Assembly: GCA_013002865.1 (NCBI GenBank)
Contig: JABDLU010000207.1
Coordinates: 1 to 48,593 of the forward strand
DNA from: Acidimicrobiia bacterium
GTDB lineage: Bacteria; Actinomycetota; Acidimicrobiia; Spongiisociales; SHLN01
Length of the DNA stretch: 48,593 bases
Direction: 5' to 3'
How positions within the stretch are numbered: the stretch's first letter is position 1; each line of letters opens with the position of its first letter. The notes below the pieces were generated by a model. It made no database searches, was not told where the DNA came from, and saw only the letters and a program-made list of their open reading frames with translations. Below, in pieces: positions 1 to 48,593 of the stretch. The position numbers were made by a program, and so were the translations under genes.

Positions 1-39
1 ACTCGGAAGGCTGGTAACCCGACTCACAAAGGTCGGTTT

Positions 40-105
40 GGTCAGTCCCCCGGCCCGCAAGGGCGGGGGGAAGGTACCGCTCGCCGAAGGCGAGGGGTAG
101 GGGCA
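40..105. repeat. Two adjacent hairpins at the window edge
   Basis: Two inverted repeats lie in the first, gene-free 145 bases. One is at 47-69 (CCCCC, GCCC, gcaa loop, GGGC, GGGGG, with one bulged base). The other is at 80-94 (CTCGCC gaa GGCGAG). They lie downstream of the minus-strand gene ending at 146, so they could terminate it. They resemble the hairpin-rich interspersed repeats seen elsewhere in the window but are not a clear copy of either family. Nothing else is recognised in bases 1-145. Confidence 0.4.
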
Positions 106-145
106 AGGCGATATTCCCGAACCTACGGCTTGGGTCGCTTGCTTG

Positions 146-937
146 TCAGTCCCGGTCAACGGTCACGAGCAGGGGCCAGGGGGTGCCGGTGGGGTCGGTG
201 ATGGGGATGGTGATCAGCCAGGTGTCGTTGCGTCGGTGCCCTTCGATGATTTCGCCGGGCTCGCCAAACGCGGAGGCTCGTTCAATGGCGGCGACCGCGA
301 CCGCGTCGGGGATGGGCTCGGGATCGGGCGAGATCACCGGGGGCGGATCAGGGAGCTCGAGCGGCTCCGGGATGTCGAGCACCGTCGTACCTCCGTCGGG
401 AGAAACCTGGACTCGAACGGCCACCGCCTGCACTGACCCTCGTGCGAAACCCTCCCCTGCGTCGGTCAGCAGCCGAATCGCCACGTTCACCCGGTACTCG
501 TCACCGGCCACCCGCTCCACGTCCCACGCCCGGGCCCATTCGACGTAGGAGATAATCCCCGGTGGGGCGGGGGCCTCCCGGCCCAGCGCAGACGACAGGT
601 CGGAAACCCGGCCGGCCAGCCCATCGACCGTGAAGTAGTCGGTGACGAACCACTCCGCCCGCATGGCAGCCGCCCGCGAGACGTCACCCCCGTCAGCCTG
701 CAAGTCGGCTTCGGACATCGGAACCGTGGTTTCTAGCACCGTCAGCAGAGTCGTCACCGTGGCGGCGGGCGCGGCGGCCGGCCGGCTCCGGGCCGCCACC
801 ATCCCGACGACCAGCGCCACGACCGCTCCGGCGATGACGTACACCAGCCAGGGCGGCTGGCGGGCGGCCGTAGTGAGGGCGCTCCACGGAACGGACTCGT
901 AATGCTCCTCTTCGGCGGGACGTCCCTGATCGACCAC
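146..937 (-). CDS. Single-pass membrane protein, possibly TcpC-like
   Basis: 263 aa, GTG start. A cytoplasmic N-terminus of about 28 residues is followed by one clear transmembrane helix (about 29-48, WLVYVIAGAVVALVVGMVAA). An Ala/Thr-rich stretch and an extracytoplasmic domain follow. The outer part seems to hold two similar-sized modules separated by a Pro-rich linker (PDPPPVISPDPEP). This architecture recalls TcpC-type conjugation or secretion proteins, which have a membrane anchor and NTF2-like domains. It loosely resembles the protein at 33505-34206 in layout and in a stretch reading YVEWARAWDVERV. It is the last gene of a minus-strand run starting with folB, 31 nt after the hydrolase start. 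Function is not established from sequence. Confidence 0.6.
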   Translation of the reverse strand: MVDQGRPAEEEHYESVPWSALTTAARQPPWLVYVIAGAVVALVVGMVAARSRPAAAPAATVTTLLTVLETTVPMSEADLQADGGDVSRAAAMRAEWFVTDYFTVDGLAGRVSDLSSALGREAPAPPGIISYVEWARAWDVERVAGDEYRVNVAIRLLTDAGEGFARGSVQAVAVRVQVSPDGGTTVLDIPEPLELPDPPPVISPDPEPIPDAVAVAAIERASAFGEPGEIIEGHRRNDTWLITIPITDPTGTPWPLLVTVDRD

Positions 938-968
938 TCGCGCACGGTACGAAACCGGGCCGGTCGGT

Positions 969-1709
969 TCAAGGGGTCTGTGTCACGAAATCCAGGACGA
1001 CCGCCATGAAGGCGTCGAACTCGTCGCGATGCATGGAGTGGGATGCCCCCGCCAGCGTATAGAACTCGATGTTCGGGTTCATCTCGGCCAGGCTCTGGCC
1101 GAGCGCAGGGGGCACCAGCGGGCCCAGGTCAGGGTCGGCGCCCAGCAGCAAGGTGGGAATGGTGATGGCGGCCACCTCGGCGACGACGTTCCACCCCGGG
1201 TTGTGGCGCATCGAATCTTCGATCACCCGCCATCCGGCGGCATTCTGGGCCTCGAGCTTGATCCGGGCATCCTCGGGGTGCCACGTCGGGTTGGCTGCCT
1301 GCACCATGTCGAGGGTGACGTGCGGTCCCAGGTCGCTGGTGACGTACTCGACGGCAATTTCCTCATCGAGGATCACCAGCATGGGGTCCTCCAGGATCAG
1401 CCGGTTGGTCCACTCCGGGCGGCCGGTGATGGCCTCGACGACGGCGGCTCCTCCCAGGGAGTGGCCGAGCACAACGTCCCACCGGTCCGCTAGCGCCAGC
1501 AGGTCGGCAGCGTAAGCGCCGATGCTGTAGTCGTCGGGAGTGTCGCTCGAGCCGTGACCGCGGAGATCAACCGCAACGACATGAAAGCCGGCGTCGGCCA
1601 GTGCCGGGCCGACCCTCCACCAGCCATCGGCGTTCGAGCCGACTCCGTGGACGACGAGCAGCCGGCGGTCGCCACTCCCCCACTCGATCCGGGCGAGTTC
1701 GACCGTCAT
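969..1709 (-). CDS. Alpha/beta-fold hydrolase
   Basis: 246 aa, normal length for a single-domain alpha/beta hydrolase. The oxyanion motif HGVG is at 21-24, the DLRGHGSSD loop near 48-56, the nucleophile elbow GHSLGG with Ser84, and the likely catalytic His near 224 in GASHSMH. An acidic residue in LLGADPD is a candidate third member of the triad. The substrate cannot be read from sequence; esterase, lactonase or C-C hydrolase activity are all possible. The start lies 7 nt after the folKE stop, so the gene is almost certainly co-transcribed with the folate genes. A role in pterin metabolism would be a guess. Confidence 0.88.
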   Translation of the reverse strand: MTVELARIEWGSGDRRLLVVHGVGSNADGWWRVGPALADAGFHVVAVDLRGHGSSDTPDDYSIGAYAADLLALADRWDVVLGHSLGGAAVVEAITGRPEWTNRLILEDPMLVILDEEIAVEYVTSDLGPHVTLDMVQAANPTWHPEDARIKLEAQNAAGWRVIEDSMRHNPGWNVVAEVAAITIPTLLLGADPDLGPLVPPALGQSLAEMNPNIEFYTLAGASHSMHRDEFDAFMAVVLDFVTQTP

Positions 1710-1716
1710 CGACCGG

Positions 1717-2820
1717 TCAGCGCAGACCGTGGCCGACGAGGTTCATGAACTCGCCGCGGGTCCGGCCGTCCGATTGGAACGAGCCCCGGAGCGCTGAGGT
1801 GACCATCTCGCTGTTCTGCTTCTGCACGCCGCGCATGAGCATGCACAGGTGGGCGGCCTCCATCACGACGCCGACGCCGAGCGGATCTAGGCACTCCATC
1901 AGCGCGTCGGCCACCTGGTTGGAAAGGCGTTCCTGGATCTGCAGACGGCGGGCATACACGTCGACGATCCTGGCCAGCTTGCTGACACCAATGACCCGTC
2001 CCTGTGGGATATAGGCGACGTGGGCCCGCCCAAAGAACGGAAGCATGTGGTGTTCACACATCGAGTAGAACTCGACGTCCTTGAGCATGACCATTTCCGA
2101 GTCGGGTGACTCGAAAATGGCGTTGTTGACGACCTCTTTCAGGCTCTGGGTGTATCCGCCGGTGAGGAACGCCATGGATTTCGCAACCCGGAACGGGGTG
2201 CGCTGGATGCCTTCGCGGTCGGGATCCTCGCCGAGTATCTCGAGTTGCTCACGAACGAGCGCCTCGAACCGGGGGTTGAAGGTTTCGTCACTCGGACCGT
2301 ACTCCTCGAACGCATCTTCCGGCGTGAGGTCCAGGTCTTGTTCGGCCATCGGGACTTTCCTCAGGGTGGGGGGCAGTGCTTCATCAGCAATCTCGCCGAC
2401 CGTCTTATTCCGGCCCGGGACCATCCAGTCTCGAGCGACCTCGGCGGCCGGGACCGCTACATAGGAGTATTCGGTGAGCGAAGGATCCGGGATGCCAAGA
2501 CTTTCGTCGACGACATCCTCATACAGCGTCACGTCGAGATCAATCGTGCGGGGAGCGTTCCTGTCGCCCGTTCTGACCCGGCCGAGGGCCGACTCGATAT
2601 CCCGCAGGGTCGACTTGAGCTCGGCTGGTGCGAGGTCGGTTTCGATCGATACCGCTGCGTTATAGAACGGCGGATAGTCCCCGCCAACGGCGGCCGACTC
2701 GAAGATGCAGCTCACTTTGGTGACCGTGAGGTCAGGATGCTGGCGCAGAGCGCGCACCGCCGCAGGGAGGTTGGTCTGGCGCTCCACGTTGCTCCCGAGG
2801 GCAACCACCGCAGCGCTCAT
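1717..2820 (-). CDS. folKE: Bifunctional HPPK / GTP cyclohydrolase I fusion
   Basis: 367 aa with two enzyme domains. Residues about 1-150 are 6-hydroxymethyl-7,8-dihydropterin pyrophosphokinase (FolK): ALGSN near the start, then the signature [10 protein letters not shown]. Residues about 180-367 are GTP cyclohydrolase I (FolE): zinc-site [23 protein letters not shown], and the third zinc Cys in [11 protein letters not shown]. FolE makes dihydroneopterin triphosphate from GTP, the first pterin step, and FolK pyrophosphorylates the pterin before FolP. Comparable FolKE fusions are known (for example Lactococcus). An internal Met at the junction (VPMAEQD) might give separate FolE. The start overlaps the folB stop (ATGA), indicating translational coupling. 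FolP is not in this operon within the window. Confidence 0.95.
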
Positions 2821-3191
2821 GAGCCCAGGACCTCCGTCCGGGTACGGTGGATGGTCACCCCTACCGACCGGGTGAACGTGACCGCCCCGGGCTTCTCGGC
2901 GGTGATCTCGACTTCCTCGATCCGCTCATCGGTCTCGAAGCAGATCCGGGCAAGGTCGGCGACCAACTTCTCCACCAACCCGGGCCGGGCGGTTTCGATA
3001 TGGGCGTACATTGCCTTGGTGATCGTCGAGTAGTTGATTGAGTCGGCCATGTCGTCGCTCGCCCCCGCCGCCCGCGTGTCGAAGAACAGCGTGGCATTGA
3101 CCAGCACATCCTGCGGATTCACGCGCTCATCCGGATTGATCCCGATGATGGCATGGACGAGGAGGTCCGTGATGTGGATCCTGTCGAGCAT
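2817..3191 (-). CDS. folB: Dihydroneopterin aldolase
   Basis: 124 aa from the ATG at 3191 (the ORF track begins one codon earlier at a TTG). FolB cleaves 7,8-dihydroneopterin to 6-hydroxymethyl-dihydropterin and glycolaldehyde, directly feeding FolK. Typical features are the N-terminal [14 protein letters not shown] stretch with the conserved acidic residue, [15 protein letters not shown] in the middle, and the catalytic-lysine segment [10 protein letters not shown] near residue 105. It is the first gene of the folB-folKE-hydrolase-membrane protein run, with a 4-nt ATGA overlap into folKE. Its upstream region is repeat-rich; the nearest heptad array starts 26 nt before the start codon. Confidence 0.95.
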
Positions 3192-3216
3192 CAAGCGAGC
3201 GTAGCGAGCGGTATCA

Positions 3217-3293
3217 GTTGCAGGTTGCCAGTTTCACGTTCCAAGCCGGAAGGCATCAGGCAATCAGCAATCAGCAATCAGCAATCAGCGGGG
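3217..3293. repeat. Heptad array A
   Basis: Eleven consecutive 7-nt units in phase, beginning gttgcag gttgcca and ending with three identical agcaatc units and one degenerate unit. Unit sequence drifts along the array but phase is kept. It lies 26 nt upstream of the folB start. Confidence 0.85.
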
Positions 3294-3296
3294 ATA

Positions 3297-3378
3297 CCTC
3301 CCCTGCGAGCGCAGCGAGTGGGGGAGGCAAGGAGGGGGGTGGGCAACCATGCGGGTTGCTGAGCGCGTTCCTGTGCTC
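3297..3378 (-). repeat. ~83-nt interspersed hairpin element, copy 1
   Basis: Contains imperfect hairpins: CCTCCCC..GGGGGAGG around a GCGAGCGCAGCGAG centre, and GCAACC-atgc-GGGTTGC. It ends GCGCGTTCCTGTGCTC. It is nearly identical to copy 2 at 11783-11865, and in inverse orientation matches the units of the 26.1-26.5 kb tandem. Strand is given relative to those tandem units. Confidence 0.85.
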
Positions 3379-3387
3379 TTGAGTGAA

Positions 3388-3436
3388 GTTGCCAGTCGCA
3401 GGTTGCAGGTTGCAGGCCAGAGGGAGTCCGGGCGTC
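3388..3436. repeat. Heptad array B
   Basis: Seven in-phase units: gttgcca gtcgcag gttgcag gttgcag gccagag, then ggagtcc and gggcgtc. The GGCCAGAG word at the change of unit recurs in other arrays. Confidence 0.8.
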
Positions 3437-3445
3437 GGGGGGTCG

Positions 3446-3484
3446 GGAACCCTTTGGGTTCCTTGGGAGTTGCTCCGCAACTCC
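3446..3484 (+). repeat. 39-nt double-hairpin repeat, copy 1
   Basis: Two back-to-back perfect stems: GGAACCC ttt GGGTTCC, then GGAGTTGC tcc GCAACTCC. Copy 2 is at 3529-3567 and an inverted copy is at 12412-12450. Confidence 0.85.
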
Positions 3485-3494
3485 ATGACAATCG

Positions 3495-3529
3495 GTGCCC
3501 GATGCCCGACGCCCGACGCCTGATGCCGG
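3495..3529. repeat. Heptad array C
   Basis: Five in-phase units: gtgcccg atgcccg acgcccg acgcctg atgccgg. It abuts the second double hairpin. Confidence 0.8.
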
Positions 3530-3567
3530 GAACCCTTCCGGTTCCTTGGGAGTTGCTCCGCAACTCC
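3529..3567 (+). repeat. 39-nt double-hairpin repeat, copy 2
   Basis: GGAACC cttcc GGTTCC followed by GGAGTTGC tcc GCAACTCC. The second hairpin is identical to copy 1. The first differs in its loop-side bases but keeps pairing. Confidence 0.85.
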
Positions 3568-3580
3568 ATGCAGAAGGCCT

Positions 3581-3636
3581 GACAGCCTCTGACTGGGAAC
3601 CTGCAACTTGCATCCTGCAACTTTGCCTGACCGCTC
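3581..3636. repeat. Heptad array D
   Basis: Eight in-phase units including gggaacc tgcaact tgcatcc tgcaact. The tgcaact word is the reverse complement of the gttgca word of arrays A and B. Confidence 0.75.
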
Positions 3637-3672
3637 ATCGATTGCACCACGCAGGGCTTTAACCTCCCACTC

Positions 3673-5142
3673 ATGGAGAAACCTCGCATACTGGTCACGG
3701 GCGCCACCGGGTACATCGGCGGGCGGCTGATTCCCCGGCTGCTCGAACTGGGGTATCGGGCGCGGTGCATGACCCGGGATCCGCGCAAGCTCGCCTTCGA
3801 TCCCTGGCACGACGACGTTGAGGTCGTCAAGGCGGACGTGCTCGATCCCGACAGCCTGGCGGTTGCCCTGGATGGATGCGACTTCGCCTACTACCTCGTT
3901 CACTCGATGGGCTACGCCGACAACTTCGGTGAGACCGACCGCACCGGAGCTATCAACTTTCAGGAAGCAGCCGACGCCGCCCGGCTAAAACGAGTCGTCT
4001 ACCTGGGCGGCCTCGGGAGCGCCGAGGAAGGCGACCTCTCCAAGCACCTCTCCTCCCGCCACGAGGTGGGGAGATTGCTGGCGGCCGGCGCAACGCCGGT
4101 AACCGAACTCAGGGCGGCGGTCATCATCGGGTCGGGCTCGGTGAGCTTTGAGATGCTGCGGTACCTCACCGAGGTTCTGCCGATCATGACCACACCCACG
4201 TGGGTGCGCACCCGCTGCCAGCCGATCGCAATTCGCGCGGTGCTGCAGATCCTCACCGCCGTCCTCGAAGACGGCGAAGGCGCAAGCCGGGTCGTGGAAG
4301 TGGGCGGTCCGGAGATCCTCACCTATGAGGAGATGATGCAGATCTACGCCGAAGAGGCCGGGTTGCGGCGCCGCATCATCATTCCGGTGCCCGTCCTCAG
4401 TCCCGGCCTGTCGTCGCGCTGGGTAGGACTGGTGACGCCGCTTCCGGTTGGGGTGGCCCGGCCGCTGGTCGACAGTCTCAAGAACGAGGTAATCGTCACC
4501 GACGACTCGGCCGACCGGTTCCCGCACGAGACCATCACTTACCGCGCGTCGGTGCGGCTGGCACTCGACCGCACCACCGCCCGGGAGGTTGAGACCCGGT
4601 GGAGCGACACCGCCACCAGCCCGGCCCTTCCACTTCCCACCGACCCGAGCTGGTCGGGCGGCGCCCGCTTCGAAGACCAGCGGGTAGTCACCACCGAGGC
4701 TCCCCCCGAAAGCGTGTTCTGGGCGTTCTCCCGGGTGGGGGGCGAGTTCGGTTACTACGGGTTCAGCTGGGCGTGGCGCCTGCGCGGCCTGCTCGACAGC
4801 CTCGTTGGAGGTGTTGGACTGCGACGGGGCCGCCGCGACCCGGAAGACATTCGACCCGGTGAAGCGCTCGACTTCTGGCGGGTTCGCAAGGTCGATCCCG
4901 GCAAGCATCTGCTGCTGGAGGCCGAGATGAAGCTCCCGGGCGACGCCTGGCTCGAATGGACCGCAGAACCGACCGGGATCGGCACCCGCCTCACCCAGAC
5001 CGCCACCTTCGTGCCGCGGGGCCTGTTTGGGCGCCTCTACTGGTGGTCGCTCATACCGTTCCACGGCCCCATCTTCGGGACGATGGCTCGCCGCATCGCC
5101 GAGGCGGCGCTTACCCGATCGGCCGACACCCCGACGCAGTAG
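3673..5142 (+). CDS. SDR-family NAD(P)-binding protein with DUF2867 domain
   Basis: 489 aa. Residues about 5-230 form an atypical (NmrA/extended-like) SDR Rossmann domain with TGATGYIG at the N-terminus, and residues about 320-480 match the DUF2867 layout (YYGFSWAWRLRGLLD, LDFWRVRKVDPGKHLLLEAEMKLPG). Such fusions are common in actinobacteria and are annotated as NAD-dependent epimerase or DUF2867 oxidoreductases; the reaction is unknown. A classical Tyr-x3-Lys pair is not obvious, as in other atypical SDRs. It stands alone on the plus strand after the repeat mosaic and faces the DUF427 gene convergently. Confidence 0.85.
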   Translation: MEKPRILVTGATGYIGGRLIPRLLELGYRARCMTRDPRKLAFDPWHDDVEVVKADVLDPDSLAVALDGCDFAYYLVHSMGYADNFGETDRTGAINFQEAADAARLKRVVYLGGLGSAEEGDLSKHLSSRHEVGRLLAAGATPVTELRAAVIIGSGSVSFEMLRYLTEVLPIMTTPTWVRTRCQPIAIRAVLQILTAVLEDGEGASRVVEVGGPEILTYEEMMQIYAEEAGLRRRIIIPVPVLSPGLSSRWVGLVTPLPVGVARPLVDSLKNEVIVTDDSADRFPHETITYRASVRLALDRTTAREVETRWSDTATSPALPLPTDPSWSGGARFEDQRVVTTEAPPESVFWAFSRVGGEFGYYGFSWAWRLRGLLDSLVGGVGLRRGRRDPEDIRPGEALDFWRVRKVDPGKHLLLEAEMKLPGDAWLEWTAEPTGIGTRLTQTATFVPRGLFGRLYWWSLIPFHGPIFGTMARRIAEAALTRSADTPTQ

Positions 5143-5172
5143 GGGCGGCCGACTCGCCGGGCAGGAAGGCCG

Positions 5173-5661
5173 TTACCAGCCGCGGGTGCCGGGGCCACCC
5201 TTGAAGGGCCCGACCACCCGGGAAGTGATCCAACCGCCGTAGAAGTCGCCCGCCTGGGGGACGACCCGTTCGTCACCGACGAAGCAGGCGTCGACCCGGC
5301 CGGGGTAGAACGCAATCATCCCGGTGAGCGCTTCGTAGCCGGGTGACGGATCGAGGTAAGTCCATCCGGCGTCGATCGACTCGTTGTCCCCGACCTCCAG
5401 CGACACGTATGACGCCCGGCCCTTGAACTCACAAAAGCTGGTCGACGGGCTCGACTGCAGCACGACGTCGTCGATGTCCTCGGGCGGGATGTAATAGACG
5501 GGCGGGTGGCTGGTCTCCAGTACCCGGAGTGCCTGCCTCGTCTCCGCTATCACCGCTCCGCCGAATTCGACCCGCACCGGCTCGGCGACCGGTTCCACCC
5601 GGGGAGGGCGGGGATAGTCCCAGACCGATTCCTGACCGGGTTGGGGCTCGACACGCTGCAT
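5173..5661 (-). CDS. DUF427 domain-containing protein
   Basis: 162 aa. The core about 30-145 carries the DUF427 pattern: a beta-strand with VRVEFGGAVIAET, VLETSHPPVYYIPPEDI, STSFCEFKGRASYVSL and a late AFYPGRVDACFVGDERV strand. The family folds as a small beta-tent and its function is unknown. The ATG at 5661 fits the family N-terminus, which often begins with a short Arg/Pro-rich lead. It is followed upstream by a methyltransferase on the same strand, 28 nt away, so they may share a transcript. Confidence 0.88.
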   Translation of the reverse strand: MQRVEPQPGQESVWDYPRPPRVEPVAEPVRVEFGGAVIAETRQALRVLETSHPPVYYIPPEDIDDVVLQSSPSTSFCEFKGRASYVSLEVGDNESIDAGWTYLDPSPGYEALTGMIAFYPGRVDACFVGDERVVPQAGDFYGGWITSRVVGPFKGGPGTRGW

Positions 5662-5689
5662 GCGGGGCAGCGTAGGCCCGCCCGCGCAC

Positions 5690-6271
5690 CTACCGGCGCC
5701 GGGCGACGACGACGACCGCCGGGAGATGGCGGGTCTCGTGGCCGTGCGCGTGGGCGGTCTCCACCACCTCGGCCCGCACGAGGGTGAAACCCTCGAGGAG
5801 TGGGACCAGCTCGTCCACCGTCACGAGATCTCGCGGTGCCATCCAGCCCTCATCGGCCAGGGAGCTATCGAACTCGACCAGCAGCAGCGTGCCGCCGGGG
5901 TGGACGGCCCGTGCCGCCGCCTCGATGGCCGCCGTCCGCCCCGGCCCGCGGGCGGGAAGCGCAAACGTGCTGATAACCAGATCGAACTCCGCAGTGGGCT
6001 GCCACTCCCGGACATCGGCAACGGCAAAGTCAACGTCCACGCCGGCCTCGGCGGCTGCCCGGCGGGCGCCGGCGATCGCATTGGCTGCGATGTCGAGGCC
6101 CGTCACCGTCCAGCCGCGGGCGGCCAGCCAGATGCTGTTCTGGCCAAGACCGCACCCGAGGTCCAACGCGGTCCCCGGATCCCATCCATCGACCAGCGCG
6201 GTCAGGTGACCATCCACCGGGGTATCGGTTGCACCGTCCTCATAGGCGGCGTCCCAATCTGCCGCCGTCAT
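5690..6271 (-). CDS. Class I SAM-dependent methyltransferase
   Basis: 193 aa, the size of a minimal Rossmann methyltransferase. Motif I is ALDLGCGLGQNSIWLA (about 35-50). Motif II has the acidic residue in VTGLDIAANAI, then VADVREW, and motif IV FDLVISTFALPA. The N-terminal WDAAYEDG and the HPGGTLLLVEF strand suggest a TehB or type-11/25 small-molecule methyltransferase. The substrate is unknown. It starts 34 nt from the stop of the SDR gene on the same strand. Confidence 0.85.
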   Translation of the reverse strand: MTAADWDAAYEDGATDTPVDGHLTALVDGWDPGTALDLGCGLGQNSIWLAARGWTVTGLDIAANAIAGARRAAAEAGVDVDFAVADVREWQPTAEFDLVISTFALPARGPGRTAAIEAAARAVHPGGTLLLVEFDSSLADEGWMAPRDLVTVDELVPLLEGFTLVRAEVVETAHAHGHETRHLPAVVVVARRR

Positions 6272-6305
6272 GCCCGGTGCCCTCTCGGACGGGTAGACGG
6301 AGCAC

Positions 6306-7022
6306 TCACCACAGGTGGGCCCCGCCGTCGAGGCGCTGGATTTCGCCGGTGATGAAGTCGTTGCGAACGAAATGCACTACCGCCTCGGCTACCGGCTCGA
6401 CGCCGCCCACCCTTTGCAGAGGCGTCTGGGCGGCCAGGTTCTCGGCATGGCCTTCCTCGGCGCCGGCGGGCGGAAGCACCACGCCGAGGGCTACGGCGTT
6501 CACGCGAATGCGGGGCGCCAACTCACTGGCCGCTACCCGGGTGAAGGTGTCCAGTGCTCCCTTGGCCACGGTATAGGAGAACCGCGGCCCTTTGTACGGG
6601 CGCATCGTCTTCCAGTCGGTGACGTTGACGACCGCGCCGGACCGCTCCTCCGGCAGCGCCAGGGCAAAGCCCTGGGTGAGGAAGACGGGAGCCGTCAGGT
6701 TGAGGGTCAGGGTGCGATTCCACTGCTCGAGCGTCACGTCCTCCAGGTGATCGCTCGGAAAACCGGCCGCGCTGTTGATCAGAATGTCGACCGGGTCCCC
6801 CAGCAGAGAGGCAATGGACACCGGGTCGGTCAGGTCGGCCTGGGCGAGGCGGACATCGACGCCGAGGGCGGCTGCTTCAGCACGAGTCTCCTCCGCCGCG
6901 CCGGCCGAGCTGTTGTAGTGCAGAACCAGATCAGCGCCGGCTGCGGCGAGGGCCAGCGCGATCCCCTTGCCGACCCGGTGCGCTCCACCCGTGATGAGGG
7001 CGCGGCGCCCCTGGATTTCCAT
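6306..7022 (-). CDS. SDR oxidoreductase, pteridine-reductase (FolM/PTR1)-like
   Basis: 238 aa from the ATG at 7022; the track extends 16 codons upstream into the divergent promoter region. The cofactor motif is TGGAHRVGKGIA. The Arg in TGxxxRxG is characteristic of pteridine reductases/FolM, which reduce dihydropterins or dihydrofolate with NADPH. Further PTR1-like signs are LINSAAGF, VVNVTDWKTMRPYKG, the catalytic YTVAK pair and SELAPRIRVNAVALGVVLPP. With folB-folKE nearby, a role as dihydromonapterin or dihydrofolate reductase is plausible. Other SDR substrates cannot be excluded. Confidence 0.75.
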   Translation of the reverse strand: MEIQGRRALITGGAHRVGKGIALALAAAGADLVLHYNSSAGAAEETRAEAAALGVDVRLAQADLTDPVSIASLLGDPVDILINSAAGFPSDHLEDVTLEQWNRTLTLNLTAPVFLTQGFALALPEERSGAVVNVTDWKTMRPYKGPRFSYTVAKGALDTFTRVAASELAPRIRVNAVALGVVLPPAGAEEGHAENLAAQTPLQRVGGVEPVAEAVVHFVRNDFITGEIQRLDGGAHLW

Positions 7023-7087
7023 GGGCGGAAGGGTACCGGTGTCCGAAAATGAGAAGTGGATTGAGGGCAAGCGACTACTCTCACCCC

Positions 7088-7699
7088 GTGCAGCCGAACC
7101 CCGACCCCAAGCCCGGCCGCTGGATTCTGCCCGTCGTCATCCTTGCGATGATGGGTTTCGCGTGGCTATTCATCAACGCCGCCGAGGACCCGACGGTCAG
7201 TGCCGGCGTGACGACGACCACGCTGGATGGCACCGGAGCCACCACGACGACGCTCGGTTCGGCCACGACCACCACCACGGCCCTTCCGTCGGACGTGGTG
7301 CAGTACAACCTGGACATCACCGCAGGCGGCATCGAGATGGCAACCCTGCAGGAGCGCATGGGCGAACTGAACTCGAACTGGGACTCGCGCTCGGCCTCAT
7401 ACGCAGACACCCTGGCGGGGCTGCGGGCACTGGATGCCGACATCAACAGCTGGCGAACCGGCCTCAACTCCATCACCGTGCCGACGTCGCTGCCCGAGTA
7501 CGCCAACTTCCATACGATCATGCTGGCCGCCGCCGACGAGATCCCGGCTCGATCCGCCGACGTGCTTGCCGGGCTGCAAGCCCCCGATTCGGGTGAGGCC
7601 CGCCGGGCGGCACTCATTCAATTCAACGAGGCGGTCACCGCCTACGGGAACCAGGTCAACACCATCGCCGCCTACAAGCCGGGCGACGCTGAGCTGTAA
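7088..7699 (+). CDS. Membrane-anchored Thr-rich hypothetical protein
   Basis: 203 aa from a GTG at 7088; the track start at 7049 leaves little promoter space for the divergent SDR. One N-terminal hydrophobic helix (WILPVVILAMMGFAWLFI) is followed by a Thr-rich linker (TTTTLDGTGATTTTLG) and a helical extracytoplasmic domain of about 140 residues that includes two Leu/Ala-rich amphipathic stretches. No family recognised. Its stop codon lies inside the first box of the GlnR-like operator in front of the glutamine synthetase gene, so the two transcription units are tightly packed. Confidence 0.7.
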   Translation: MQPNPDPKPGRWILPVVILAMMGFAWLFINAAEDPTVSAGVTTTTLDGTGATTTTLGSATTTTTALPSDVVQYNLDITAGGIEMATLQERMGELNSNWDSRSASYADTLAGLRALDADINSWRTGLNSITVPTSLPEYANFHTIMLAAADEIPARSADVLAGLQAPDSGEARRAALIQFNEAVTAYGNQVNTIAAYKPGDAEL

Positions 7700-7733
7700 C
7701 ACAGCGTTCACACATCAGAAACCCGGACGCAAC
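7696..7733 (+). promoter_or_regulatory. Putative four-box GlnR operator
   Basis: Four pentamers spaced exactly 11 nt apart: GTAAC (7696), TTCAC (7707), GAAAC (7718) and GCAAC (7729), each separated by 6 nt. The known actinobacterial GlnR consensus is gTnAC-n6-GaAAC repeated. Two boxes match fully (GTAAC, GAAAC), GCAAC differs at one position, and TTCAC is a weak box (2/5 against GAAAC, 4/5 against gTnAC). The site lies 50-87 nt before the glnII start, and glnR is downstream in the same cluster. Confidence 0.75.
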
Positions 7734-7770
7734 CCGGTGCTGCAATAGTGCTCCGGATACCTACGTATTG

Positions 7771-7776
7771 AAGGAG
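7771..7776 (+). promoter_or_regulatory. Ribosome binding site deciding the glnII start
   Basis: AAGGAG lies 6 nt before the GTG at 7783. It favours this codon over the upstream TTG at 7768 used by the ORF track. Confidence 0.75.
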
Positions 7777-7782
7777 TCCCAC

Positions 7783-8784
7783 GTGCCCTATCGCGCTGAA
7801 TACATCTGGATCGATGGATCCGAACCCACCCAATTGCTCCGCTCCAAGACCCGGGTCCTTCCCGACGGCGCCGAACTGCCGATCTGGGGCTTTGACGGCT
7901 CCAGCACCAACCAGGCTCCGGGCAGCGAGTCTGACTGTGTGCTCCGGCCGGTCACTTCGATCCCGGATCCGATCCGGGGAGGCGACAATGTGCTCGTCCT
8001 TGCCGAAGTTCTCAACACCGACATGACGCCCCATGCGTCAAACACCCGGGCGGCGTGCGTCGAGATCGCTGAGCGCTACGGGAGCCACGAGCCCTGGTTC
8101 GGGATCGAGCAGGAGTACACCTTCATGAAGGACGGCCGCCCGCTCGGCTGGCCCCAGGGTGGTTTCCCGGCACCGCAGGGTGGCTACTACTGCGGGGTCG
8201 GTGAGGACGAGGTGTTCGGCCGGGATGTAGTGGAAGCTCACACCACGGCCTGCATCGAGGCCGGCCTGGAAATCTCCGGCACCAACGCCGAGGTGATGAT
8301 GGGCCAATGGGAGTTCCAGATCGGCCCGCTCGGCCCCGTCGAGGTGGCCGACCAGGTCTGGCTGGCCCGCTGGCTGCTCTATCGCATCGGCGAGGATTTC
8401 GAGATCGCCGCCACGCTCAATCCGAAGCCCATCAAAGGTGACTGGAACGGGGCCGGGGCCCACACCAACTTCTCTACCAAGGAGATGCGAGAGAGCTACG
8501 AGCCGATCATCGCGGCGGCGGAGGCGCTCGGCAAAGCCCACGACCTCCACATCGAGAACTACGGGGCCGGCGTCGACCAGCGCCTGACCGGGCTGCATGA
8601 GACCGCCCCGTGGACCGAGTACTCATACGGTGTTTCCGATCGGGGAGCCTCGGTGCGGATTCCGTGGCAGGTCAAGGTCGACGGCAAGGGATACCTGGAA
8701 GACCGGCGGCCAAACGCCAACATGGATCCGTACGTGGTGGCCCGTCTCATCACAGAGACCGTTTGCCGGGATGCCGAAGGCTAA
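7783..8784 (+). CDS. glnII: Glutamine synthetase type II
   Basis: 333 aa from the GTG at 7783. The eukaryotic-type (GSII) enzyme makes glutamine from glutamate, ammonia and ATP. Diagnostic motifs are LPIWGFDGSSTNQA, the metal-binding PWFGIEQEYTF, and NPKPIKGDWNGAGAHTNFST, with a C-terminal RRPNANMDPYVV. The length is typical of bacterial GSII (about 330-345). It is the first gene of a cluster with a second, type I synthetase and glnR. The GlnR-like operator immediately upstream predicts nitrogen-dependent control. GSII beside GSI occurs in some actinobacteria (for example Streptomyces carries both), but this direct adjacency is notable. Confidence 0.96.
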   Translation: MPYRAEYIWIDGSEPTQLLRSKTRVLPDGAELPIWGFDGSSTNQAPGSESDCVLRPVTSIPDPIRGGDNVLVLAEVLNTDMTPHASNTRAACVEIAERYGSHEPWFGIEQEYTFMKDGRPLGWPQGGFPAPQGGYYCGVGEDEVFGRDVVEAHTTACIEAGLEISGTNAEVMMGQWEFQIGPLGPVEVADQVWLARWLLYRIGEDFEIAATLNPKPIKGDWNGAGAHTNFSTKEMRESYEPIIAAAEALGKAHDLHIENYGAGVDQRLTGLHETAPWTEYSYGVSDRGASVRIPWQVKVDGKGYLEDRRPNANMDPYVVARLITETVCRDAEG

Positions 8785-8809
8785 ACCCGGCGTCTGGACA
8801 TGAAGCGTT

Positions 8810-8835
8810 GAGGGGGCGGAGCGATCCGCCCCCTC
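8810..8835 (+). terminator. GNRA-capped hairpin between glnII and glnA
   Basis: A perfect 11-bp stem, GAGGGGGCGGA gcga TCCGCCCCCTC, lies in the 80-nt gap between the two synthetase genes. No T-run follows, so it may be an attenuating or mRNA-stabilising structure rather than a full terminator. Confidence 0.65.
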
Positions 8836-8864
8836 GCCAATTTCCCCGGGGAGGCCTAACGTCA

Positions 8865-10193
8865 ATGGCAATGGATAAGCAAGCCGAATACGTTCTGAGC
8901 ACCGTCGAAGAGCGGGGGATCCGATTTGTGCGGCTCTGGTTCACCGACGTCCTCGGGTTCCTCAAGTCGGTGGCGATAACGCCCGCCGAGTTGGAAGGGG
9001 TACTCGCCGACGGCATGACGTTCGACGGGTCGTCGATCGACGGTTTCTCACGGATCCAGGAAGCCGACATGATCGCCAAGCCCGATCCGACCACTTTCCA
9101 GCTGCTGCCCTTCCGCCCCGACGAGGGCGGGGTGGCGCGCATGTTCTGTGACATCGTCCGGCCATCCGGCGAACCGTTCGAGGGGGATCCCCGCTGGGCC
9201 CTGAAGCGAAACCTGCGCCGCCTCTCCGAGCGCGGGTTCACTTTGGATGTCTCCCCCGAGCTCGAGTTCTATTACTTCGAAGATGCCTCCCCCGCCCGCA
9301 CCGTGCTCGACCGCGGGGGGTACTTCGACCTGACTCCGCTCGACGTCGCTCAGGAGTATCGCCGGCGGTCCATCGTCGCGCTCGAACAGCTCGGCATTCC
9401 GGTCGAGTCATCCCACCACGAGCAGTCGCCCGGCCAGCACGAAATCGACCTGCGGGGCGCCGACGCCCTGACGATGGCCGACCAGCTGATCACGGCCCGC
9501 CTGGCCATCAAGGAGGTGGCCATGGAAAACGGCATGTACGCCACCTTCATGCCCAAGCCGCTCCAGGAGGCGGCCGGGTCGGCGCTTCACCTGCACCTGT
9601 CGCTGTTCGAGGGCGAAACCAACGCCTTTCACGAGCCCGCCGATGGCCTCTCCAAGATCGGCGAAGCCTTCATTGCCGGCCTGCTCACCCACGCTCGCGA
9701 ACTGACCGCAATAACCAACCAGTGGGTCAACTCGTACAAGCGGCTCCACGGCGGGTTTGAAGCTCCCACCTTCGTGACGTGGGCCCACAACAACGAATCG
9801 GCCCTCATCAGGGTGCCGACGATTCAGCCCGAAAAGCCCGAGCGCACCCGCATCGAGCTCCGCTCACCCGACCCGGCAACCAACCCGTACCTGGCCTTCA
9901 CCGCTCTCGTGGCGGCCGGCTTGGCCGGGATCGAACGTGGCTACGAGCTCCCGCCCGAGACCATGGAAAACGTGGCAGTGACCGATGCCGACAGCCGATC
10001 GGCTCCCAATGCCGAGCGCCTGCCGTCCAGCCTGGAAGAAGCCCTCGATGCCCTGGAGCAATCGGATCTGATGAAAGAAGCCCTCGGCGAGCACATCGTC
10101 GAATGGTTCCTGAAGAACAAGCGCGATGAGTGGCGCCGCTATCGCCGCCACGTATCCTTGTTCGAAGTCGAGGAAAACCTTCCGATTCTGTGA
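8865..10193 (+). CDS. glnA: Glutamine synthetase type I (alpha subtype)
   Basis: 442 aa from the ATG at 8865; the track ORF starting at 8610 is an artefact running through glnII. GSI motifs: MTFDGSSIDGF near 51, SPELEFYYFE, HHEQSPGQHEIDLR, the FMPKPL strand, NSYKRLHGGFEAP and the ATP-loop ELRSPDPATNPYLAF. Arg63 in DGSSIDGFSR corresponds to the Bacillus feedback-sensing Arg62. The short length and lack of the adenylylation-loop insertion indicate GSI-alpha, which is not adenylylated. It overlaps the glnR start by one base (TGATG). It probably depends on the promoter before glnII, or on an internal one not recognised here. Confidence 0.95.
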   Translation: MAMDKQAEYVLSTVEERGIRFVRLWFTDVLGFLKSVAITPAELEGVLADGMTFDGSSIDGFSRIQEADMIAKPDPTTFQLLPFRPDEGGVARMFCDIVRPSGEPFEGDPRWALKRNLRRLSERGFTLDVSPELEFYYFEDASPARTVLDRGGYFDLTPLDVAQEYRRRSIVALEQLGIPVESSHHEQSPGQHEIDLRGADALTMADQLITARLAIKEVAMENGMYATFMPKPLQEAAGSALHLHLSLFEGETNAFHEPADGLSKIGEAFIAGLLTHARELTAITNQWVNSYKRLHGGFEAPTFVTWAHNNESALIRVPTIQPEKPERTRIELRSPDPATNPYLAFTALVAAGLAGIERGYELPPETMENVAVTDADSRSAPNAERLPSSLEEALDALEQSDLMKEALGEHIVEWFLKNKRDEWRRYRRHVSLFEVEENLPIL

Positions 10194-10825
10194 TGATGCT
10201 CGCTCTGATCAGTGCCCGCGCAGAGCTCGTCGAAGCTTTGGCGTCTCTGTCGGCAACCGCCGTCTCGCTGACCGATGCCTCGGAAGTGGCCGACACCCAG
10301 CCCGAAGCCGGCTGGGACGCGCTGGTGATCGATCTGGGACCCGAACCGGACCGGGCGCTCGCCATCATCCGGCGAGTCAAGGATGAGCTGGGCCTGCCGA
10401 TCCTGGCGGTCGTCGATCACGCCACCGAGGTCGCCAACGTCTCAGAAATCGACGACTTCCTCGTGGCACCCCTTCGGGTCGAGGAGTTGCGCGTCCGGCT
10501 GCGCAAACTGGCCCTGCCGGCGGCGGCGATCGAAGATGTCATTCACTTCAAAGACCTCGAGCTGAACCTGGCGACCTACCAGGCAACGGTGGGTGGAGAG
10601 CCGCTCGACCTCACCTTCATGGAGTACGAGCTGCTCCGGTTCTTTGTGACCAACCCAACCCGGGCCTGGAGCCGCGCCCAGATCCTTTCCCAGGTGTGGG
10701 GGTACGACTACTTCGGTGGTTCGCGCACCGTTGACGTGCACGTCCGGCGCCTGCGGGCCAAGCTGGGCGAGGAACGGTCGTCCTGGATCGGGACCGTCCG
10801 GTCCGTCGGCTACCGATTCGGCTGA
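10193..10825 (+). CDS. glnR: GlnR-type OmpR-family transcriptional regulator
   Basis: 210 aa from the ATG at 10193 (a second ATG follows directly at 10196). Residues about 1-105 form a degenerate receiver domain: an Asp is kept in ALVIDLG, but the usual acidic pair near the N-terminus is absent (MLALISARAE), as in the orphan nitrogen regulator GlnR. Residues about 118-210 form an OmpR winged helix with LTFMEYELLRFF, RAQILSQVWGYDY and TVDVHVRRLRAKLGE. Actinobacterial GlnR activates glutamine synthetase and ammonium genes without a partner kinase. Location directly after glnA, overlapping by one base, strengthens the call. The operator at 7696 would make the cluster autoregulated. Confidence 0.88.
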   Translation: MMLALISARAELVEALASLSATAVSLTDASEVADTQPEAGWDALVIDLGPEPDRALAIIRRVKDELGLPILAVVDHATEVANVSEIDDFLVAPLRVEELRVRLRKLALPAAAIEDVIHFKDLELNLATYQATVGGEPLDLTFMEYELLRFFVTNPTRAWSRAQILSQVWGYDYFGGSRTVDVHVRRLRAKLGEERSSWIGTVRSVGYRFG

Positions 10826-10830
10826 GCGGG

Positions 10831-11460
10831 GTGGTGGACCGGCTCAGCGACGTGCTGGCGGCGGCCGCCCGGGGTGAGTTCCCGCCCGTCGACGGAGTCA
10901 TCGAGGTCACCGGGCCGCCGGCCGGCCTCGACCTCGAAGCGGTCGTCGAGTTCACCGGTCACGCCATCGTCGCAACGGCACTTCCCTCCGAGGTCGTGCT
11001 GTCCCGCCAATACGACGCGTTCGGTGGCATCGTGTCGGCCGACGCCCTCCGTTGGCTGGCGGGGCCGTCGGGAGAGGTCGGGTGCCTCGACGTGGTGCTG
11101 GTGACCTCGGGAACCGGCCGGTCGACGTTGCCGCTCCGTGGTGACCTCGACGAGCACCCCCGAGTCATCGCGGCCCGCCGGCGTCGGAACGATGTCATCG
11201 TCTACGGCGACGACACGGGCCTCGTCACGGTGGGGATCGGCCTCGGGAATCGGTGGGAGGTCAGCGTTGAGTTGTTCGACGAGACCGCACGGAGCGGCGG
11301 AGCAGGCCGCCGCCTCATCGGCGAGGCGATCGGCCATGTGCCGGATGGTGAACCGGTGTTCGCGTCTGTGGCGCCTGGCAACGCAGCATCGCTGCGTTCG
11401 TTTCTTGCCACCGGATTCGAGCCGATCGGCGCTGAGGTGATCATCCACCCCGGCCGCTGA
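10831..11460 (+). CDS. GNAT-family N-acetyltransferase
   Basis: 209 aa, GTG start 5 nt after the glnR stop, so surely co-transcribed. The C-terminal half has the GNAT acetyl-CoA signature: SGGAGRRLIGEAIGHV (P-loop-like R/Q-x-x-G-x-G/A) and SVAPGNAASLRSFLATGFEPIGAEVIIHP. The N-terminal half is less typical. Mycothiol synthase (MshD) and other GNATs are found near glnR in actinobacteria, but this protein is too short for the two-domain MshD, so that name is not used. Substrate unknown. Confidence 0.8.
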   Translation: MVDRLSDVLAAAARGEFPPVDGVIEVTGPPAGLDLEAVVEFTGHAIVATALPSEVVLSRQYDAFGGIVSADALRWLAGPSGEVGCLDVVLVTSGTGRSTLPLRGDLDEHPRVIAARRRRNDVIVYGDDTGLVTVGIGLGNRWEVSVELFDETARSGGAGRRLIGEAIGHVPDGEPVFASVAPGNAASLRSFLATGFEPIGAEVIIHPGR

Positions 11461-11528
11461 AACAGATCCCTCAAGTTCGCCTCCAGAATGCCGATACGCG
11501 GGATCTGGCCGCCCAGACTGGAGCACTC

Positions 11529-11774
11529 ATGGTGATTCGGACCTTCATCGTCAACACGATGCCCAGCCGCTCAGCTGAGGACACGGTGACTCAGGAGGGC
11601 GGCGTTCTTCGCGCCCGGGGCACCGCACCGGAGGCGCCGATGCCGGCGCCGCAATGGAACCCCTTCCAGGAGCTCGAATCCGAAGAGCGGGTCCACGTTC
11701 GTGTCCGGGCCGAATTCCACGGCCTCGACGACGAGACCATCCCCACCGGCATGGAAGGCAGCTACTTTCATTAG
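11529..11774 (+). CDS. Small hypothetical protein
   Basis: 81 aa, ATG with a weak CTGGAG ribosome site 6-7 nt upstream. The sequence begins MVIRTFIVNTMPSRSAED and includes a short Pro-rich middle (PEAPMPAPQWNPF) and an acidic C-terminal half (ELESEERVHVRVRAEF, HGLDDETIPTG). No family recognised, no signal peptide or membrane segment. It sits between the GNAT gene and a repeat element starting 9 nt after its stop. It may be a real small gene, with modest support. Confidence 0.45.
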   Translation: MVIRTFIVNTMPSRSAEDTVTQEGGVLRARGTAPEAPMPAPQWNPFQELESEERVHVRVRAEFHGLDDETIPTGMEGSYFH

Positions 11775-11782
11775 GGCACTTA

Positions 11783-11865
11783 CCTCCCCCGCGAGCGCAG
11801 CGAGTGGGGGAGGCAAGGAGGGGGGTGGGCAACCCTGCGGGTTGCTTGGCGCGTTCCTGTGCTCC
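11783..11865 (-). repeat. ~83-nt interspersed hairpin element, copy 2
   Basis: CCTCCCCC-gcgagcgcagcgag-TGGGGGAGG, then GGAGGGGGGTGGGCAACCctgcGGGTTGC and GGCGCGTTCCTGTGCTCC. It differs from copy 1 (3297) at only a few positions. It is followed by heptad array E. Confidence 0.88.
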
Positions 11866-11884
11866 ATTTCGACGGCCAGAGAGT

Positions 11885-11919
11885 GTCTAGCGACCAGTGA
11901 CTACCGACTAACGACTCGC
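11885..11919. repeat. Heptad array E overlapping the RidA stop
   Basis: Five in-phase units: gtctagc gaccagt gactacc gactaac gactcgc. The array runs into the last codons and stop of the minus-strand RidA gene (stop at 11908-11910), and GGCCAGAG lies just before it. Confidence 0.75.
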
Positions 11920-12282
11920 TATGACTTCTATCTCAACGGCGACGCCGCGTGGGAGGGCGGCGACTTCGACCGCTGAGCGGGCCGGGGGGTCGGCGTCGAA
12001 GAACTCGCCGTACACCTCGTTGACCGCGGCGAAGTCGCCCATGTCGGCCAGGAACAGCGTTGCCTTGACGACGTGGTCGAAGGTAAGCCCAACATCGGCG
12101 AGCAGGCCGCCGATCTGCTCCATCACCTGACGGGCTTGCTCGGTCGTCGACCCGGCCGGGCGACCATCACCATCGAGGGCAATCTGCCCCGAAAAGAACA
12201 CCAACCCGTTGGCCTCCACCGCCACCGAATACGGCCCCAACGCCGCCGGCGCCGACGGCGTCGGAAGGATCTCTTTGCTCAT
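11908..12282 (-). CDS. ridA: RidA/YjgF-family enamine/imine deaminase
   Basis: 124 aa from the ATG at 12282, preceded by a CCCTCCTCCC stretch rather than a clear GGAGG; the track extends 8 codons further. Family signs are the N-terminal PSAPAALGPYSVAVEANGLVFFSGQIALD, the VVKATLFLADMGDFAAVNEVYGEFF helix, and the catalytic Arg in PPARSAVEVAALPRGVAVEIEVIA. RidA hydrolyses reactive enamines such as 2-aminoacrylate made by PLP enzymes. The last residues (IASR and stop) are encoded inside a heptad repeat array, and another array begins 19 nt upstream of its start, so repeats enclose the gene. Confidence 0.93.
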   Translation of the reverse strand: MSKEILPTPSAPAALGPYSVAVEANGLVFFSGQIALDGDGRPAGSTTEQARQVMEQIGGLLADVGLTFDHVVKATLFLADMGDFAAVNEVYGEFFDADPPARSAVEVAALPRGVAVEIEVIASR

Positions 12283-12300
12283 GGGAGGAGGGTAACGGCC

Positions 12301-12391
12301 GGGCACCGGGCATCAGGCACCGGGCATCAGGCATCAGGCATCAGGCATCAGGCAGAGTTGCACGTTGCAAGTTCCAGGTTGCAAGCCAGAG
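12301..12391. repeat. Heptad array F
   Basis: Thirteen in-phase units: gggcacc gggcatc aggcacc gggcatc, then aggcatc three times, aggcaga, gttgcac gttgcaa gttccag gttgcaa gccagag. The unit family switches from ggcatca to gttgca without losing phase and ends in the GCCAGAG word. Confidence 0.9.
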
Positions 12392-12411
12392 GGGGGCTGG
12401 GCTGTGCGAGT

Positions 12412-12450
12412 GGAGTTGCGGAGCAACTCCCAAGGAACCCGAAGGGTTCC
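12412..12450 (-). repeat. 39-nt double-hairpin repeat, copy 3 (inverted)
   Basis: GGAGTTGC gga GCAACTCC then GGAACCC gaa GGGTTCC, the reverse complement of the copies at 3446 and 3529. Confidence 0.88.
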
Positions 12451-12479
12451 CGCCATCGGCCAGAGGGTCCGTTTGTTGG

Positions 12480-12577
12480 TTAGCCGGCGACTGGCGACCG
12501 GCTATCGGCTGTCGGTCAGAGGGTCCGCTGGGGTTTGGCCGTTGACCGGCGACCGGTGACCGGCGACCGGCGACCTA
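12480..12577. repeat. Heptad array G overlapping the Fe-S carrier stop
   Basis: Fourteen units in phase, including gcgactg gcgaccg gctatcg gctgtcg and cgaccgg tgaccgg cgaccgg cgaccta. The final unit contains the stop codon of the minus-strand gene ending at 12575. Confidence 0.85.
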
Positions 12578-12895
12578 AGAGAAGCTGCTGCCGCAGCCGC
12601 AGGTCCTGGTGACGTTGGGGTTGTTGATCGCAAAGCCGGCGCCTTGCAGCCCATCCCGGTAGTCGACTTCGGCGCCTTCCAGGTGGGGCGCACTGGCGGA
12701 GTCGACGACCACGCGGACGCCGTCGAACTCAGCAACGGCATCGGAGGTGCCTACCTCGCCGTCGAAGAACATCTCGTACGAAAACCCCGAGCAGCCACCG
12801 GGCTTGACGGCAACCCGCAGCGCGAGCGACGTGTCGCCTTCCTCCTCGAGCAATGACTTGACCTTGGCGGCGGCGGGCGATGTGAGTGTCAGCAT
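12575..12895 (-). CDS. A-type iron-sulfur carrier (HesB/IscA/ErpA family)
   Basis: 106 aa, standard length. The three cluster-binding cysteines are Cys35 in PGGCSGFSY and Cys99/Cys101 in TCGCGSSFS. Also typical are SPAAAKVKSLL at the start and VDYRDGLQGAGFAINNPN before the last Cys pair. A-type carriers pass [2Fe-2S]/[4Fe-4S] clusters to apoproteins. It is divergent from mrp, another Fe-S assembly factor, sharing a 97-nt promoter region. Its stop codon lies within a heptad array. Confidence 0.93.
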   Translation of the reverse strand: MLTLTSPAAAKVKSLLEEEGDTSLALRVAVKPGGCSGFSYEMFFDGEVGTSDAVAEFDGVRVVVDSASAPHLEGAEVDYRDGLQGAGFAINNPNVTRTCGCGSSFS

Positions 12896-12924
12896 GGTGG
12901 CGGTCTCCTGTCCGGTTGAAAGAG

Positions 12925-12930
12925 ATTATA
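12925..12930 (-). promoter_or_regulatory. Putative -10 box for the A-type carrier gene
   Basis: On the minus strand a perfect TATAAT lies 29 nt before the ATG at 12895, in an unusually A/T-rich patch of the divergent spacer shared with mrp. A good -35 is not seen at 17 nt, so the call rests mainly on the -10. Confidence 0.45.
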
Positions 12931-12992
12931 CGCCAGGAACAAAAACAGCCGTATAGATAGTTGGGGAACGACGAATACCCTCTGAACAGATC

Positions 12993-14129
12993 ATGAGTAC
13001 CACGACCGACATCGAACAGGCCCTGCGCGGCGTCGTCGACCCCGAACTGGGGGGCGACATCGTCGAGTTGGGCATGGTCAAGGGCATCGAACTGACCAAT
13101 GGCATCGCCACCATCCGGGTGGCGTTGACGATCGCCGCCTGCCCGATGCGCAGCCAGATCGACGGTGATGTCCGGCGCAAAGTGGCCGCGCTCCCCGGCG
13201 TCGACGATGTGGTCGTCGAGATGGGCGAGATGACGGCCGACGAGCGCTCCGCAGTCATGTCGAAGGCCCGCTTCCGGGCTCGTGAGAACGCTGAGCCAAC
13301 GATGATCGATCCCGTCACCCGGGTCGTGGCCGTCAGCAGCGGCAAGGGCGGGGTTGGCAAGTCGTCGGTCAGCGTGAACCTCGCCCTGGGGCTGACTGCA
13401 CAGGGCTTCACGGTCGGCCTGCTCGACGCCGACATCTGGGGCTTCTCCATCCCCCGCATGCTCGGCGTCGGTGAGAAGCGTCTCGGCGCCAACACCGACG
13501 GCAAGATCGTTCCGCTCGAAGCCCAGGGACTCAAACTGGTCTCAACCGGGCTGCTGGTCGATGACGAAGACAAGGCGCTCATGTGGCGCGGGTTGATGCT
13601 GTCCAAGGCGCTCGAGCAGTTCTTGACCGACGTGGCGTGGGGCCACATCGACTACCTGGTCGTGGACATGCCACCCGGAACCGGAGACATCCAGATGGCG
13701 CTAGCCCGTCTGCTCCCCCAGGCCGAGATGGTGGTGGTGACCACCCCCCAGAAAACCGCCCAGAAGGTGGCCGCCCGGGTTGCCGATATGGCCCGCCGCA
13801 GCTTCATGCCCGTCATCGGGGTGATCGAGAACATGGCCGGCTTCACGACGCCGTCCGGCGAGCACTTCAAGCTGTTCGGTGAAGGCGGCGGCCAGGAACT
13901 GGCCGACGAGTTGGGTGTTCCCCTCATCGCCAGCATCCCGCTCGATCCGTACGTGGTCGAAGGAGGTGACGCCGGGGCCCCCGTCGCCACAACCCATCCC
14001 GAGTCACCCGCCGGAATGGCGGTGCTGGCCGGCGCCCGCCGCCTCACCGAGCTGCTTCCCCCGGCCGAAGACGAGACCTGCACGGCCCGCATCGACCGGC
14101 TGCTCGACGCCCTGCCCGCCACCAAATAG
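12993..14129 (+). CDS. mrp: Mrp/NBP35-family Fe-S carrier ATPase
   Basis: 378 aa. Residues 1-95 are a MIP18/DUF59-type domain (DPELGGDIVELGMVKGI, CPMRSQI). Residues about 110-350 are the ParA-like ATPase with the deviant Walker A GKGGVGKSS at 117-125 and VVDMPPGTGD. ApbC/Mrp proteins bind and transfer Fe-S clusters. The CxxC usually found after VIENM in the proteobacterial and eukaryotic family is absent: the segment reads VIENMAGFTTPSGEHFKLFGEGGG. Divergent from the A-type carrier, which fits a shared role in Fe-S assembly. Confidence 0.93.
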   Translation: MSTTTDIEQALRGVVDPELGGDIVELGMVKGIELTNGIATIRVALTIAACPMRSQIDGDVRRKVAALPGVDDVVVEMGEMTADERSAVMSKARFRARENAEPTMIDPVTRVVAVSSGKGGVGKSSVSVNLALGLTAQGFTVGLLDADIWGFSIPRMLGVGEKRLGANTDGKIVPLEAQGLKLVSTGLLVDDEDKALMWRGLMLSKALEQFLTDVAWGHIDYLVVDMPPGTGDIQMALARLLPQAEMVVVTTPQKTAQKVAARVADMARRSFMPVIGVIENMAGFTTPSGEHFKLFGEGGGQELADELGVPLIASIPLDPYVVEGGDAGAPVATTHPESPAGMAVLAGARRLTELLPPAEDETCTARIDRLLDALPATK

Positions 14130-14131
14130 CG

Positions 14132-14344
14132 TCACTCGTTCAAGCGGCGCTCGAGCTCCCGGATCCGCCACTCCCAGTCGTATCGGATGAGAATCCCGCT
14201 TGCGTACAGGTCACCACGGACGCGATAGCCGTCGGCGATGAGGTCTCGCCACACAATTCCCCGTTCGTCGGCTTGGCCGGCCAGGGCATCGAACCGGGCA
14301 TTCGGTTCGCTCCGGCCGCCGATCTCGAATCCAAAGAGCCGCAT
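14132..14344 (-). CDS. Small hypothetical protein
   Basis: 70 aa from the internal ATG at 14344, giving MRLFGFEIGGRSE; the track start is 13 codons upstream. The protein is soluble and charged, with a C-terminal amphipathic helix (YDWEWRIRELERRLNE). No family recognised. Its stop is 2 nt from the mrp stop, a tight convergent arrangement, and it starts 80 nt from the divergent CHRD gene. A real small gene is likely because the reading frame fills the gap exactly. Confidence 0.6.
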   Translation of the reverse strand: MRLFGFEIGGRSEPNARFDALAGQADERGIVWRDLIADGYRVRGDLYASGILIRYDWEWRIRELERRLNE

Positions 14345-14424
14345 GCCGCCAGTATGCACCGGCCCTCCAGTGACTACCACCATCCGTGACGCTGTAGCCT
14401 CACCCTCGGCGACGGGAGGCGGAC

Positions 14425-15867
14425 ATGCGCAGGCTGGCAGTGCTCGCGATGGCGGTGGCGTTCATGGCGATTCCGGCGCGGGCGACTGCCGACACCGACC
14501 TGGTGGCGCTGGTCGACCCGTTGACCGGCCGCTGGGAGCTTGGTCCCGACGAGAGCTTCTTCTTCGGCGTGCCGGGAGATGTGCCGTTTCTCGGCGATTG
14601 GGATGGAGACGGGATCGACACCCCGGGCCTGTATCGACCGTCGGATGGGTTCGCCTATGTGATCAATCGGCGCGAGACCGGGCCGGCCGATGCCAGCTGG
14701 TTCATGGGAATCCCCGGCGATGTGCCCATCGTCGGCGACTGGGACGGCGACGGCATCGACACCTTCAGCGTCTACCGGCCGACCGAAGGCAAGGTTTACA
14801 TCAGCAACCTGAACGAAACGGGTCCGGCCCGGTTCGACTACTACTTCGGCGTCCCCGGCGACAAGCCGTTCGCCATCGACTTCGACGCGGACGGGACCAG
14901 CGAGGTCGCACTGCACCGCGAGTCAACCGGGCTGGTGTACATGACCGACGGACCGGACGGCGGCGCGGTGGCACCCACCGACCTCGAGTTCTTCTGGGGC
15001 ATCGCCGACGACGCCGTGTTCGCGGGAGATTGGGATGGCTCGGGGGAGCAGACGCCCGGGCTGATTCGCCCCGACCGGGCCCGGGCCTTTCTGCGGCTCG
15101 AGAACACCGAGGGCTTCGCCGATCGCGCCTGGCCGATCAATCACCCCGGCTGGTTGCCCGTTGTCGGAAACGTGGCCGGGGCACCGTTCCGGTTCGATGT
15201 GGAGATGACGGGGTCCGAGGTGGTCCCCGGGCCGGGCCAGGCGGCCGCCGGAACGGCCATGCTCTCGGTCTCGGTCGGAGGCGAGATCTGCTTCAGCCTG
15301 GAAGCTCCGGCTGTTGCTGGAGTGGCGAGCATCGCCGTCTATGAGGGCGCCCCCGGCGAGGTCGGCTCGCTCACCGCCAACCTGCCCGTTTCGGGCTCGT
15401 TCGGATGCGCCACGGCCTCTCCGACCGCCGCCCTCGCTCTGGTCGACCGGCCCGAAGACCACTACCTGCAGGTCACCAGCGCCCAACACCCGGCAGGCGC
15501 CATTCGAGGCCAGGTGGCCGAGCACCGCGGCTGGGATCTGGCCCTGGTTGGAGCCAACGTGACCGGGCTGGGTGATGCCGACGGCTACGCAACGCTCCGG
15601 CTGGACGTGTCGACCTCCGGCGAGATCTGTTTCGACAACCTGCAAACCCAGCGCATCGGCACAGTCGAATCGGTCGGCGTCTACCGGGCGCCGGCTGGAG
15701 AGGATGGGCCGTCGGTGGCCGTGCTGTCGGCCGCCGCGGGCTGCACGATCGTTACCCCGACGACTGCGTCGATGCTGCTGGCGCTGCCTGCCGAACACTA
15801 TGTGCAGGCGACCACCGGCCAGTATCCGGACGGCGCGGTTCGGGCCCAGCTCACGTCCCGGTCGTAG
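14425..15867 (+). CDS. Secreted repeat protein with C-terminal CHRD domains
   Basis: 480 aa. A signal peptide (MRRLAVLAMAVAFMAIPARATA) is followed by four VCBS/FG-GAP-like repeats of about 50 residues, seen as FFFGVPGDVPFLGDWDGDGIDTPGLYRP, then PGDVPIVGDWDGDGIDTFSVYRP, a third degenerate copy and GDWDGSGEQTPGLIRP. The Asp-rich DWDGDGIDT loops suggest calcium binding. Two CHRD-like modules follow (about 255-365 and 370-480), each ending in a HYLQV/HYVQAT..HPAGAIRGQ/YPDGAVRAQ strand. Likely exported or surface-associated; no enzymatic role visible. Its end overlaps the convergent flavoenzyme gene by 17 nt. Confidence 0.85.
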   Translation: MRRLAVLAMAVAFMAIPARATADTDLVALVDPLTGRWELGPDESFFFGVPGDVPFLGDWDGDGIDTPGLYRPSDGFAYVINRRETGPADASWFMGIPGDVPIVGDWDGDGIDTFSVYRPTEGKVYISNLNETGPARFDYYFGVPGDKPFAIDFDADGTSEVALHRESTGLVYMTDGPDGGAVAPTDLEFFWGIADDAVFAGDWDGSGEQTPGLIRPDRARAFLRLENTEGFADRAWPINHPGWLPVVGNVAGAPFRFDVEMTGSEVVPGPGQAAAGTAMLSVSVGGEICFSLEAPAVAGVASIAVYEGAPGEVGSLTANLPVSGSFGCATASPTAALALVDRPEDHYLQVTSAQHPAGAIRGQVAEHRGWDLALVGANVTGLGDADGYATLRLDVSTSGEICFDNLQTQRIGTVESVGVYRAPAGEDGPSVAVLSAAAGCTIVTPTTASMLLALPAEHYVQATTGQYPDGAVRAQLTSRS

Positions 15868-17935
15868 CCTCGCCCGGCGACAGCGCCGTAACTTCCCGGC
15901 GAAACGGTGGCCCGTCCCGGTCGACCTCTTCGTTCAAGTCCGCCGCGAAGCGGTGCCCATCCCACACCGCCGCCGCGATGGTCCCCGGCGCCGAGCAATC
16001 CCCGATGGCGGTCACCGATGCGAGGCCCGCACCAGCCCACTCGTCGCGGCGTTCTCGCAGGTCGGTCACCAGCTGATCGTCCGGCATGCGAGCCGTGACG
16101 GTGACGAGGGCGTCGGCGGGAATGGTGCGTTCCGTCCCGGTAAAGGTGTCGGCCACCGTCACGCCACCGGCTGCCGTGGCCGTGAGCACCGTTGAGAGCT
16201 CGATGTCGACTCCGGCTTCCACCAGCCGCTTGTGAATACGGGCTTGTTCGAGGGTGTTGACGGTCCACTGGGAAACCGCGGGGGCCGGCGTCACCAGCAC
16301 GACCTCGCAGCCCTCGCCGGCGAGCAACTCGGCGAGTACGCCGCCCATGTAGTAGTGATCGTCGTCGAACAGCACGATGCGAGATCCATCGGGCCGGGCC
16401 CCGCTCATCAGATCGTCCGGGGTCAAGACCGGCAGGTCGGGGTGCATCGAGAGTGGATGGGTGTGCCACCGGCCGACCCCGTCGGCCCGCCACTGTGATC
16501 CAGTGGCGACGGCGATGTGGGTGAAGTCGTATGTGAGGGCCTCGTCGGCGGTCATCGGGCTCTCGAAATAGTGCTCCACCGTATCGAGCATCGCGAGCTG
16601 GCCAACCCGGTAGTCGACCACCCGAATCCACGCCGCCAGCCCGGGCAGTCGGGCCTCCCGAGCCACCCGCCCGCCCAGCCGGCGGGTCTGTTCCACCAGC
16701 ACGACCGGATAGCCCCGCTTGCCGAGCGCCTGGGCGGCTTCCAGGCCGGCCGGGCCCCCGCCGACGATCAGCACCCGGTCATCGGAGCGCCGGGGCCGCA
16801 TCCGCTCCGGATGCCAGCCGCGCCGCCATTCCTCGCCCATCGACGGGTTTTGCGTGCAGCGGATGGGCGACATCGTCCAGTCCCCCGAAACGCAGATGTT
16901 GCAGCCGATGCACTCCCGGATCTCGTCAATCCGGCCCTCTTCGATCTTGCGGGGCAGGAACGGATCGGCGATCGACGGGCGGGCCGCCCCGATGAGATCG
17001 AGGACGCCCTGTCGGACCATGCGAACCATCGTGTCCGGTGACGTGAAGCGGCCCACCCCGACTACCGGCTTGGACGTCAGCTGTTTGAGTCCCCGCACCC
17101 ACGCTTCCTGGTGGGCCTCGGGACTGAAGCGGGAGGTCATCGAGTCGTCGGCCCAGCTGCCCGGAACGAAATCCCACAGATCGGGCAGCTCGCCGAGCGT
17201 TCCGATGACCTCTTCGATCTCCGGCCGGGAGATCCCGGCGTCGCCGATGAGCTCATCGACGGTGATGCGGCAAGCCACGGCGGCGGCACCGGATGCCTCC
17301 TCCCGGGTGTCCTCCAGGATCTCGCGCAGCAGCCGCATCCGGTTCTCGAGCGAACCGCCGTAGGCGTCGGTTCGCTGGTTGTAGCGCAGCGACAGGAAGT
17401 GGTGGAGGCCCCCCAGGTTGTGACCGGCGTAGACGTACACGATGTCGAAGCCGGCCTGGATGGCCCGGCGAACGGCGGCTCGATGCCAGCGCCGCAGGTC
17501 GGCGATGTCCCCGATAGTCATGGCCCGGGCCTGAACCGGGTCGTAGCCGGCCACCGGAAGATGGCCGGGGCCGAGCGGTGTCAGGCGGGTGTAGGGGTTG
17601 GAGACATGCATGCCGTTGTGGGCCAGCTCGATGCCCGCCAGCGCGCCGTGGTCATGGATGCGATCGGCGGATCGGGCCAGCGCCGGGATGTCGGCGTCTT
17701 CCCACAGCCGCCCCTCGATATAGGGCGTGAAATCCGAAGACGGGTGGATCTCGGTCTCTTCGGTACACACCACCGCCCAGCCGCCCTCGGCTTTGACGCC
17801 GCGCATCTCGGCGACGGCGCTGGGATCCCGGTACCCCATGCCGTTGCAGTGCGGGACCTGAAAGAAGCGGTTGCGGGCGACGACCGGCCCGATCGGCACG
17901 GGCTCGAACAGGATGTCATACCGCGGGTCGCGCAC
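15851..17935 (-). CDS. TMADH/DMADH-family FMN and Fe4S4 oxidoreductase
   Basis: 694 aa. An N-terminal OYE-like FMN barrel is followed by an Fe4S4 site and a C-terminal dinucleotide-binding domain. Similarity in layout and motifs to trimethylamine/dimethylamine dehydrogenase is strong: RDPRYDILFEPVPIGPVVARNRFFQVPHC, VKAEGGWAVV, FDIVYVYAGHN, CIGCNICVSGDW..RCTQN and RRGWHPE. Cys30 matches the 6-S-cysteinyl-FMN cysteine of TMADH, and the Fe4S4 cysteines are all present. The position of the TMADH substrate-bowl Tyr60 reads as Glu (TEETEI), so the amine specificity may differ. Candidate substrates are methylated amines, histamine-like amines or other secondary amines. It stands alone on its strand. 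Confidence 0.88.
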   Translation of the reverse strand: MRDPRYDILFEPVPIGPVVARNRFFQVPHCNGMGYRDPSAVAEMRGVKAEGGWAVVCTEETEIHPSSDFTPYIEGRLWEDADIPALARSADRIHDHGALAGIELAHNGMHVSNPYTRLTPLGPGHLPVAGYDPVQARAMTIGDIADLRRWHRAAVRRAIQAGFDIVYVYAGHNLGGLHHFLSLRYNQRTDAYGGSLENRMRLLREILEDTREEASGAAAVACRITVDELIGDAGISRPEIEEVIGTLGELPDLWDFVPGSWADDSMTSRFSPEAHQEAWVRGLKQLTSKPVVGVGRFTSPDTMVRMVRQGVLDLIGAARPSIADPFLPRKIEEGRIDEIRECIGCNICVSGDWTMSPIRCTQNPSMGEEWRRGWHPERMRPRRSDDRVLIVGGGPAGLEAAQALGKRGYPVVLVEQTRRLGGRVAREARLPGLAAWIRVVDYRVGQLAMLDTVEHYFESPMTADEALTYDFTHIAVATGSQWRADGVGRWHTHPLSMHPDLPVLTPDDLMSGARPDGSRIVLFDDDHYYMGGVLAELLAGEGCEVVLVTPAPAVSQWTVNTLEQARIHKRLVEAGVDIELSTVLTATAAGGVTVADTFTGTERTIPADALVTVTARMPDDQLVTDLRERRDEWAGAGLASVTAIGDCSAPGTIAAAVWDGHRFAADLNEEVDRDGPPFRREVTALSPGEATTGT

Positions 17936-17965
17936 GGGCGGAACCTACCACCCCGCCCGGGCCGG

Positions 17966-18430
17966 TCAGCGGCCGTGCAGTGCCGGTCGCAGGCTGCGCC
18001 ACCGCCGGTGTTGGGAGCGTCGCGCCGGGGTGGGCGGCTGCCCCGGGACCCGGCCGGGCGCGCCGGGGGGTTTCCCGGCCGCGTGCGGGTGCGGTCCATC
18101 GCGCTCGGCGGCGGCGAGTACCTGATCCACCGAGCTCCCCCGATTCAGCGCCCGCAGCGGGCTGATCAGCCCGAGGCTGCGGTGAGGCCGAACCAGCCAA
18201 TCCTCGATGGCGAGGTCGCTGAAGTCTGGCTTGAGGCGCTTGACCACTGCGGCGACGTCCGACCGCACCCCGCTCTCATCGAACTGGAAGGCGAAGTACA
18301 CCTCGGGGAGCCACTCCCCCTCTACGACCAGCAGATCGGGCCGATGCTTCAGAACGTCCGGCGGAGTCCCAGCCCGGCGGGCGGCCTGCTTCCTCGTCAG
18401 GAACGGGCCCTGCAGAATTCGCTCGCTCAC
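17966..18430 (-). CDS. MbcA/ParS/Xre-like protein with a low-complexity tail
   Basis: 154 aa, GTG start overlapping the stop of the upstream kinase-like gene (GTGA). The core about 60-110 (LAIEDWLVRPHRSLGLISPLRALNRGSSVDQVLAAA) resembles the toxin-binding domain of Xre/MbcA/ParS-type antitoxins (W-L-x-x-P-N-x-x-L-x-G-x-x-P). The segment before it (TRKQAARRAGTPPDVLKHRPDLLVVEG) looks like a short DNA-binding or helix-turn-helix lead. The last ~45 residues are Pro/Arg/His-rich, probably disordered. No RES-type toxin partner lies next to it; the neighbour is a cytidylate-kinase-like protein. Confidence 0.5.
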   Translation of the reverse strand: MSERILQGPFLTRKQAARRAGTPPDVLKHRPDLLVVEGEWLPEVYFAFQFDESGVRSDVAAVVKRLKPDFSDLAIEDWLVRPHRSLGLISPLRALNRGSSVDQVLAAAERDGPHPHAAGKPPGAPGRVPGQPPTPARRSQHRRWRSLRPALHGR

Positions 18431-19152
18431 GGGGCGGTCTTCACATGGGCGGGTGATGCCAGGCGGCGGATGGCGGCCGTCACGGTCGCGGCGATGACGG
18501 GGACGGGCACGGCTCCCGTGTTCCAGGTGACGTCATACCGGAGTGGGTCATCGATGTCGGCTTGGAAGTGGTTCTTGAGCAATCGAGCCCGGGCGGCATC
18601 GAGGCGGCGGGCTTCCCGCTGGGCGGCGCGCTCGTCGAGCCCGTAGTGGTCCATCATCCCGATGATGCGCACTGCCTCAGGAGCCACCAGCCGGATTGAG
18701 AGCCCGGTACCGAGGCCTCTGGTCACCTCACTTCCGGCTCGTCCGATGATGATGCTTTTGCCGGCCGAGGCCACGGCTGCCACCACCCGGAAGACCCGGT
18801 TCATCAGCATGTCCTGGTCGATGGTGGGTGACAAAATCTGCCCGAAGAACTCAGTGGTTCGAGTGCGGTACTGCTCGGCGATCAGGGCACTCATGGCGGG
18901 GGCATAGGTGGGATCCTCGGCAACGAGCTCGCACAGCTCGCTGTCGAACACTTGCCAGCCGGCAAAGAGCTCGACATCGGCCTGTTCTGCGAAGTTGGCA
19001 AGCAGGGCGGAAGCCAGCGCGTGAGCCCCGGCCCCCGCCTGCCGTGAGATGGTGACGAACGGCCAGGCGGTTGGTTGCGCCACTTCCGCTCGCACCGCCT
19101 GATCGGAGAAGTGCGCGCTGAGATACCTGTCCAGGTTCCTGACTCGGTCCAT
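18427..19152 (-). CDS. Cytidylate-kinase-like family protein
   Basis: 241 aa from the ATG at 19152, which has GAGGAG 6 nt upstream; the track starts 9 codons earlier. The nucleotide-binding segment WPFVTISRQAGAGAHALAS is typical of the AAK6/cytidylate kinase-like family, where the classical P-loop lysine is missing. IIIGRAGSEVTRGLGTGLSIRLVAPEAVRI and the DERAAQREARRLDAARARLLKNHF helix also fit. The reaction in this family is uncertain. It is followed directly, with a 4-nt overlap, by the MbcA-like gene, so the two are probably made together. Confidence 0.75.
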   Translation of the reverse strand: MDRVRNLDRYLSAHFSDQAVRAEVAQPTAWPFVTISRQAGAGAHALASALLANFAEQADVELFAGWQVFDSELCELVAEDPTYAPAMSALIAEQYRTRTTEFFGQILSPTIDQDMLMNRVFRVVAAVASAGKSIIIGRAGSEVTRGLGTGLSIRLVAPEAVRIIGMMDHYGLDERAAQREARRLDAARARLLKNHFQADIDDPLRYDVTWNTGAVPVPVIAATVTAAIRRLASPAHVKTAP

Positions 19153-19254
19153 AGTCGGCTCCTCGCACGTGACGTCCACCCTCCAGCGTCGCGCCGGCGC
19201 CCGCCGCTCACTAGGGGCGGGTGACCCGAGTTGGAGTGTCAGTCGGCAGCCGGG

Positions 19255-20430
19255 CTATGGGCAGATGGCGTCGACGGTTGGGAAGGGATTGACGGCCTCG
19301 CCGCCGTCCGGGTGGATCTCGAAGTGCAGGTGCGGCCACGCATCAGGGGCGTTTCCGGTGCTGCCGACCGTACCAAGCGGCGCTCCCCGCTCGACTCGCT
19401 GGCCCTGAGCCAGGCCCGGGGCCCAGCCGTCCAGGTGGGCGTAGTAGTACTCCGCTCCGCTGTCGCCGAGCAGCCACACGGTGATCCCTCCCAGGCCACC
19501 ATCTGCGAGCCGGCCGACCGTCCCATCTTCGATGGCGACCAGTGGGGTTCCGCGATCGGCCATCATGTCGACCCCTTTGTGGGTCCGTCCCCCCGAGCGG
19601 GGGGCACCCCAGGTGTCGCGGAAGTGGTGGGGCCCCTGCACCGGACACACGAGATCACCGGCCGGAAGCGGCACCGTCGTCGTGGTCGTTGTCGGAGGCT
19701 GAACCGTCGTCGTAGTTGATGCCGGCACGGTCGTCGTGGTGGTGGCCCCCACCGGAACGGTCGTCACCGTCGTCGTGGTTGTGGCCGGGGGGCCGAGCGT
19801 CGTCGTCGTGACCGGCGCCGTCGTCGTCGTAGTTGGCGCCGGAGTGGTGGTGGTTGTGGTGGTCGTCGAGGTGGCGGCCGCCTGCAGCTCCGCTTCGTAG
19901 GCCTGGGCCAACGCCAGGTAGTCGGCCTCGAGGACGGCCACCCGCCCGGTCAGCTCGTCCACCCGCAGTGTGGCTTCTGCCTCGGCGGCGGCGAAGAGCT
20001 CGATCTCATCCGCCAGAAACGCCAGGTCTGCTTCGAGGCCGGCCACGGTCTCCTCCCGGGCGGCGATCCGGGCTTGATCGGCAGCCAGCCCGGCTTCCAG
20101 GTATCGGCGCTCGATGGCACTCTCAGACCAGATGCCACGGCTGGTGCCGGTGAACAGGACCAGTGAGCGATCCACTGCCGCCTCGACCGCCCCGGTTCGG
20201 GCAGCGACTGCCACAGCGGCCTCGCCGGCGAGCTCGTCGTACTCGAATTGGATCAACCCGCGGGTGTCTGCGGCGATGCGCTGCTCCCAGGTGGCGGTTT
20301 CCAGCTCTCCCTGGGCGCCCTCCCATTCCAACCGGAGGTCGCGCAGATCGTCCTCGGTGATGGCCGGGGCCGGAGCCGCCGTCAGCACGATCAGCAGAGC
20401 CGTCCCGAGCGCGCCGATGGCTCGTTTCAC
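19255..20430 (-). CDS. Secreted M23 (LytM) peptidase with coiled coil and Thr-rich linker
   Basis: 391 aa from the GTG at 20430, which overlaps the MBL stop (GTGA) and gives a clean signal peptide MKRAIGALGTALLIVLTAAPAPA. Residues about 25-185 are Ala/Glu-rich helices likely forming a coiled coil, as in EnvC/NlpD-type activators or RipA-like proteins. A long Thr-rich linker (TTTTTTTTPAPTTTTT and similar) leads to the M23 domain, with zinc motif THKGVDMMA and HLHFEIH, plus YAHLDGW. Both key metal motifs are intact, so it is probably an active peptidoglycan endopeptidase. Such Thr-rich linkers are common in Acidimicrobiia. Confidence 0.9.
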   Translation of the reverse strand: MKRAIGALGTALLIVLTAAPAPAITEDDLRDLRLEWEGAQGELETATWEQRIAADTRGLIQFEYDELAGEAAVAVAARTGAVEAAVDRSLVLFTGTSRGIWSESAIERRYLEAGLAADQARIAAREETVAGLEADLAFLADEIELFAAAEAEATLRVDELTGRVAVLEADYLALAQAYEAELQAAATSTTTTTTTTPAPTTTTTAPVTTTTLGPPATTTTTVTTVPVGATTTTTVPASTTTTVQPPTTTTTTVPLPAGDLVCPVQGPHHFRDTWGAPRSGGRTHKGVDMMADRGTPLVAIEDGTVGRLADGGLGGITVWLLGDSGAEYYYAHLDGWAPGLAQGQRVERGAPLGTVGSTGNAPDAWPHLHFEIHPDGGEAVNPFPTVDAICP

Positions 20431-21185
20431 GGCCGGGACCATCCGTCGTCACTGCGGGTCGCCCGACCCTCGGCTGCCAGCTTGTGGAGGTGGGCAGTCG
20501 TCGATTGGGTGGCCAACGGCATGAGCGCCCGCTCGAGCTCCGGGTAGACGAGAGCAACGATGGCCTCCGCTGATCGCGGTTCACGCTCCAGCACGCCAAG
20601 CACCTGCTCCTCGCGGGCCCGCCGGTGGGCGATGTAGTCGGCCAGGACCGCCGCTGGGTCATCGATGCGATCACCGTGGCCGGGGTAGATGATCTCCGGA
20701 GCGCGCGCCGCCAGCCGATCGAGCGTGGCCATGTAGGCCGCCATGTCGTCGACGACCACCGTGCTCCCGGCCTTGATGGTGTCGCCGGTGAATAGCACCG
20801 ACCCAACAGCAAAGGTCAGCGAATCCGGCGTGTGCCCGGGTGTATGGAGCACCTCGATCATCTTCGTCCCTACGTGAATACCTTCACCATCGGCAACCGG
20901 CGAAATTGCTTGAAATCCGCCGAAGTTGCCAAAGCCGTAGGAGGGGACGGAGAACTCCGCCGCCAGCGGATTGGCCGCCGGGGCGTGATCCTGGTGATGA
21001 TGAGTAACCAGGATGCCGACTACCCGGAGGGCAGCAACCGCATCCCGGATTGCACCGAGGTGTGAGCCGATCATGGGGCCGGGATCGATGATCACCGCAT
21101 GGCCGGACGACTCGACGACGTAGCTGTTGGTGCCGGGGCCGGTGAACGGGCCGGCGTTGGGGGCGAGGATCCGGGTGATGCGCAT
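20427..21185 (-). CDS. MBL-fold metallo-hydrolase
   Basis: 252 aa. The metal motif is THHHQDH (HxHxDH), followed by TPGHTPDSL, FTGDTI and YPGHGD, all standard metal ligands. The C-terminal winged-helix-like part (VLGVLEREPRSAEAIVALVYPELERAL, TTAHLHKLAAEGRA) is typical of the LACTB2/beta-lactamase-like-2 hydrolases, which include endoribonucleases. Substrate unknown. It is divergent from selA across about 50 nt and overlaps the M23 gene start by 4 nt. Confidence 0.9.
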   Translation of the reverse strand: MRITRILAPNAGPFTGPGTNSYVVESSGHAVIIDPGPMIGSHLGAIRDAVAALRVVGILVTHHHQDHAPAANPLAAEFSVPSYGFGNFGGFQAISPVADGEGIHVGTKMIEVLHTPGHTPDSLTFAVGSVLFTGDTIKAGSTVVVDDMAAYMATLDRLAARAPEIIYPGHGDRIDDPAAVLADYIAHRRAREEQVLGVLEREPRSAEAIVALVYPELERALMPLATQSTTAHLHKLAAEGRATRSDDGWSRP

Positions 21186-21235
21186 GGCGCATTATCCCCG
21201 GCCTTACGATGCCGGCCGGGCGTAATCTGGCCGTC

Positions 21236-22576
21236 ATGGAACTCCGCGACCTCCCGTCAGTCGGCGACCTCATGGCCACGGTCACCTCGCACGGTCTGGC
21301 GCGCGAGATCACGAGCGACGTCGCCCGGCACGCCATTGACCGAGCCAGACAGCAGATCCAAGAGGGCGGCACGCCGGATGCCGGCTCTCTGGCCCAGCAC
21401 GAGCTCGACCGCCTGGCCCGGCTGCGACCGCAGCGGGTCATCAACGCCGGCGGTGTCCTGCTCAACACCAACCTGGGACGGGCCCCCATCCACGCCGACG
21501 CGGCTGCAGCTGCCGCCACCGCTCTGCAGTCATATGGCAACGTCGAGTTCGATCTCGCCACCGGCCGGCGGGGCGGGCGCGGCGCTTACGTGAACCAGAT
21601 CATCACCAGCCTCACCGGGGCCGAAGCCGCCCTGGTGGTCAACAACAACGCCGGTGCGCTCTTCCTGACGCTGGCCGCCCTCGGGACCGGCCGCCAGGTG
21701 GTGATTTCCCGCGGGGAGCTCATTGAGATCGGTGGGTCGTTCCGACTGCCCGAGCTCATGGCCGCAGCCGGCGTGTGGCTGGTCGAGGTCGGGACGACCA
21801 ACCGGACCCGCCCCGGCGACTACGAGGACGCCATCACCCCACAAACCGGAATGCTCCTCAAGGTGCACCCGTCCAACTACCGGCTGGTGGGCTTCACCGA
21901 AGAAGCCGGCTACGACGACCTGGCGCGGCTGGCCGGCCGCCACCGCGTGCCGTTCGTGGCCGACATCGGCAGCGGACTGCTCGACGACCAGGTCCCGTGG
22001 GTGCCGGGGCCACCGCCCGCCTGGCTGGCCGGCGAACCGGCCGCCCGCCAGGTGCTCGCGGCCAGCGCCGACATCGTGCTGTTCTCCGGAGACAAGCTGC
22101 TCGGCGGGCCCCAGGCAGGGATCATTGCGGGCTCGCAATCGCTCATCGACCGCATTGGCCGCCATCCGATCGCCCGCGCCGTCCGGTGCGACGGCGCCAC
22201 GCTGGCGGCGCTCACCGCCACGCTCGAGCTGTATGCCGACGGCCGCGGTGGGGAGGTTCCCTTCTGGGCGATGGTCGGGCTCTCCCCGGCCGGCCTGGCC
22301 GACCGGTGCCGGGCGGTGCTGGAGCGGTCCGGGGTCAGCGGCTACATCGTCGACGACGAGTCGGTGGTGGGAGCGGGCTCTGTCCCGGGCCAGACCATCC
22401 CCAGTCCGGTCATCCGTCTGCCGAACGCCGGGACAGCCTGGGAGGGGTTGCTCGCTCGCGAACCGTCGATCGTCGCCCGGCGCGCCGAGGGCGACCTGAT
22501 CGTGGACCTCCGGGCGGTCGACCCCGACGACGACGCGGTTCTGGCCGCCGGCCTCTCGGCGACATGCCGATCGTAG
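21236..22576 (+). CDS. selA: L-seryl-tRNA(Sec) selenium transferase
   Basis: 446 aa from the ATG at 21236 (MELRDLPSVGDLM aligns with the SelA N-terminus; the track start is 9 codons earlier). SelA is the PLP enzyme converting Ser-tRNA(Sec) to Sec-tRNA(Sec) with selenophosphate. Motifs: RVINAGGVLLNTNLGRAP, VVNNNAGALFLTLAAL, SRGELIEIGGSFRLPE, VGTTNRT, KVHPSNYRLVGFTEE and the PLP-lysine site FSGDKLLGGPQAGII. Its end overlaps selB by 13 nt. No selC tRNA or selD was recognised in the window. Confidence 0.96.
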   Translation: MELRDLPSVGDLMATVTSHGLAREITSDVARHAIDRARQQIQEGGTPDAGSLAQHELDRLARLRPQRVINAGGVLLNTNLGRAPIHADAAAAAATALQSYGNVEFDLATGRRGGRGAYVNQIITSLTGAEAALVVNNNAGALFLTLAALGTGRQVVISRGELIEIGGSFRLPELMAAAGVWLVEVGTTNRTRPGDYEDAITPQTGMLLKVHPSNYRLVGFTEEAGYDDLARLAGRHRVPFVADIGSGLLDDQVPWVPGPPPAWLAGEPAARQVLAASADIVLFSGDKLLGGPQAGIIAGSQSLIDRIGRHPIARAVRCDGATLAALTATLELYADGRGGEVPFWAMVGLSPAGLADRCRAVLERSGVSGYIVDDESVVGAGSVPGQTIPSPVIRLPNAGTAWEGLLAREPSIVARRAEGDLIVDLRAVDPDDDAVLAAGLSATCRS

Positions 22577-24351
22577 GGACCGCCGGGCATGTCGATCACG
22601 GCAAGTCGACGCTGATCCGGGCCCTGACCGGCCGTGACCCCGATCGCCTCGCCGAGGAGAAGGCCCGTGGTCTGACCATCGACCTCGGGTTTGCCTGGAT
22701 GAACCTCCCGTCCGGCGCCACAATCGGGTTCGTAGATGTGCCCGGCCACGAGCGGTTCATCAAGAACATGCTGGCCGGCATCGACGCGGTGAACGTCGGC
22801 CTGCTCGTCGTGGCCGCCGACGAGGGCTGGATGCCGCAAACTGAGGAGCACCTCGCCGTGCTCGACCTGCTCGAGGTGCGCAGCATCGTGGTGGCGTTGA
22901 CCCGAACCGGGCTGGCCGATGCCGAGACCCGGGAGTTGGCCGAGGCCGAGATCGAGGAGCACGTCGCCGGAACGGTGGCGGAGGGAGCGCCGGTTGCGGC
23001 GGTCGACTCGATCACCGGGGAGGGACTCGATTGCCTGATCGACGAGCTGGAAGCAGCCGTCGCCGGAGCTGTCGTGCCCGACCTCGGCCGGCCTCGGCTG
23101 TGGGTAGACCGCGCTTTCAGCATCGCCGGGGCGGGGACGGTGGTCACCGGCACCCTGCTGGACGGAGCCGTGGCGCTGGGCGATGAGGTCGCCATCTATC
23201 CCGGCGGAGAGACCACCCGGGTGCGCGGCCTGCAAAGTCACGAGCAAAGCGTTGAACGGGTCGAGCCCGGCAGCCGGACCGCCCTCAACCTGGGTGGCGT
23301 CGGCACCGGCGGCGTCGGACGAGGCTCCATGATCGGGCGGCCGGGCGAGTGGGTCCCCACGACCCGGTTCCTGGCAACGCTGCGCACGGTGCGGGGATTG
23401 GCAGCTCCGCTTCAGGATCGGGGCGCCTTCCATCTGCACGTGGGAAGCGGGTCATGGCCGGTTCGCATGCGATTGCTGGATGGCCCCGAGCTGGCCGGGG
23501 CCGGCCACGCCATCGTCACGCTCGAAGTGCCGGTTCCGCTGGCCGTCGGCGACCGGTTCATCGTTCGGGAGGTGGGCCGCAGGGCTGTGGTGGCCGGGGG
23601 ACGCGTCACCGATCCACGGCCGCCGAACCGGGTGCGCGGCCTCGACCTGGCCGCCCTCGACAGGTTGGCCGGCCTGGACCCGGATGAGCAGGCGACCGGG
23701 CTCCTTGCCAGCCGTCGGATCGATCAAGCCGATGTGCTGGCCGCCCATACCCGGGGCGGAGTTGCCGGTGCTGCCCTCGTCAGTGGCCGAACGGTCGTCG
23801 ATCCGGGCGAGGGTGCTCGCCTCGAGACCGAAGCGGCGCGCATTGTTGAACAGTTCCACGCCGATAACCCGCTGCGGGCCGGGGTTCCCAAAGCGAGCCT
23901 GGCCAGCTCGCTCGGCGTCGAGGGCGGCCTCGTCGATCTGTTGATCGGCCGATCGGAAGCGCTCACGGAAGACGGGTCTGACGTGGCGCTGGCCAATTTC
24001 CGCGTGGCGCTCGATGGGGACGCCCGGGCGGCGTGGGATCGTGCCCGCCGGGCTCTTGTTGCCGGACCGGCCGTACCGACGATTGCCGAGCTGGGCCTGT
24101 CAACCGAACTGCTGTATGCGCTCGTGCGCGATGGCTCGCTGGTACGGGTCGGCCAGGACCTGGCCTACCTCCCCGAACAGCTCGACGAGCTGGTGGCCGG
24201 GCTCAACGGGTTGCCGGAGCAGTTCACCGTTGCCGAGTTCAGGGACCACGCCGGGCTGACCCGCAAATATGCGGTCCCGCTGCTCGAATGGATGGACGCC
24301 GCCGGTCACACAATGCGACGCGGCGACGTTCGGTCCGTCAGAGCGTCGTGA
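22564..24351 (+). CDS. selB: Selenocysteine-specific elongation factor
   Basis: 595 aa from the ATG at 22564; the 858-aa track ORF extends backwards through selA. The N-terminus is an EF-Tu-like GTPase: G1 [27 protein letters not shown] (switch) and G3 [13 protein letters not shown]. The expected NKxD of G4 reads ALTRTGLAD, an atypical form (Thr-Arg in place of Asn-Lys). Beta-barrel domains follow, and the C-terminal ~200 residues are winged-helix modules that bind the SECIS hairpin ([28 protein letters not shown]). The length matches bacterial SelB (about 610). It converges on whiB, overlapping it by 14 nt. Confidence 0.95.
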
Positions 24352-24604
24352 TTCCCTGGGCGAGCAGCTGACGCCGCTCGACTTCTGTATATCCGCCCCA
24401 GATCCCGTACGGCTCGCGTATTTGCATGGCGTACTCGGTGCACTCCCGGCGGACCGGACAAACGGCGCAAATCGACCGTGCCTTGGCCTCGCGCCGCTCT
24501 CGTTCGTCTTTCCGCTCGATCGTGCTCGGCGGGAAGAACAGATGGGCCTGGTTGCCGCGACACAGGCCGCGGACCTGCCAATCTCTGCTGGGTGCCGTTG
24601 TCAC
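24338..24604 (-). CDS. WhiB-family Fe-S transcription factor
   Basis: 88 aa, GTG start with GAGGAGG upstream. The four Fe-S cysteines are Cys15 (RGLCRG), Cys46, Cys49 and Cys55 (SICAVCPVRREC), and the C-terminal signature GIWGGYTEVERRQLL is present. WhiB-like proteins are unique to actinobacteria and their phages and act with the primary sigma factor in redox or developmental control. The short basic tail (QGITTL) offers little DNA-binding sequence. The subclass cannot be assigned securely. Confidence 0.94.
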   Translation of the reverse strand: MTTAPSRDWQVRGLCRGNQAHLFFPPSTIERKDERERREAKARSICAVCPVRRECTEYAMQIREPYGIWGGYTEVERRQLLAQGITTL

Positions 24605-24679
24605 CAGCGGATCCTCCTCGTGTTAGCTGCGCCGACGTTACCGGCGAGAACGCGAATCTGCCAGGAAAAATAAGGAAGG

Positions 24680-24772
24680 GGTCGGTGGTCGGTGGTCAGT
24701 GGTCGGTGGTCAATGACCGGACGGGGAGGATCTGGTTCTGGCCGTTGACAGTCGACCGTTGACCGTTGACGC
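24680..24772. repeat. Heptad array H
   Basis: ggtcggt ggtcggt ggtcagt ggtcggt ggtcaat, then after a short spacer ctggccg ttgacag tcgaccg ttgaccg ttgacgc, all period 7. It ends 3 nt before the nfeD stop. The whole 24605-24774 spacer otherwise holds only the whiB leader. Confidence 0.85.
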
Positions 24773-24774
24773 GA

Positions 24775-26040
24775 TCAGGCGTCGCTTTCCACCGGATCCA
24801 CTTCGAGGATGAAGCCTTCGACGGCGGCGACGGTGACCGGGTCGCCGGCTTCGATGCCGGAGGCGCGGCGGGAGTTGGCTTTCCAGCGGGCACCGTCGAC
24901 GAGCACGACCCCTTCGGGAGCCACGGCAGTCTCGGCGGTACCGACCCGCCCGACGAGGTGCTGGCGACCGATGGTGGGGGTGGAGAACCGTGCGCGAACC
25001 ACCGTCGTCATGGCGAAGAGGAAGAACAACGCGATCGACGTGACGATGAGGGCGGCGCTCCACCACGCCATGGACAGCTGGGGCGGTTCGTAGACGAAGT
25101 AGCGGGCTCCGATCAGCATGGCGACCGTCCCGAGGATCGACGCGATTCGAAGCTGGATCCGCTGGAAGTCGAAGAGATAGAGCCCCAGCCCCAGGACCCC
25201 GAGGCCCACTGCCCACCAATTGACGGGCAGCACAGCGAGTCCGTAGCCACTCAACGCCAGCGTGAGCACGGCCACTGCTGCAGCCACACCCACCCCGGCG
25301 GCGTAGAACTCGAAGGCCGCGACAGACAGCCCCACCAGGAGGAACAGGTAGGCGGTGGCCGGCGACAGGGTCAAGCGGAGGGTGCGGTCGACGAAGCCTT
25401 GCTCGTGGAAGCGGGTGGTGATGGGACGCCGCTCCCCATCGTCGTCGAGGCGGGTGATCGCGATCTCGGTCTCGACGTCGTCGACCAGCACGGTAGAACC
25501 GTCGAGCGCCTGCACGATGTTGGTCAGCGCCGGTTGCACGCCGTCGACGACCCCCTCGATTGGCTCCTCGACGGTCGTCCGGCCTTCGATCAAACCGGAT
25601 GCCAGCAGGGCGGGCTCCGAACCATCGGCGGCGGGAAGCAGGCCGGTATCTCCGTGGCGGGGTGGATCGGCGGCGCCGATCTCGGCTCCGGGTGCCGCCA
25701 GGCCAATTGGGGCCAGGGCCAGGAGACGGACCGCGCCGCCGTAGGCGATAGCGGTCTCCGGGCCGACCCACACGGCCAGCGGGGCAGGCGGATCCTGAAC
25801 GATGCGGAGCAGCTCGCTCCAGCGGGCGGTCAAGGCCGCTGACGAGTCGAGCTGGACGATGATCAATTCGGAGGTGGGAGCGACGTCGGTGATGGTGGTG
25901 ATGGCGAAATCGATTGCCCGCTCGTCGAGCGGACCGCTCACTTTGATCACGTCGATGGCCCGCTCCGACTGGGCGCCGGCCGGCACCGCACTGATCACAA
26001 ACAGCGCACCACAAACCAGGACAACCAGACGTCGGAGCAT
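24775..26040 (-). CDS. NfeD-family membrane protein (NfeD1b type), protease-like domain degenerate
   Basis: 421 aa. A signal peptide (MLRRLVVLVCGALFVISAVPAGA) precedes a ClpP/SppA-like domain (about 30-190), then four or five transmembrane helices (about 225-340) and a C-terminal OB-fold NfeD domain (GRVGTAETAVAPEGVVLVDGARWKANS). NfeD1b proteins work with stomatin-like partners in membrane quality control. In the protease-like domain the usual SAG motif with the nucleophilic Ser reads AIAYGGAVRLLALAP, so the serine appears replaced by Gly and the domain is probably inactive. No stomatin gene is adjacent. Confidence 0.88.
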   Translation of the reverse strand: MLRRLVVLVCGALFVISAVPAGAQSERAIDVIKVSGPLDERAIDFAITTITDVAPTSELIIVQLDSSAALTARWSELLRIVQDPPAPLAVWVGPETAIAYGGAVRLLALAPIGLAAPGAEIGAADPPRHGDTGLLPAADGSEPALLASGLIEGRTTVEEPIEGVVDGVQPALTNIVQALDGSTVLVDDVETEIAITRLDDDGERRPITTRFHEQGFVDRTLRLTLSPATAYLFLLVGLSVAAFEFYAAGVGVAAAVAVLTLALSGYGLAVLPVNWWAVGLGVLGLGLYLFDFQRIQLRIASILGTVAMLIGARYFVYEPPQLSMAWWSAALIVTSIALFFLFAMTTVVRARFSTPTIGRQHLVGRVGTAETAVAPEGVVLVDGARWKANSRRASGIEAGDPVTVAAVEGFILEVDPVESDA

Positions 26041-26560
26041 CCCAGAATGTTACGGCGGCAAAGGGATTCGTGGGAGGGGGGGAGGTGGAACTTGGAACTC
26101 CAACCGATAGCACGGGAACGCGCTCTCACCCCCCTCCTAGCCTCCCCCACCGAAGGCGGGGGAGGAACCAGAAACGCCCGCCTCGCAAACGATGCCGAGA
26201 GGAATCACCAGTGGAGGCGGAGTGGGGCGGAGGGAACGACGCAGACAGGAGCACGGGAACGCGCTTTCACCCCCCTCCTGGCCTCCCCCACTGCGTGGGG
26301 GAGGAAGAACAAACGCCGTGCTCGCAGACAATGCCGAGAACGATCACCGCTGGAGGCGGAGCTTGGCGGAGAGAACGGCCTAAACAAGAACACGGGAACG
26401 CGCCTAGCAACCCGCAGGGTTGCCCACCCCCCTCCTAGCCTCCCCCACCTTCGGCGGGGGAGGAACCTGAAACGCCTGCCTCTCAAACGATGCCGAGAAC
26501 GATCACTGTTGGAGGCGGAGCTTGGCGGTAGGCACGACGCAAACAGCGAGGCGTTCGAGT
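26041..26560. repeat. Tandem block of ~140-nt repeat units
   Basis: Three direct copies start at 26111, 26252 and 26391, each beginning CACGGGAACGCGC. Each continues with the CCTCCCCCACC..GGGGGAGG hairpin, then A/C-rich sequence with an AATGCCGAGA or GATGCCGAGA core and GGAGGCGGAG. Unit lengths are about 141, 139 and 155 nt. The third carries an extra GCAACCCGCAGGGTTGC hairpin, which is also in the solitary copies at 3297 and 11783. The ORFs crossing this block are repeat translations. Confidence 0.9.
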
Positions 26561-26595
26561 GCCGGCGACGGGTGACCGGCGACCGGCGACCGGAC
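26561..26595. repeat. Heptad array I
   Basis: Five in-phase units, gccggcg acgggtg accggcg accggcg accggac, ending 12 nt before the start of the receiver-domain gene. Confidence 0.75.
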
Positions 26596-26607
26596 TACCC
26601 TCCCTCC

Positions 26608-26988
26608 ATGGCACGATTCCTCGTGGTGGCGGACACTCCCTGGGTGATCAACGACGTGCACGCGGCGCTGAGCCGGCCGGGTAACGAGCTGCGCGACCAC
26701 GCCGACCCGCGCACGGTGGTGGGGGCGGCGGCCGAGTTCGAGCCCGATGTCATCCTCATCGACCTGCAGGTTGCAGAGATGGGCGGCATGGCGATGACGA
26801 GGGCGTTGAAAGAAGCCGCCCTGGCCGACGACTTCCCAGACATCCCGGTTGTTCTGCTGCTCGACCGGAGCGCCGACGCCTTCCTGGCCAAGCGGGCGGC
26901 CGCCCGGGCGTGGGTACACAAGCCATTTGACGCGGCTGAGCTCCGCAGCGCCGTGGCCGGCATCCTGGAGACGCCCGTCGAGGCGTGA
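26608..26988 (+). CDS. Stand-alone receiver (REC) domain protein
   Basis: 126 aa from the ATG at 26608; the 313-aa track ORF runs through the repeat block. It is a single CheY-like receiver: phosphoacceptor Asp in VILIDLQVAEMGG, Lys in AWVHKPFDAAEL. The N-terminal acidic cluster is reduced to one Asp (FLVVADTPW) and the conserved Thr/Ser position after strand 4 reads LLLDRS. Mixed conservation leaves phosphorylation uncertain. No kinase or output domain is adjacent. Its stop overlaps the CorC-type gene start (GTGA). Confidence 0.75.
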   Translation: MARFLVVADTPWVINDVHAALSRPGNELRDHADPRTVVGAAAEFEPDVILIDLQVAEMGGMAMTRALKEAALADDFPDIPVVLLLDRSADAFLAKRAAARAWVHKPFDAAELRSAVAGILETPVEA

Positions 26989-28229
26989 ACGATATAAACC
27001 TGGTCTACCTGGCCATCCTGGCCGTCTGCACCGTCGCATCAGGATTCTTCTCGGGCTCAGAGACGGCCATCATCGGCATCCAGCGCGAGCGGGTCCATCA
27101 GCTGGCCCAGCGCGACCGGCGCGGACAGAAGCTGGAAGCGCTGCTCGACGATCCAGACCGCACCCTGAGCACGCTGCTGATTGCCAACAACTTCGTGAAC
27201 ATTCTGGCCGCGTCGGTGGCGACGGCCCTGTTCATTGATCTATTCGGCGAGACGTGGGGCCCGTGGATCGTCACAGTCCTCCTCACGGCGGTGATCCTCG
27301 TATTCGGTGAGATCGGTCCCAAGACCCTGGCCCACCGTTACCCGGAAGGCTTCTCGCTCCTGGTTGCCGGAACCATCTCCCGTCTGTCGGTCTTCCTCCA
27401 GCCGTTCAGCGCCATCTTCACCTTCATCACCCGGGGGATCTTCCGGTTGTTCCGGTTCAATATCGAGGGCGGGGTAGCCCCGGTCACCGAGGATGACATA
27501 CGGGCGCTGGCCGCCCTGAGCGAGCGGTCGGGGGAAATCGAATCCGCCGAGCGGGAGATTATCGACGCACTGTTTTCCCTGGCGGATCAGCCGATCCGGG
27601 AGGTGATGACACCGCGGCTGGACATGGTTTCCATCACCGCCCCGATCACCCTTCGGGACGTCCAGGATGCCGTCGCCTCCACCGGCCACAGCCGGTTCCC
27701 GGTTGTCGCCAACACCCACGACGAGATCCTCGGGGTGCTTGCCGTCAAGGACGTGCTGAGGCTGCCCGAGACGTCGTCATCGGCCGACATCGCCCGGGTG
27801 CTGCGCCCCCCGACGTACATTCCCGAAAGCCGGCCGGTGCTGGCCGTGCTGCAGGAGATGCGCCTGAGCCGCTTCGGCTTCGGCGTCGTGGTCGACGAGC
27901 ACGGTGGGGTTGAGGGCATCGTCACCACCAAGGACGTCATCTCGGAGCTGGTCGGGTCGCTGCAGGATGAGTACGACCCCACGGTCCCGTCGATCGTCCC
28001 GGCCGGTCCGGATCGATGGATCGTGGATGGGCGGACCGACATTGATCAGCTCGAGTCCGAGCTGGGCCGGGAGTTGCCCCGCGGCGACTACTCGACCGTG
28101 GCAGGGTTGTTCATGGACCTGGCCGGCCGGATCCCCAGCGAGGGAGATCAGGTCACCATCGACGACATTCTCCTCACGGCCCTCTTGATGGACCGGCGGC
28201 GAATCGCCCGGCTCCGCGTGGAGCGCTAA
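26985..28229 (+). CDS. CorC/HlyC-family (CNNM) membrane protein with CBS domains
   Basis: 414 aa, GTG start overlapping the receiver gene. Order: DUF21/CNNM transmembrane domain (about 1-185, with SGFFSGSETAIIGI, LLIANNFVNILAAS and VFGEIGPKTLAHR), two CBS domains (about 205-325, with VMTPRLDMVSI and GVVVDEHGGVEGIVTTKDV) and a C-terminal CorC_HlyC domain (about 335-410, WIVDGRTDIDQLE..GDYSTVAGLFMDLAGRIPSEGD). CNNM/CorC proteins are Mg2+ exporters or Mg2+-transport regulators; the transported ion here is not shown. It converges on the next gene with overlapping stop codons. Confidence 0.93.
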   Translation: MNDINLVYLAILAVCTVASGFFSGSETAIIGIQRERVHQLAQRDRRGQKLEALLDDPDRTLSTLLIANNFVNILAASVATALFIDLFGETWGPWIVTVLLTAVILVFGEIGPKTLAHRYPEGFSLLVAGTISRLSVFLQPFSAIFTFITRGIFRLFRFNIEGGVAPVTEDDIRALAALSERSGEIESAEREIIDALFSLADQPIREVMTPRLDMVSITAPITLRDVQDAVASTGHSRFPVVANTHDEILGVLAVKDVLRLPETSSSADIARVLRPPTYIPESRPVLAVLQEMRLSRFGFGVVVDEHGGVEGIVTTKDVISELVGSLQDEYDPTVPSIVPAGPDRWIVDGRTDIDQLESELGRELPRGDYSTVAGLFMDLAGRIPSEGDQVTIDDILLTALLMDRRRIARLRVER

Positions 28230-28681
28230 CGGTCGATGGGCTGAAGCGTCCACTCTTCCTCCCGGATCTCGAGGCGGAGTGGCCGTCCGACTCTGATGCC
28301 GGGAACGAACGGCGCCAGCACCTCGAGCACCGAGGGGTCCTGGTGATGATCGGGCTTAGTTTCCGGGTGGGGGTAGTAGATCAACCCGGCGACGCCGTCC
28401 TCGCCGACGCGGCACCGGAAGAACGAGAAGTCCTCGGGAGGAAAGCCGTCATGCCAGGCCAGCGCCTGCACCGTGGCGACGGGACGGTGTGGAGCGAACC
28501 GGTGAGAACGAATTGAGACGTTGATCGTCCCGGGGTGATAGTCCGACAGGTCGATGCCGGCCTCTCGAAAGAACGGCGCCTGCACAGCCAGGGTTCCAGC
28601 GGGGAAGCGGCGGTCGCCTCCCTGCCCGGACGCCACCCCATGGCCTGCCACAACGACACCGTCCACCGCTACCCAGCCCAT
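28226..28681 (-). CDS. Conserved-looking hypothetical protein
   Basis: 151 aa from the ATG at 28681 (a GTG at 28696 is possible; GGGGAAGG lies just before it). The 359-aa track ORF continues antisense-like through the SIP gene and is rejected. The sequence is rich in ordered-looking segments: HGVASGQGG, DYHPGTINVSI, WHDGFPPEDFSFFRCRVG, IYYPHPETKPDHHQDPSVLEVLAPFVPGIRVGRPLRLEI. The GTINV and AP..GIRVGRPL layout is faintly like CTP-dependent riboflavin kinases, but too weak to name. It lies 40 nt downstream of the SIP gene. Confidence 0.65.
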   Translation of the reverse strand: MGWVAVDGVVVAGHGVASGQGGDRRFPAGTLAVQAPFFREAGIDLSDYHPGTINVSIRSHRFAPHRPVATVQALAWHDGFPPEDFSFFRCRVGEDGVAGLIYYPHPETKPDHHQDPSVLEVLAPFVPGIRVGRPLRLEIREEEWTLQPIDR

Positions 28682-28721
28682 AAGCGAGTATGGCACCTTC
28701 CCCAAAACGGCAGCCAGCCGG

Positions 28722-29492
28722 TCAGCGGCCGTGCTTCCAGTACCCGCGGACGGTGACGTCGGCGCGGGGCAGCGCTCGCTCTTCCATGAGGTTGCGCCGA
28801 ATGTGGAAGAGCGATCCGGCTTCGCCCGCCACCCAGACCTTGGTGCCGGGACCGAGGTCGGCGGCTCGCACCGCGTCCACGAGCGCCGCACCGGGCGATT
28901 CGTCGGCACCCCGCTCCCGCCAGACGACCTGTGCCGACGGATGTTCGGGGAGATCGAGGCGAGCCTCGGGATGCGCAATCTCGATGACCGCCCGGATGGG
29001 GATCTCGGCGGGGATCTGTTCGAGCAGTTGGCCGATCGCAGGTATAGCCGTCTCGTCCCCGGCGAGGAAGAAGGCCGGGGCGCCCGGGTCGATGCGATAC
29101 CCCCGGCCGGGGCCGGCCACGGCGGCCGGATCACCCGGCTGGGCTTCCCCGGCCCATCGGGAAGTGGCACCATCGGTGTGCAGGACGATGTCGACGTCCA
29201 GTGCCGGCCGGTCGGAATGGACCCGGCGGGGCGTGAAGGTGCGCAGGATGGGGCGGTCCCCGTTCGGGAGCAGAAACTCGTTGCCGGTCCATTCGGGTAT
29301 GACAAGCTCGGTCGTTCCGGATGTCGGTATCAGCAACCGAACGCTGGCCGCCGGCTCGGTCAGCTCGAACCCCTTCAGTTCCGGTCCGGCCACCGTGACC
29401 CGCGCCATACGTGGGGTCAGCATCTTCACTCCGGCGACTTCAACACGTCGCAGCTCTGGAGCACGACGCGTGGGTATGTCAGCTGAGCTCAT
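28722..29492 (-). CDS. Siderophore-interacting protein (FAD-dependent ferric reductase family)
   Basis: 256 aa from the ATG at 29492; the track ORF extends 80 codons antisense to TfoX. N-terminal FAD-binding barrel with ILRTFTPRR (R-x-Y/F-T/S flavin motif) and LDVDIVLHTDGATSRWAGEAQPGD. The C-terminal NAD(P)-binding part has AFFLAGDETAIPAIGQLLE and KVWVAGEAGSLFHIRRNLMEE, ending VRGYWKHGR, which is diagnostic of the ViuB/SIP family. These enzymes reduce ferric siderophores to release iron. No siderophore synthesis or uptake genes lie in the window. Confidence 0.92.
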   Translation of the reverse strand: MSSADIPTRRAPELRRVEVAGVKMLTPRMARVTVAGPELKGFELTEPAASVRLLIPTSGTTELVIPEWTGNEFLLPNGDRPILRTFTPRRVHSDRPALDVDIVLHTDGATSRWAGEAQPGDPAAVAGPGRGYRIDPGAPAFFLAGDETAIPAIGQLLEQIPAEIPIRAVIEIAHPEARLDLPEHPSAQVVWRERGADESPGAALVDAVRAADLGPGTKVWVAGEAGSLFHIRRNLMEERALPRADVTVRGYWKHGR

Positions 29493-29521
29493 CGGCTGTA
29501 GTTCTAGCCCCCGGCCGGGCG

Positions 29522-29857
29522 TCACGACAGCGTGGCAACGAAGCGCAGCCCTCGTTCGACCCAATCGGCAACTGCATCCCCGTCGCGGAGCCCGGCAGGC
29601 TCGACGACGATGAACGCGGCGGCTTCCCGTTTCCCGAAAGCCAGCGGCCGCACGTGTGGCTCCTGCAACGCCGACTCCTTGCCGTCCGGCCCGACCCGAA
29701 CCGTGAGACCCCGCCTGCTGATGCCACAGCACAGATGCCCATCAACCATGAATCCGAGGCCCCCGCCCACAATCCGCTTCTCGGACACCTCCCCGCGCCC
29801 GGACAGCATGCGGCGAATAGTGTCGCTGATCTCGAGCTCAAATGAATCCGGTGCCAT
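29522..29857 (-). CDS. TfoX N-terminal-domain protein
   Basis: 111 aa from the ATG at 29857; the longer track ORF translates the tRNA-Pro gene and is discarded. The sequence fits the TfoX/Sxy N-terminal domain family: SDTIRRMLSGRGEVSEKRIVGGGLGFMVDGHLCCGI and LQEPHVRPLAFGKREAAAFIVV. Despite the name, stand-alone N-domain proteins outside gammaproteobacteria have no proven competence role. It lies 29 nt before the siderophore-interacting gene and may share its transcript. Confidence 0.88.
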   Translation of the reverse strand: MAPDSFELEISDTIRRMLSGRGEVSEKRIVGGGLGFMVDGHLCCGISRRGLTVRVGPDGKESALQEPHVRPLAFGKREAAAFIVVEPAGLRDGDAVADWVERGLRFVATLS

Positions 29858-29985
29858 GCCTCGATGATGCCACGACTGTCCGCTCAGCAACGCCGGCTGC
29901 GTTCCCCGCCTCATCACAAAGCCGATGGGGCGCCAACCCCATCGGCCATCCAAACCCGCAACCAGCACAGCAGCGGATACCTGAG

Positions 29986-30059
29986 TCGGGACGGCCGGAT
30001 TCGAACCGGCGACCTCAGCGTCCCGAACGCTGCGCGCTACCAAGCTGCGCCACGTCCCG
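29986..30059 (-). tRNA. tRNA-Pro (CGG)
   Basis: 74 nt on the minus strand. Acceptor stem CGGGACG/CGTCCCG with discriminator A, D-arm GCGC-AGCTTGGTA-GCGC, anticodon arm CAGCG-TTCGGGA-CGCTG giving anticodon CGG, and T-arm GCCGG-TTCGAAT-CCGGC. CCA is not encoded. The cloverleaf pairs without mismatch in all stems inspected. Confidence 0.95.
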
Positions 30060-30102
30060 TAAGGCAAGCAGTGTACTCAGCTACCGACCGGTCGGAAGCG
30101 GG

Positions 30103-31119
30103 TTACGCGTAGCGGGTCGGAATGGGGCGGGACGTGTTCTCCCAGCTCAGCGCCCGGCGGATCGGAGTCACGGTGCGCTCCTCGACCGCTTCGGTCAGTC
30201 CCCCATCGACGACCTTCAGCACAACGGGATGGACGACCGCCGTCGAGTCGCCCTCTTCGGCGGGGTGGTCGGTCAGGCGGCCCAGCCGGGTGAACATGCG
30301 CTTGTTGCGCCACGGATCGGCCACGAGCTCTTCGAGCAGCGGACCGGATCCCGGGTAGAGCATCTCGATGCAGCGGACCAGACCGCGCACCGCCGCGGCC
30401 TGCCAGCGGCGGGCATCGACGCTGGTAAGCGACCGGGCGACGGAGTCGGGGTGAAGCTCGACCAGGTGCGACCGGCGGTCACCTCCCGCATAGGCGGCAG
30501 ATCCGAGCTCCTCGGCTCCCACCGTGGTCTGACCAACGACGACGATGGTGTCCCTGGCGGCGTCGAGTGAACGATCGGTTCCCCACCCGATCACGATGAC
30601 GTCCGACAGCGCCAGGCCGATCTCGGCCAGGGCAAGGCGCTGGGCTTCGAGGTAGGGGTCGCAGGCCCCTGCGACGAGACCGACGGCGCTGGCGGTGACG
30701 GACGGAACCGGCCCACCGAACCTGTCCTGCACGAGGGTCCACGGCTGGCCGGTTCCATCCCGGGCCACGACCCACAACACCAGCTCGACGGTCTCCCCGG
30801 GGCGGTAGCGGGCTGCCAGCCGCTGGACGATTTGGCGGGGACGGGCGTCGAGCACCTCGCTCACCGAGCGGTAGGGCAGTCGCTCGCCGGCGAACAGCCA
30901 GCTGGTGCGCGGGTGCGGCGCGGGCTGGTCGACGGTGCGATCGGCGTGCCGGCGCAGGCTGGCTCCAACCGCGAACGCCGCTGCCAGCGCAGCCAGCCAG
31001 CTCCAGAACCAGAGCAGGACCACCCCGAGAGCCACCAGTAGGGCAATACCGGCGGTTGCGGTCGGTATGCGTCGGACCCCCCACAGCCTGACCCCGGTCA
31101 GCAGGTTCTCACGTATCAC
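30103..31119 (-). CDS. Two-helix membrane protein, paralog A of the envelope cluster
   Basis: 338 aa from the GTG at 31119, which has AAGGAG 7 nt upstream; the track starts 21 codons earlier. Two adjacent N-terminal hydrophobic helices (about 20-52, ALLVALGVVLLWFWSWLAALAAAFAVGA) precede a soluble domain of about 280 residues. It aligns by eye with the protein at 31675-32592: DVIVIGWGTDRSLDAARDTIVV against FDVLAWGNERTQDGSRQVLV, and VADPWRNKRMFTRL against RARWRDKAMFARV. No known family is recognised. Last gene of a five-gene minus-strand cluster ending 43 nt before the tRNA gene. Confidence 0.75.
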   Translation of the reverse strand: MIRENLLTGVRLWGVRRIPTATAGIALLVALGVVLLWFWSWLAALAAAFAVGASLRRHADRTVDQPAPHPRTSWLFAGERLPYRSVSEVLDARPRQIVQRLAARYRPGETVELVLWVVARDGTGQPWTLVQDRFGGPVPSVTASAVGLVAGACDPYLEAQRLALAEIGLALSDVIVIGWGTDRSLDAARDTIVVVGQTTVGAEELGSAAYAGGDRRSHLVELHPDSVARSLTSVDARRWQAAAVRGLVRCIEMLYPGSGPLLEELVADPWRNKRMFTRLGRLTDHPAEEGDSTAVVHPVVLKVVDGGLTEAVEERTVTPIRRALSWENTSRPIPTRYA

Positions 31120-31245
31120 CTGTGTGCTCCTTCGAACGTTCCTCGTATCAGCCCGAAGGACACACTCGGTGGTCCTCTGCAAGCAGAATACCGCACAGGG
31201 TGGTTGTTTGCACGCGCGAACTGACTAGTCCCCGGGCGGAAGTGC

Positions 31246-31635
31246 CTAGATCAAGTAGAGGAGCTCGTGACGTTCCTTGTCGGATTCCGACGGCCACGAC
31301 AGGCCAAGTCCGGCCAGCGCAAACCCGCCACCGACGAGCGTCACCCACCAGGGGCCCAGGGTCAAGGCAACCACGAACCCGATCAGGGCTGCGCCCTCGG
31401 CCAGCGCCAGCTTGACGACGGCGACCCGCCCGTAAGCGGCCGCATCGCCCGGCGAGACCGGATAGTTCCTGACCCAGGCAATTGCTCCAAGGGCGGCGAG
31501 GCCGGCGAGACCGACGAGAACGATCGCCAGGGCAGGCGAGTCGTTCGAGGAAGCGGAGGTGAACGCCACGGCCGCCACGACGACGATCACCGCCAGCATC
31601 GAGAAGGCGAGAAGCCGAACCGTGCGAAGATCCAT
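31246..31635 (-). CDS. Four-helix membrane protein
   Basis: 129 aa from the ATG at 31635 (MDLRTVRLLAF); the track adds 12 codons. Four predicted transmembrane segments: RLLAFSMLAVIVVVAAVAF, LAIVLVGLAGLAALGAIAWV, LALAEGAALIGFVVALTLG and WWVTLVGGGFALAGLGL. A short charged tail (SESDKERHELLYLI) follows. No family recognised. It lies between paralogs A and B in the cluster; the gap to paralog B is 39 nt, and the 126-nt gap to paralog A contains only the AAGGAG site and leader. Confidence 0.7.
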   Translation of the reverse strand: MDLRTVRLLAFSMLAVIVVVAAVAFTSASSNDSPALAIVLVGLAGLAALGAIAWVRNYPVSPGDAAAYGRVAVVKLALAEGAALIGFVVALTLGPWWVTLVGGGFALAGLGLSWPSESDKERHELLYLI

Positions 31636-31674
31636 AGCGGGCAGCGTATCCGTCACCCCGGGAGCCGACAACGA

Positions 31675-32592
31675 TCAGCCGTCGGCAGCCAGCACCCGGC
31701 CGGTGATCTGGGCGGTCCCGCGCTCGACACGGGCAAACATGGCCTTGTCACGCCAGCGGGCCCGGACCCGGGCCTCCAGCGCGGTCCACGACCCCGGCTC
31801 GGCTTGCTCGAGCAACTCCAGCAAGCCATACAGGGCGCCGCCCCGCCAGCTCGCCGGGTCTCCCCACGCCAGGGCATCGGCAACACATTCGACGCTCAGG
31901 GACACGGGATGGGAGGTGCGTCCGGCGGAATCATCGTCGGTGAGCGCTACGAGCCGTTCGGCCGGCATCGACGTCCGGGCGCTGGCGACGAGAACCTGGC
32001 GGCTCCCGTCCTGCGTCCGTTCATTCCCCCAGGCGAGAACATCAAAGCGGGTGATCGGCACCTCCCACTGCTCGGTGACGAGCCGAAGGCCAGCCCCGAA
32101 CAGGTTGTCGAGGTCGGCGAGATCGAGGACGCCCTCGAGAGAGCTCGACCACAGCCTCCGGTCGGGAAGGCTCTCGACGATGGTCGAATCCCGGCCGGCT
32201 TCGTCGCTGGCGACGAGCCATACCTCGAGGGCTATTGGGTTGGTGGCCCGGGCGAGTTCGCCGGCGATGGCCGCCCGCATGTCGCGGTAGGTGTTGGGCC
32301 CGGCGTCACCGGCCATCTGGAACCCGAGGTCGGCTCCGGCAAATCGCAGCTCCGGCGCCGCTCGCCACGGCGGTCGGCGGACCATGAAGCGGGACCAGAG
32401 TGCCGCGGCCGGCCGGGCCAGGAGGATGCCGATGGCGATCAGCGCTGCTCCCCGACCGAGGAGGGATAGGTCGACGTCGCCGACCAGCCGCAGCGCACCC
32501 ACAGCTGTCGCAGCGAGCACAGCGGCGGCTACCAACCGGTCAACCCGCAACCGTCGCAAACTCCACCCCATACGCCGGAGACGGCGTTTCAC
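31675..32592 (-). CDS. Two-helix membrane protein, paralog B of the envelope cluster
   Basis: 305 aa, GTG start with GAGGAGG upstream. A basic N-terminus (MKRRLRRMGWSLRRLRVDR) leads into two hydrophobic helices (about 20-60), and a soluble domain follows, the same topology as paralog A. Shared elements with A include the W-G-N/T-x-R-x-x-D motif, a SHPVSLSVECVADALAWGD/SHLVELHPDSVARSLTSVD block and the final WRDKAMFARVERGTAQ. Paralog A is longer mainly in the N-terminal part and the C-terminal tail. Family not recognised. An array of heptads separates it from the LysM gene upstream. Confidence 0.75.
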   Translation of the reverse strand: MKRRLRRMGWSLRRLRVDRLVAAAVLAATAVGALRLVGDVDLSLLGRGAALIAIGILLARPAAALWSRFMVRRPPWRAAPELRFAGADLGFQMAGDAGPNTYRDMRAAIAGELARATNPIALEVWLVASDEAGRDSTIVESLPDRRLWSSSLEGVLDLADLDNLFGAGLRLVTEQWEVPITRFDVLAWGNERTQDGSRQVLVASARTSMPAERLVALTDDDSAGRTSHPVSLSVECVADALAWGDPASWRGGALYGLLELLEQAEPGSWTALEARVRARWRDKAMFARVERGTAQITGRVLAADG

Positions 32593-32765
32593 ACGATCCT
32601 CCTCGTTAACCCTGCTCGCCAGCGTAGCGACGACTTTCGCGGTCTGCAGAGCCGGTCGCCCGTCCCCCGTCCCCGGTCGCCCGTCCCCCGACGCCCGACG
32701 CCCGACGCCCGTCCCCCGTCGCCGGTCCCCCGACGCCCGTCGCCCCCACTGCTGGGGACGGGGGT
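32593..32765. repeat. Heptad array J region between LysM gene and paralog B
   Basis: The gap holds the paralog B leader and the most regular array of the window at 32654-32744: thirteen units in unbroken phase drawn from cgtcccc, cgacgcc, ggtcgcc, cgtcgcc and ggtcccc. Changes are confined mostly to positions 1, 3 and 5 of the unit. It is positioned inside an apparent operon, so it would be transcribed. Confidence 0.9.
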
Positions 32766-33512
32766 CTACCCGACGGGCGGCAGGGTGAGGGTCTCGCCGG
32801 GGTAGATGAGGTCGGGGTTGCCGGAGCGGATGGTCGACCGGTTGGCGTCGATGACCGTGACCCAGTAGCGGGCCACCTCACGATCATCGAAATTGGTTCG
32901 CCCCAGGACGCGCTCCAGGTGCTCCTCGGCCAGGCTCCACATGTGGTCGCCCCGCCGGACAGTCACGGTGTGAGCAACAGTGCCGTCCAGCTGCTCCTCG
33001 AACAGCAGGGTTTCGACGGGGTCAGGTTCAGGCCGTATCGGGAGATGGGGAGGAAGCACCGGCGATTCGTCGGGCCGCTCCGTCCCGGGCGGTCGTAGCT
33101 GGCCGTCCGGTCCGATATCCACCACCACCGTGGCGTCAGACGCCCCACCGGCAATCGCCGGGGCAACCGAGCCCGTGACCGCCGAAACGGCGATCGAGAT
33201 GGCGAGGGCCCGCTGGGTGAGGCGGCGGATGGCCGGGACGGTCACAATCCGTGCGGCCCGCATGAGCCCGGGACTACCACTGACCAGCGCACCGGCGTAG
33301 CCCGCCGTTGAGATGAGCAGCCAGTAGGCGATGGCGAGCGCCACCAGCAGCAGCACGGCAGCCACCACGTCTTCGTAAGGGCTCGAATCCAGCCACTGGC
33401 CGAAATCGGACCACTGCACAGCGAAGCCATCGAGGCGGGACAGTGAGTGGAGACCCGCCACCACAGCGACCTCGAGCATCAGGAGGCCGGTGAGGCGAAG
33501 CCGCTCACTCAT
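32766..33512 (-). CDS. Membrane protein with C-terminal LysM domain
   Basis: 248 aa from the ATG at 33512, overlapping the upstream gene stop in ATGAGTGA; the track extends 25 codons upstream. Three hydrophobic segments (about 5-24, 45-78 and 100-120) are followed by a Pro/Asp-rich linker (PVLPPHLPIRPEPDPVETL). A LysM domain lies at about 175-248: HTVTVRRGDHMWSLAEEHL, then WVTVIDANRSTIRSGNPDLIYPGETLTLP. LysM binds the glycan of peptidoglycan, so the cluster probably acts at the cell wall. Membrane protein plus LysM is common in actinobacterial secretion or conjugation-like loci. Confidence 0.85.
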   Translation of the reverse strand: MSERLRLTGLLMLEVAVVAGLHSLSRLDGFAVQWSDFGQWLDSSPYEDVVAAVLLLVALAIAYWLLISTAGYAGALVSGSPGLMRAARIVTVPAIRRLTQRALAISIAVSAVTGSVAPAIAGGASDATVVVDIGPDGQLRPPGTERPDESPVLPPHLPIRPEPDPVETLLFEEQLDGTVAHTVTVRRGDHMWSLAEEHLERVLGRTNFDDREVARYWVTVIDANRSTIRSGNPDLIYPGETLTLPPVG

Positions 33513-34206
33513 CGGTCGAGGGGCTGGTATTAGTGACGCCACCGGGTCGAGCTTCGCCACGTCGAGCATTCGGAGATACCCAACCACCCCCGTTCCGCAT
33601 CACCTCCTCCGGCGGCCTACGGATGGTCGGTGGGTCGGTGCTCGTGAGCTCGACCCGGTAGTACGCAAGGCCCGGGTCACCATATCCGCCCTCGATCCGG
33701 CGCAGCACCTGCGCTGCTACCACGACGGTCCAGCCATTCTCCAATCGGCCAACCTCGATGGCTGCCACGTTCTGCACATAGAGGTCACCCGGGAGGGCTC
33801 CCGGGAGTGACCCTCCCGTGAATGGCTCGAGCATCTGATCGGTTCCGTCCCCGGAGTCACCGAGAAGGTTCGAAACGACGATCTCCGCCACACCAGCCGC
33901 CGCAATCGAGCCGACCGGTTCCGGTTCGGCTGGGGACGCCGGGTCAACCGGCGCCGCCCGGGCAAGGAACACCCAGATGCCGCAGGCGACCACGGCCAGG
34001 AGAACCAGAACGGTGATGGGCCGTGTGCCCCCGACGGGAAACCGCCGGTTTGGGGGCGGGTCGGAAACACGGAGGGCGGACCTCAGGCGGGCAACTGCTG
34101 CCTCACCGGGGGTTGCTCTGCCTTCGCCGCGCGATGCCCTGATTCCCGCATAGCCTGCATCGGCGTCCCGTTGGGTCCTCTGTCCCGCTAGGTAGGCGAT
34201 CAACAT
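33505..34206 (-). CDS. Single-pass membrane protein, TcpC-like layout
   Basis: 233 aa, ATG start. A cytoplasmic N-terminus of about 60 residues is followed by one helix (RPITVLVLLAVVACGIWVFLA) and an extracytoplasmic domain of about 140 residues (SIAAAGVAEIVVSNLLGDSG, GDLYVQNVAAIEVGRLENGWTVVVAAQVLRRIEGG, AYYRVEL). This resembles one module of TcpC-type proteins and the protein at 146-937. It is the first gene of the envelope cluster; the -10 box lies only 9 nt before the ATG, so the mRNA may be leaderless. Confidence 0.65.
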   Translation of the reverse strand: MLIAYLAGQRTQRDADAGYAGIRASRGEGRATPGEAAVARLRSALRVSDPPPNRRFPVGGTRPITVLVLLAVVACGIWVFLARAAPVDPASPAEPEPVGSIAAAGVAEIVVSNLLGDSGDGTDQMLEPFTGGSLPGALPGDLYVQNVAAIEVGRLENGWTVVVAAQVLRRIEGGYGDPGLAYYRVELTSTDPPTIRRPPEEVMRNGGGWVSPNARRGEARPGGVTNTSPSTDE

Positions 34207-34215
34207 TGTTATAAG

Positions 34216-34245
34216 ATACTAGATCATGTTAATTGGTGATATCAA
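34216..34245 (-). promoter_or_regulatory. Promoter of the envelope cluster
   Basis: On the minus strand, TTGATA (34245-34240), an 18-nt spacer and TAGTAT (34221-34216), in the most A/T-rich patch of the window. The ATG at 34206 begins 9 nt after the -10 box, which leaves no room for a ribosome site. A TGATATCA palindrome (34237-34244) overlaps the -35 and could bind a regulator. Confidence 0.65.
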
Positions 34246-34347
34246 GTGTTCTACCTTAACAACGAGATCTATACGTCGCCATGGATGAGTGGGGCCCGTT
34301 CGGCCGAAACGACGCGACGCTGCCCTTCGAGGGCGACCCGCCGTGAA

Positions 34348-34527
34348 CTAATCGAAGAAGTGGTGGGCGGCTCCGCCGCCCCCGGAAAGCGGTGCACTCG
34401 TCGAGCCGGTGTTGACCGGGGGGACCGGAGCCGGCTCGCCGGCGCTGTGGCCGGAATTGATTCCGAGAGCGATGGCGAGCAGCGATGCGGCCAGCAGGGC
34501 AGCGACGGATGGTTGGCGGTGACGCAT
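34348..34527 (-). CDS. Small secreted peptide, not in ORF track
   Basis: 59 aa, read directly: MRHRQPSVAALLAASLLAIA, then a short mature part rich in Gly, Pro, Ser and Ala ending GGGGAAHHFFD. The ATG at 34527 has a near-perfect AAAGGAGGAACCC ribosome site. The N-terminus is a classical signal peptide (basic lead, hydrophobic core, small residues before the expected cleavage). No Cys, so not a lipoprotein. Function unknown. Divergent from the next small gene across about 110 nt, and located immediately upstream of the promoter of the envelope cluster on the same strand. Confidence 0.75.
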   Translation of the reverse strand: MRHRQPSVAALLAASLLAIALGINSGHSAGEPAPVPPVNTGSTSAPLSGGGGAAHHFFD

Positions 34528-34640
34528 GGGTTCCTCCTTTCACGACAAGAGGGCCAGACCGCCGCGGAAATACGCGCAATTGCAGGTATCAGGGGGTGGT
34601 CGCACTGCTCTAGTTCCTGAAGCAACCCAGGGAGGGAACC

Positions 34641-34799
34641 ATGTACGTGCGACCACAGGACCTGAAAGCCCTCGCCATCCACCGATCCAGCAGCTACCGG
34701 CCCGCCAGAGAGCGGTCGCAATTCAGACGAATACGATCCGTCTGGCGCCAGCTGGCAGAGGCATGGAACGTTCGGCCCCGGCCACGGCTTTCCCACTGA
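34641..34799 (+). CDS. Small Arg-rich protein, not in ORF track
   Basis: 52 aa, read directly: begins MYVRPQDLKALAIHRSSSY and ends AEAWNVRPRPRLSH. The ATG has AGGGAGGGAACC directly upstream. The middle is strongly basic with several Arg residues and a WRQLAEAW helix, suggesting nucleic-acid or membrane contact. No family recognised. A strong hairpin 13 nt after the stop supports a real transcription unit. It is divergent from the small secreted-peptide gene. Confidence 0.6.
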   Translation: MYVRPQDLKALAIHRSSSYRPARERSQFRRIRSVWRQLAEAWNVRPRPRLSH

Positions 34800-34811
34800 A
34801 TCTGCACGATT

Positions 34812-34842
34812 GAATGAGCCCGGGAAGTTCCCGGGCTCATTC
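34812..34842. terminator. Perfect 15-bp hairpin after the small Arg-rich gene
   Basis: GAATGAGCCCGGGAA g TTCCCGGGCTCATTC: 15 pairable bases around one central base (effective loop three or more). There is no T-run on either side; A/T-rich stem ends suggest a bidirectional terminator for the converging units. Confidence 0.8.
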
Positions 34843-34875
34843 GCGAGCGGGCTAGCGGGGTGGTCACCCCGCGAC

Positions 34876-34906
34876 AAAGCGCCCCGTCTCCGAGATGAGG
34901 CGCTTT
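34876..34906 (-). terminator. Hairpin after the 89-aa gene
   Basis: Outer stem AAAGCGCC/GGCGCTTT with an inner TCTC c GAGA stem, located 9 nt after the minus-strand stop at 34915. The minus-strand arm ends in CTTT. Likely terminator of the methyltransferase/89-aa unit. Confidence 0.7.
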
Positions 34907-34914
34907 GGCTCGGC

Positions 34915-35184
34915 TTAGCTTCCGGTGGTCGGCAATGCGGCGAGGTCGCGCATCACCTCCGCTGCGAACAGCATGCGGTCACGGTGGTCCCGCACGCTTT
35001 CCAGCTCGGCTGCTCGCTCGCGGCGCATATCGAGCACCCGGTGGAGGTAGTCGGCAAAGTCGGGTTCGTCGGTGCGAACGGCCAGCTCCCACAGCGTGAG
35101 CCCACACAGGTACTCGAGTTCGGCGTCAGCGAGATCGGCGGCGGCGTCCGGTCCCCGGTCGGTGTCGATTCGGAATTCGCTCAT
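34915..35184 (-). CDS. Hypothetical protein, 89 aa
   Basis: The ATG at 35184 has a textbook AAGGAGGAAACG ribosome site; the longer track ORF is antisense-like. The protein is acidic and largely helical: TDRGPDAAADLADAELEYLCGLTLWELAVRTDEPDF, then LHRVLDMRRERAAELESVRDHRDRMLFAAEVMRDLAA. No family recognised. Its first 59 nt overlap the end of the upstream methyltransferase ORF in another frame, and a hairpin terminator follows. The strong ribosome site makes the gene convincing despite the overlap. Confidence 0.75.
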   Translation of the reverse strand: MSEFRIDTDRGPDAAADLADAELEYLCGLTLWELAVRTDEPDFADYLHRVLDMRRERAAELESVRDHRDRMLFAAEVMRDLAALPTTGS

Positions 35185-35878
35185 CGTTTCCTCCTTCGAG
35201 GAGAAGAGCGCCGTGGGGCGGCCGTGATACCTCATTGATGAGACGTTTTCGCCCCGGCGGGCGGGTCCGCCCGAAGATGAAGAAGTCGGACCACGAGGTG
35301 TCGATCCGGCCGGATTGATACGGATACCGGTTCGGAATGCGCCGCAGCAGGTCCCACGCCGGAGCCCGGTCGGCGACCCAGGTGGTGAAGCGCCGGTGCC
35401 GCACCTCGGGCCATTCGGTCTCGTCATCCCGATCACTTGAATAGACGACTACCAGCCGGCGGGCCGCCCCGAAGAGATCGGTCATGTAGCGGTCGTAGAC
35501 ATCGTCCTCGAGCAAGTGGTATATGACATCGAGCGACACGGACAGATCGGCCCGCTCCGCGATCAAGTCCCCGGTCTCGTACGCACGGAAGTGCTTGGAG
35601 GCGTCATTTCCGAACCGTTCGCGACACAACTCGACCGCCGTCGGGGACGTGTCGAGGCCGAGATAGTTCGGGTAGTCGATGAGGGCGAGCTGCGAACCGT
35701 CTCCACAGCCGAACTCGATAGCCGAGCGGACTCCACATTCGGCGATGAGGCGATTGAGGACCTCGGCCTTGAAGGAACTGAGCCGCCCGACGCTGCCGGT
35801 GCCGCTGGTTCCGCCCGTCGCGTAGACGCCGTCCCAGAACTGGGCGCTGGAGGTGAGGGTGGAAGTACGATCGGCCAT
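35126..35878 (-). CDS. Class I SAM-dependent methyltransferase
   Basis: 250 aa, ATG start. N-terminal QFWDGVYATGGTSGTGSVGRL, motif I SAIEFGCGDGSQLALI (about 54-68), acidic motif II LGLDTSPTAVELCRERFG, and LSVSLDVIYHLLEDDVYDRYM (motif IV and following). The final FFIFGRT strand looks like the natural domain end, while the last ~35 residues (KRLINEVSRPPHGALLLEGG, then an Arg-rich run) lie partly in the overlap with the 89-aa gene and look non-conserved. The stop may thus be read-through of ancestral non-coding sequence. Substrate unknown. Divergent from tag across 38 nt. Confidence 0.82.
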   Translation of the reverse strand: MADRTSTLTSSAQFWDGVYATGGTSGTGSVGRLSSFKAEVLNRLIAECGVRSAIEFGCGDGSQLALIDYPNYLGLDTSPTAVELCRERFGNDASKHFRAYETGDLIAERADLSVSLDVIYHLLEDDVYDRYMTDLFGAARRLVVVYSSDRDDETEWPEVRHRRFTTWVADRAPAWDLLRRIPNRYPYQSGRIDTSWSDFFIFGRTRPPGRKRLINEVSRPPHGALLLEGGNDERIPNRHRPGTGRRRRSR

Positions 35879-35916
35879 CAGCGCGGGCGAGAGTACCGGC
35901 GGGTAGCCTCGTTTTG

Positions 35917-36489
35917 GTGGAAATCGCGAAAACCAGATGTGATTGGGCGGGCACAGACGAGCTCTACATCGCCTACCACGACACCGAGTGGGGGGTGCCC
36001 GAACGGGACGACCGCAAGCTGTTCGAGTTCGTCGTGTTGGAGAGCGCCCAGGCCGGCCTGAGCTGGATCACTGTGCTTCGCAAGCGCGAAAACTACCGGG
36101 CCGCCTTCGCCGATTTCGACCCGAAAGAGGTGGCAGGCTTCGGCCCGGACCGGGTCGCTGAGCTGCTCGGCAATCCCGGCATCATCCGGAATCGGCAGAA
36201 GATCGAGGCCGCCATCGGCAACGCCCGGACAACCCTGCAAACGGTCGATGAATTCGGGAGCCTGGCCGCCTATTTCTGGAGCTTCGTCGACGACACACCG
36301 GTCATCAACCGGTTCGTGACCATGGCAGACATTCCGGCCCGGACACCAGTTTCGGAAGCGATGGCGGCGGACATGAAACAGCGCGGGTTCCGGTTCTTCG
36401 GGCCAACCATCGCCTATGCCCACATGCAGGCGATGGGCCTCGTCAATGACCACATCACGAGCTGTTTCCGGTGGGAGGCGGTCCAGTGA
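35917..36489 (+). CDS. tag: DNA-3-methyladenine glycosylase I
   Basis: 190 aa from the GTG at 35917 (a TTG one codon earlier is the track start). Tag excises 3-methyladenine from alkylated DNA. Motifs: RCDWAGTDELYIAYHDTEWGVPERDDRKLFEFVVLE, QAGLSWITVLRKRENYR and FRFFGPTIAYAHMQAMGLVNDHITSC. The zinc-site Cys (RCDW), His (YHDTEW), His (NDHITSC) and Cys are all present. The stop is 3 nt from the convergent PEP-mutase-like gene. Confidence 0.95.
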   Translation: MEIAKTRCDWAGTDELYIAYHDTEWGVPERDDRKLFEFVVLESAQAGLSWITVLRKRENYRAAFADFDPKEVAGFGPDRVAELLGNPGIIRNRQKIEAAIGNARTTLQTVDEFGSLAAYFWSFVDDTPVINRFVTMADIPARTPVSEAMAADMKQRGFRFFGPTIAYAHMQAMGLVNDHITSCFRWEAVQ

Positions 36490-36492
36490 CCG

Positions 36493-37284
36493 TCAGAACG
36501 CTGCGTCGCGGGCCATCACGCCGGCCTGCGCCAGGTTCCAGTAGCCGTAGGTCCCGTGTTCCAGGAGTTCCTGGGCGGCTTCGGCGACTGCCCCGAACGC
36601 CACCAGGCTGAACCCGCTGCCGACCGAGATCCGCTTGACCCCCAGATCGGACAACTCCGTTACCGGCGGAACACCGGGAAGGGCGAGAACGTTGAGCGGG
36701 CGATCGGTCTCCTCCACGACGCGGCCGATGTCGGCCGGGTCGACGGGGCCGGGGGCGTAGAGGACATCGGCGCCGGCGTCTTGAAAGCCCTGCAGCCGGG
36801 CGATGGTGTCTGCCAGATCGGGCCGGCCATGCAAGAAGTTCTCCGACCGGGCGGTGATGACCAGGCGACCGGCGGCGGCCGCCACCGCCGCCCCGACCCG
36901 TTCGACCGCGAGGTCGAGTGGGTAGATCGGGTCGTCGGGATCCCCGGTGTAGTCCTCGACCGAGCACCCCGCCAGGCCGGTTTCGACCGCCAGCCGAACG
37001 GTCTCGGCGACACCGGCCGGGTCGTGGGCGAATCCGTTCTCCAGATCGGCGCTAACCGGCAGGTCGGTGGCGGCGACGATGTCGGCAGCGTGCGACAGCG
37101 CCTCATGGCGGGTGATTCCTCCGTCCAGCCGGCCGAGGGTGGCGGCGAAACCGGAGCTGGTGGTGGCCAGCGCCTCGAAGCCGAGCGAAGCGAACAGTCG
37201 GGCCGATCCGACGTCCCACGGATTGGGCAACAGCAACGGATGATGCCGGTGGTGCATCTCACGGAAGGCATCGGTGCGGGACAT
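36493..37284 (-). CDS. Isocitrate lyase / PEP mutase superfamily protein
   Basis: 263 aa. Family signs: LLPNPWDVGSARLFASLGFEALATTSSG at the N-terminus, the metal-site strand LPVSADLENGF, ETGLAGCSVEDYTGD and ARSENFLHGRPDLADTIARLQGFQDAGADVLYAPG. The usual KKCGH nucleophile loop of isocitrate and methylisocitrate lyases is replaced by an ENGFAHDP-type loop, as in many actinobacterial members of unknown substrate. Oxaloacetate, methylisocitrate or carboxy-PEP-like chemistry are all possible. It begins 12 nt after the nei2 stop and could be co-transcribed with lhr-nei2. Confidence 0.88.
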   Translation of the reverse strand: MSRTDAFREMHHRHHPLLLPNPWDVGSARLFASLGFEALATTSSGFAATLGRLDGGITRHEALSHAADIVAATDLPVSADLENGFAHDPAGVAETVRLAVETGLAGCSVEDYTGDPDDPIYPLDLAVERVGAAVAAAAGRLVITARSENFLHGRPDLADTIARLQGFQDAGADVLYAPGPVDPADIGRVVEETDRPLNVLALPGVPPVTELSDLGVKRISVGSGFSLVAFGAVAEAAQELLEHGTYGYWNLAQAGVMARDAAF

Positions 37285-37296
37285 GGGAACCGCAGG

Positions 37297-38076
37297 CTAG
37301 GCGGGCTGGCAGCGGGGGCACCAGTAGGTGCTGCGCTGCAGCTCACCGAGCTCACGCCGCTCGATGTTCGTCCCGCAGCGCCGGCACGGCCGGCGATTGC
37401 GCCCGTACACCCAGAGGTCGGCGTTGCGGCCGTACCCGGTGGTGTTGCGCGTCGGCCGGGACCGGTTCGCCCAGAGCAATTTGCGGGCGCGGGCGGCCAG
37501 ACCCGTCAGTTGCTCGGACGTCAAGCTGTCCGGGGGCGTTTCGGGGTGGAGGCGCTCCAGGAACAGGACCTCCGACTTGTAGACGTTGCCGACGCCGGCC
37601 ATCACCCGCTGGTCGAGCAGCAGGTCGGCCACTGAATCGGCCGGCGAGGCGGGCGCCCGGCCGGCCGCTTCGGACGGATCAAAATCGTCGGCCAGTAGAT
37701 CCGGTCCGAGGTGAGCCATCTCGGCCTCGATGTCGCCCAGTAGACCCGCCGAGACCTCGGGAGCTGCGAAGCACACGGCCACATGGTCGGCGGTGGTGAC
37801 GACCAGACGGGCCTTGCCCGGAGTCTTGCGCCACTGCTCGCCCGTCCGGTAGAGATGCCACACGCCGGTCATGCCAAGATGGGATCGCACGGCCAGATCC
37901 CCCTCGAACACGACGACTAGGTGCTTGCCGCGGCTGAAGATCGATGTGATCCGGCGCCCCGACAGCCGGCCCGACCACTCCTGGGCCGCCCGGGCCGTTC
38001 CCTCGACCGTTGCCGTCTGTCCGACCAGCGACTGAAGGCGCCGGGCTGCGCGATAGAGCGTGTCTCCTTCCGGCAT
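37297..38076 (-). CDS. nei2: Endonuclease VIII-like DNA glycosylase (Nei2)
   Basis: 259 aa. Fpg/Nei-type enzyme: N-terminal catalytic PEGDT (Pro and Glu after Met), IFSRGKHLVVVF with the catalytic Lys, RSHLGMTGVWHLY, the helix-two-turn-helix segment LLLDQRVMAGVGNVYKSEVLFLERLHPETP, and a C-terminal zinc finger (CRRCGTNIERRELG..YWCPRCQ). It removes oxidised pyrimidines and nicks the abasic site. Start overlaps the lhr stop by one base (TGATG). lhr followed by nei is also found in mycobacteria (Rv3296-Rv3297), which supports a joint repair unit. Confidence 0.95.
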   Translation of the reverse strand: MPEGDTLYRAARRLQSLVGQTATVEGTARAAQEWSGRLSGRRITSIFSRGKHLVVVFEGDLAVRSHLGMTGVWHLYRTGEQWRKTPGKARLVVTTADHVAVCFAAPEVSAGLLGDIEAEMAHLGPDLLADDFDPSEAAGRAPASPADSVADLLLDQRVMAGVGNVYKSEVLFLERLHPETPPDSLTSEQLTGLAARARKLLWANRSRPTRNTTGYGRNADLWVYGRNRRPCRRCGTNIERRELGELQRSTYWCPRCQPA

Positions 38077-41000
38077 CAGGCGCGAAAGGCGAGGCCCTTG
38101 TAAGAGTCGACGAAACCGGCCTCGACCAGCAGCGACCCCAGCGGTGTGTTGACGGCCTTCTCGCCGTCAATCGTCTCGAGCTCGAAGCGCCGCCGCCGGG
38201 CGGCCAGACGCTCGATCAGGGCCACGGCCCGAAGCAGCAGGGCATCGTCGGTCGTGAAGGTCAGCACCCGGCGGGCACCGCGCTCGACGAAGACGACGAG
38301 CTTGCCACCGACCGTGATCACGAAGGCGCCCGCCGACCGGCTGGCCCGGCCCGCATCGTTCTCCGGCCAGCCGAGGGCGGCGCCGTACGGGTTGGCCGGG
38401 TCGGCGGCCGCCAGAAGAAGGCTCTCCTCGTCCGACGGTTGGCGCAAGCGATCGACGGCACCCGGCGAAGCAAACTGGGCGCCGCCCAGTCCCTCGATGA
38501 AGTAGCCGCGCCGGACCCGTCCCGAATCCTCCAATGCCCGCAGCACCGGGTATACCGCCGAGAACCCTCCCGCTACCCCCTCAGCCCCGGCGACGTCCCG
38601 GGTGAGAATCCCGGTTCGCTCCAACAGTTGGTCGGCCAGGGCTTTCGAAGCCACCGTCGGCTCCGGGGCCGGCTCGAGCAGCGATGCGACCAGGTACCAC
38701 CGGCCGCTGCCCGACGGGGGCGCCGCCGATGGCAAACGGGGTCGTCGCGCTGAGGTGGTGCGCTTGATCTTCCCCCACAGGAAGGCCCGCAGCGGCGCCA
38801 TCGTGTCGTTGGTGACCTCCCCGGCCCAGACGAGGTCCCACAGCGCATCGAGCGTCTCCTCCGGATCCCCTCCCCCGGATGCCTCGTACAGGTCACGGAA
38901 GAACGAGGCGCCGCGTTCGGCAAGGTGGGTGCGGAGCCGCTCGTGGATCGGCTCCGAAGGGGGTTCGGCGGTGGCCGGTCGATGCAGCAAGGGGATCTGC
39001 TCTCGCAGATACAGCGACACCCGCCCGTCGTTGGTGGAGAGCGGTTCCCGGCCCACCCACACCACCTCACCCGAGGCCATGAGCTGGTCGAGCTGCTCGG
39101 GACCGTACGACATGCGAGCCGGCAGCACATCGGTCTCGAGAATCGACGCCGGAATGGACGCCCCCTGCAGCTGGCGGACGATTTCATACAGCCGATCGAG
39201 GCTGCTCTGGCGGTTGCCGACCTGCTGCCAGCGCGCCAGGAACTCGGCAAGGGCGGGAGGCTCGACCGGCTCGACCTCCGAACGCAGCTTGGCAAGTGAC
39301 CGCCGCCGCAAGCGCCGGAGCACTTCGCTGTCGACCCATTCCTGGCCACTGCCGGCCGGCAGGAAGGCGCCGCGGGCGGTGCGGCCGGCTCGCTCGAGCC
39401 GGCCGAGCACTTCGGTCACGACCGCCGGCGCAAGCCCGAGGGCGCCGGCGACCTGGGCGGGGGTAAAGGGACCGTGCGTCCTGGCGAAGCGCCCGACGAC
39501 GTCCCCGAGCGCGTCGTCGACCGGCTCTAGGAACGCCTCGGGGACGCCCTGGGGCAGAGCCATTCCCAGCGCATCTCGCAGCCGGGCGGCATCCTCGATG
39601 GCGGCCCAGCGCTCGTCGCTTCCGGCCTGGATCCGGATGATCTGGCGAGCCTGCTCCAGTTCGACCAGGAACGCCTCGAGATCACCGTCGACCCGGGCCT
39701 CGAGATCGGTCCGGCCGAGCGGGCCGAGATGGCGCAGCAGGTCGTGCACGGCCGCGCTCGAGCGAGCGTGGCGGTCGGGAAGGAGCCGCTGCAGTTCCAG
39801 CTCCACCTCGGCGACTACGTCGGGGTCGAGCAGGTTGCGAAGCTCCGGTTCGCCCAGCAACTCGGCCAGCAGTGTTCGGTCCAGCGTGAGGGCGGCCGCC
39901 CGGCGTTCCGCCGGCGGGGCGTCGTACTCGTACATGTAGGCGGCGATGAAATCAAAGGTGAGCGATGAAGCGAACGGGCTGGGTGAATCGAGCGACACGT
40001 CGGTAATCCGCACCGTCCGGGCCCGCACGTCGGCCAGCAGCCCCGTGAGGGCCGGTAAATCGAAGTGCTCCTGCAGCACCTCCCGATAGGTCTCGAGCAC
40101 GATCGGAAAGGACGGATAGTTGCGGGCGATCTTGAGCAGGTCGGCGGAGCGCCGCCGCTGCAACCACAGCGGCGTCCGGTCACCCGGCCGGCGCCGGGGC
40201 AGCAGCAGCGCCCGGCCGGCCGCCTCCCGGAATCGCGACGCAAACAGGGCGCTGTTGGCCACCTCTTCAACGACCAACTCCTCGAGCTCCTCGGGTTCGA
40301 CGATGAGAGCATCGGTGGGGGGCGGCTCGTCGGCATCCGGGAACCGGAAGATCATGCCGTCGTCGGTCCACATCGAATCGACTTCGTAGTCGTAGTGGCG
40401 CCGCAACCTGGCCGAGGCGGCCAGCGACCAGGGGGCGTGCACCCGCGCCCCGAACGGCGACAGCAACACCATGCGCCAGTCGCCGATTTCGTCGCGATAG
40501 CGCTGGATGACCATCGTGCGGTCGGTCGGCAGCGTGCCGGTGGCCTCCTTCTCCTCGGCGATGAATGCCGCCAGGTTGGCGGCCGCCCACGGATCGAAGC
40601 GATAGCGCGTCACGAGATGCTGCTCGGCTTCGGCCGGGTCCATCGTGCCGATCTCCCGAACGAACGCCCCGATCGCCCGTCCCAGCTCCAACGGCCGGCC
40701 CACCATGTCCCCGTGCCAGAACGGCAGCTTGCTGGGTGTGCCCGGCGGGGCGGGGGTGACCCGCACCCGGTCATGATCGATCTCGTTGATCCGCCACGCC
40801 GTCGACCCGAGCGTGATGACGTCGCCGACCCGGGATTCGTACACCATCTCCTCATCGAGCTCCCCGACGTGGCCGCCCTCGGGGAGTGACACGCGGTACA
40901 TGCCCCGGTCGGGAATGGTGCCCGGGTTGGTGACGGCCAGCATCTGCGCTCCCGGCCGGGGAGTGAGGCTGCCGTCCACCCGGTCCCACACCAGGCGGGG

Positions 41001-42461
41001 CCGCAGCTCGGCAAACTCATCGGACGGGTAGCGGCCGGCCAGCATGTCGAGCACCGCTTCGAAGGGCGCTCGTCCCAGCGTGGCGTACGGAGCGGCCCTC
41101 CGCACCAGGTCGAACAGGTCGTCCACCTGCCAGCTGTCCATGGCGACGGTGGCAACGATGTGCTGGGAGAGGACGTCGAGCGGATTGGCGGGCACGGCGG
41201 TGGCTTCGATCTCCCCTCGATACATCCGGTCGACCACCACGGCCGACTCCAGCAGGTCGGCGCGGTGCTTGGGGAACACGCGCGCCCGGCTGGGAGCACC
41301 CACCTGGTGCCCGGCCCGTCCCACCCGCTGCAGGCCGCTGGCCACGGTGGTGGGCGACTCAACCAGCAGGACGAGGTCGACGGCTTCCATGTCGATGCCC
41401 AACTCCAGCGAGCTGGTGGCCACTACTGCCGGGAGCTCACCGCGTTTGAGCCGATCCTCGATCGCCAGCCGTTGTTCACGCGACAGGGATCCGTGGTGCG
41501 CCTGGGCCACCTCGCGGTCGGCCAGCTCGTTGAGCTGCTGGGCGAGGCGCTCGACGAGGCCGCGGCTGTTCCCAAAGACGATGGTGGAGCGGTGCTGCTC
41601 GATCAGCTCGAGCAGCCGGGGATACATGAGCGGCCAGATCGACTTAGTGGGCGGGGCATCGGGGTCGTCGGCCGGGAGGGACAGATCGGGTCGGGTCATG
41701 TCCTGGAGCGGGACCACCACCTGGACGTCGAGCTCCTTCTCCCAGGGCGCATCGACCACCGTCACCGGCCGCGGCTGCCACTGCCCGTCGGCGATGGTGC
41801 CGCCCCCCAGGAACCGGGCGATGTCCTCCAGCGGCCGCTGGGTGGCAGAGAGGCCGATGCGCTGGGGGCCGTCGGCCAGTTCCTCGAGCCGCTCCAGCGT
41901 CAGTGCCAGATGCGATCCCCGCTTGGTGCCCGCAACGGCGTGCACCTCATCGACGATCACCCACCGGACCGACGCCAGGATCTCCCGCACCTGTGAGGTC
42001 AGCATCAAATACAGCGACTCGGGCGTGGTGATGAGGACATCGGGCGGGGTGCGCATCATGCGGCGGCGCTCGTCGGCGGGGGTATCGCCGGTCCGCATCG
42101 CGGTGGTGACGTCGGGGAGCTCCAGCCCGAGCCGGCCGGCGGCGTTGCGGATACCGGCCAGGGGTGCCCGCAGGTTGCGGTCGATGTCGTAGGCGAGCGC
42201 CTTCATCGGGGAGATGTAGAGCACCCGGCAGCGTTCCTGGTCGGACGGCGCCGGTTCGGCGTGCAGCCGGTCGAGGGCGTAGAGGAAGGCGGCCAACGTC
42301 TTGCCCGACCCGGTGGGCGCGTGAATCAGCGTGTTGGCACCGGCGGCGATGGCCGCCCAGCCGTCGATCTGGGCGCGGGTCGGCTCCGGGAATGAGGTCT
42401 CGAACCATTCCCGGGTCGGCTGCGAGAACAGCCCGAGAGCGCCGTCGGAAGCGTTAGCCAC
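38076..42461 (-). CDS. lhr: Large helicase-related protein Lhr
   Basis: 1461 aa, full family length. The N-terminal SF2 helicase core has Walker A HAPTGSGKT (about 46-54), the DEVH box in VRWVIVDEVHAV, LSATQRPLED, and motif VI QRVGRAGHQ. Lhr-core winged-helix and beta-barrel modules and the long Lhr C-terminal region follow (DLLRHLGPLGRTDLEARV, RLPSAAPPSG, NPYGAALGWPE, VITVGGKLVVFVERGARRVLTF). Lhr is a 3'-5' ATP-dependent DNA translocase/helicase induced by DNA damage in mycobacteria. It is translationally coupled to nei2. The long plus-strand ORFs across it are shadows. Confidence 0.96.
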   Translation of the reverse strand: MANASDGALGLFSQPTREWFETSFPEPTRAQIDGWAAIAAGANTLIHAPTGSGKTLAAFLYALDRLHAEPAPSDQERCRVLYISPMKALAYDIDRNLRAPLAGIRNAAGRLGLELPDVTTAMRTGDTPADERRRMMRTPPDVLITTPESLYLMLTSQVREILASVRWVIVDEVHAVAGTKRGSHLALTLERLEELADGPQRIGLSATQRPLEDIARFLGGGTIADGQWQPRPVTVVDAPWEKELDVQVVVPLQDMTRPDLSLPADDPDAPPTKSIWPLMYPRLLELIEQHRSTIVFGNSRGLVERLAQQLNELADREVAQAHHGSLSREQRLAIEDRLKRGELPAVVATSSLELGIDMEAVDLVLLVESPTTVASGLQRVGRAGHQVGAPSRARVFPKHRADLLESAVVVDRMYRGEIEATAVPANPLDVLSQHIVATVAMDSWQVDDLFDLVRRAAPYATLGRAPFEAVLDMLAGRYPSDEFAELRPRLVWDRVDGSLTPRPGAQMLAVTNPGTIPDRGMYRVSLPEGGHVGELDEEMVYESRVGDVITLGSTAWRINEIDHDRVRVTPAPPGTPSKLPFWHGDMVGRPLELGRAIGAFVREIGTMDPAEAEQHLVTRYRFDPWAAANLAAFIAEEKEATGTLPTDRTMVIQRYRDEIGDWRMVLLSPFGARVHAPWSLAASARLRRHYDYEVDSMWTDDGMIFRFPDADEPPPTDALIVEPEELEELVVEEVANSALFASRFREAAGRALLLPRRRPGDRTPLWLQRRRSADLLKIARNYPSFPIVLETYREVLQEHFDLPALTGLLADVRARTVRITDVSLDSPSPFASSLTFDFIAAYMYEYDAPPAERRAAALTLDRTLLAELLGEPELRNLLDPDVVAEVELELQRLLPDRHARSSAAVHDLLRHLGPLGRTDLEARVDGDLEAFLVELEQARQIIRIQAGSDERWAAIEDAARLRDALGMALPQGVPEAFLEPVDDALGDVVGRFARTHGPFTPAQVAGALGLAPAVVTEVLGRLERAGRTARGAFLPAGSGQEWVDSEVLRRLRRRSLAKLRSEVEPVEPPALAEFLARWQQVGNRQSSLDRLYEIVRQLQGASIPASILETDVLPARMSYGPEQLDQLMASGEVVWVGREPLSTNDGRVSLYLREQIPLLHRPATAEPPSEPIHERLRTHLAERGASFFRDLYEASGGGDPEETLDALWDLVWAGEVTNDTMAPLRAFLWGKIKRTTSARRPRLPSAAPPSGSGRWYLVASLLEPAPEPTVASKALADQLLERTGILTRDVAGAEGVAGGFSAVYPVLRALEDSGRVRRGYFIEGLGGAQFASPGAVDRLRQPSDEESLLLAAADPANPYGAALGWPENDAGRASRSAGAFVITVGGKLVVFVERGARRVLTFTTDDALLLRAVALIERLAARRRRFELETIDGEKAVNTPLGSLLVEAGFVDSYKGLAFRA

Positions 42462-42505
42462 GTGCCAGCGAGATTACCGGGCGGCTGTGACAAGAAGGCC
42501 GGAGA

Positions 42506-42766
42506 TCAGCGGCGCTTCATCTTGTCGAAGTACTCGTTGAGGTCGAACTGCTTGACCCTCCAGGCGTCACCGATGACCCCGAAGAAGATGAGCGCAGCCG
42601 CCAGGAGGAGCAGAAAGGCGGTGACCAGGAAGCCGGCGATGGCCACCCAATGGCCGGCGGTCATCGGTTCGTTGTTGAGATCGCCCGGCCAGATGAACCC
42701 GGAGATGACCCCGGTGGCGATCCCCAAGCCGAGGACCACGATCGCCTGTTTGCCGAGCCGGCTCAC
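42506..42766 (-). CDS. Small two-helix membrane protein
   Basis: 86 aa, GTG start overlapping the pepP stop (GTGA). Two transmembrane helices, QAIVVLGLGIATGVISGFIW and HWVAIAGFLVTAFLLLLAAALIFFGVIG, are followed by a charged cytoplasmic tail ending NEYFDKMKRR. No family recognised. Co-transcription with pepP is likely. Confidence 0.75.
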   Translation of the reverse strand: MSRLGKQAIVVLGLGIATGVISGFIWPGDLNNEPMTAGHWVAIAGFLVTAFLLLLAAALIFFGVIGDAWRVKQFDLNEYFDKMKRR

Positions 42767-44220
42767 AGCACCGGAAGCCGGGAGCTCTCGGCGCAGATCG
42801 CTTCGATCTGGTCCGGATCGGTCGGCACACCGTCGGTGAGGTTGCGATACCCGTCGGCGGTGATGAGCACGTCGTCCTCGATGCGCACGCCGATGCCGAG
42901 GAACTCCGCAGGAATCTGGTGTGTGACCTTCTCTGCTTTCTCCCGGGCGGCGGCGCGGCGGCGCGTGGCTTCCTCGGCGCCGACTTCGTAGGCGAGCTCT
43001 CGCTGGGCCTCGTCGTCGTAGTCGAGCAGGGCGAACTCCACAGTTGGGCGCTTGGGATCGACGTAGACGCCGGGTTCGACGGTAAAGGCCATCCCGGCTT
43101 CGAGGGGACGGGGCCGGCGATCAACCCGGTAGCGGCCGGCGTCGTGCACATCAAGGCCGAGCCAGTGCCCGGTGCCGTGCATGAAGAACTCCCGGTCGTG
43201 GCCCATTGCATATGAGTCCTCGACCGACCCGGGCAGGAGCCCGAGATCGACGAGACCGGCGGCGATGGTCCGGCGGGCGGCCTCGTGCTGGGCGGCCAGG
43301 GTCGCTCCCGGCACGCACAGTTCAAACGCCGCCGCCTGCGCGGCCAGAACCACGTCGTAGATGGCGCGCTGGGGGGCCGTGAAGGTGCCGTTCACCGGGA
43401 AGGTGCGGGTGATGTCGGCGGAGAACTGACCGTACTCGGCCCCGGCGTCGATCAGCACCAGGTCGCCGTCTTCCATGCGCCGGCTGTTCTCGTGGTAGTG
43501 GAGGATGCACGCATTCGGGCCGGATCCGACAATGGAGGGGTAGCCGTCCCGGGGTGACCCGAGCTGGCGGAATACGAACTCGAGGGCGGCCTGGGTCTGG
43601 TATTCGAAGAGACCGGCCCGGGTGTATCTCATTGCTTCACAGTGCGCCTCGGCGGAGATGCGGCAGGCTTCGGTCAGCCACTCGACCTCGGGACCCGACT
43701 TGATGAGCCGCATCTCATGGAGGGTCGGTGAGGGATTCTCGATGACCGACGGAATCGCCCAGCCGCTCCTGACCCGCTGATCGCCCCGGGTCTGCAGCAA
43801 ATCGATGACCGTGGAATCGAACCGATCGTCGCCGAGCGTGTAGTAGATGCGCGACCGGTCAACGGCGTGCTCGCGCAGCTTGCGTTTCAAGTCGGAGATG
43901 GGGTAGGCAGAGTCGGCCCCGTAGGTATCGACCGCGCCGTCGACGCCGGCCCGGTAGCCGTCCCAGATCTCTCGCTCCCGGTCGTGGGGTCTTACGAACA
44001 GCACGTACTGCTCGGTGGGATGGGACGGGTTCAGGACGGCTACGGCGTCGGGCTCCGGGAAGCCGGTGAGGAAGTAGAAGTCGGAGTCCTGCCGGAAGGG
44101 GTAGTAGCTGTCGAAGTTGCGCACCACCTCGCGGCCACCAACGATGATGGCCATGCCGTCGCCCAGCTCCTCGGCGAAGCGCTTGCGCCGCAGCTCGAAC
44201 GGCGTCGGGTCGTAATCCAT
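42763..44220 (-). CDS. pepP: Xaa-Pro aminopeptidase P family (M24B)
   Basis: 485 aa from the ATG at 44220 (MDYDPTPFELRRKR, the usual PepP start; the track adds 18 codons). An N-terminal creatinase/aminopeptidase-P domain (NFDSYYPFRQDSDFYFLTGFPEP) precedes the M24 pita-bread catalytic domain. Its dinuclear-metal ligands are visible as LVLIDAGAEYGQFSADITRTFP (two Asp), HGTGHWLGLDVHD (His), a Glu in MAFTVEPGVY and a last Glu in IGVRIEDDVLIT. The enzyme removes N-terminal residues preceding proline. The site is complete, so it should be active. Confidence 0.93.
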   Translation of the reverse strand: MDYDPTPFELRRKRFAEELGDGMAIIVGGREVVRNFDSYYPFRQDSDFYFLTGFPEPDAVAVLNPSHPTEQYVLFVRPHDREREIWDGYRAGVDGAVDTYGADSAYPISDLKRKLREHAVDRSRIYYTLGDDRFDSTVIDLLQTRGDQRVRSGWAIPSVIENPSPTLHEMRLIKSGPEVEWLTEACRISAEAHCEAMRYTRAGLFEYQTQAALEFVFRQLGSPRDGYPSIVGSGPNACILHYHENSRRMEDGDLVLIDAGAEYGQFSADITRTFPVNGTFTAPQRAIYDVVLAAQAAAFELCVPGATLAAQHEAARRTIAAGLVDLGLLPGSVEDSYAMGHDREFFMHGTGHWLGLDVHDAGRYRVDRRPRPLEAGMAFTVEPGVYVDPKRPTVEFALLDYDDEAQRELAYEVGAEEATRRRAAAREKAEKVTHQIPAEFLGIGVRIEDDVLITADGYRNLTDGVPTDPDQIEAICAESSRLPVL

Positions 44221-44307
44221 CCGAGAAGCGTACCCGAGGTGTGGAGTCGGACTGCGGTCCCGCTGGAACGCCAAACGGGCGCCCTCTCCACCAGCTAGCG
44301 TTGGTAT

Positions 44308-44622
44308 ATGAGCGACTATCCCGACATCCCGGACAGCACCGAAGGCATCGGAATCCCCTCCGGGGAGCCGCCCAAGGCACCGGCGAGGGACATCGCCTTT
44401 CCGTGGCGGCTGGTCATCGCCCTCACCGTCTTCGGGCTCATCGTGCTGTTCGCGCTGCAGAACACCGAGACCGTCGACGTCAAATTCATCGTGTGGGACT
44501 TCGGAATCCCGCTCATCGTCGTGATCACCGCCACCATGGTGCTTTCGGTCATCTTCGGTGACATGATCGATTGGTGGTGGCGCCGTCGGAAGCGCAAGCG
44601 GCGCGAGCTGGAAGAGGGATAA
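44308..44622 (+). CDS. LapA-domain (DUF1049) membrane protein
   Basis: 104 aa. The family signature is clear: FPWRLVIALTVFGLIVLFALQNTETVDVKFIVWDFGIPLIVVITATMVLSVIFG, with two transmembrane helices around the FALQNTETVDVKF loop, followed by a highly basic tail (RRRKRKRRELEEG). LapA/B-type proteins in proteobacteria act in LPS regulation; in actinobacteria the role is unknown. The stop TAA is followed immediately by heptad array K. Confidence 0.88.
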   Translation: MSDYPDIPDSTEGIGIPSGEPPKAPARDIAFPWRLVIALTVFGLIVLFALQNTETVDVKFIVWDFGIPLIVVITATMVLSVIFGDMIDWWWRRRKRKRRELEEG

Positions 44623-44699
44623 GTAGGTCGACGGTCGACTGTCGACTGTCGACGGCCAAAACCGTCCCCTGTCGGCTTTCGGCTTTCGGCCAGAATCGG
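44623..44699. repeat. Heptad array K
   Basis: Eleven in-phase units: gtaggtc gacggtc gactgtc gactgtc gacggcc aaaaccg tcccctg tcggctt tcggctt tcggcca gaatcgg. It begins at the first base after the lapA stop and ends 6 nt before the next start codon. It holds the GGCCA word twice. Confidence 0.88.
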
Positions 44700-44705
44700 A
44701 GTCAC

Positions 44706-45116
44706 GTGAGCGGCAGGCCTGATCTCTTGGAATTGTTGCGTGGGTTGGAGTTGCCGGGGGGCGATTATGCGGTGTTTGGGAGTGGGCCGTTGATCGTGCG
44801 GGGGGTGGTGGAGGCGACGAACGATCTCGACATCATCTGCCGGGGAGTCGTGTGGGAGCAGGTCCGATCACGGGGAACCGAGATGTGGTTCAGTGAGGGG
44901 AACCCGTATGTCGAGATGTTCGAGGGGCTGCTCACGTTCGGCACGACATGGAAGTACGGCGTCTTCGACCTCGATGTGCTGATCGACACGGCCGAGTGGA
45001 TCGACGGGCTCCCCTTCGTGCGGCTCGAGCACGTTGTGTCCTATAAGCGGGCGGCGGGCCGGCCCAAGGATCTCGCCCACCTGGAGGCAATGGCGGCGGC
45101 CGGCCTCACAGCTTGA
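44706..45116 (+). CDS. Small nucleotidyltransferase-like protein with deviant codon use
   Basis: 136 aa from a GTG at 44706; the 181-aa track ORF starts inside lapA. GDYAVFGSGPLIVRGVVEATNDLDIICRG resembles the start of a nucleotidyltransferase fold (GSGP..R and T-x-D-x-D), as in AbiEii/MNT-like or minimal NTases. A second Asp strand is visible in GVFDLDVLID. The C-terminal RLEHVVSYKRAAGRPKDLAHLEAM is the common ending of such proteins. The first third uses TTG for leucine and GGG for glycine far more than neighbours, suggesting recent acquisition. No toxin/antitoxin partner is next to it. Confidence 0.7.
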   Translation: MSGRPDLLELLRGLELPGGDYAVFGSGPLIVRGVVEATNDLDIICRGVVWEQVRSRGTEMWFSEGNPYVEMFEGLLTFGTTWKYGVFDLDVLIDTAEWIDGLPFVRLEHVVSYKRAAGRPKDLAHLEAMAAAGLTA

Positions 45117-47268
45117 GCACCCGCAGGATGTCTGAATAATCGTCCGTCCACAGCGGCCCGTCGGCGGGCAGCGGCTGCCACCCATCGTCCATCCATGCCA
45201 CGGTCTGGGAGTCTCTGGTGAGGACCACCCAGTGCGAGGCGAACGCCCCCTCGGACTTCTCGGCCTCGCTCGGGTGATAGAACCGGGCGCGCCCATGCAG
45301 ATTCAGTTCATCGGCGATCCGGCCCAACACCGGCTCGAGGGCGAAGTGACGATTGGAGATATGGACCGCCAGAACGCCGCCGTCTTCGAGCCGACCGAAG
45401 TAGGACGACACCGCCTCGGTAGTCAGCAGATGGATCGGTATGGCATCCGAGCTGAACGCGTCGACAACCAGGATGTCGTAGCGATCGGGTGAGTCCTCCA
45501 GCGACAGCCGACCGTCACCAACGACCACCCGAACGGCCGCCGGTGTGCTGCTCAGGTACGTGAAGTAGTCGGTGTCCCAGGCAATCTCGACCACAGTCGG
45601 GTCGATCTCAAAGAACGTGTAGGTATCGCCGGCACGCCCGTAGCCGGCCAGCCCCCCAACGCCGAGCCCGACGATGCCGACGTCCCTGCGTTCGGCGGCG
45701 TTGGCGATGACCTCACCCACCGGGCCGGCCGGGTGGTAGTAGGAAGTGGGCCGGACCACCGGTTCGCCGTCGATGTAGGCCTGGGTGCCGTGGTTGGTCG
45801 TGCCGGACGCCAGCTGAATTGTGCCGGTGGATTCCTCCACCACCCGGTACACGCCGAAAAAGGACCGCTGCTGGTCGAGCAGGCCGGATGGCTGGACGAC
45901 CAGGACCACCAGCAGGGCGAAGGCCACGGCGCCGGCGTAACTCTTCGCCGAGCGGAGGGTGATCGCACCGTTTGTGAGCCCGATGGCAGCCAGCATGATC
46001 GCCAGAACGTGCAGCCGCTGGGCGTGGGCGAGCCAGGCCAGTCCGAGCATCAGCACTACAAAGCCCCCGGCGACTCGCGGTGGCACCGAAACCCGCGCCG
46101 GACCCGAGCCGACCAGCAGCACGGCGAGACCGATGACGATCGGGTACTCCAGCACGCTCGTGAAGACCACCGGCGCAAGCAGTGCTGCGAAGGCGCCGCC
46201 CAATACACCGCCGACGGAGATCCACAGGTAGAACTCGGTGAGCCGGTCGGGCGCCGGACGGTCCTCGCTCAGTCGAGAGTGGGCGAGGAGGGCGGCGAAG
46301 AAGAACCAGGTGAGATGGACCGCAATCTGGCCGACGAGGCTGACCGAGTTGACGACGAACAGCACGGCCAGCGGGATCACGCCGTACCGAACCACTGCCG
46401 CCGACAGCGCTGTGCGCCGGTGAGAGACCCGCCCGAAGGCGATGATGAAGGTGGTCAAATACAGCAGGAGCGGGGCTATCCACAACAGCGGCACCGAGGC
46501 AACATCGGTTCCGATGTGGCGGGTAACCCCGAGCATGAGGGCGGAGGGCACGAAGCTCCACAGCAGCCATCGCACCCGGCGGGCCGGCGCGATCGGAGGG
46601 GACTGGGTGACTTCGACACTGGTAGCGGTCCGCCGTGCTCGGGTCAGCCAGGCAGCCACGCTCGACGCCGCCACAAAAAGGACATAGAGCGCAGCCCACA
46701 GCCACGCCTGGGCACCGATCGACAGGAGCGGCTCCACGACGATTGGGTACGAGATGAGGGCGAGCACACTCCCGAGATTGCCGGCGGCGTAGAGGAAGTA
46801 GGGGTTGGCGGCGGCCGGGTGATCGGTCGCCGAAAACCACCGCTGGAGCGTCGGGCTCGAGGTGGAGAGAGCGAAGAACGGCAGGCCGACCACCAGGGCC
46901 AGCACCGCCAGCACCCACAGCGCGGGTGATTGATCGCCGGGAAGCCGCCAGGAATCCGACACCGACACCGGAAGCACGATGATCGGGATGGCAAGCACGG
47001 CAATCTGGAGCAGCGGGTGCAGCCGCATTCCGAACCGCCGGGTGCTGACGTGAGCGAACCCGTAGCCGGCCAGCAGCACGAGTTGAAAGAAGACCAGCGA
47101 GGTATTCCACAGGCTCGGGGTTCCACCCGCCAGCGGGAGCAGCATGCGCGCCACCATCGGTTGCACCAGGAACAACAACCCCGAACCCAGGAAGCTGGCA
47201 GCGACGAATACGGCCACCATGGCGCGATTGCGTGCCTCGGTCGGCGCGGCCGCAGTTTGGGTGATCAC
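45106..47268 (-). CDS. Fused membrane transporter-like / spermidine-synthase-like protein
   Basis: 720 aa from a GTG at 47268; the track begins at a TTG 17 codons upstream, and ATG at residue 34 of that ORF is a third option. The N-terminal ~480 residues hold about 12-14 hydrophobic helices (SFLGSGLLFLVQPMVARMLLPLAGGTPSLWNTSLVFFQ is the usual fusion-family start). The C-terminal ~230 residues have a spermidine-synthase-like Rossmann fold (VGIVGLGVGGLAGYGRAGDTYTFFEIDP, VVVGDGRLSLEDSPDRYDILVVDAFSSDAIPIHLLTTEA). Members are annotated as fused MFS/spermidine synthase; polyamine synthesis is unproven. Its stop overlaps the convergent NTase gene by 11 nt. Confidence 0.9.
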   Translation of the reverse strand: MITQTAAAPTEARNRAMVAVFVAASFLGSGLLFLVQPMVARMLLPLAGGTPSLWNTSLVFFQLVLLAGYGFAHVSTRRFGMRLHPLLQIAVLAIPIIVLPVSVSDSWRLPGDQSPALWVLAVLALVVGLPFFALSTSSPTLQRWFSATDHPAAANPYFLYAAGNLGSVLALISYPIVVEPLLSIGAQAWLWAALYVLFVAASSVAAWLTRARRTATSVEVTQSPPIAPARRVRWLLWSFVPSALMLGVTRHIGTDVASVPLLWIAPLLLYLTTFIIAFGRVSHRRTALSAAVVRYGVIPLAVLFVVNSVSLVGQIAVHLTWFFFAALLAHSRLSEDRPAPDRLTEFYLWISVGGVLGGAFAALLAPVVFTSVLEYPIVIGLAVLLVGSGPARVSVPPRVAGGFVVLMLGLAWLAHAQRLHVLAIMLAAIGLTNGAITLRSAKSYAGAVAFALLVVLVVQPSGLLDQQRSFFGVYRVVEESTGTIQLASGTTNHGTQAYIDGEPVVRPTSYYHPAGPVGEVIANAAERRDVGIVGLGVGGLAGYGRAGDTYTFFEIDPTVVEIAWDTDYFTYLSSTPAAVRVVVGDGRLSLEDSPDRYDILVVDAFSSDAIPIHLLTTEAVSSYFGRLEDGGVLAVHISNRHFALEPVLGRIADELNLHGRARFYHPSEAEKSEGAFASHWVVLTRDSQTVAWMDDGWQPLPADGPLWTDDYSDILRVLKL

Positions 47269-47319
47269 GAGTCGCTCACCGCTGTTAGATCGACGGCGGC
47301 CGGCGACTGGTTGAGGCAA

Positions 47320-47374
47320 ACAGCGCTTCGCGCTGTGAGTGGTGTATCTGCCCGAAGTCGCCTACTGTGAGTAG
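47320..47374. promoter_or_regulatory. Hairpin and short dyad before the LuxR-type gene
   Basis: ACAGCGC ttc GCGCTGT (47320-47336) and CTACT gtg AGTAG (47362-47374) lie in the 130-nt divergent spacer. They may be operator sites for the adjacent regulator or leader structures. No convincing -35/-10 pair was read. Confidence 0.35.
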
Positions 47375-47398
47375 TGGCTACACAGGGGAATCGGCGGA

Positions 47399-48100
47399 AT
47401 GGCAACCAGGACAGTGTCGCGTGCCCGGGCGAACGGTAAGGGGCGAACACGCGTCTTGCTCGCAGGCGATCGCTTCCTGCTACTCGAAGCGCTCCGGGCG
47501 AGCCTTCGCTCCCACATGGACGTCGCGGTGGCATCTGCCGAGCACCGGCGGCTCGAGGAGGCGCTTTCATCCTTCGATCCCGCCGTGGTGATTCTCGATG
47601 CGACACGCCTAGAACCTGAGATGGCGATTAGAACCGTGCGACACCTCGTCAACCTCGGCTACCCGGTCATCAGTGTGGCCGCCGATAGCGTCTCGGTCGA
47701 CGCAGCGCGTTTGGTCGGGGCGGGCAGCGTGGCCGTGCTCGGGCTGGACGCCGACCTCGATGACTTTGCCGACACCATCCGGCGCTTCAGCTCGGGCGGG
47801 GAGGCGATGTCGTTGGAGCGCCGCTACGAGTTGGAGAAGATCTTGCGGACTCATCGCCTTGCCGAGCAGCGTCGCTGGCTCCCGTTTGACGAGCTCACCG
47901 CCCGCGAGCAGGCCATCTTCGAGCTCGTCTATGACGGCCTGTCGGCCCATCAGATCGCCGACGAGGCCTGCGTGTCGGTCAACACCGTCCGCTCCCATAT
48001 ACGCAACATCCTCACGAAGCTCAACGTCAACTCCCAACTCGCCGCAGTGGCAATGGCCCGGTCGAACAACTGGTTCGAGACCGAGCCGATGCGTATCTGA
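47399..48100 (+). CDS. NarL/LuxR-type response regulator with degenerate receiver
   Basis: 233 aa. The N-terminal receiver (about 18-130) keeps the central Asp (PAVVILDATRLEPE) but lacks the acidic pair (RVLLAGDRFLLLEALR) and the conserved Lys near its end (VAVLGLDADLDDF). The C-terminal LuxR helix-turn-helix (about 165-225) is complete: FDELTAREQAIFELVYDGLSAHQIADEACVSVNTVRSHIRNILTKLNVNSQLAAV. Regulators of this type may be phosphorylation-independent. No sensor kinase is adjacent. Confidence 0.85.
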   Translation: MATRTVSRARANGKGRTRVLLAGDRFLLLEALRASLRSHMDVAVASAEHRRLEEALSSFDPAVVILDATRLEPEMAIRTVRHLVNLGYPVISVAADSVSVDAARLVGAGSVAVLGLDADLDDFADTIRRFSSGGEAMSLERRYELEKILRTHRLAEQRRWLPFDELTAREQAIFELVYDGLSAHQIADEACVSVNTVRSHIRNILTKLNVNSQLAAVAMARSNNWFETEPMRI

Positions 48101-48125
48101 CGGGCGCACCCACCGGGAACCCGAC

Positions 48126-48593
48126 CTACTCGGGGAACATCATGTCGTCGATCAGCTGCTCCTCGACGAATCCACCCTTGGTGTCGAAGCGGAAGTGCAC
48201 GAAGTCTTTGACGAACTCCAACTCGACGCCCGACTTGCCACGCCGGTTCTTCTCGATCGTCATGACGATCCTGCGCTTGAACCCCTGGGCCTGGACGGGG
48301 TCGTAGGCGCTGTGCCGCTTCGAGACACTCAGCCACTTCTCGTTGAGCAGACAGATGACATCGGCTTCGTAGGTCAGACCCGAGGCACCCCTGATGTGGT
48401 GGGGGCGAACCCGCCGAACGTTGAGACCGCTCGCCTCCGCTGCAGTGACGGCGACCACGACGACGTCGAACTCCATGGCAAGCTCCTTGAGCTCCTCGCC
48501 CTGGCGGATCGAGCGCTCCGAATCCGTCCAGCCGCCATCCGCCATGGGAATCTTCTGCAGGTAGTCGACGAACAGCACCGATCCGGGCCCGCT
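48126..48593 (-). CDS. DnaB-like helicase/ATPase C-terminal domain, partial at window edge
   Basis: The frame is open to the window end (SGPGSVLFVDYLQ..), so only the last ~155 residues are seen and the N-terminus is missing. The RecA-like core has the Walker B strand VLFVDYLQKIP and a second strand FDVVVVAVTAAEASGL. The GASGLTYEADVICLLNEK segment matches the SG/IEYEADVVLFL block of DnaB. Replicative DnaB normally shows SQLNR or a similar motif here, while this protein has AVTAAEA, so it is probably a DnaB-like paralog rather than the main replicative helicase. Ends with the acidic EEQLIDDMMFPE. Confidence 0.8.
   Translation of the reverse strand, partial: SGPGSVLFVDYLQKIPMADGGWTDSERSIRQGEELKELAMEFDVVVVAVTAAEASGLNVRRVRPHHIRGASGLTYEADVICLLNEKWLSVSKRHSAYDPVQAQGFKRRIVMTIEKNRRGKSGVELEFVKDFVHFRFDTKGGFVEEQLIDDMMFPE

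What the first reader, a model, noticed from the sequence alone, without database searches (positions are those of the whole stretch)
30103..34206. Uncharacterised five-gene envelope cluster with two paralogous membrane proteins
Order of transcription: TcpC-like anchor, LysM membrane protein, paralog B, four-helix protein, paralog A. A and B have the same two-helix start and share WG-x-x-R-x-x-D, SH-x-V..S/D-x-V-A and WR-x-K-x-MF-x-R blocks, so they arose by duplication. First two genes are coupled (ATGAGTGA). A wall-binding LysM with TcpC-like and paired membrane subunits suggests a cell-envelope channel or secretion apparatus. No ATPase is visible.
Basis: partly seen in the sequence, partly recalled or inferred. 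Interest (0 to 1): 0.7.

Follow-up and report, generated by a model that had tools for sequence, protein, structure and literature searches.

The report
Leftover envelope genes of lost secretion system
Five membrane and cell-wall genes in an uncultured Acidimicrobiia bacterium appear to be what remains of a type VII-like protein secretion locus whose motor and cargo genes are still present in sister species; the two paralogs carry enzyme-like (Nudix-fold) domains that seem to have lost their catalytic residues.

Summary
The five genes and the A/B duplication are real (BLASTP E=1e-16). A is two membrane helices plus a cytosolic domain with a predicted Nudix fold (Foldseek probability 1.00; Z 13.3 to NUDT22). 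The catalytic Nudix box is degenerate in all ten A/B sequences, so A and B look like pseudo-Nudix proteins. In sister genome G003 (and, split over two contigs, G002) the locus also carries WXG100 proteins and a full-length EssC/EccC-type ATPase, divergent from TcpC-like / 739-residue protein / LysM / B / 4TM / A. G001 keeps one WXG100 and a truncated TcpC. The window genome has no full EccC match and no WXG100 match. TcpC-like genes of this type co-occur with EccC across Acidimicrobiia (9 of 10 genomes; Fisher p=3.5e-6, not phylogeny-corrected). A, B and 4TM were found only in the window's family; a single A/B-like gene also occurs in two genomes without T7SS matches. A is constrained; B has evolved about twice as fast in the window lineage. 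What A/B do is inferred, not shown.

The parts
33505..34206 (-). TcpC-like protein: one TM helix plus one NTF2-like/TcpC-type extracytoplasmic domain, 233 aa
   Evidence: Orthologs in G002, G003; family alignment A6; G073 ortholog passes PF12642 TpcC. No direct PF12642 hit for the window protein.
32766..33512 (-). LysM protein: about three TM helices, C-terminal extracytoplasmic LysM, 248 aa (ORF open from 33587)
   Evidence: LysM profiles weak but consistent; 53-55% identical orthologs; homologs beside EccC/WXG100 in other families.
32651..32745 (.). Heptamer tandem array in the gap between LysM and B
   Evidence: Tandem Repeats Finder
31675..32592 (-). Paralog B: 2 TM plus pseudo-Nudix domain, 305 aa; fast-evolving in this lineage
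   Evidence: BLASTP to A E=1e-16; alignment A1; tree branch 0.85 vs 0.15-0.33 in sisters.
31246..31635 (-). Four-TM membrane protein, 129 aa
   Evidence: 40-49% identical orthologs in three same-genus genomes; no Pfam family.
30103..31119 (-). Paralog A: 2 TM plus cytosolic pseudo-Nudix domain, 338 aa
   Evidence: AlphaFold model, Foldseek and VIA matches to Nudix proteins; Nudix box degenerate.
34348..35878 (-). Replacement segment (small exported peptide ORF 34348-34527, ORF overlapping 34915-35436, methyltransferase 35126-35878) where G003 has WXG100 genes and EccC
   Evidence: tblastn finds no EccC, WXG100 or 739-aa relic at the locus.

Best explanation
The five genes are the envelope half of a type VII-like secretion locus that has lost its motor and cargo. 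In sister species the same chromosomal site carries EccC/EssC-type ATPase and WXG100 genes divergent from TcpC-like, a 739-aa protein, LysM, B, 4TM and A. A and B are paralogous membrane proteins with two helices and a cytosolic Nudix-fold domain without the catalytic box. Most likely they formed (hetero)oligomers acting as non-catalytic scaffold or ligand-sensing subunits on the cytosolic face, next to the ATPase, while the LysM protein anchors to peptidoglycan and the TcpC-like protein forms the outer-facing domain. In the window genome the module cannot run as a T7SS; A, and less strictly the rest, is kept for a residual envelope or sensing role. Shown: gene order, homology, absence of EccC/WXG100 matches in this assembly. 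Predicted: Nudix fold, topology. Inferred: loss rather than never gained, oligomerisation, scaffold/sensor role.
For: EccC with WXG100s and the envelope genes on one contig in G003; in G002 on two contigs whose ends fit the same layout. EccC matches T7 EssC at E=1e-154. G001 keeps WXG100, a truncated TcpC reading frame and a possible 10-residue relic of the 739-aa protein's C-terminus just upstream of LysM. LysM plus TcpC beside EccC/WXG100 in G073, G010, G017 and beside EccC in G024; LysM beside EccC in G018, G011. TcpC/EccC co-occurrence in 9 of 10 strong TcpC genomes. Nudix fold: Foldseek prob 1.00, VIA Z 13.3 to NUDT22 over 161 residues at 2.9 A, Z 13.2 to TIRR. REUxEE absent in all ten A/B sequences. 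Arg-rich ends flanking both helices of A place the domain in the cytosol. A: dN/dS about 0.25 vs sisters and no acceleration; B accelerated.
Against: A/B and 4TM were found only in the window's family. A single A/B-like gene occurs beside asd in G005 and G007, which show no full EccC or WXG100 match, so A/B need not be tied to T7SS. LysM homologs occur at the prs locus in genomes without an EccC match (G016, G117). No EccB or YukD/EccD found in the T7SS-bearing genomes (the EccB control rang nowhere). The window genome is 90% complete, so EccC elsewhere is not fully excluded. The model rests on ten sequences. The G001 relic is only 10 residues (E=0.18).
Confidence: 0.55

Rival explanations
1. 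A/B with the 4TM protein are an independent membrane signalling module: the Nudix-fold domain binds a nucleotide-type ligand and drives a response through the membrane helices, like the CBASS effector Cap16. The module merely sits beside T7SS genes in two relatives.
For: Single A/B-like gene near asd in G005/G007 without T7SS matches; retention without EccC in G000 and G001; Cap16 has TM helices plus a NUDIX domain (PMC10419184); very weak SLATT_1 hit for a 4TM ortholog (E=0.22).
Against: No PADLOC model matches at E<=5; no synthase gene recognised among the ORFs read nearby; the 4TM likeness in G005/G007 is not significant (E=0.38).
Confidence: 0.25
2. Remnant of a conjugative type IV system (TcpC/SCO6880/VirB4-type).
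For: TcpC is a conjugation family; G010 has several contigs where weaker TcpC-like matches share a contig with LysM matches in frames over 900 aa, plausibly conjugative.
Against: The close TcpC orthologs sit with EccC/WXG100, not VirB4; flanks are housekeeping genes syntenic in G001 and G003, and no integrase was recognised among the ORFs read.
Confidence: 0.07
3. The window lineage never had EccC, WXG100 and the 739-aa gene; these were added in the ancestor of G001-G003 at a pre-existing envelope cluster.
For: No relic of these genes at the window locus; B_G000 lies outside the other three B sequences (support 82/74).
Against: The TcpC/LysM pair goes with EccC in other families, implying an older association; B acceleration fits relaxed constraint.
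Confidence: 0.13

Closest known systems
Type VII secretion system (EssC/EccC + WXG100)
   Same: Relatives encode an EssC-like ATPase and WXG100 proteins beside the same envelope genes
   Different: Window genome shows neither; no EccB or EccD/YukD homologs were detected in relatives; instead LysM, TcpC-like and pseudo-Nudix membrane proteins
Cap16 (CBASS effector, TM + NUDIX)
   Same: TM helices followed by a Nudix-fold domain
   Different: No sequence match in PADLOC, paired paralogs, wall-protein neighbours, no cyclic-nucleotide synthase recognised nearby
TIRR/NUDT16L1 and NUDT22
   Same: Top structural matches (Z about 13); to my knowledge Nudix proteins with dead or atypical boxes
   Different: Eukaryotic and, to my knowledge, not membrane-anchored; 13-14% identity
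TcpC of conjugative transposons (PF12642)
   Same: TM anchor plus NTF2-like domain(s)
   Different: In the window genus only the first domain is kept; partner ATPase is of EccC type
EccE (mycobacterial ESX) and EssB (T7SSb)
   Same: From general knowledge: membrane component with a non-catalytic, enzyme-like cytosolic domain
   Different: EccE is glycosyltransferase-like and EssB a pseudokinase; A/B are Nudix-fold (no comparison run)

Membership tests
Nudix superfamily | Nudix fold | tested here: met
   By predicted model only: Foldseek prob 1.00, VIA Z 13.3, 161 residues, 2.9 A
Nudix superfamily | Catalytic box GX5EX7REUXEEXGU | tested here: not met
   REUxEE absent in all ten A/B sequences
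Nudix superfamily | Sequence profile PF00293 | tested here: inconclusive
   One of ten members at E=0.037
Type VII secretion system | EccC/EssC ATPase | tested here: not met
   Absent from the window assembly (only an FtsK-like match); full-length in G002, G003
Type VII secretion system | WXG100 proteins | tested here: not met
   None in G000; present in G001, G002, G003
Type VII secretion system | EccB (T7SSa) | tested here: inconclusive
   No hit in 14 genomes, but the control rang nowhere
Type VII secretion system | YukD/EccD ubiquitin-like domain | tested here: not met
   No PF08817 hit in 14 genomes; control B. subtilis rings
TcpC (PF12642) | Profile match | tested here: inconclusive
   Window protein has no hit; G073 ortholog passes the cut-off
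LysM proteins | LysM profile | tested here: inconclusive
   PF01476 E=0.025, below cut-off; NCBIfam LysM-type models 3e-4 and 7e-4; conserved VRRGDxxWxLxExHL...PDLIYPGE pattern
CBASS Cap16 | Match to known defence-protein models | tested here: not met
   No PADLOC match at E<=5
CBASS Cap16 | Adjacent CD-NTase | not tested
   No dedicated search; none recognised in the ORFs read
SCO6880/VirB4 conjugative system | VirB4/SCO6880 ATPase in the genome | not tested
   Not searched; none in the ORFs read at the locus

The most novel reading that the evidence does not exclude
Acidimicrobiia carry a minimal type VII secretion variant in which EssC-type ATPase and WXG100 cargo work without EccB/EccD/EccE, using a conjugation-derived TcpC-like protein, a LysM wall anchor and, in this family, a heterodimer of membrane pseudo-Nudix proteins as machine subunits.
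Probability: 0.3. Interest if true: 0.7.

Novelty: new variant of a known kind. Interest (0 to 1): 0.45.

Why it matters
If right, it extends type VII secretion to Acidimicrobiia with a different set of envelope parts (TcpC-like, LysM, pseudo-Nudix). It also offers a series of sister genomes (complete, truncated, ATPase-less) in which to see which parts are retained after motor and cargo go. A paper search for 'type VII secretion' with 'Acidimicrobiia' found none in the library held.

Tried and rejected
Pfam, NCBIfam and PADLOC on the window proteins: nothing beyond weak LysM. First hit in G036 (L007/L017) is an oligopeptidase-like ORF, rejected as chance. Class-wide weak A/B hits with E 3e-4 to 8e-3: the two read (L028, L032) were unrelated, the others match short stretches only. 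Single-sequence fold of the TcpC-like protein: pLDDT 49.6, uninformative. PDB sequence searches: nothing useful for either family. Homology of the 4TM protein to the small TM gene beside A/B in G005/G007: not significant. EccB search uninformative because its control failed. Papers joining T7SS and Nudix: none relevant. One class search for EccC failed for machine reasons and was repeated with fewer genomes.

Full report
What is there. Five minus-strand genes at 30103-34206 were confirmed. A and B align over 212 residues at 29% identity, E=1e-16. In a tree of ten sequences A and B are separate clades, with the single-copy genes of G005/G007 as a third.

What A and B are. No family model names them. 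The AlphaFold model of A (10-row alignment; most blocks of the soluble domain between pLDDT 73 and 96) finds Nudix proteins throughout its listed matches (Foldseek prob 1.00, E 5e-5). The second aligner gives Z 13.3 to NUDT22 and 13.2 to TIRR over 160-180 residues. One of ten sequences weakly matches PF00293. The box that carries catalysis is absent in all ten: A has R-L-A-L-A-E-I-G where REUxEExG is expected. B's fold is taken from its homology to A. Arg-rich stretches before TM1 and after TM2 put A's domain in the cytosol (sequence plus positive-inside rule).

The neighbourhood in relatives. Genus mates G003 (L012, L036) and G002 (L013, L042) have, between TcpC-like and LysM, a gene for a 739-residue protein with no Pfam match. 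G003 has, divergent from TcpC, a WXG100 gene (PF06013 over cut-off), a second WXG100-like gene and a 1380-residue EccC/EssC (T7 EssC model E=1e-154). In G002 these lie on another contig (C239) whose start fits the same order. G001 keeps WXG100, a truncated TcpC frame, a 10-residue match to the C-terminus of the 739-residue protein (weak on its own, but exactly where expected), LysM, B, 4TM and A. The window lies at the same chromosomal site (CNNM gene on one side, TagI-PrpB-Lhr on the other) but has a methyltransferase and small ORFs where EccC/WXG100 sit in G003. No EccC or WXG100 match was found in its assembly; completeness is 90%.

How general the link is. Full or partial EccC relatives occur in 42 of 198 Acidimicrobiia genomes. 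LysM and TcpC homologs lie beside EccC in G073, G010, G017 and G024, and LysM alone in G018 and G011. Of ten genomes with strong TcpC matches (E<=1e-39) nine have EccC, the exception being the window (Fisher p=3.5e-6; genomes are related, so the p-value overstates). In G012 and G019 the TcpC/LysM pair lies on a different contig from EccC. LysM homologs also occur at the prs locus without an EccC match, so LysM alone is not diagnostic. A/B were found in no genome outside the window's family (138 genomes of the order, 395 of the class).

Selection. A shows dN 0.27-0.35 against dS 1.1-1.4 with no excess on the window branch. B shows dN 0.46-0.53 from window to sisters against 0.24-0.28 among sisters, and its tree branch is 0.85 against 0.15-0.33. 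Flanking genes show only a 1.0-1.6-fold excess. This fits relaxed constraint on B after loss of the motor; dS is near saturation, so ratios are rough.

Mechanism. I propose an ATPase-less remnant of a type VII-like machine: LysM anchors in the wall, the TcpC-like domain faces outward, A/B present pseudo-Nudix domains at the cytosolic face. The scaffold/sensor role of A/B is inference by analogy with enzyme-like non-catalytic T7SS parts. The main rival is an independent ligand-sensing membrane module of Cap16 type (PMC10419184), supported by the single-copy gene in genomes without T7SS matches.

Verdict. The interest lies in the pseudo-Nudix membrane pair and in a variant T7SS locus with TcpC/LysM parts. 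In this genome itself the cluster is most likely a remnant.

Noticed in passing
32651-32745, 12299-12354, 12539-12575, 24680-24711, 26562-26593: GC-rich tandem arrays built on 7-bp units, dispersed in the window.
   Followed up: no
26109-26403: 139-bp tandem repeat, about two copies, between the NfeD-like and response-regulator-like genes.
   Followed up: no
34348-34527 (-): 59-residue ORF with good Shine-Dalgarno and signal-like N-terminus, Pro/Gly-rich tail; no Pfam match.
   Followed up: partly
L102, L103, L107, L108: A LysM membrane gene sits beside prs (and glmU) in several families of the order, with or without TcpC-like neighbour.
   Followed up: partly
G010 contigs C6, C14, C22: Weaker TcpC-like matches on the same contigs as paired LysM matches in frames over 900 aa; possible conjugative elements.
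   Followed up: no
L012:3380-5599, L013:10107-12326: Unclassified 739-residue protein between TcpC and LysM in two sister genomes; possible T7SS-linked protein, no Pfam match.
   Followed up: partly
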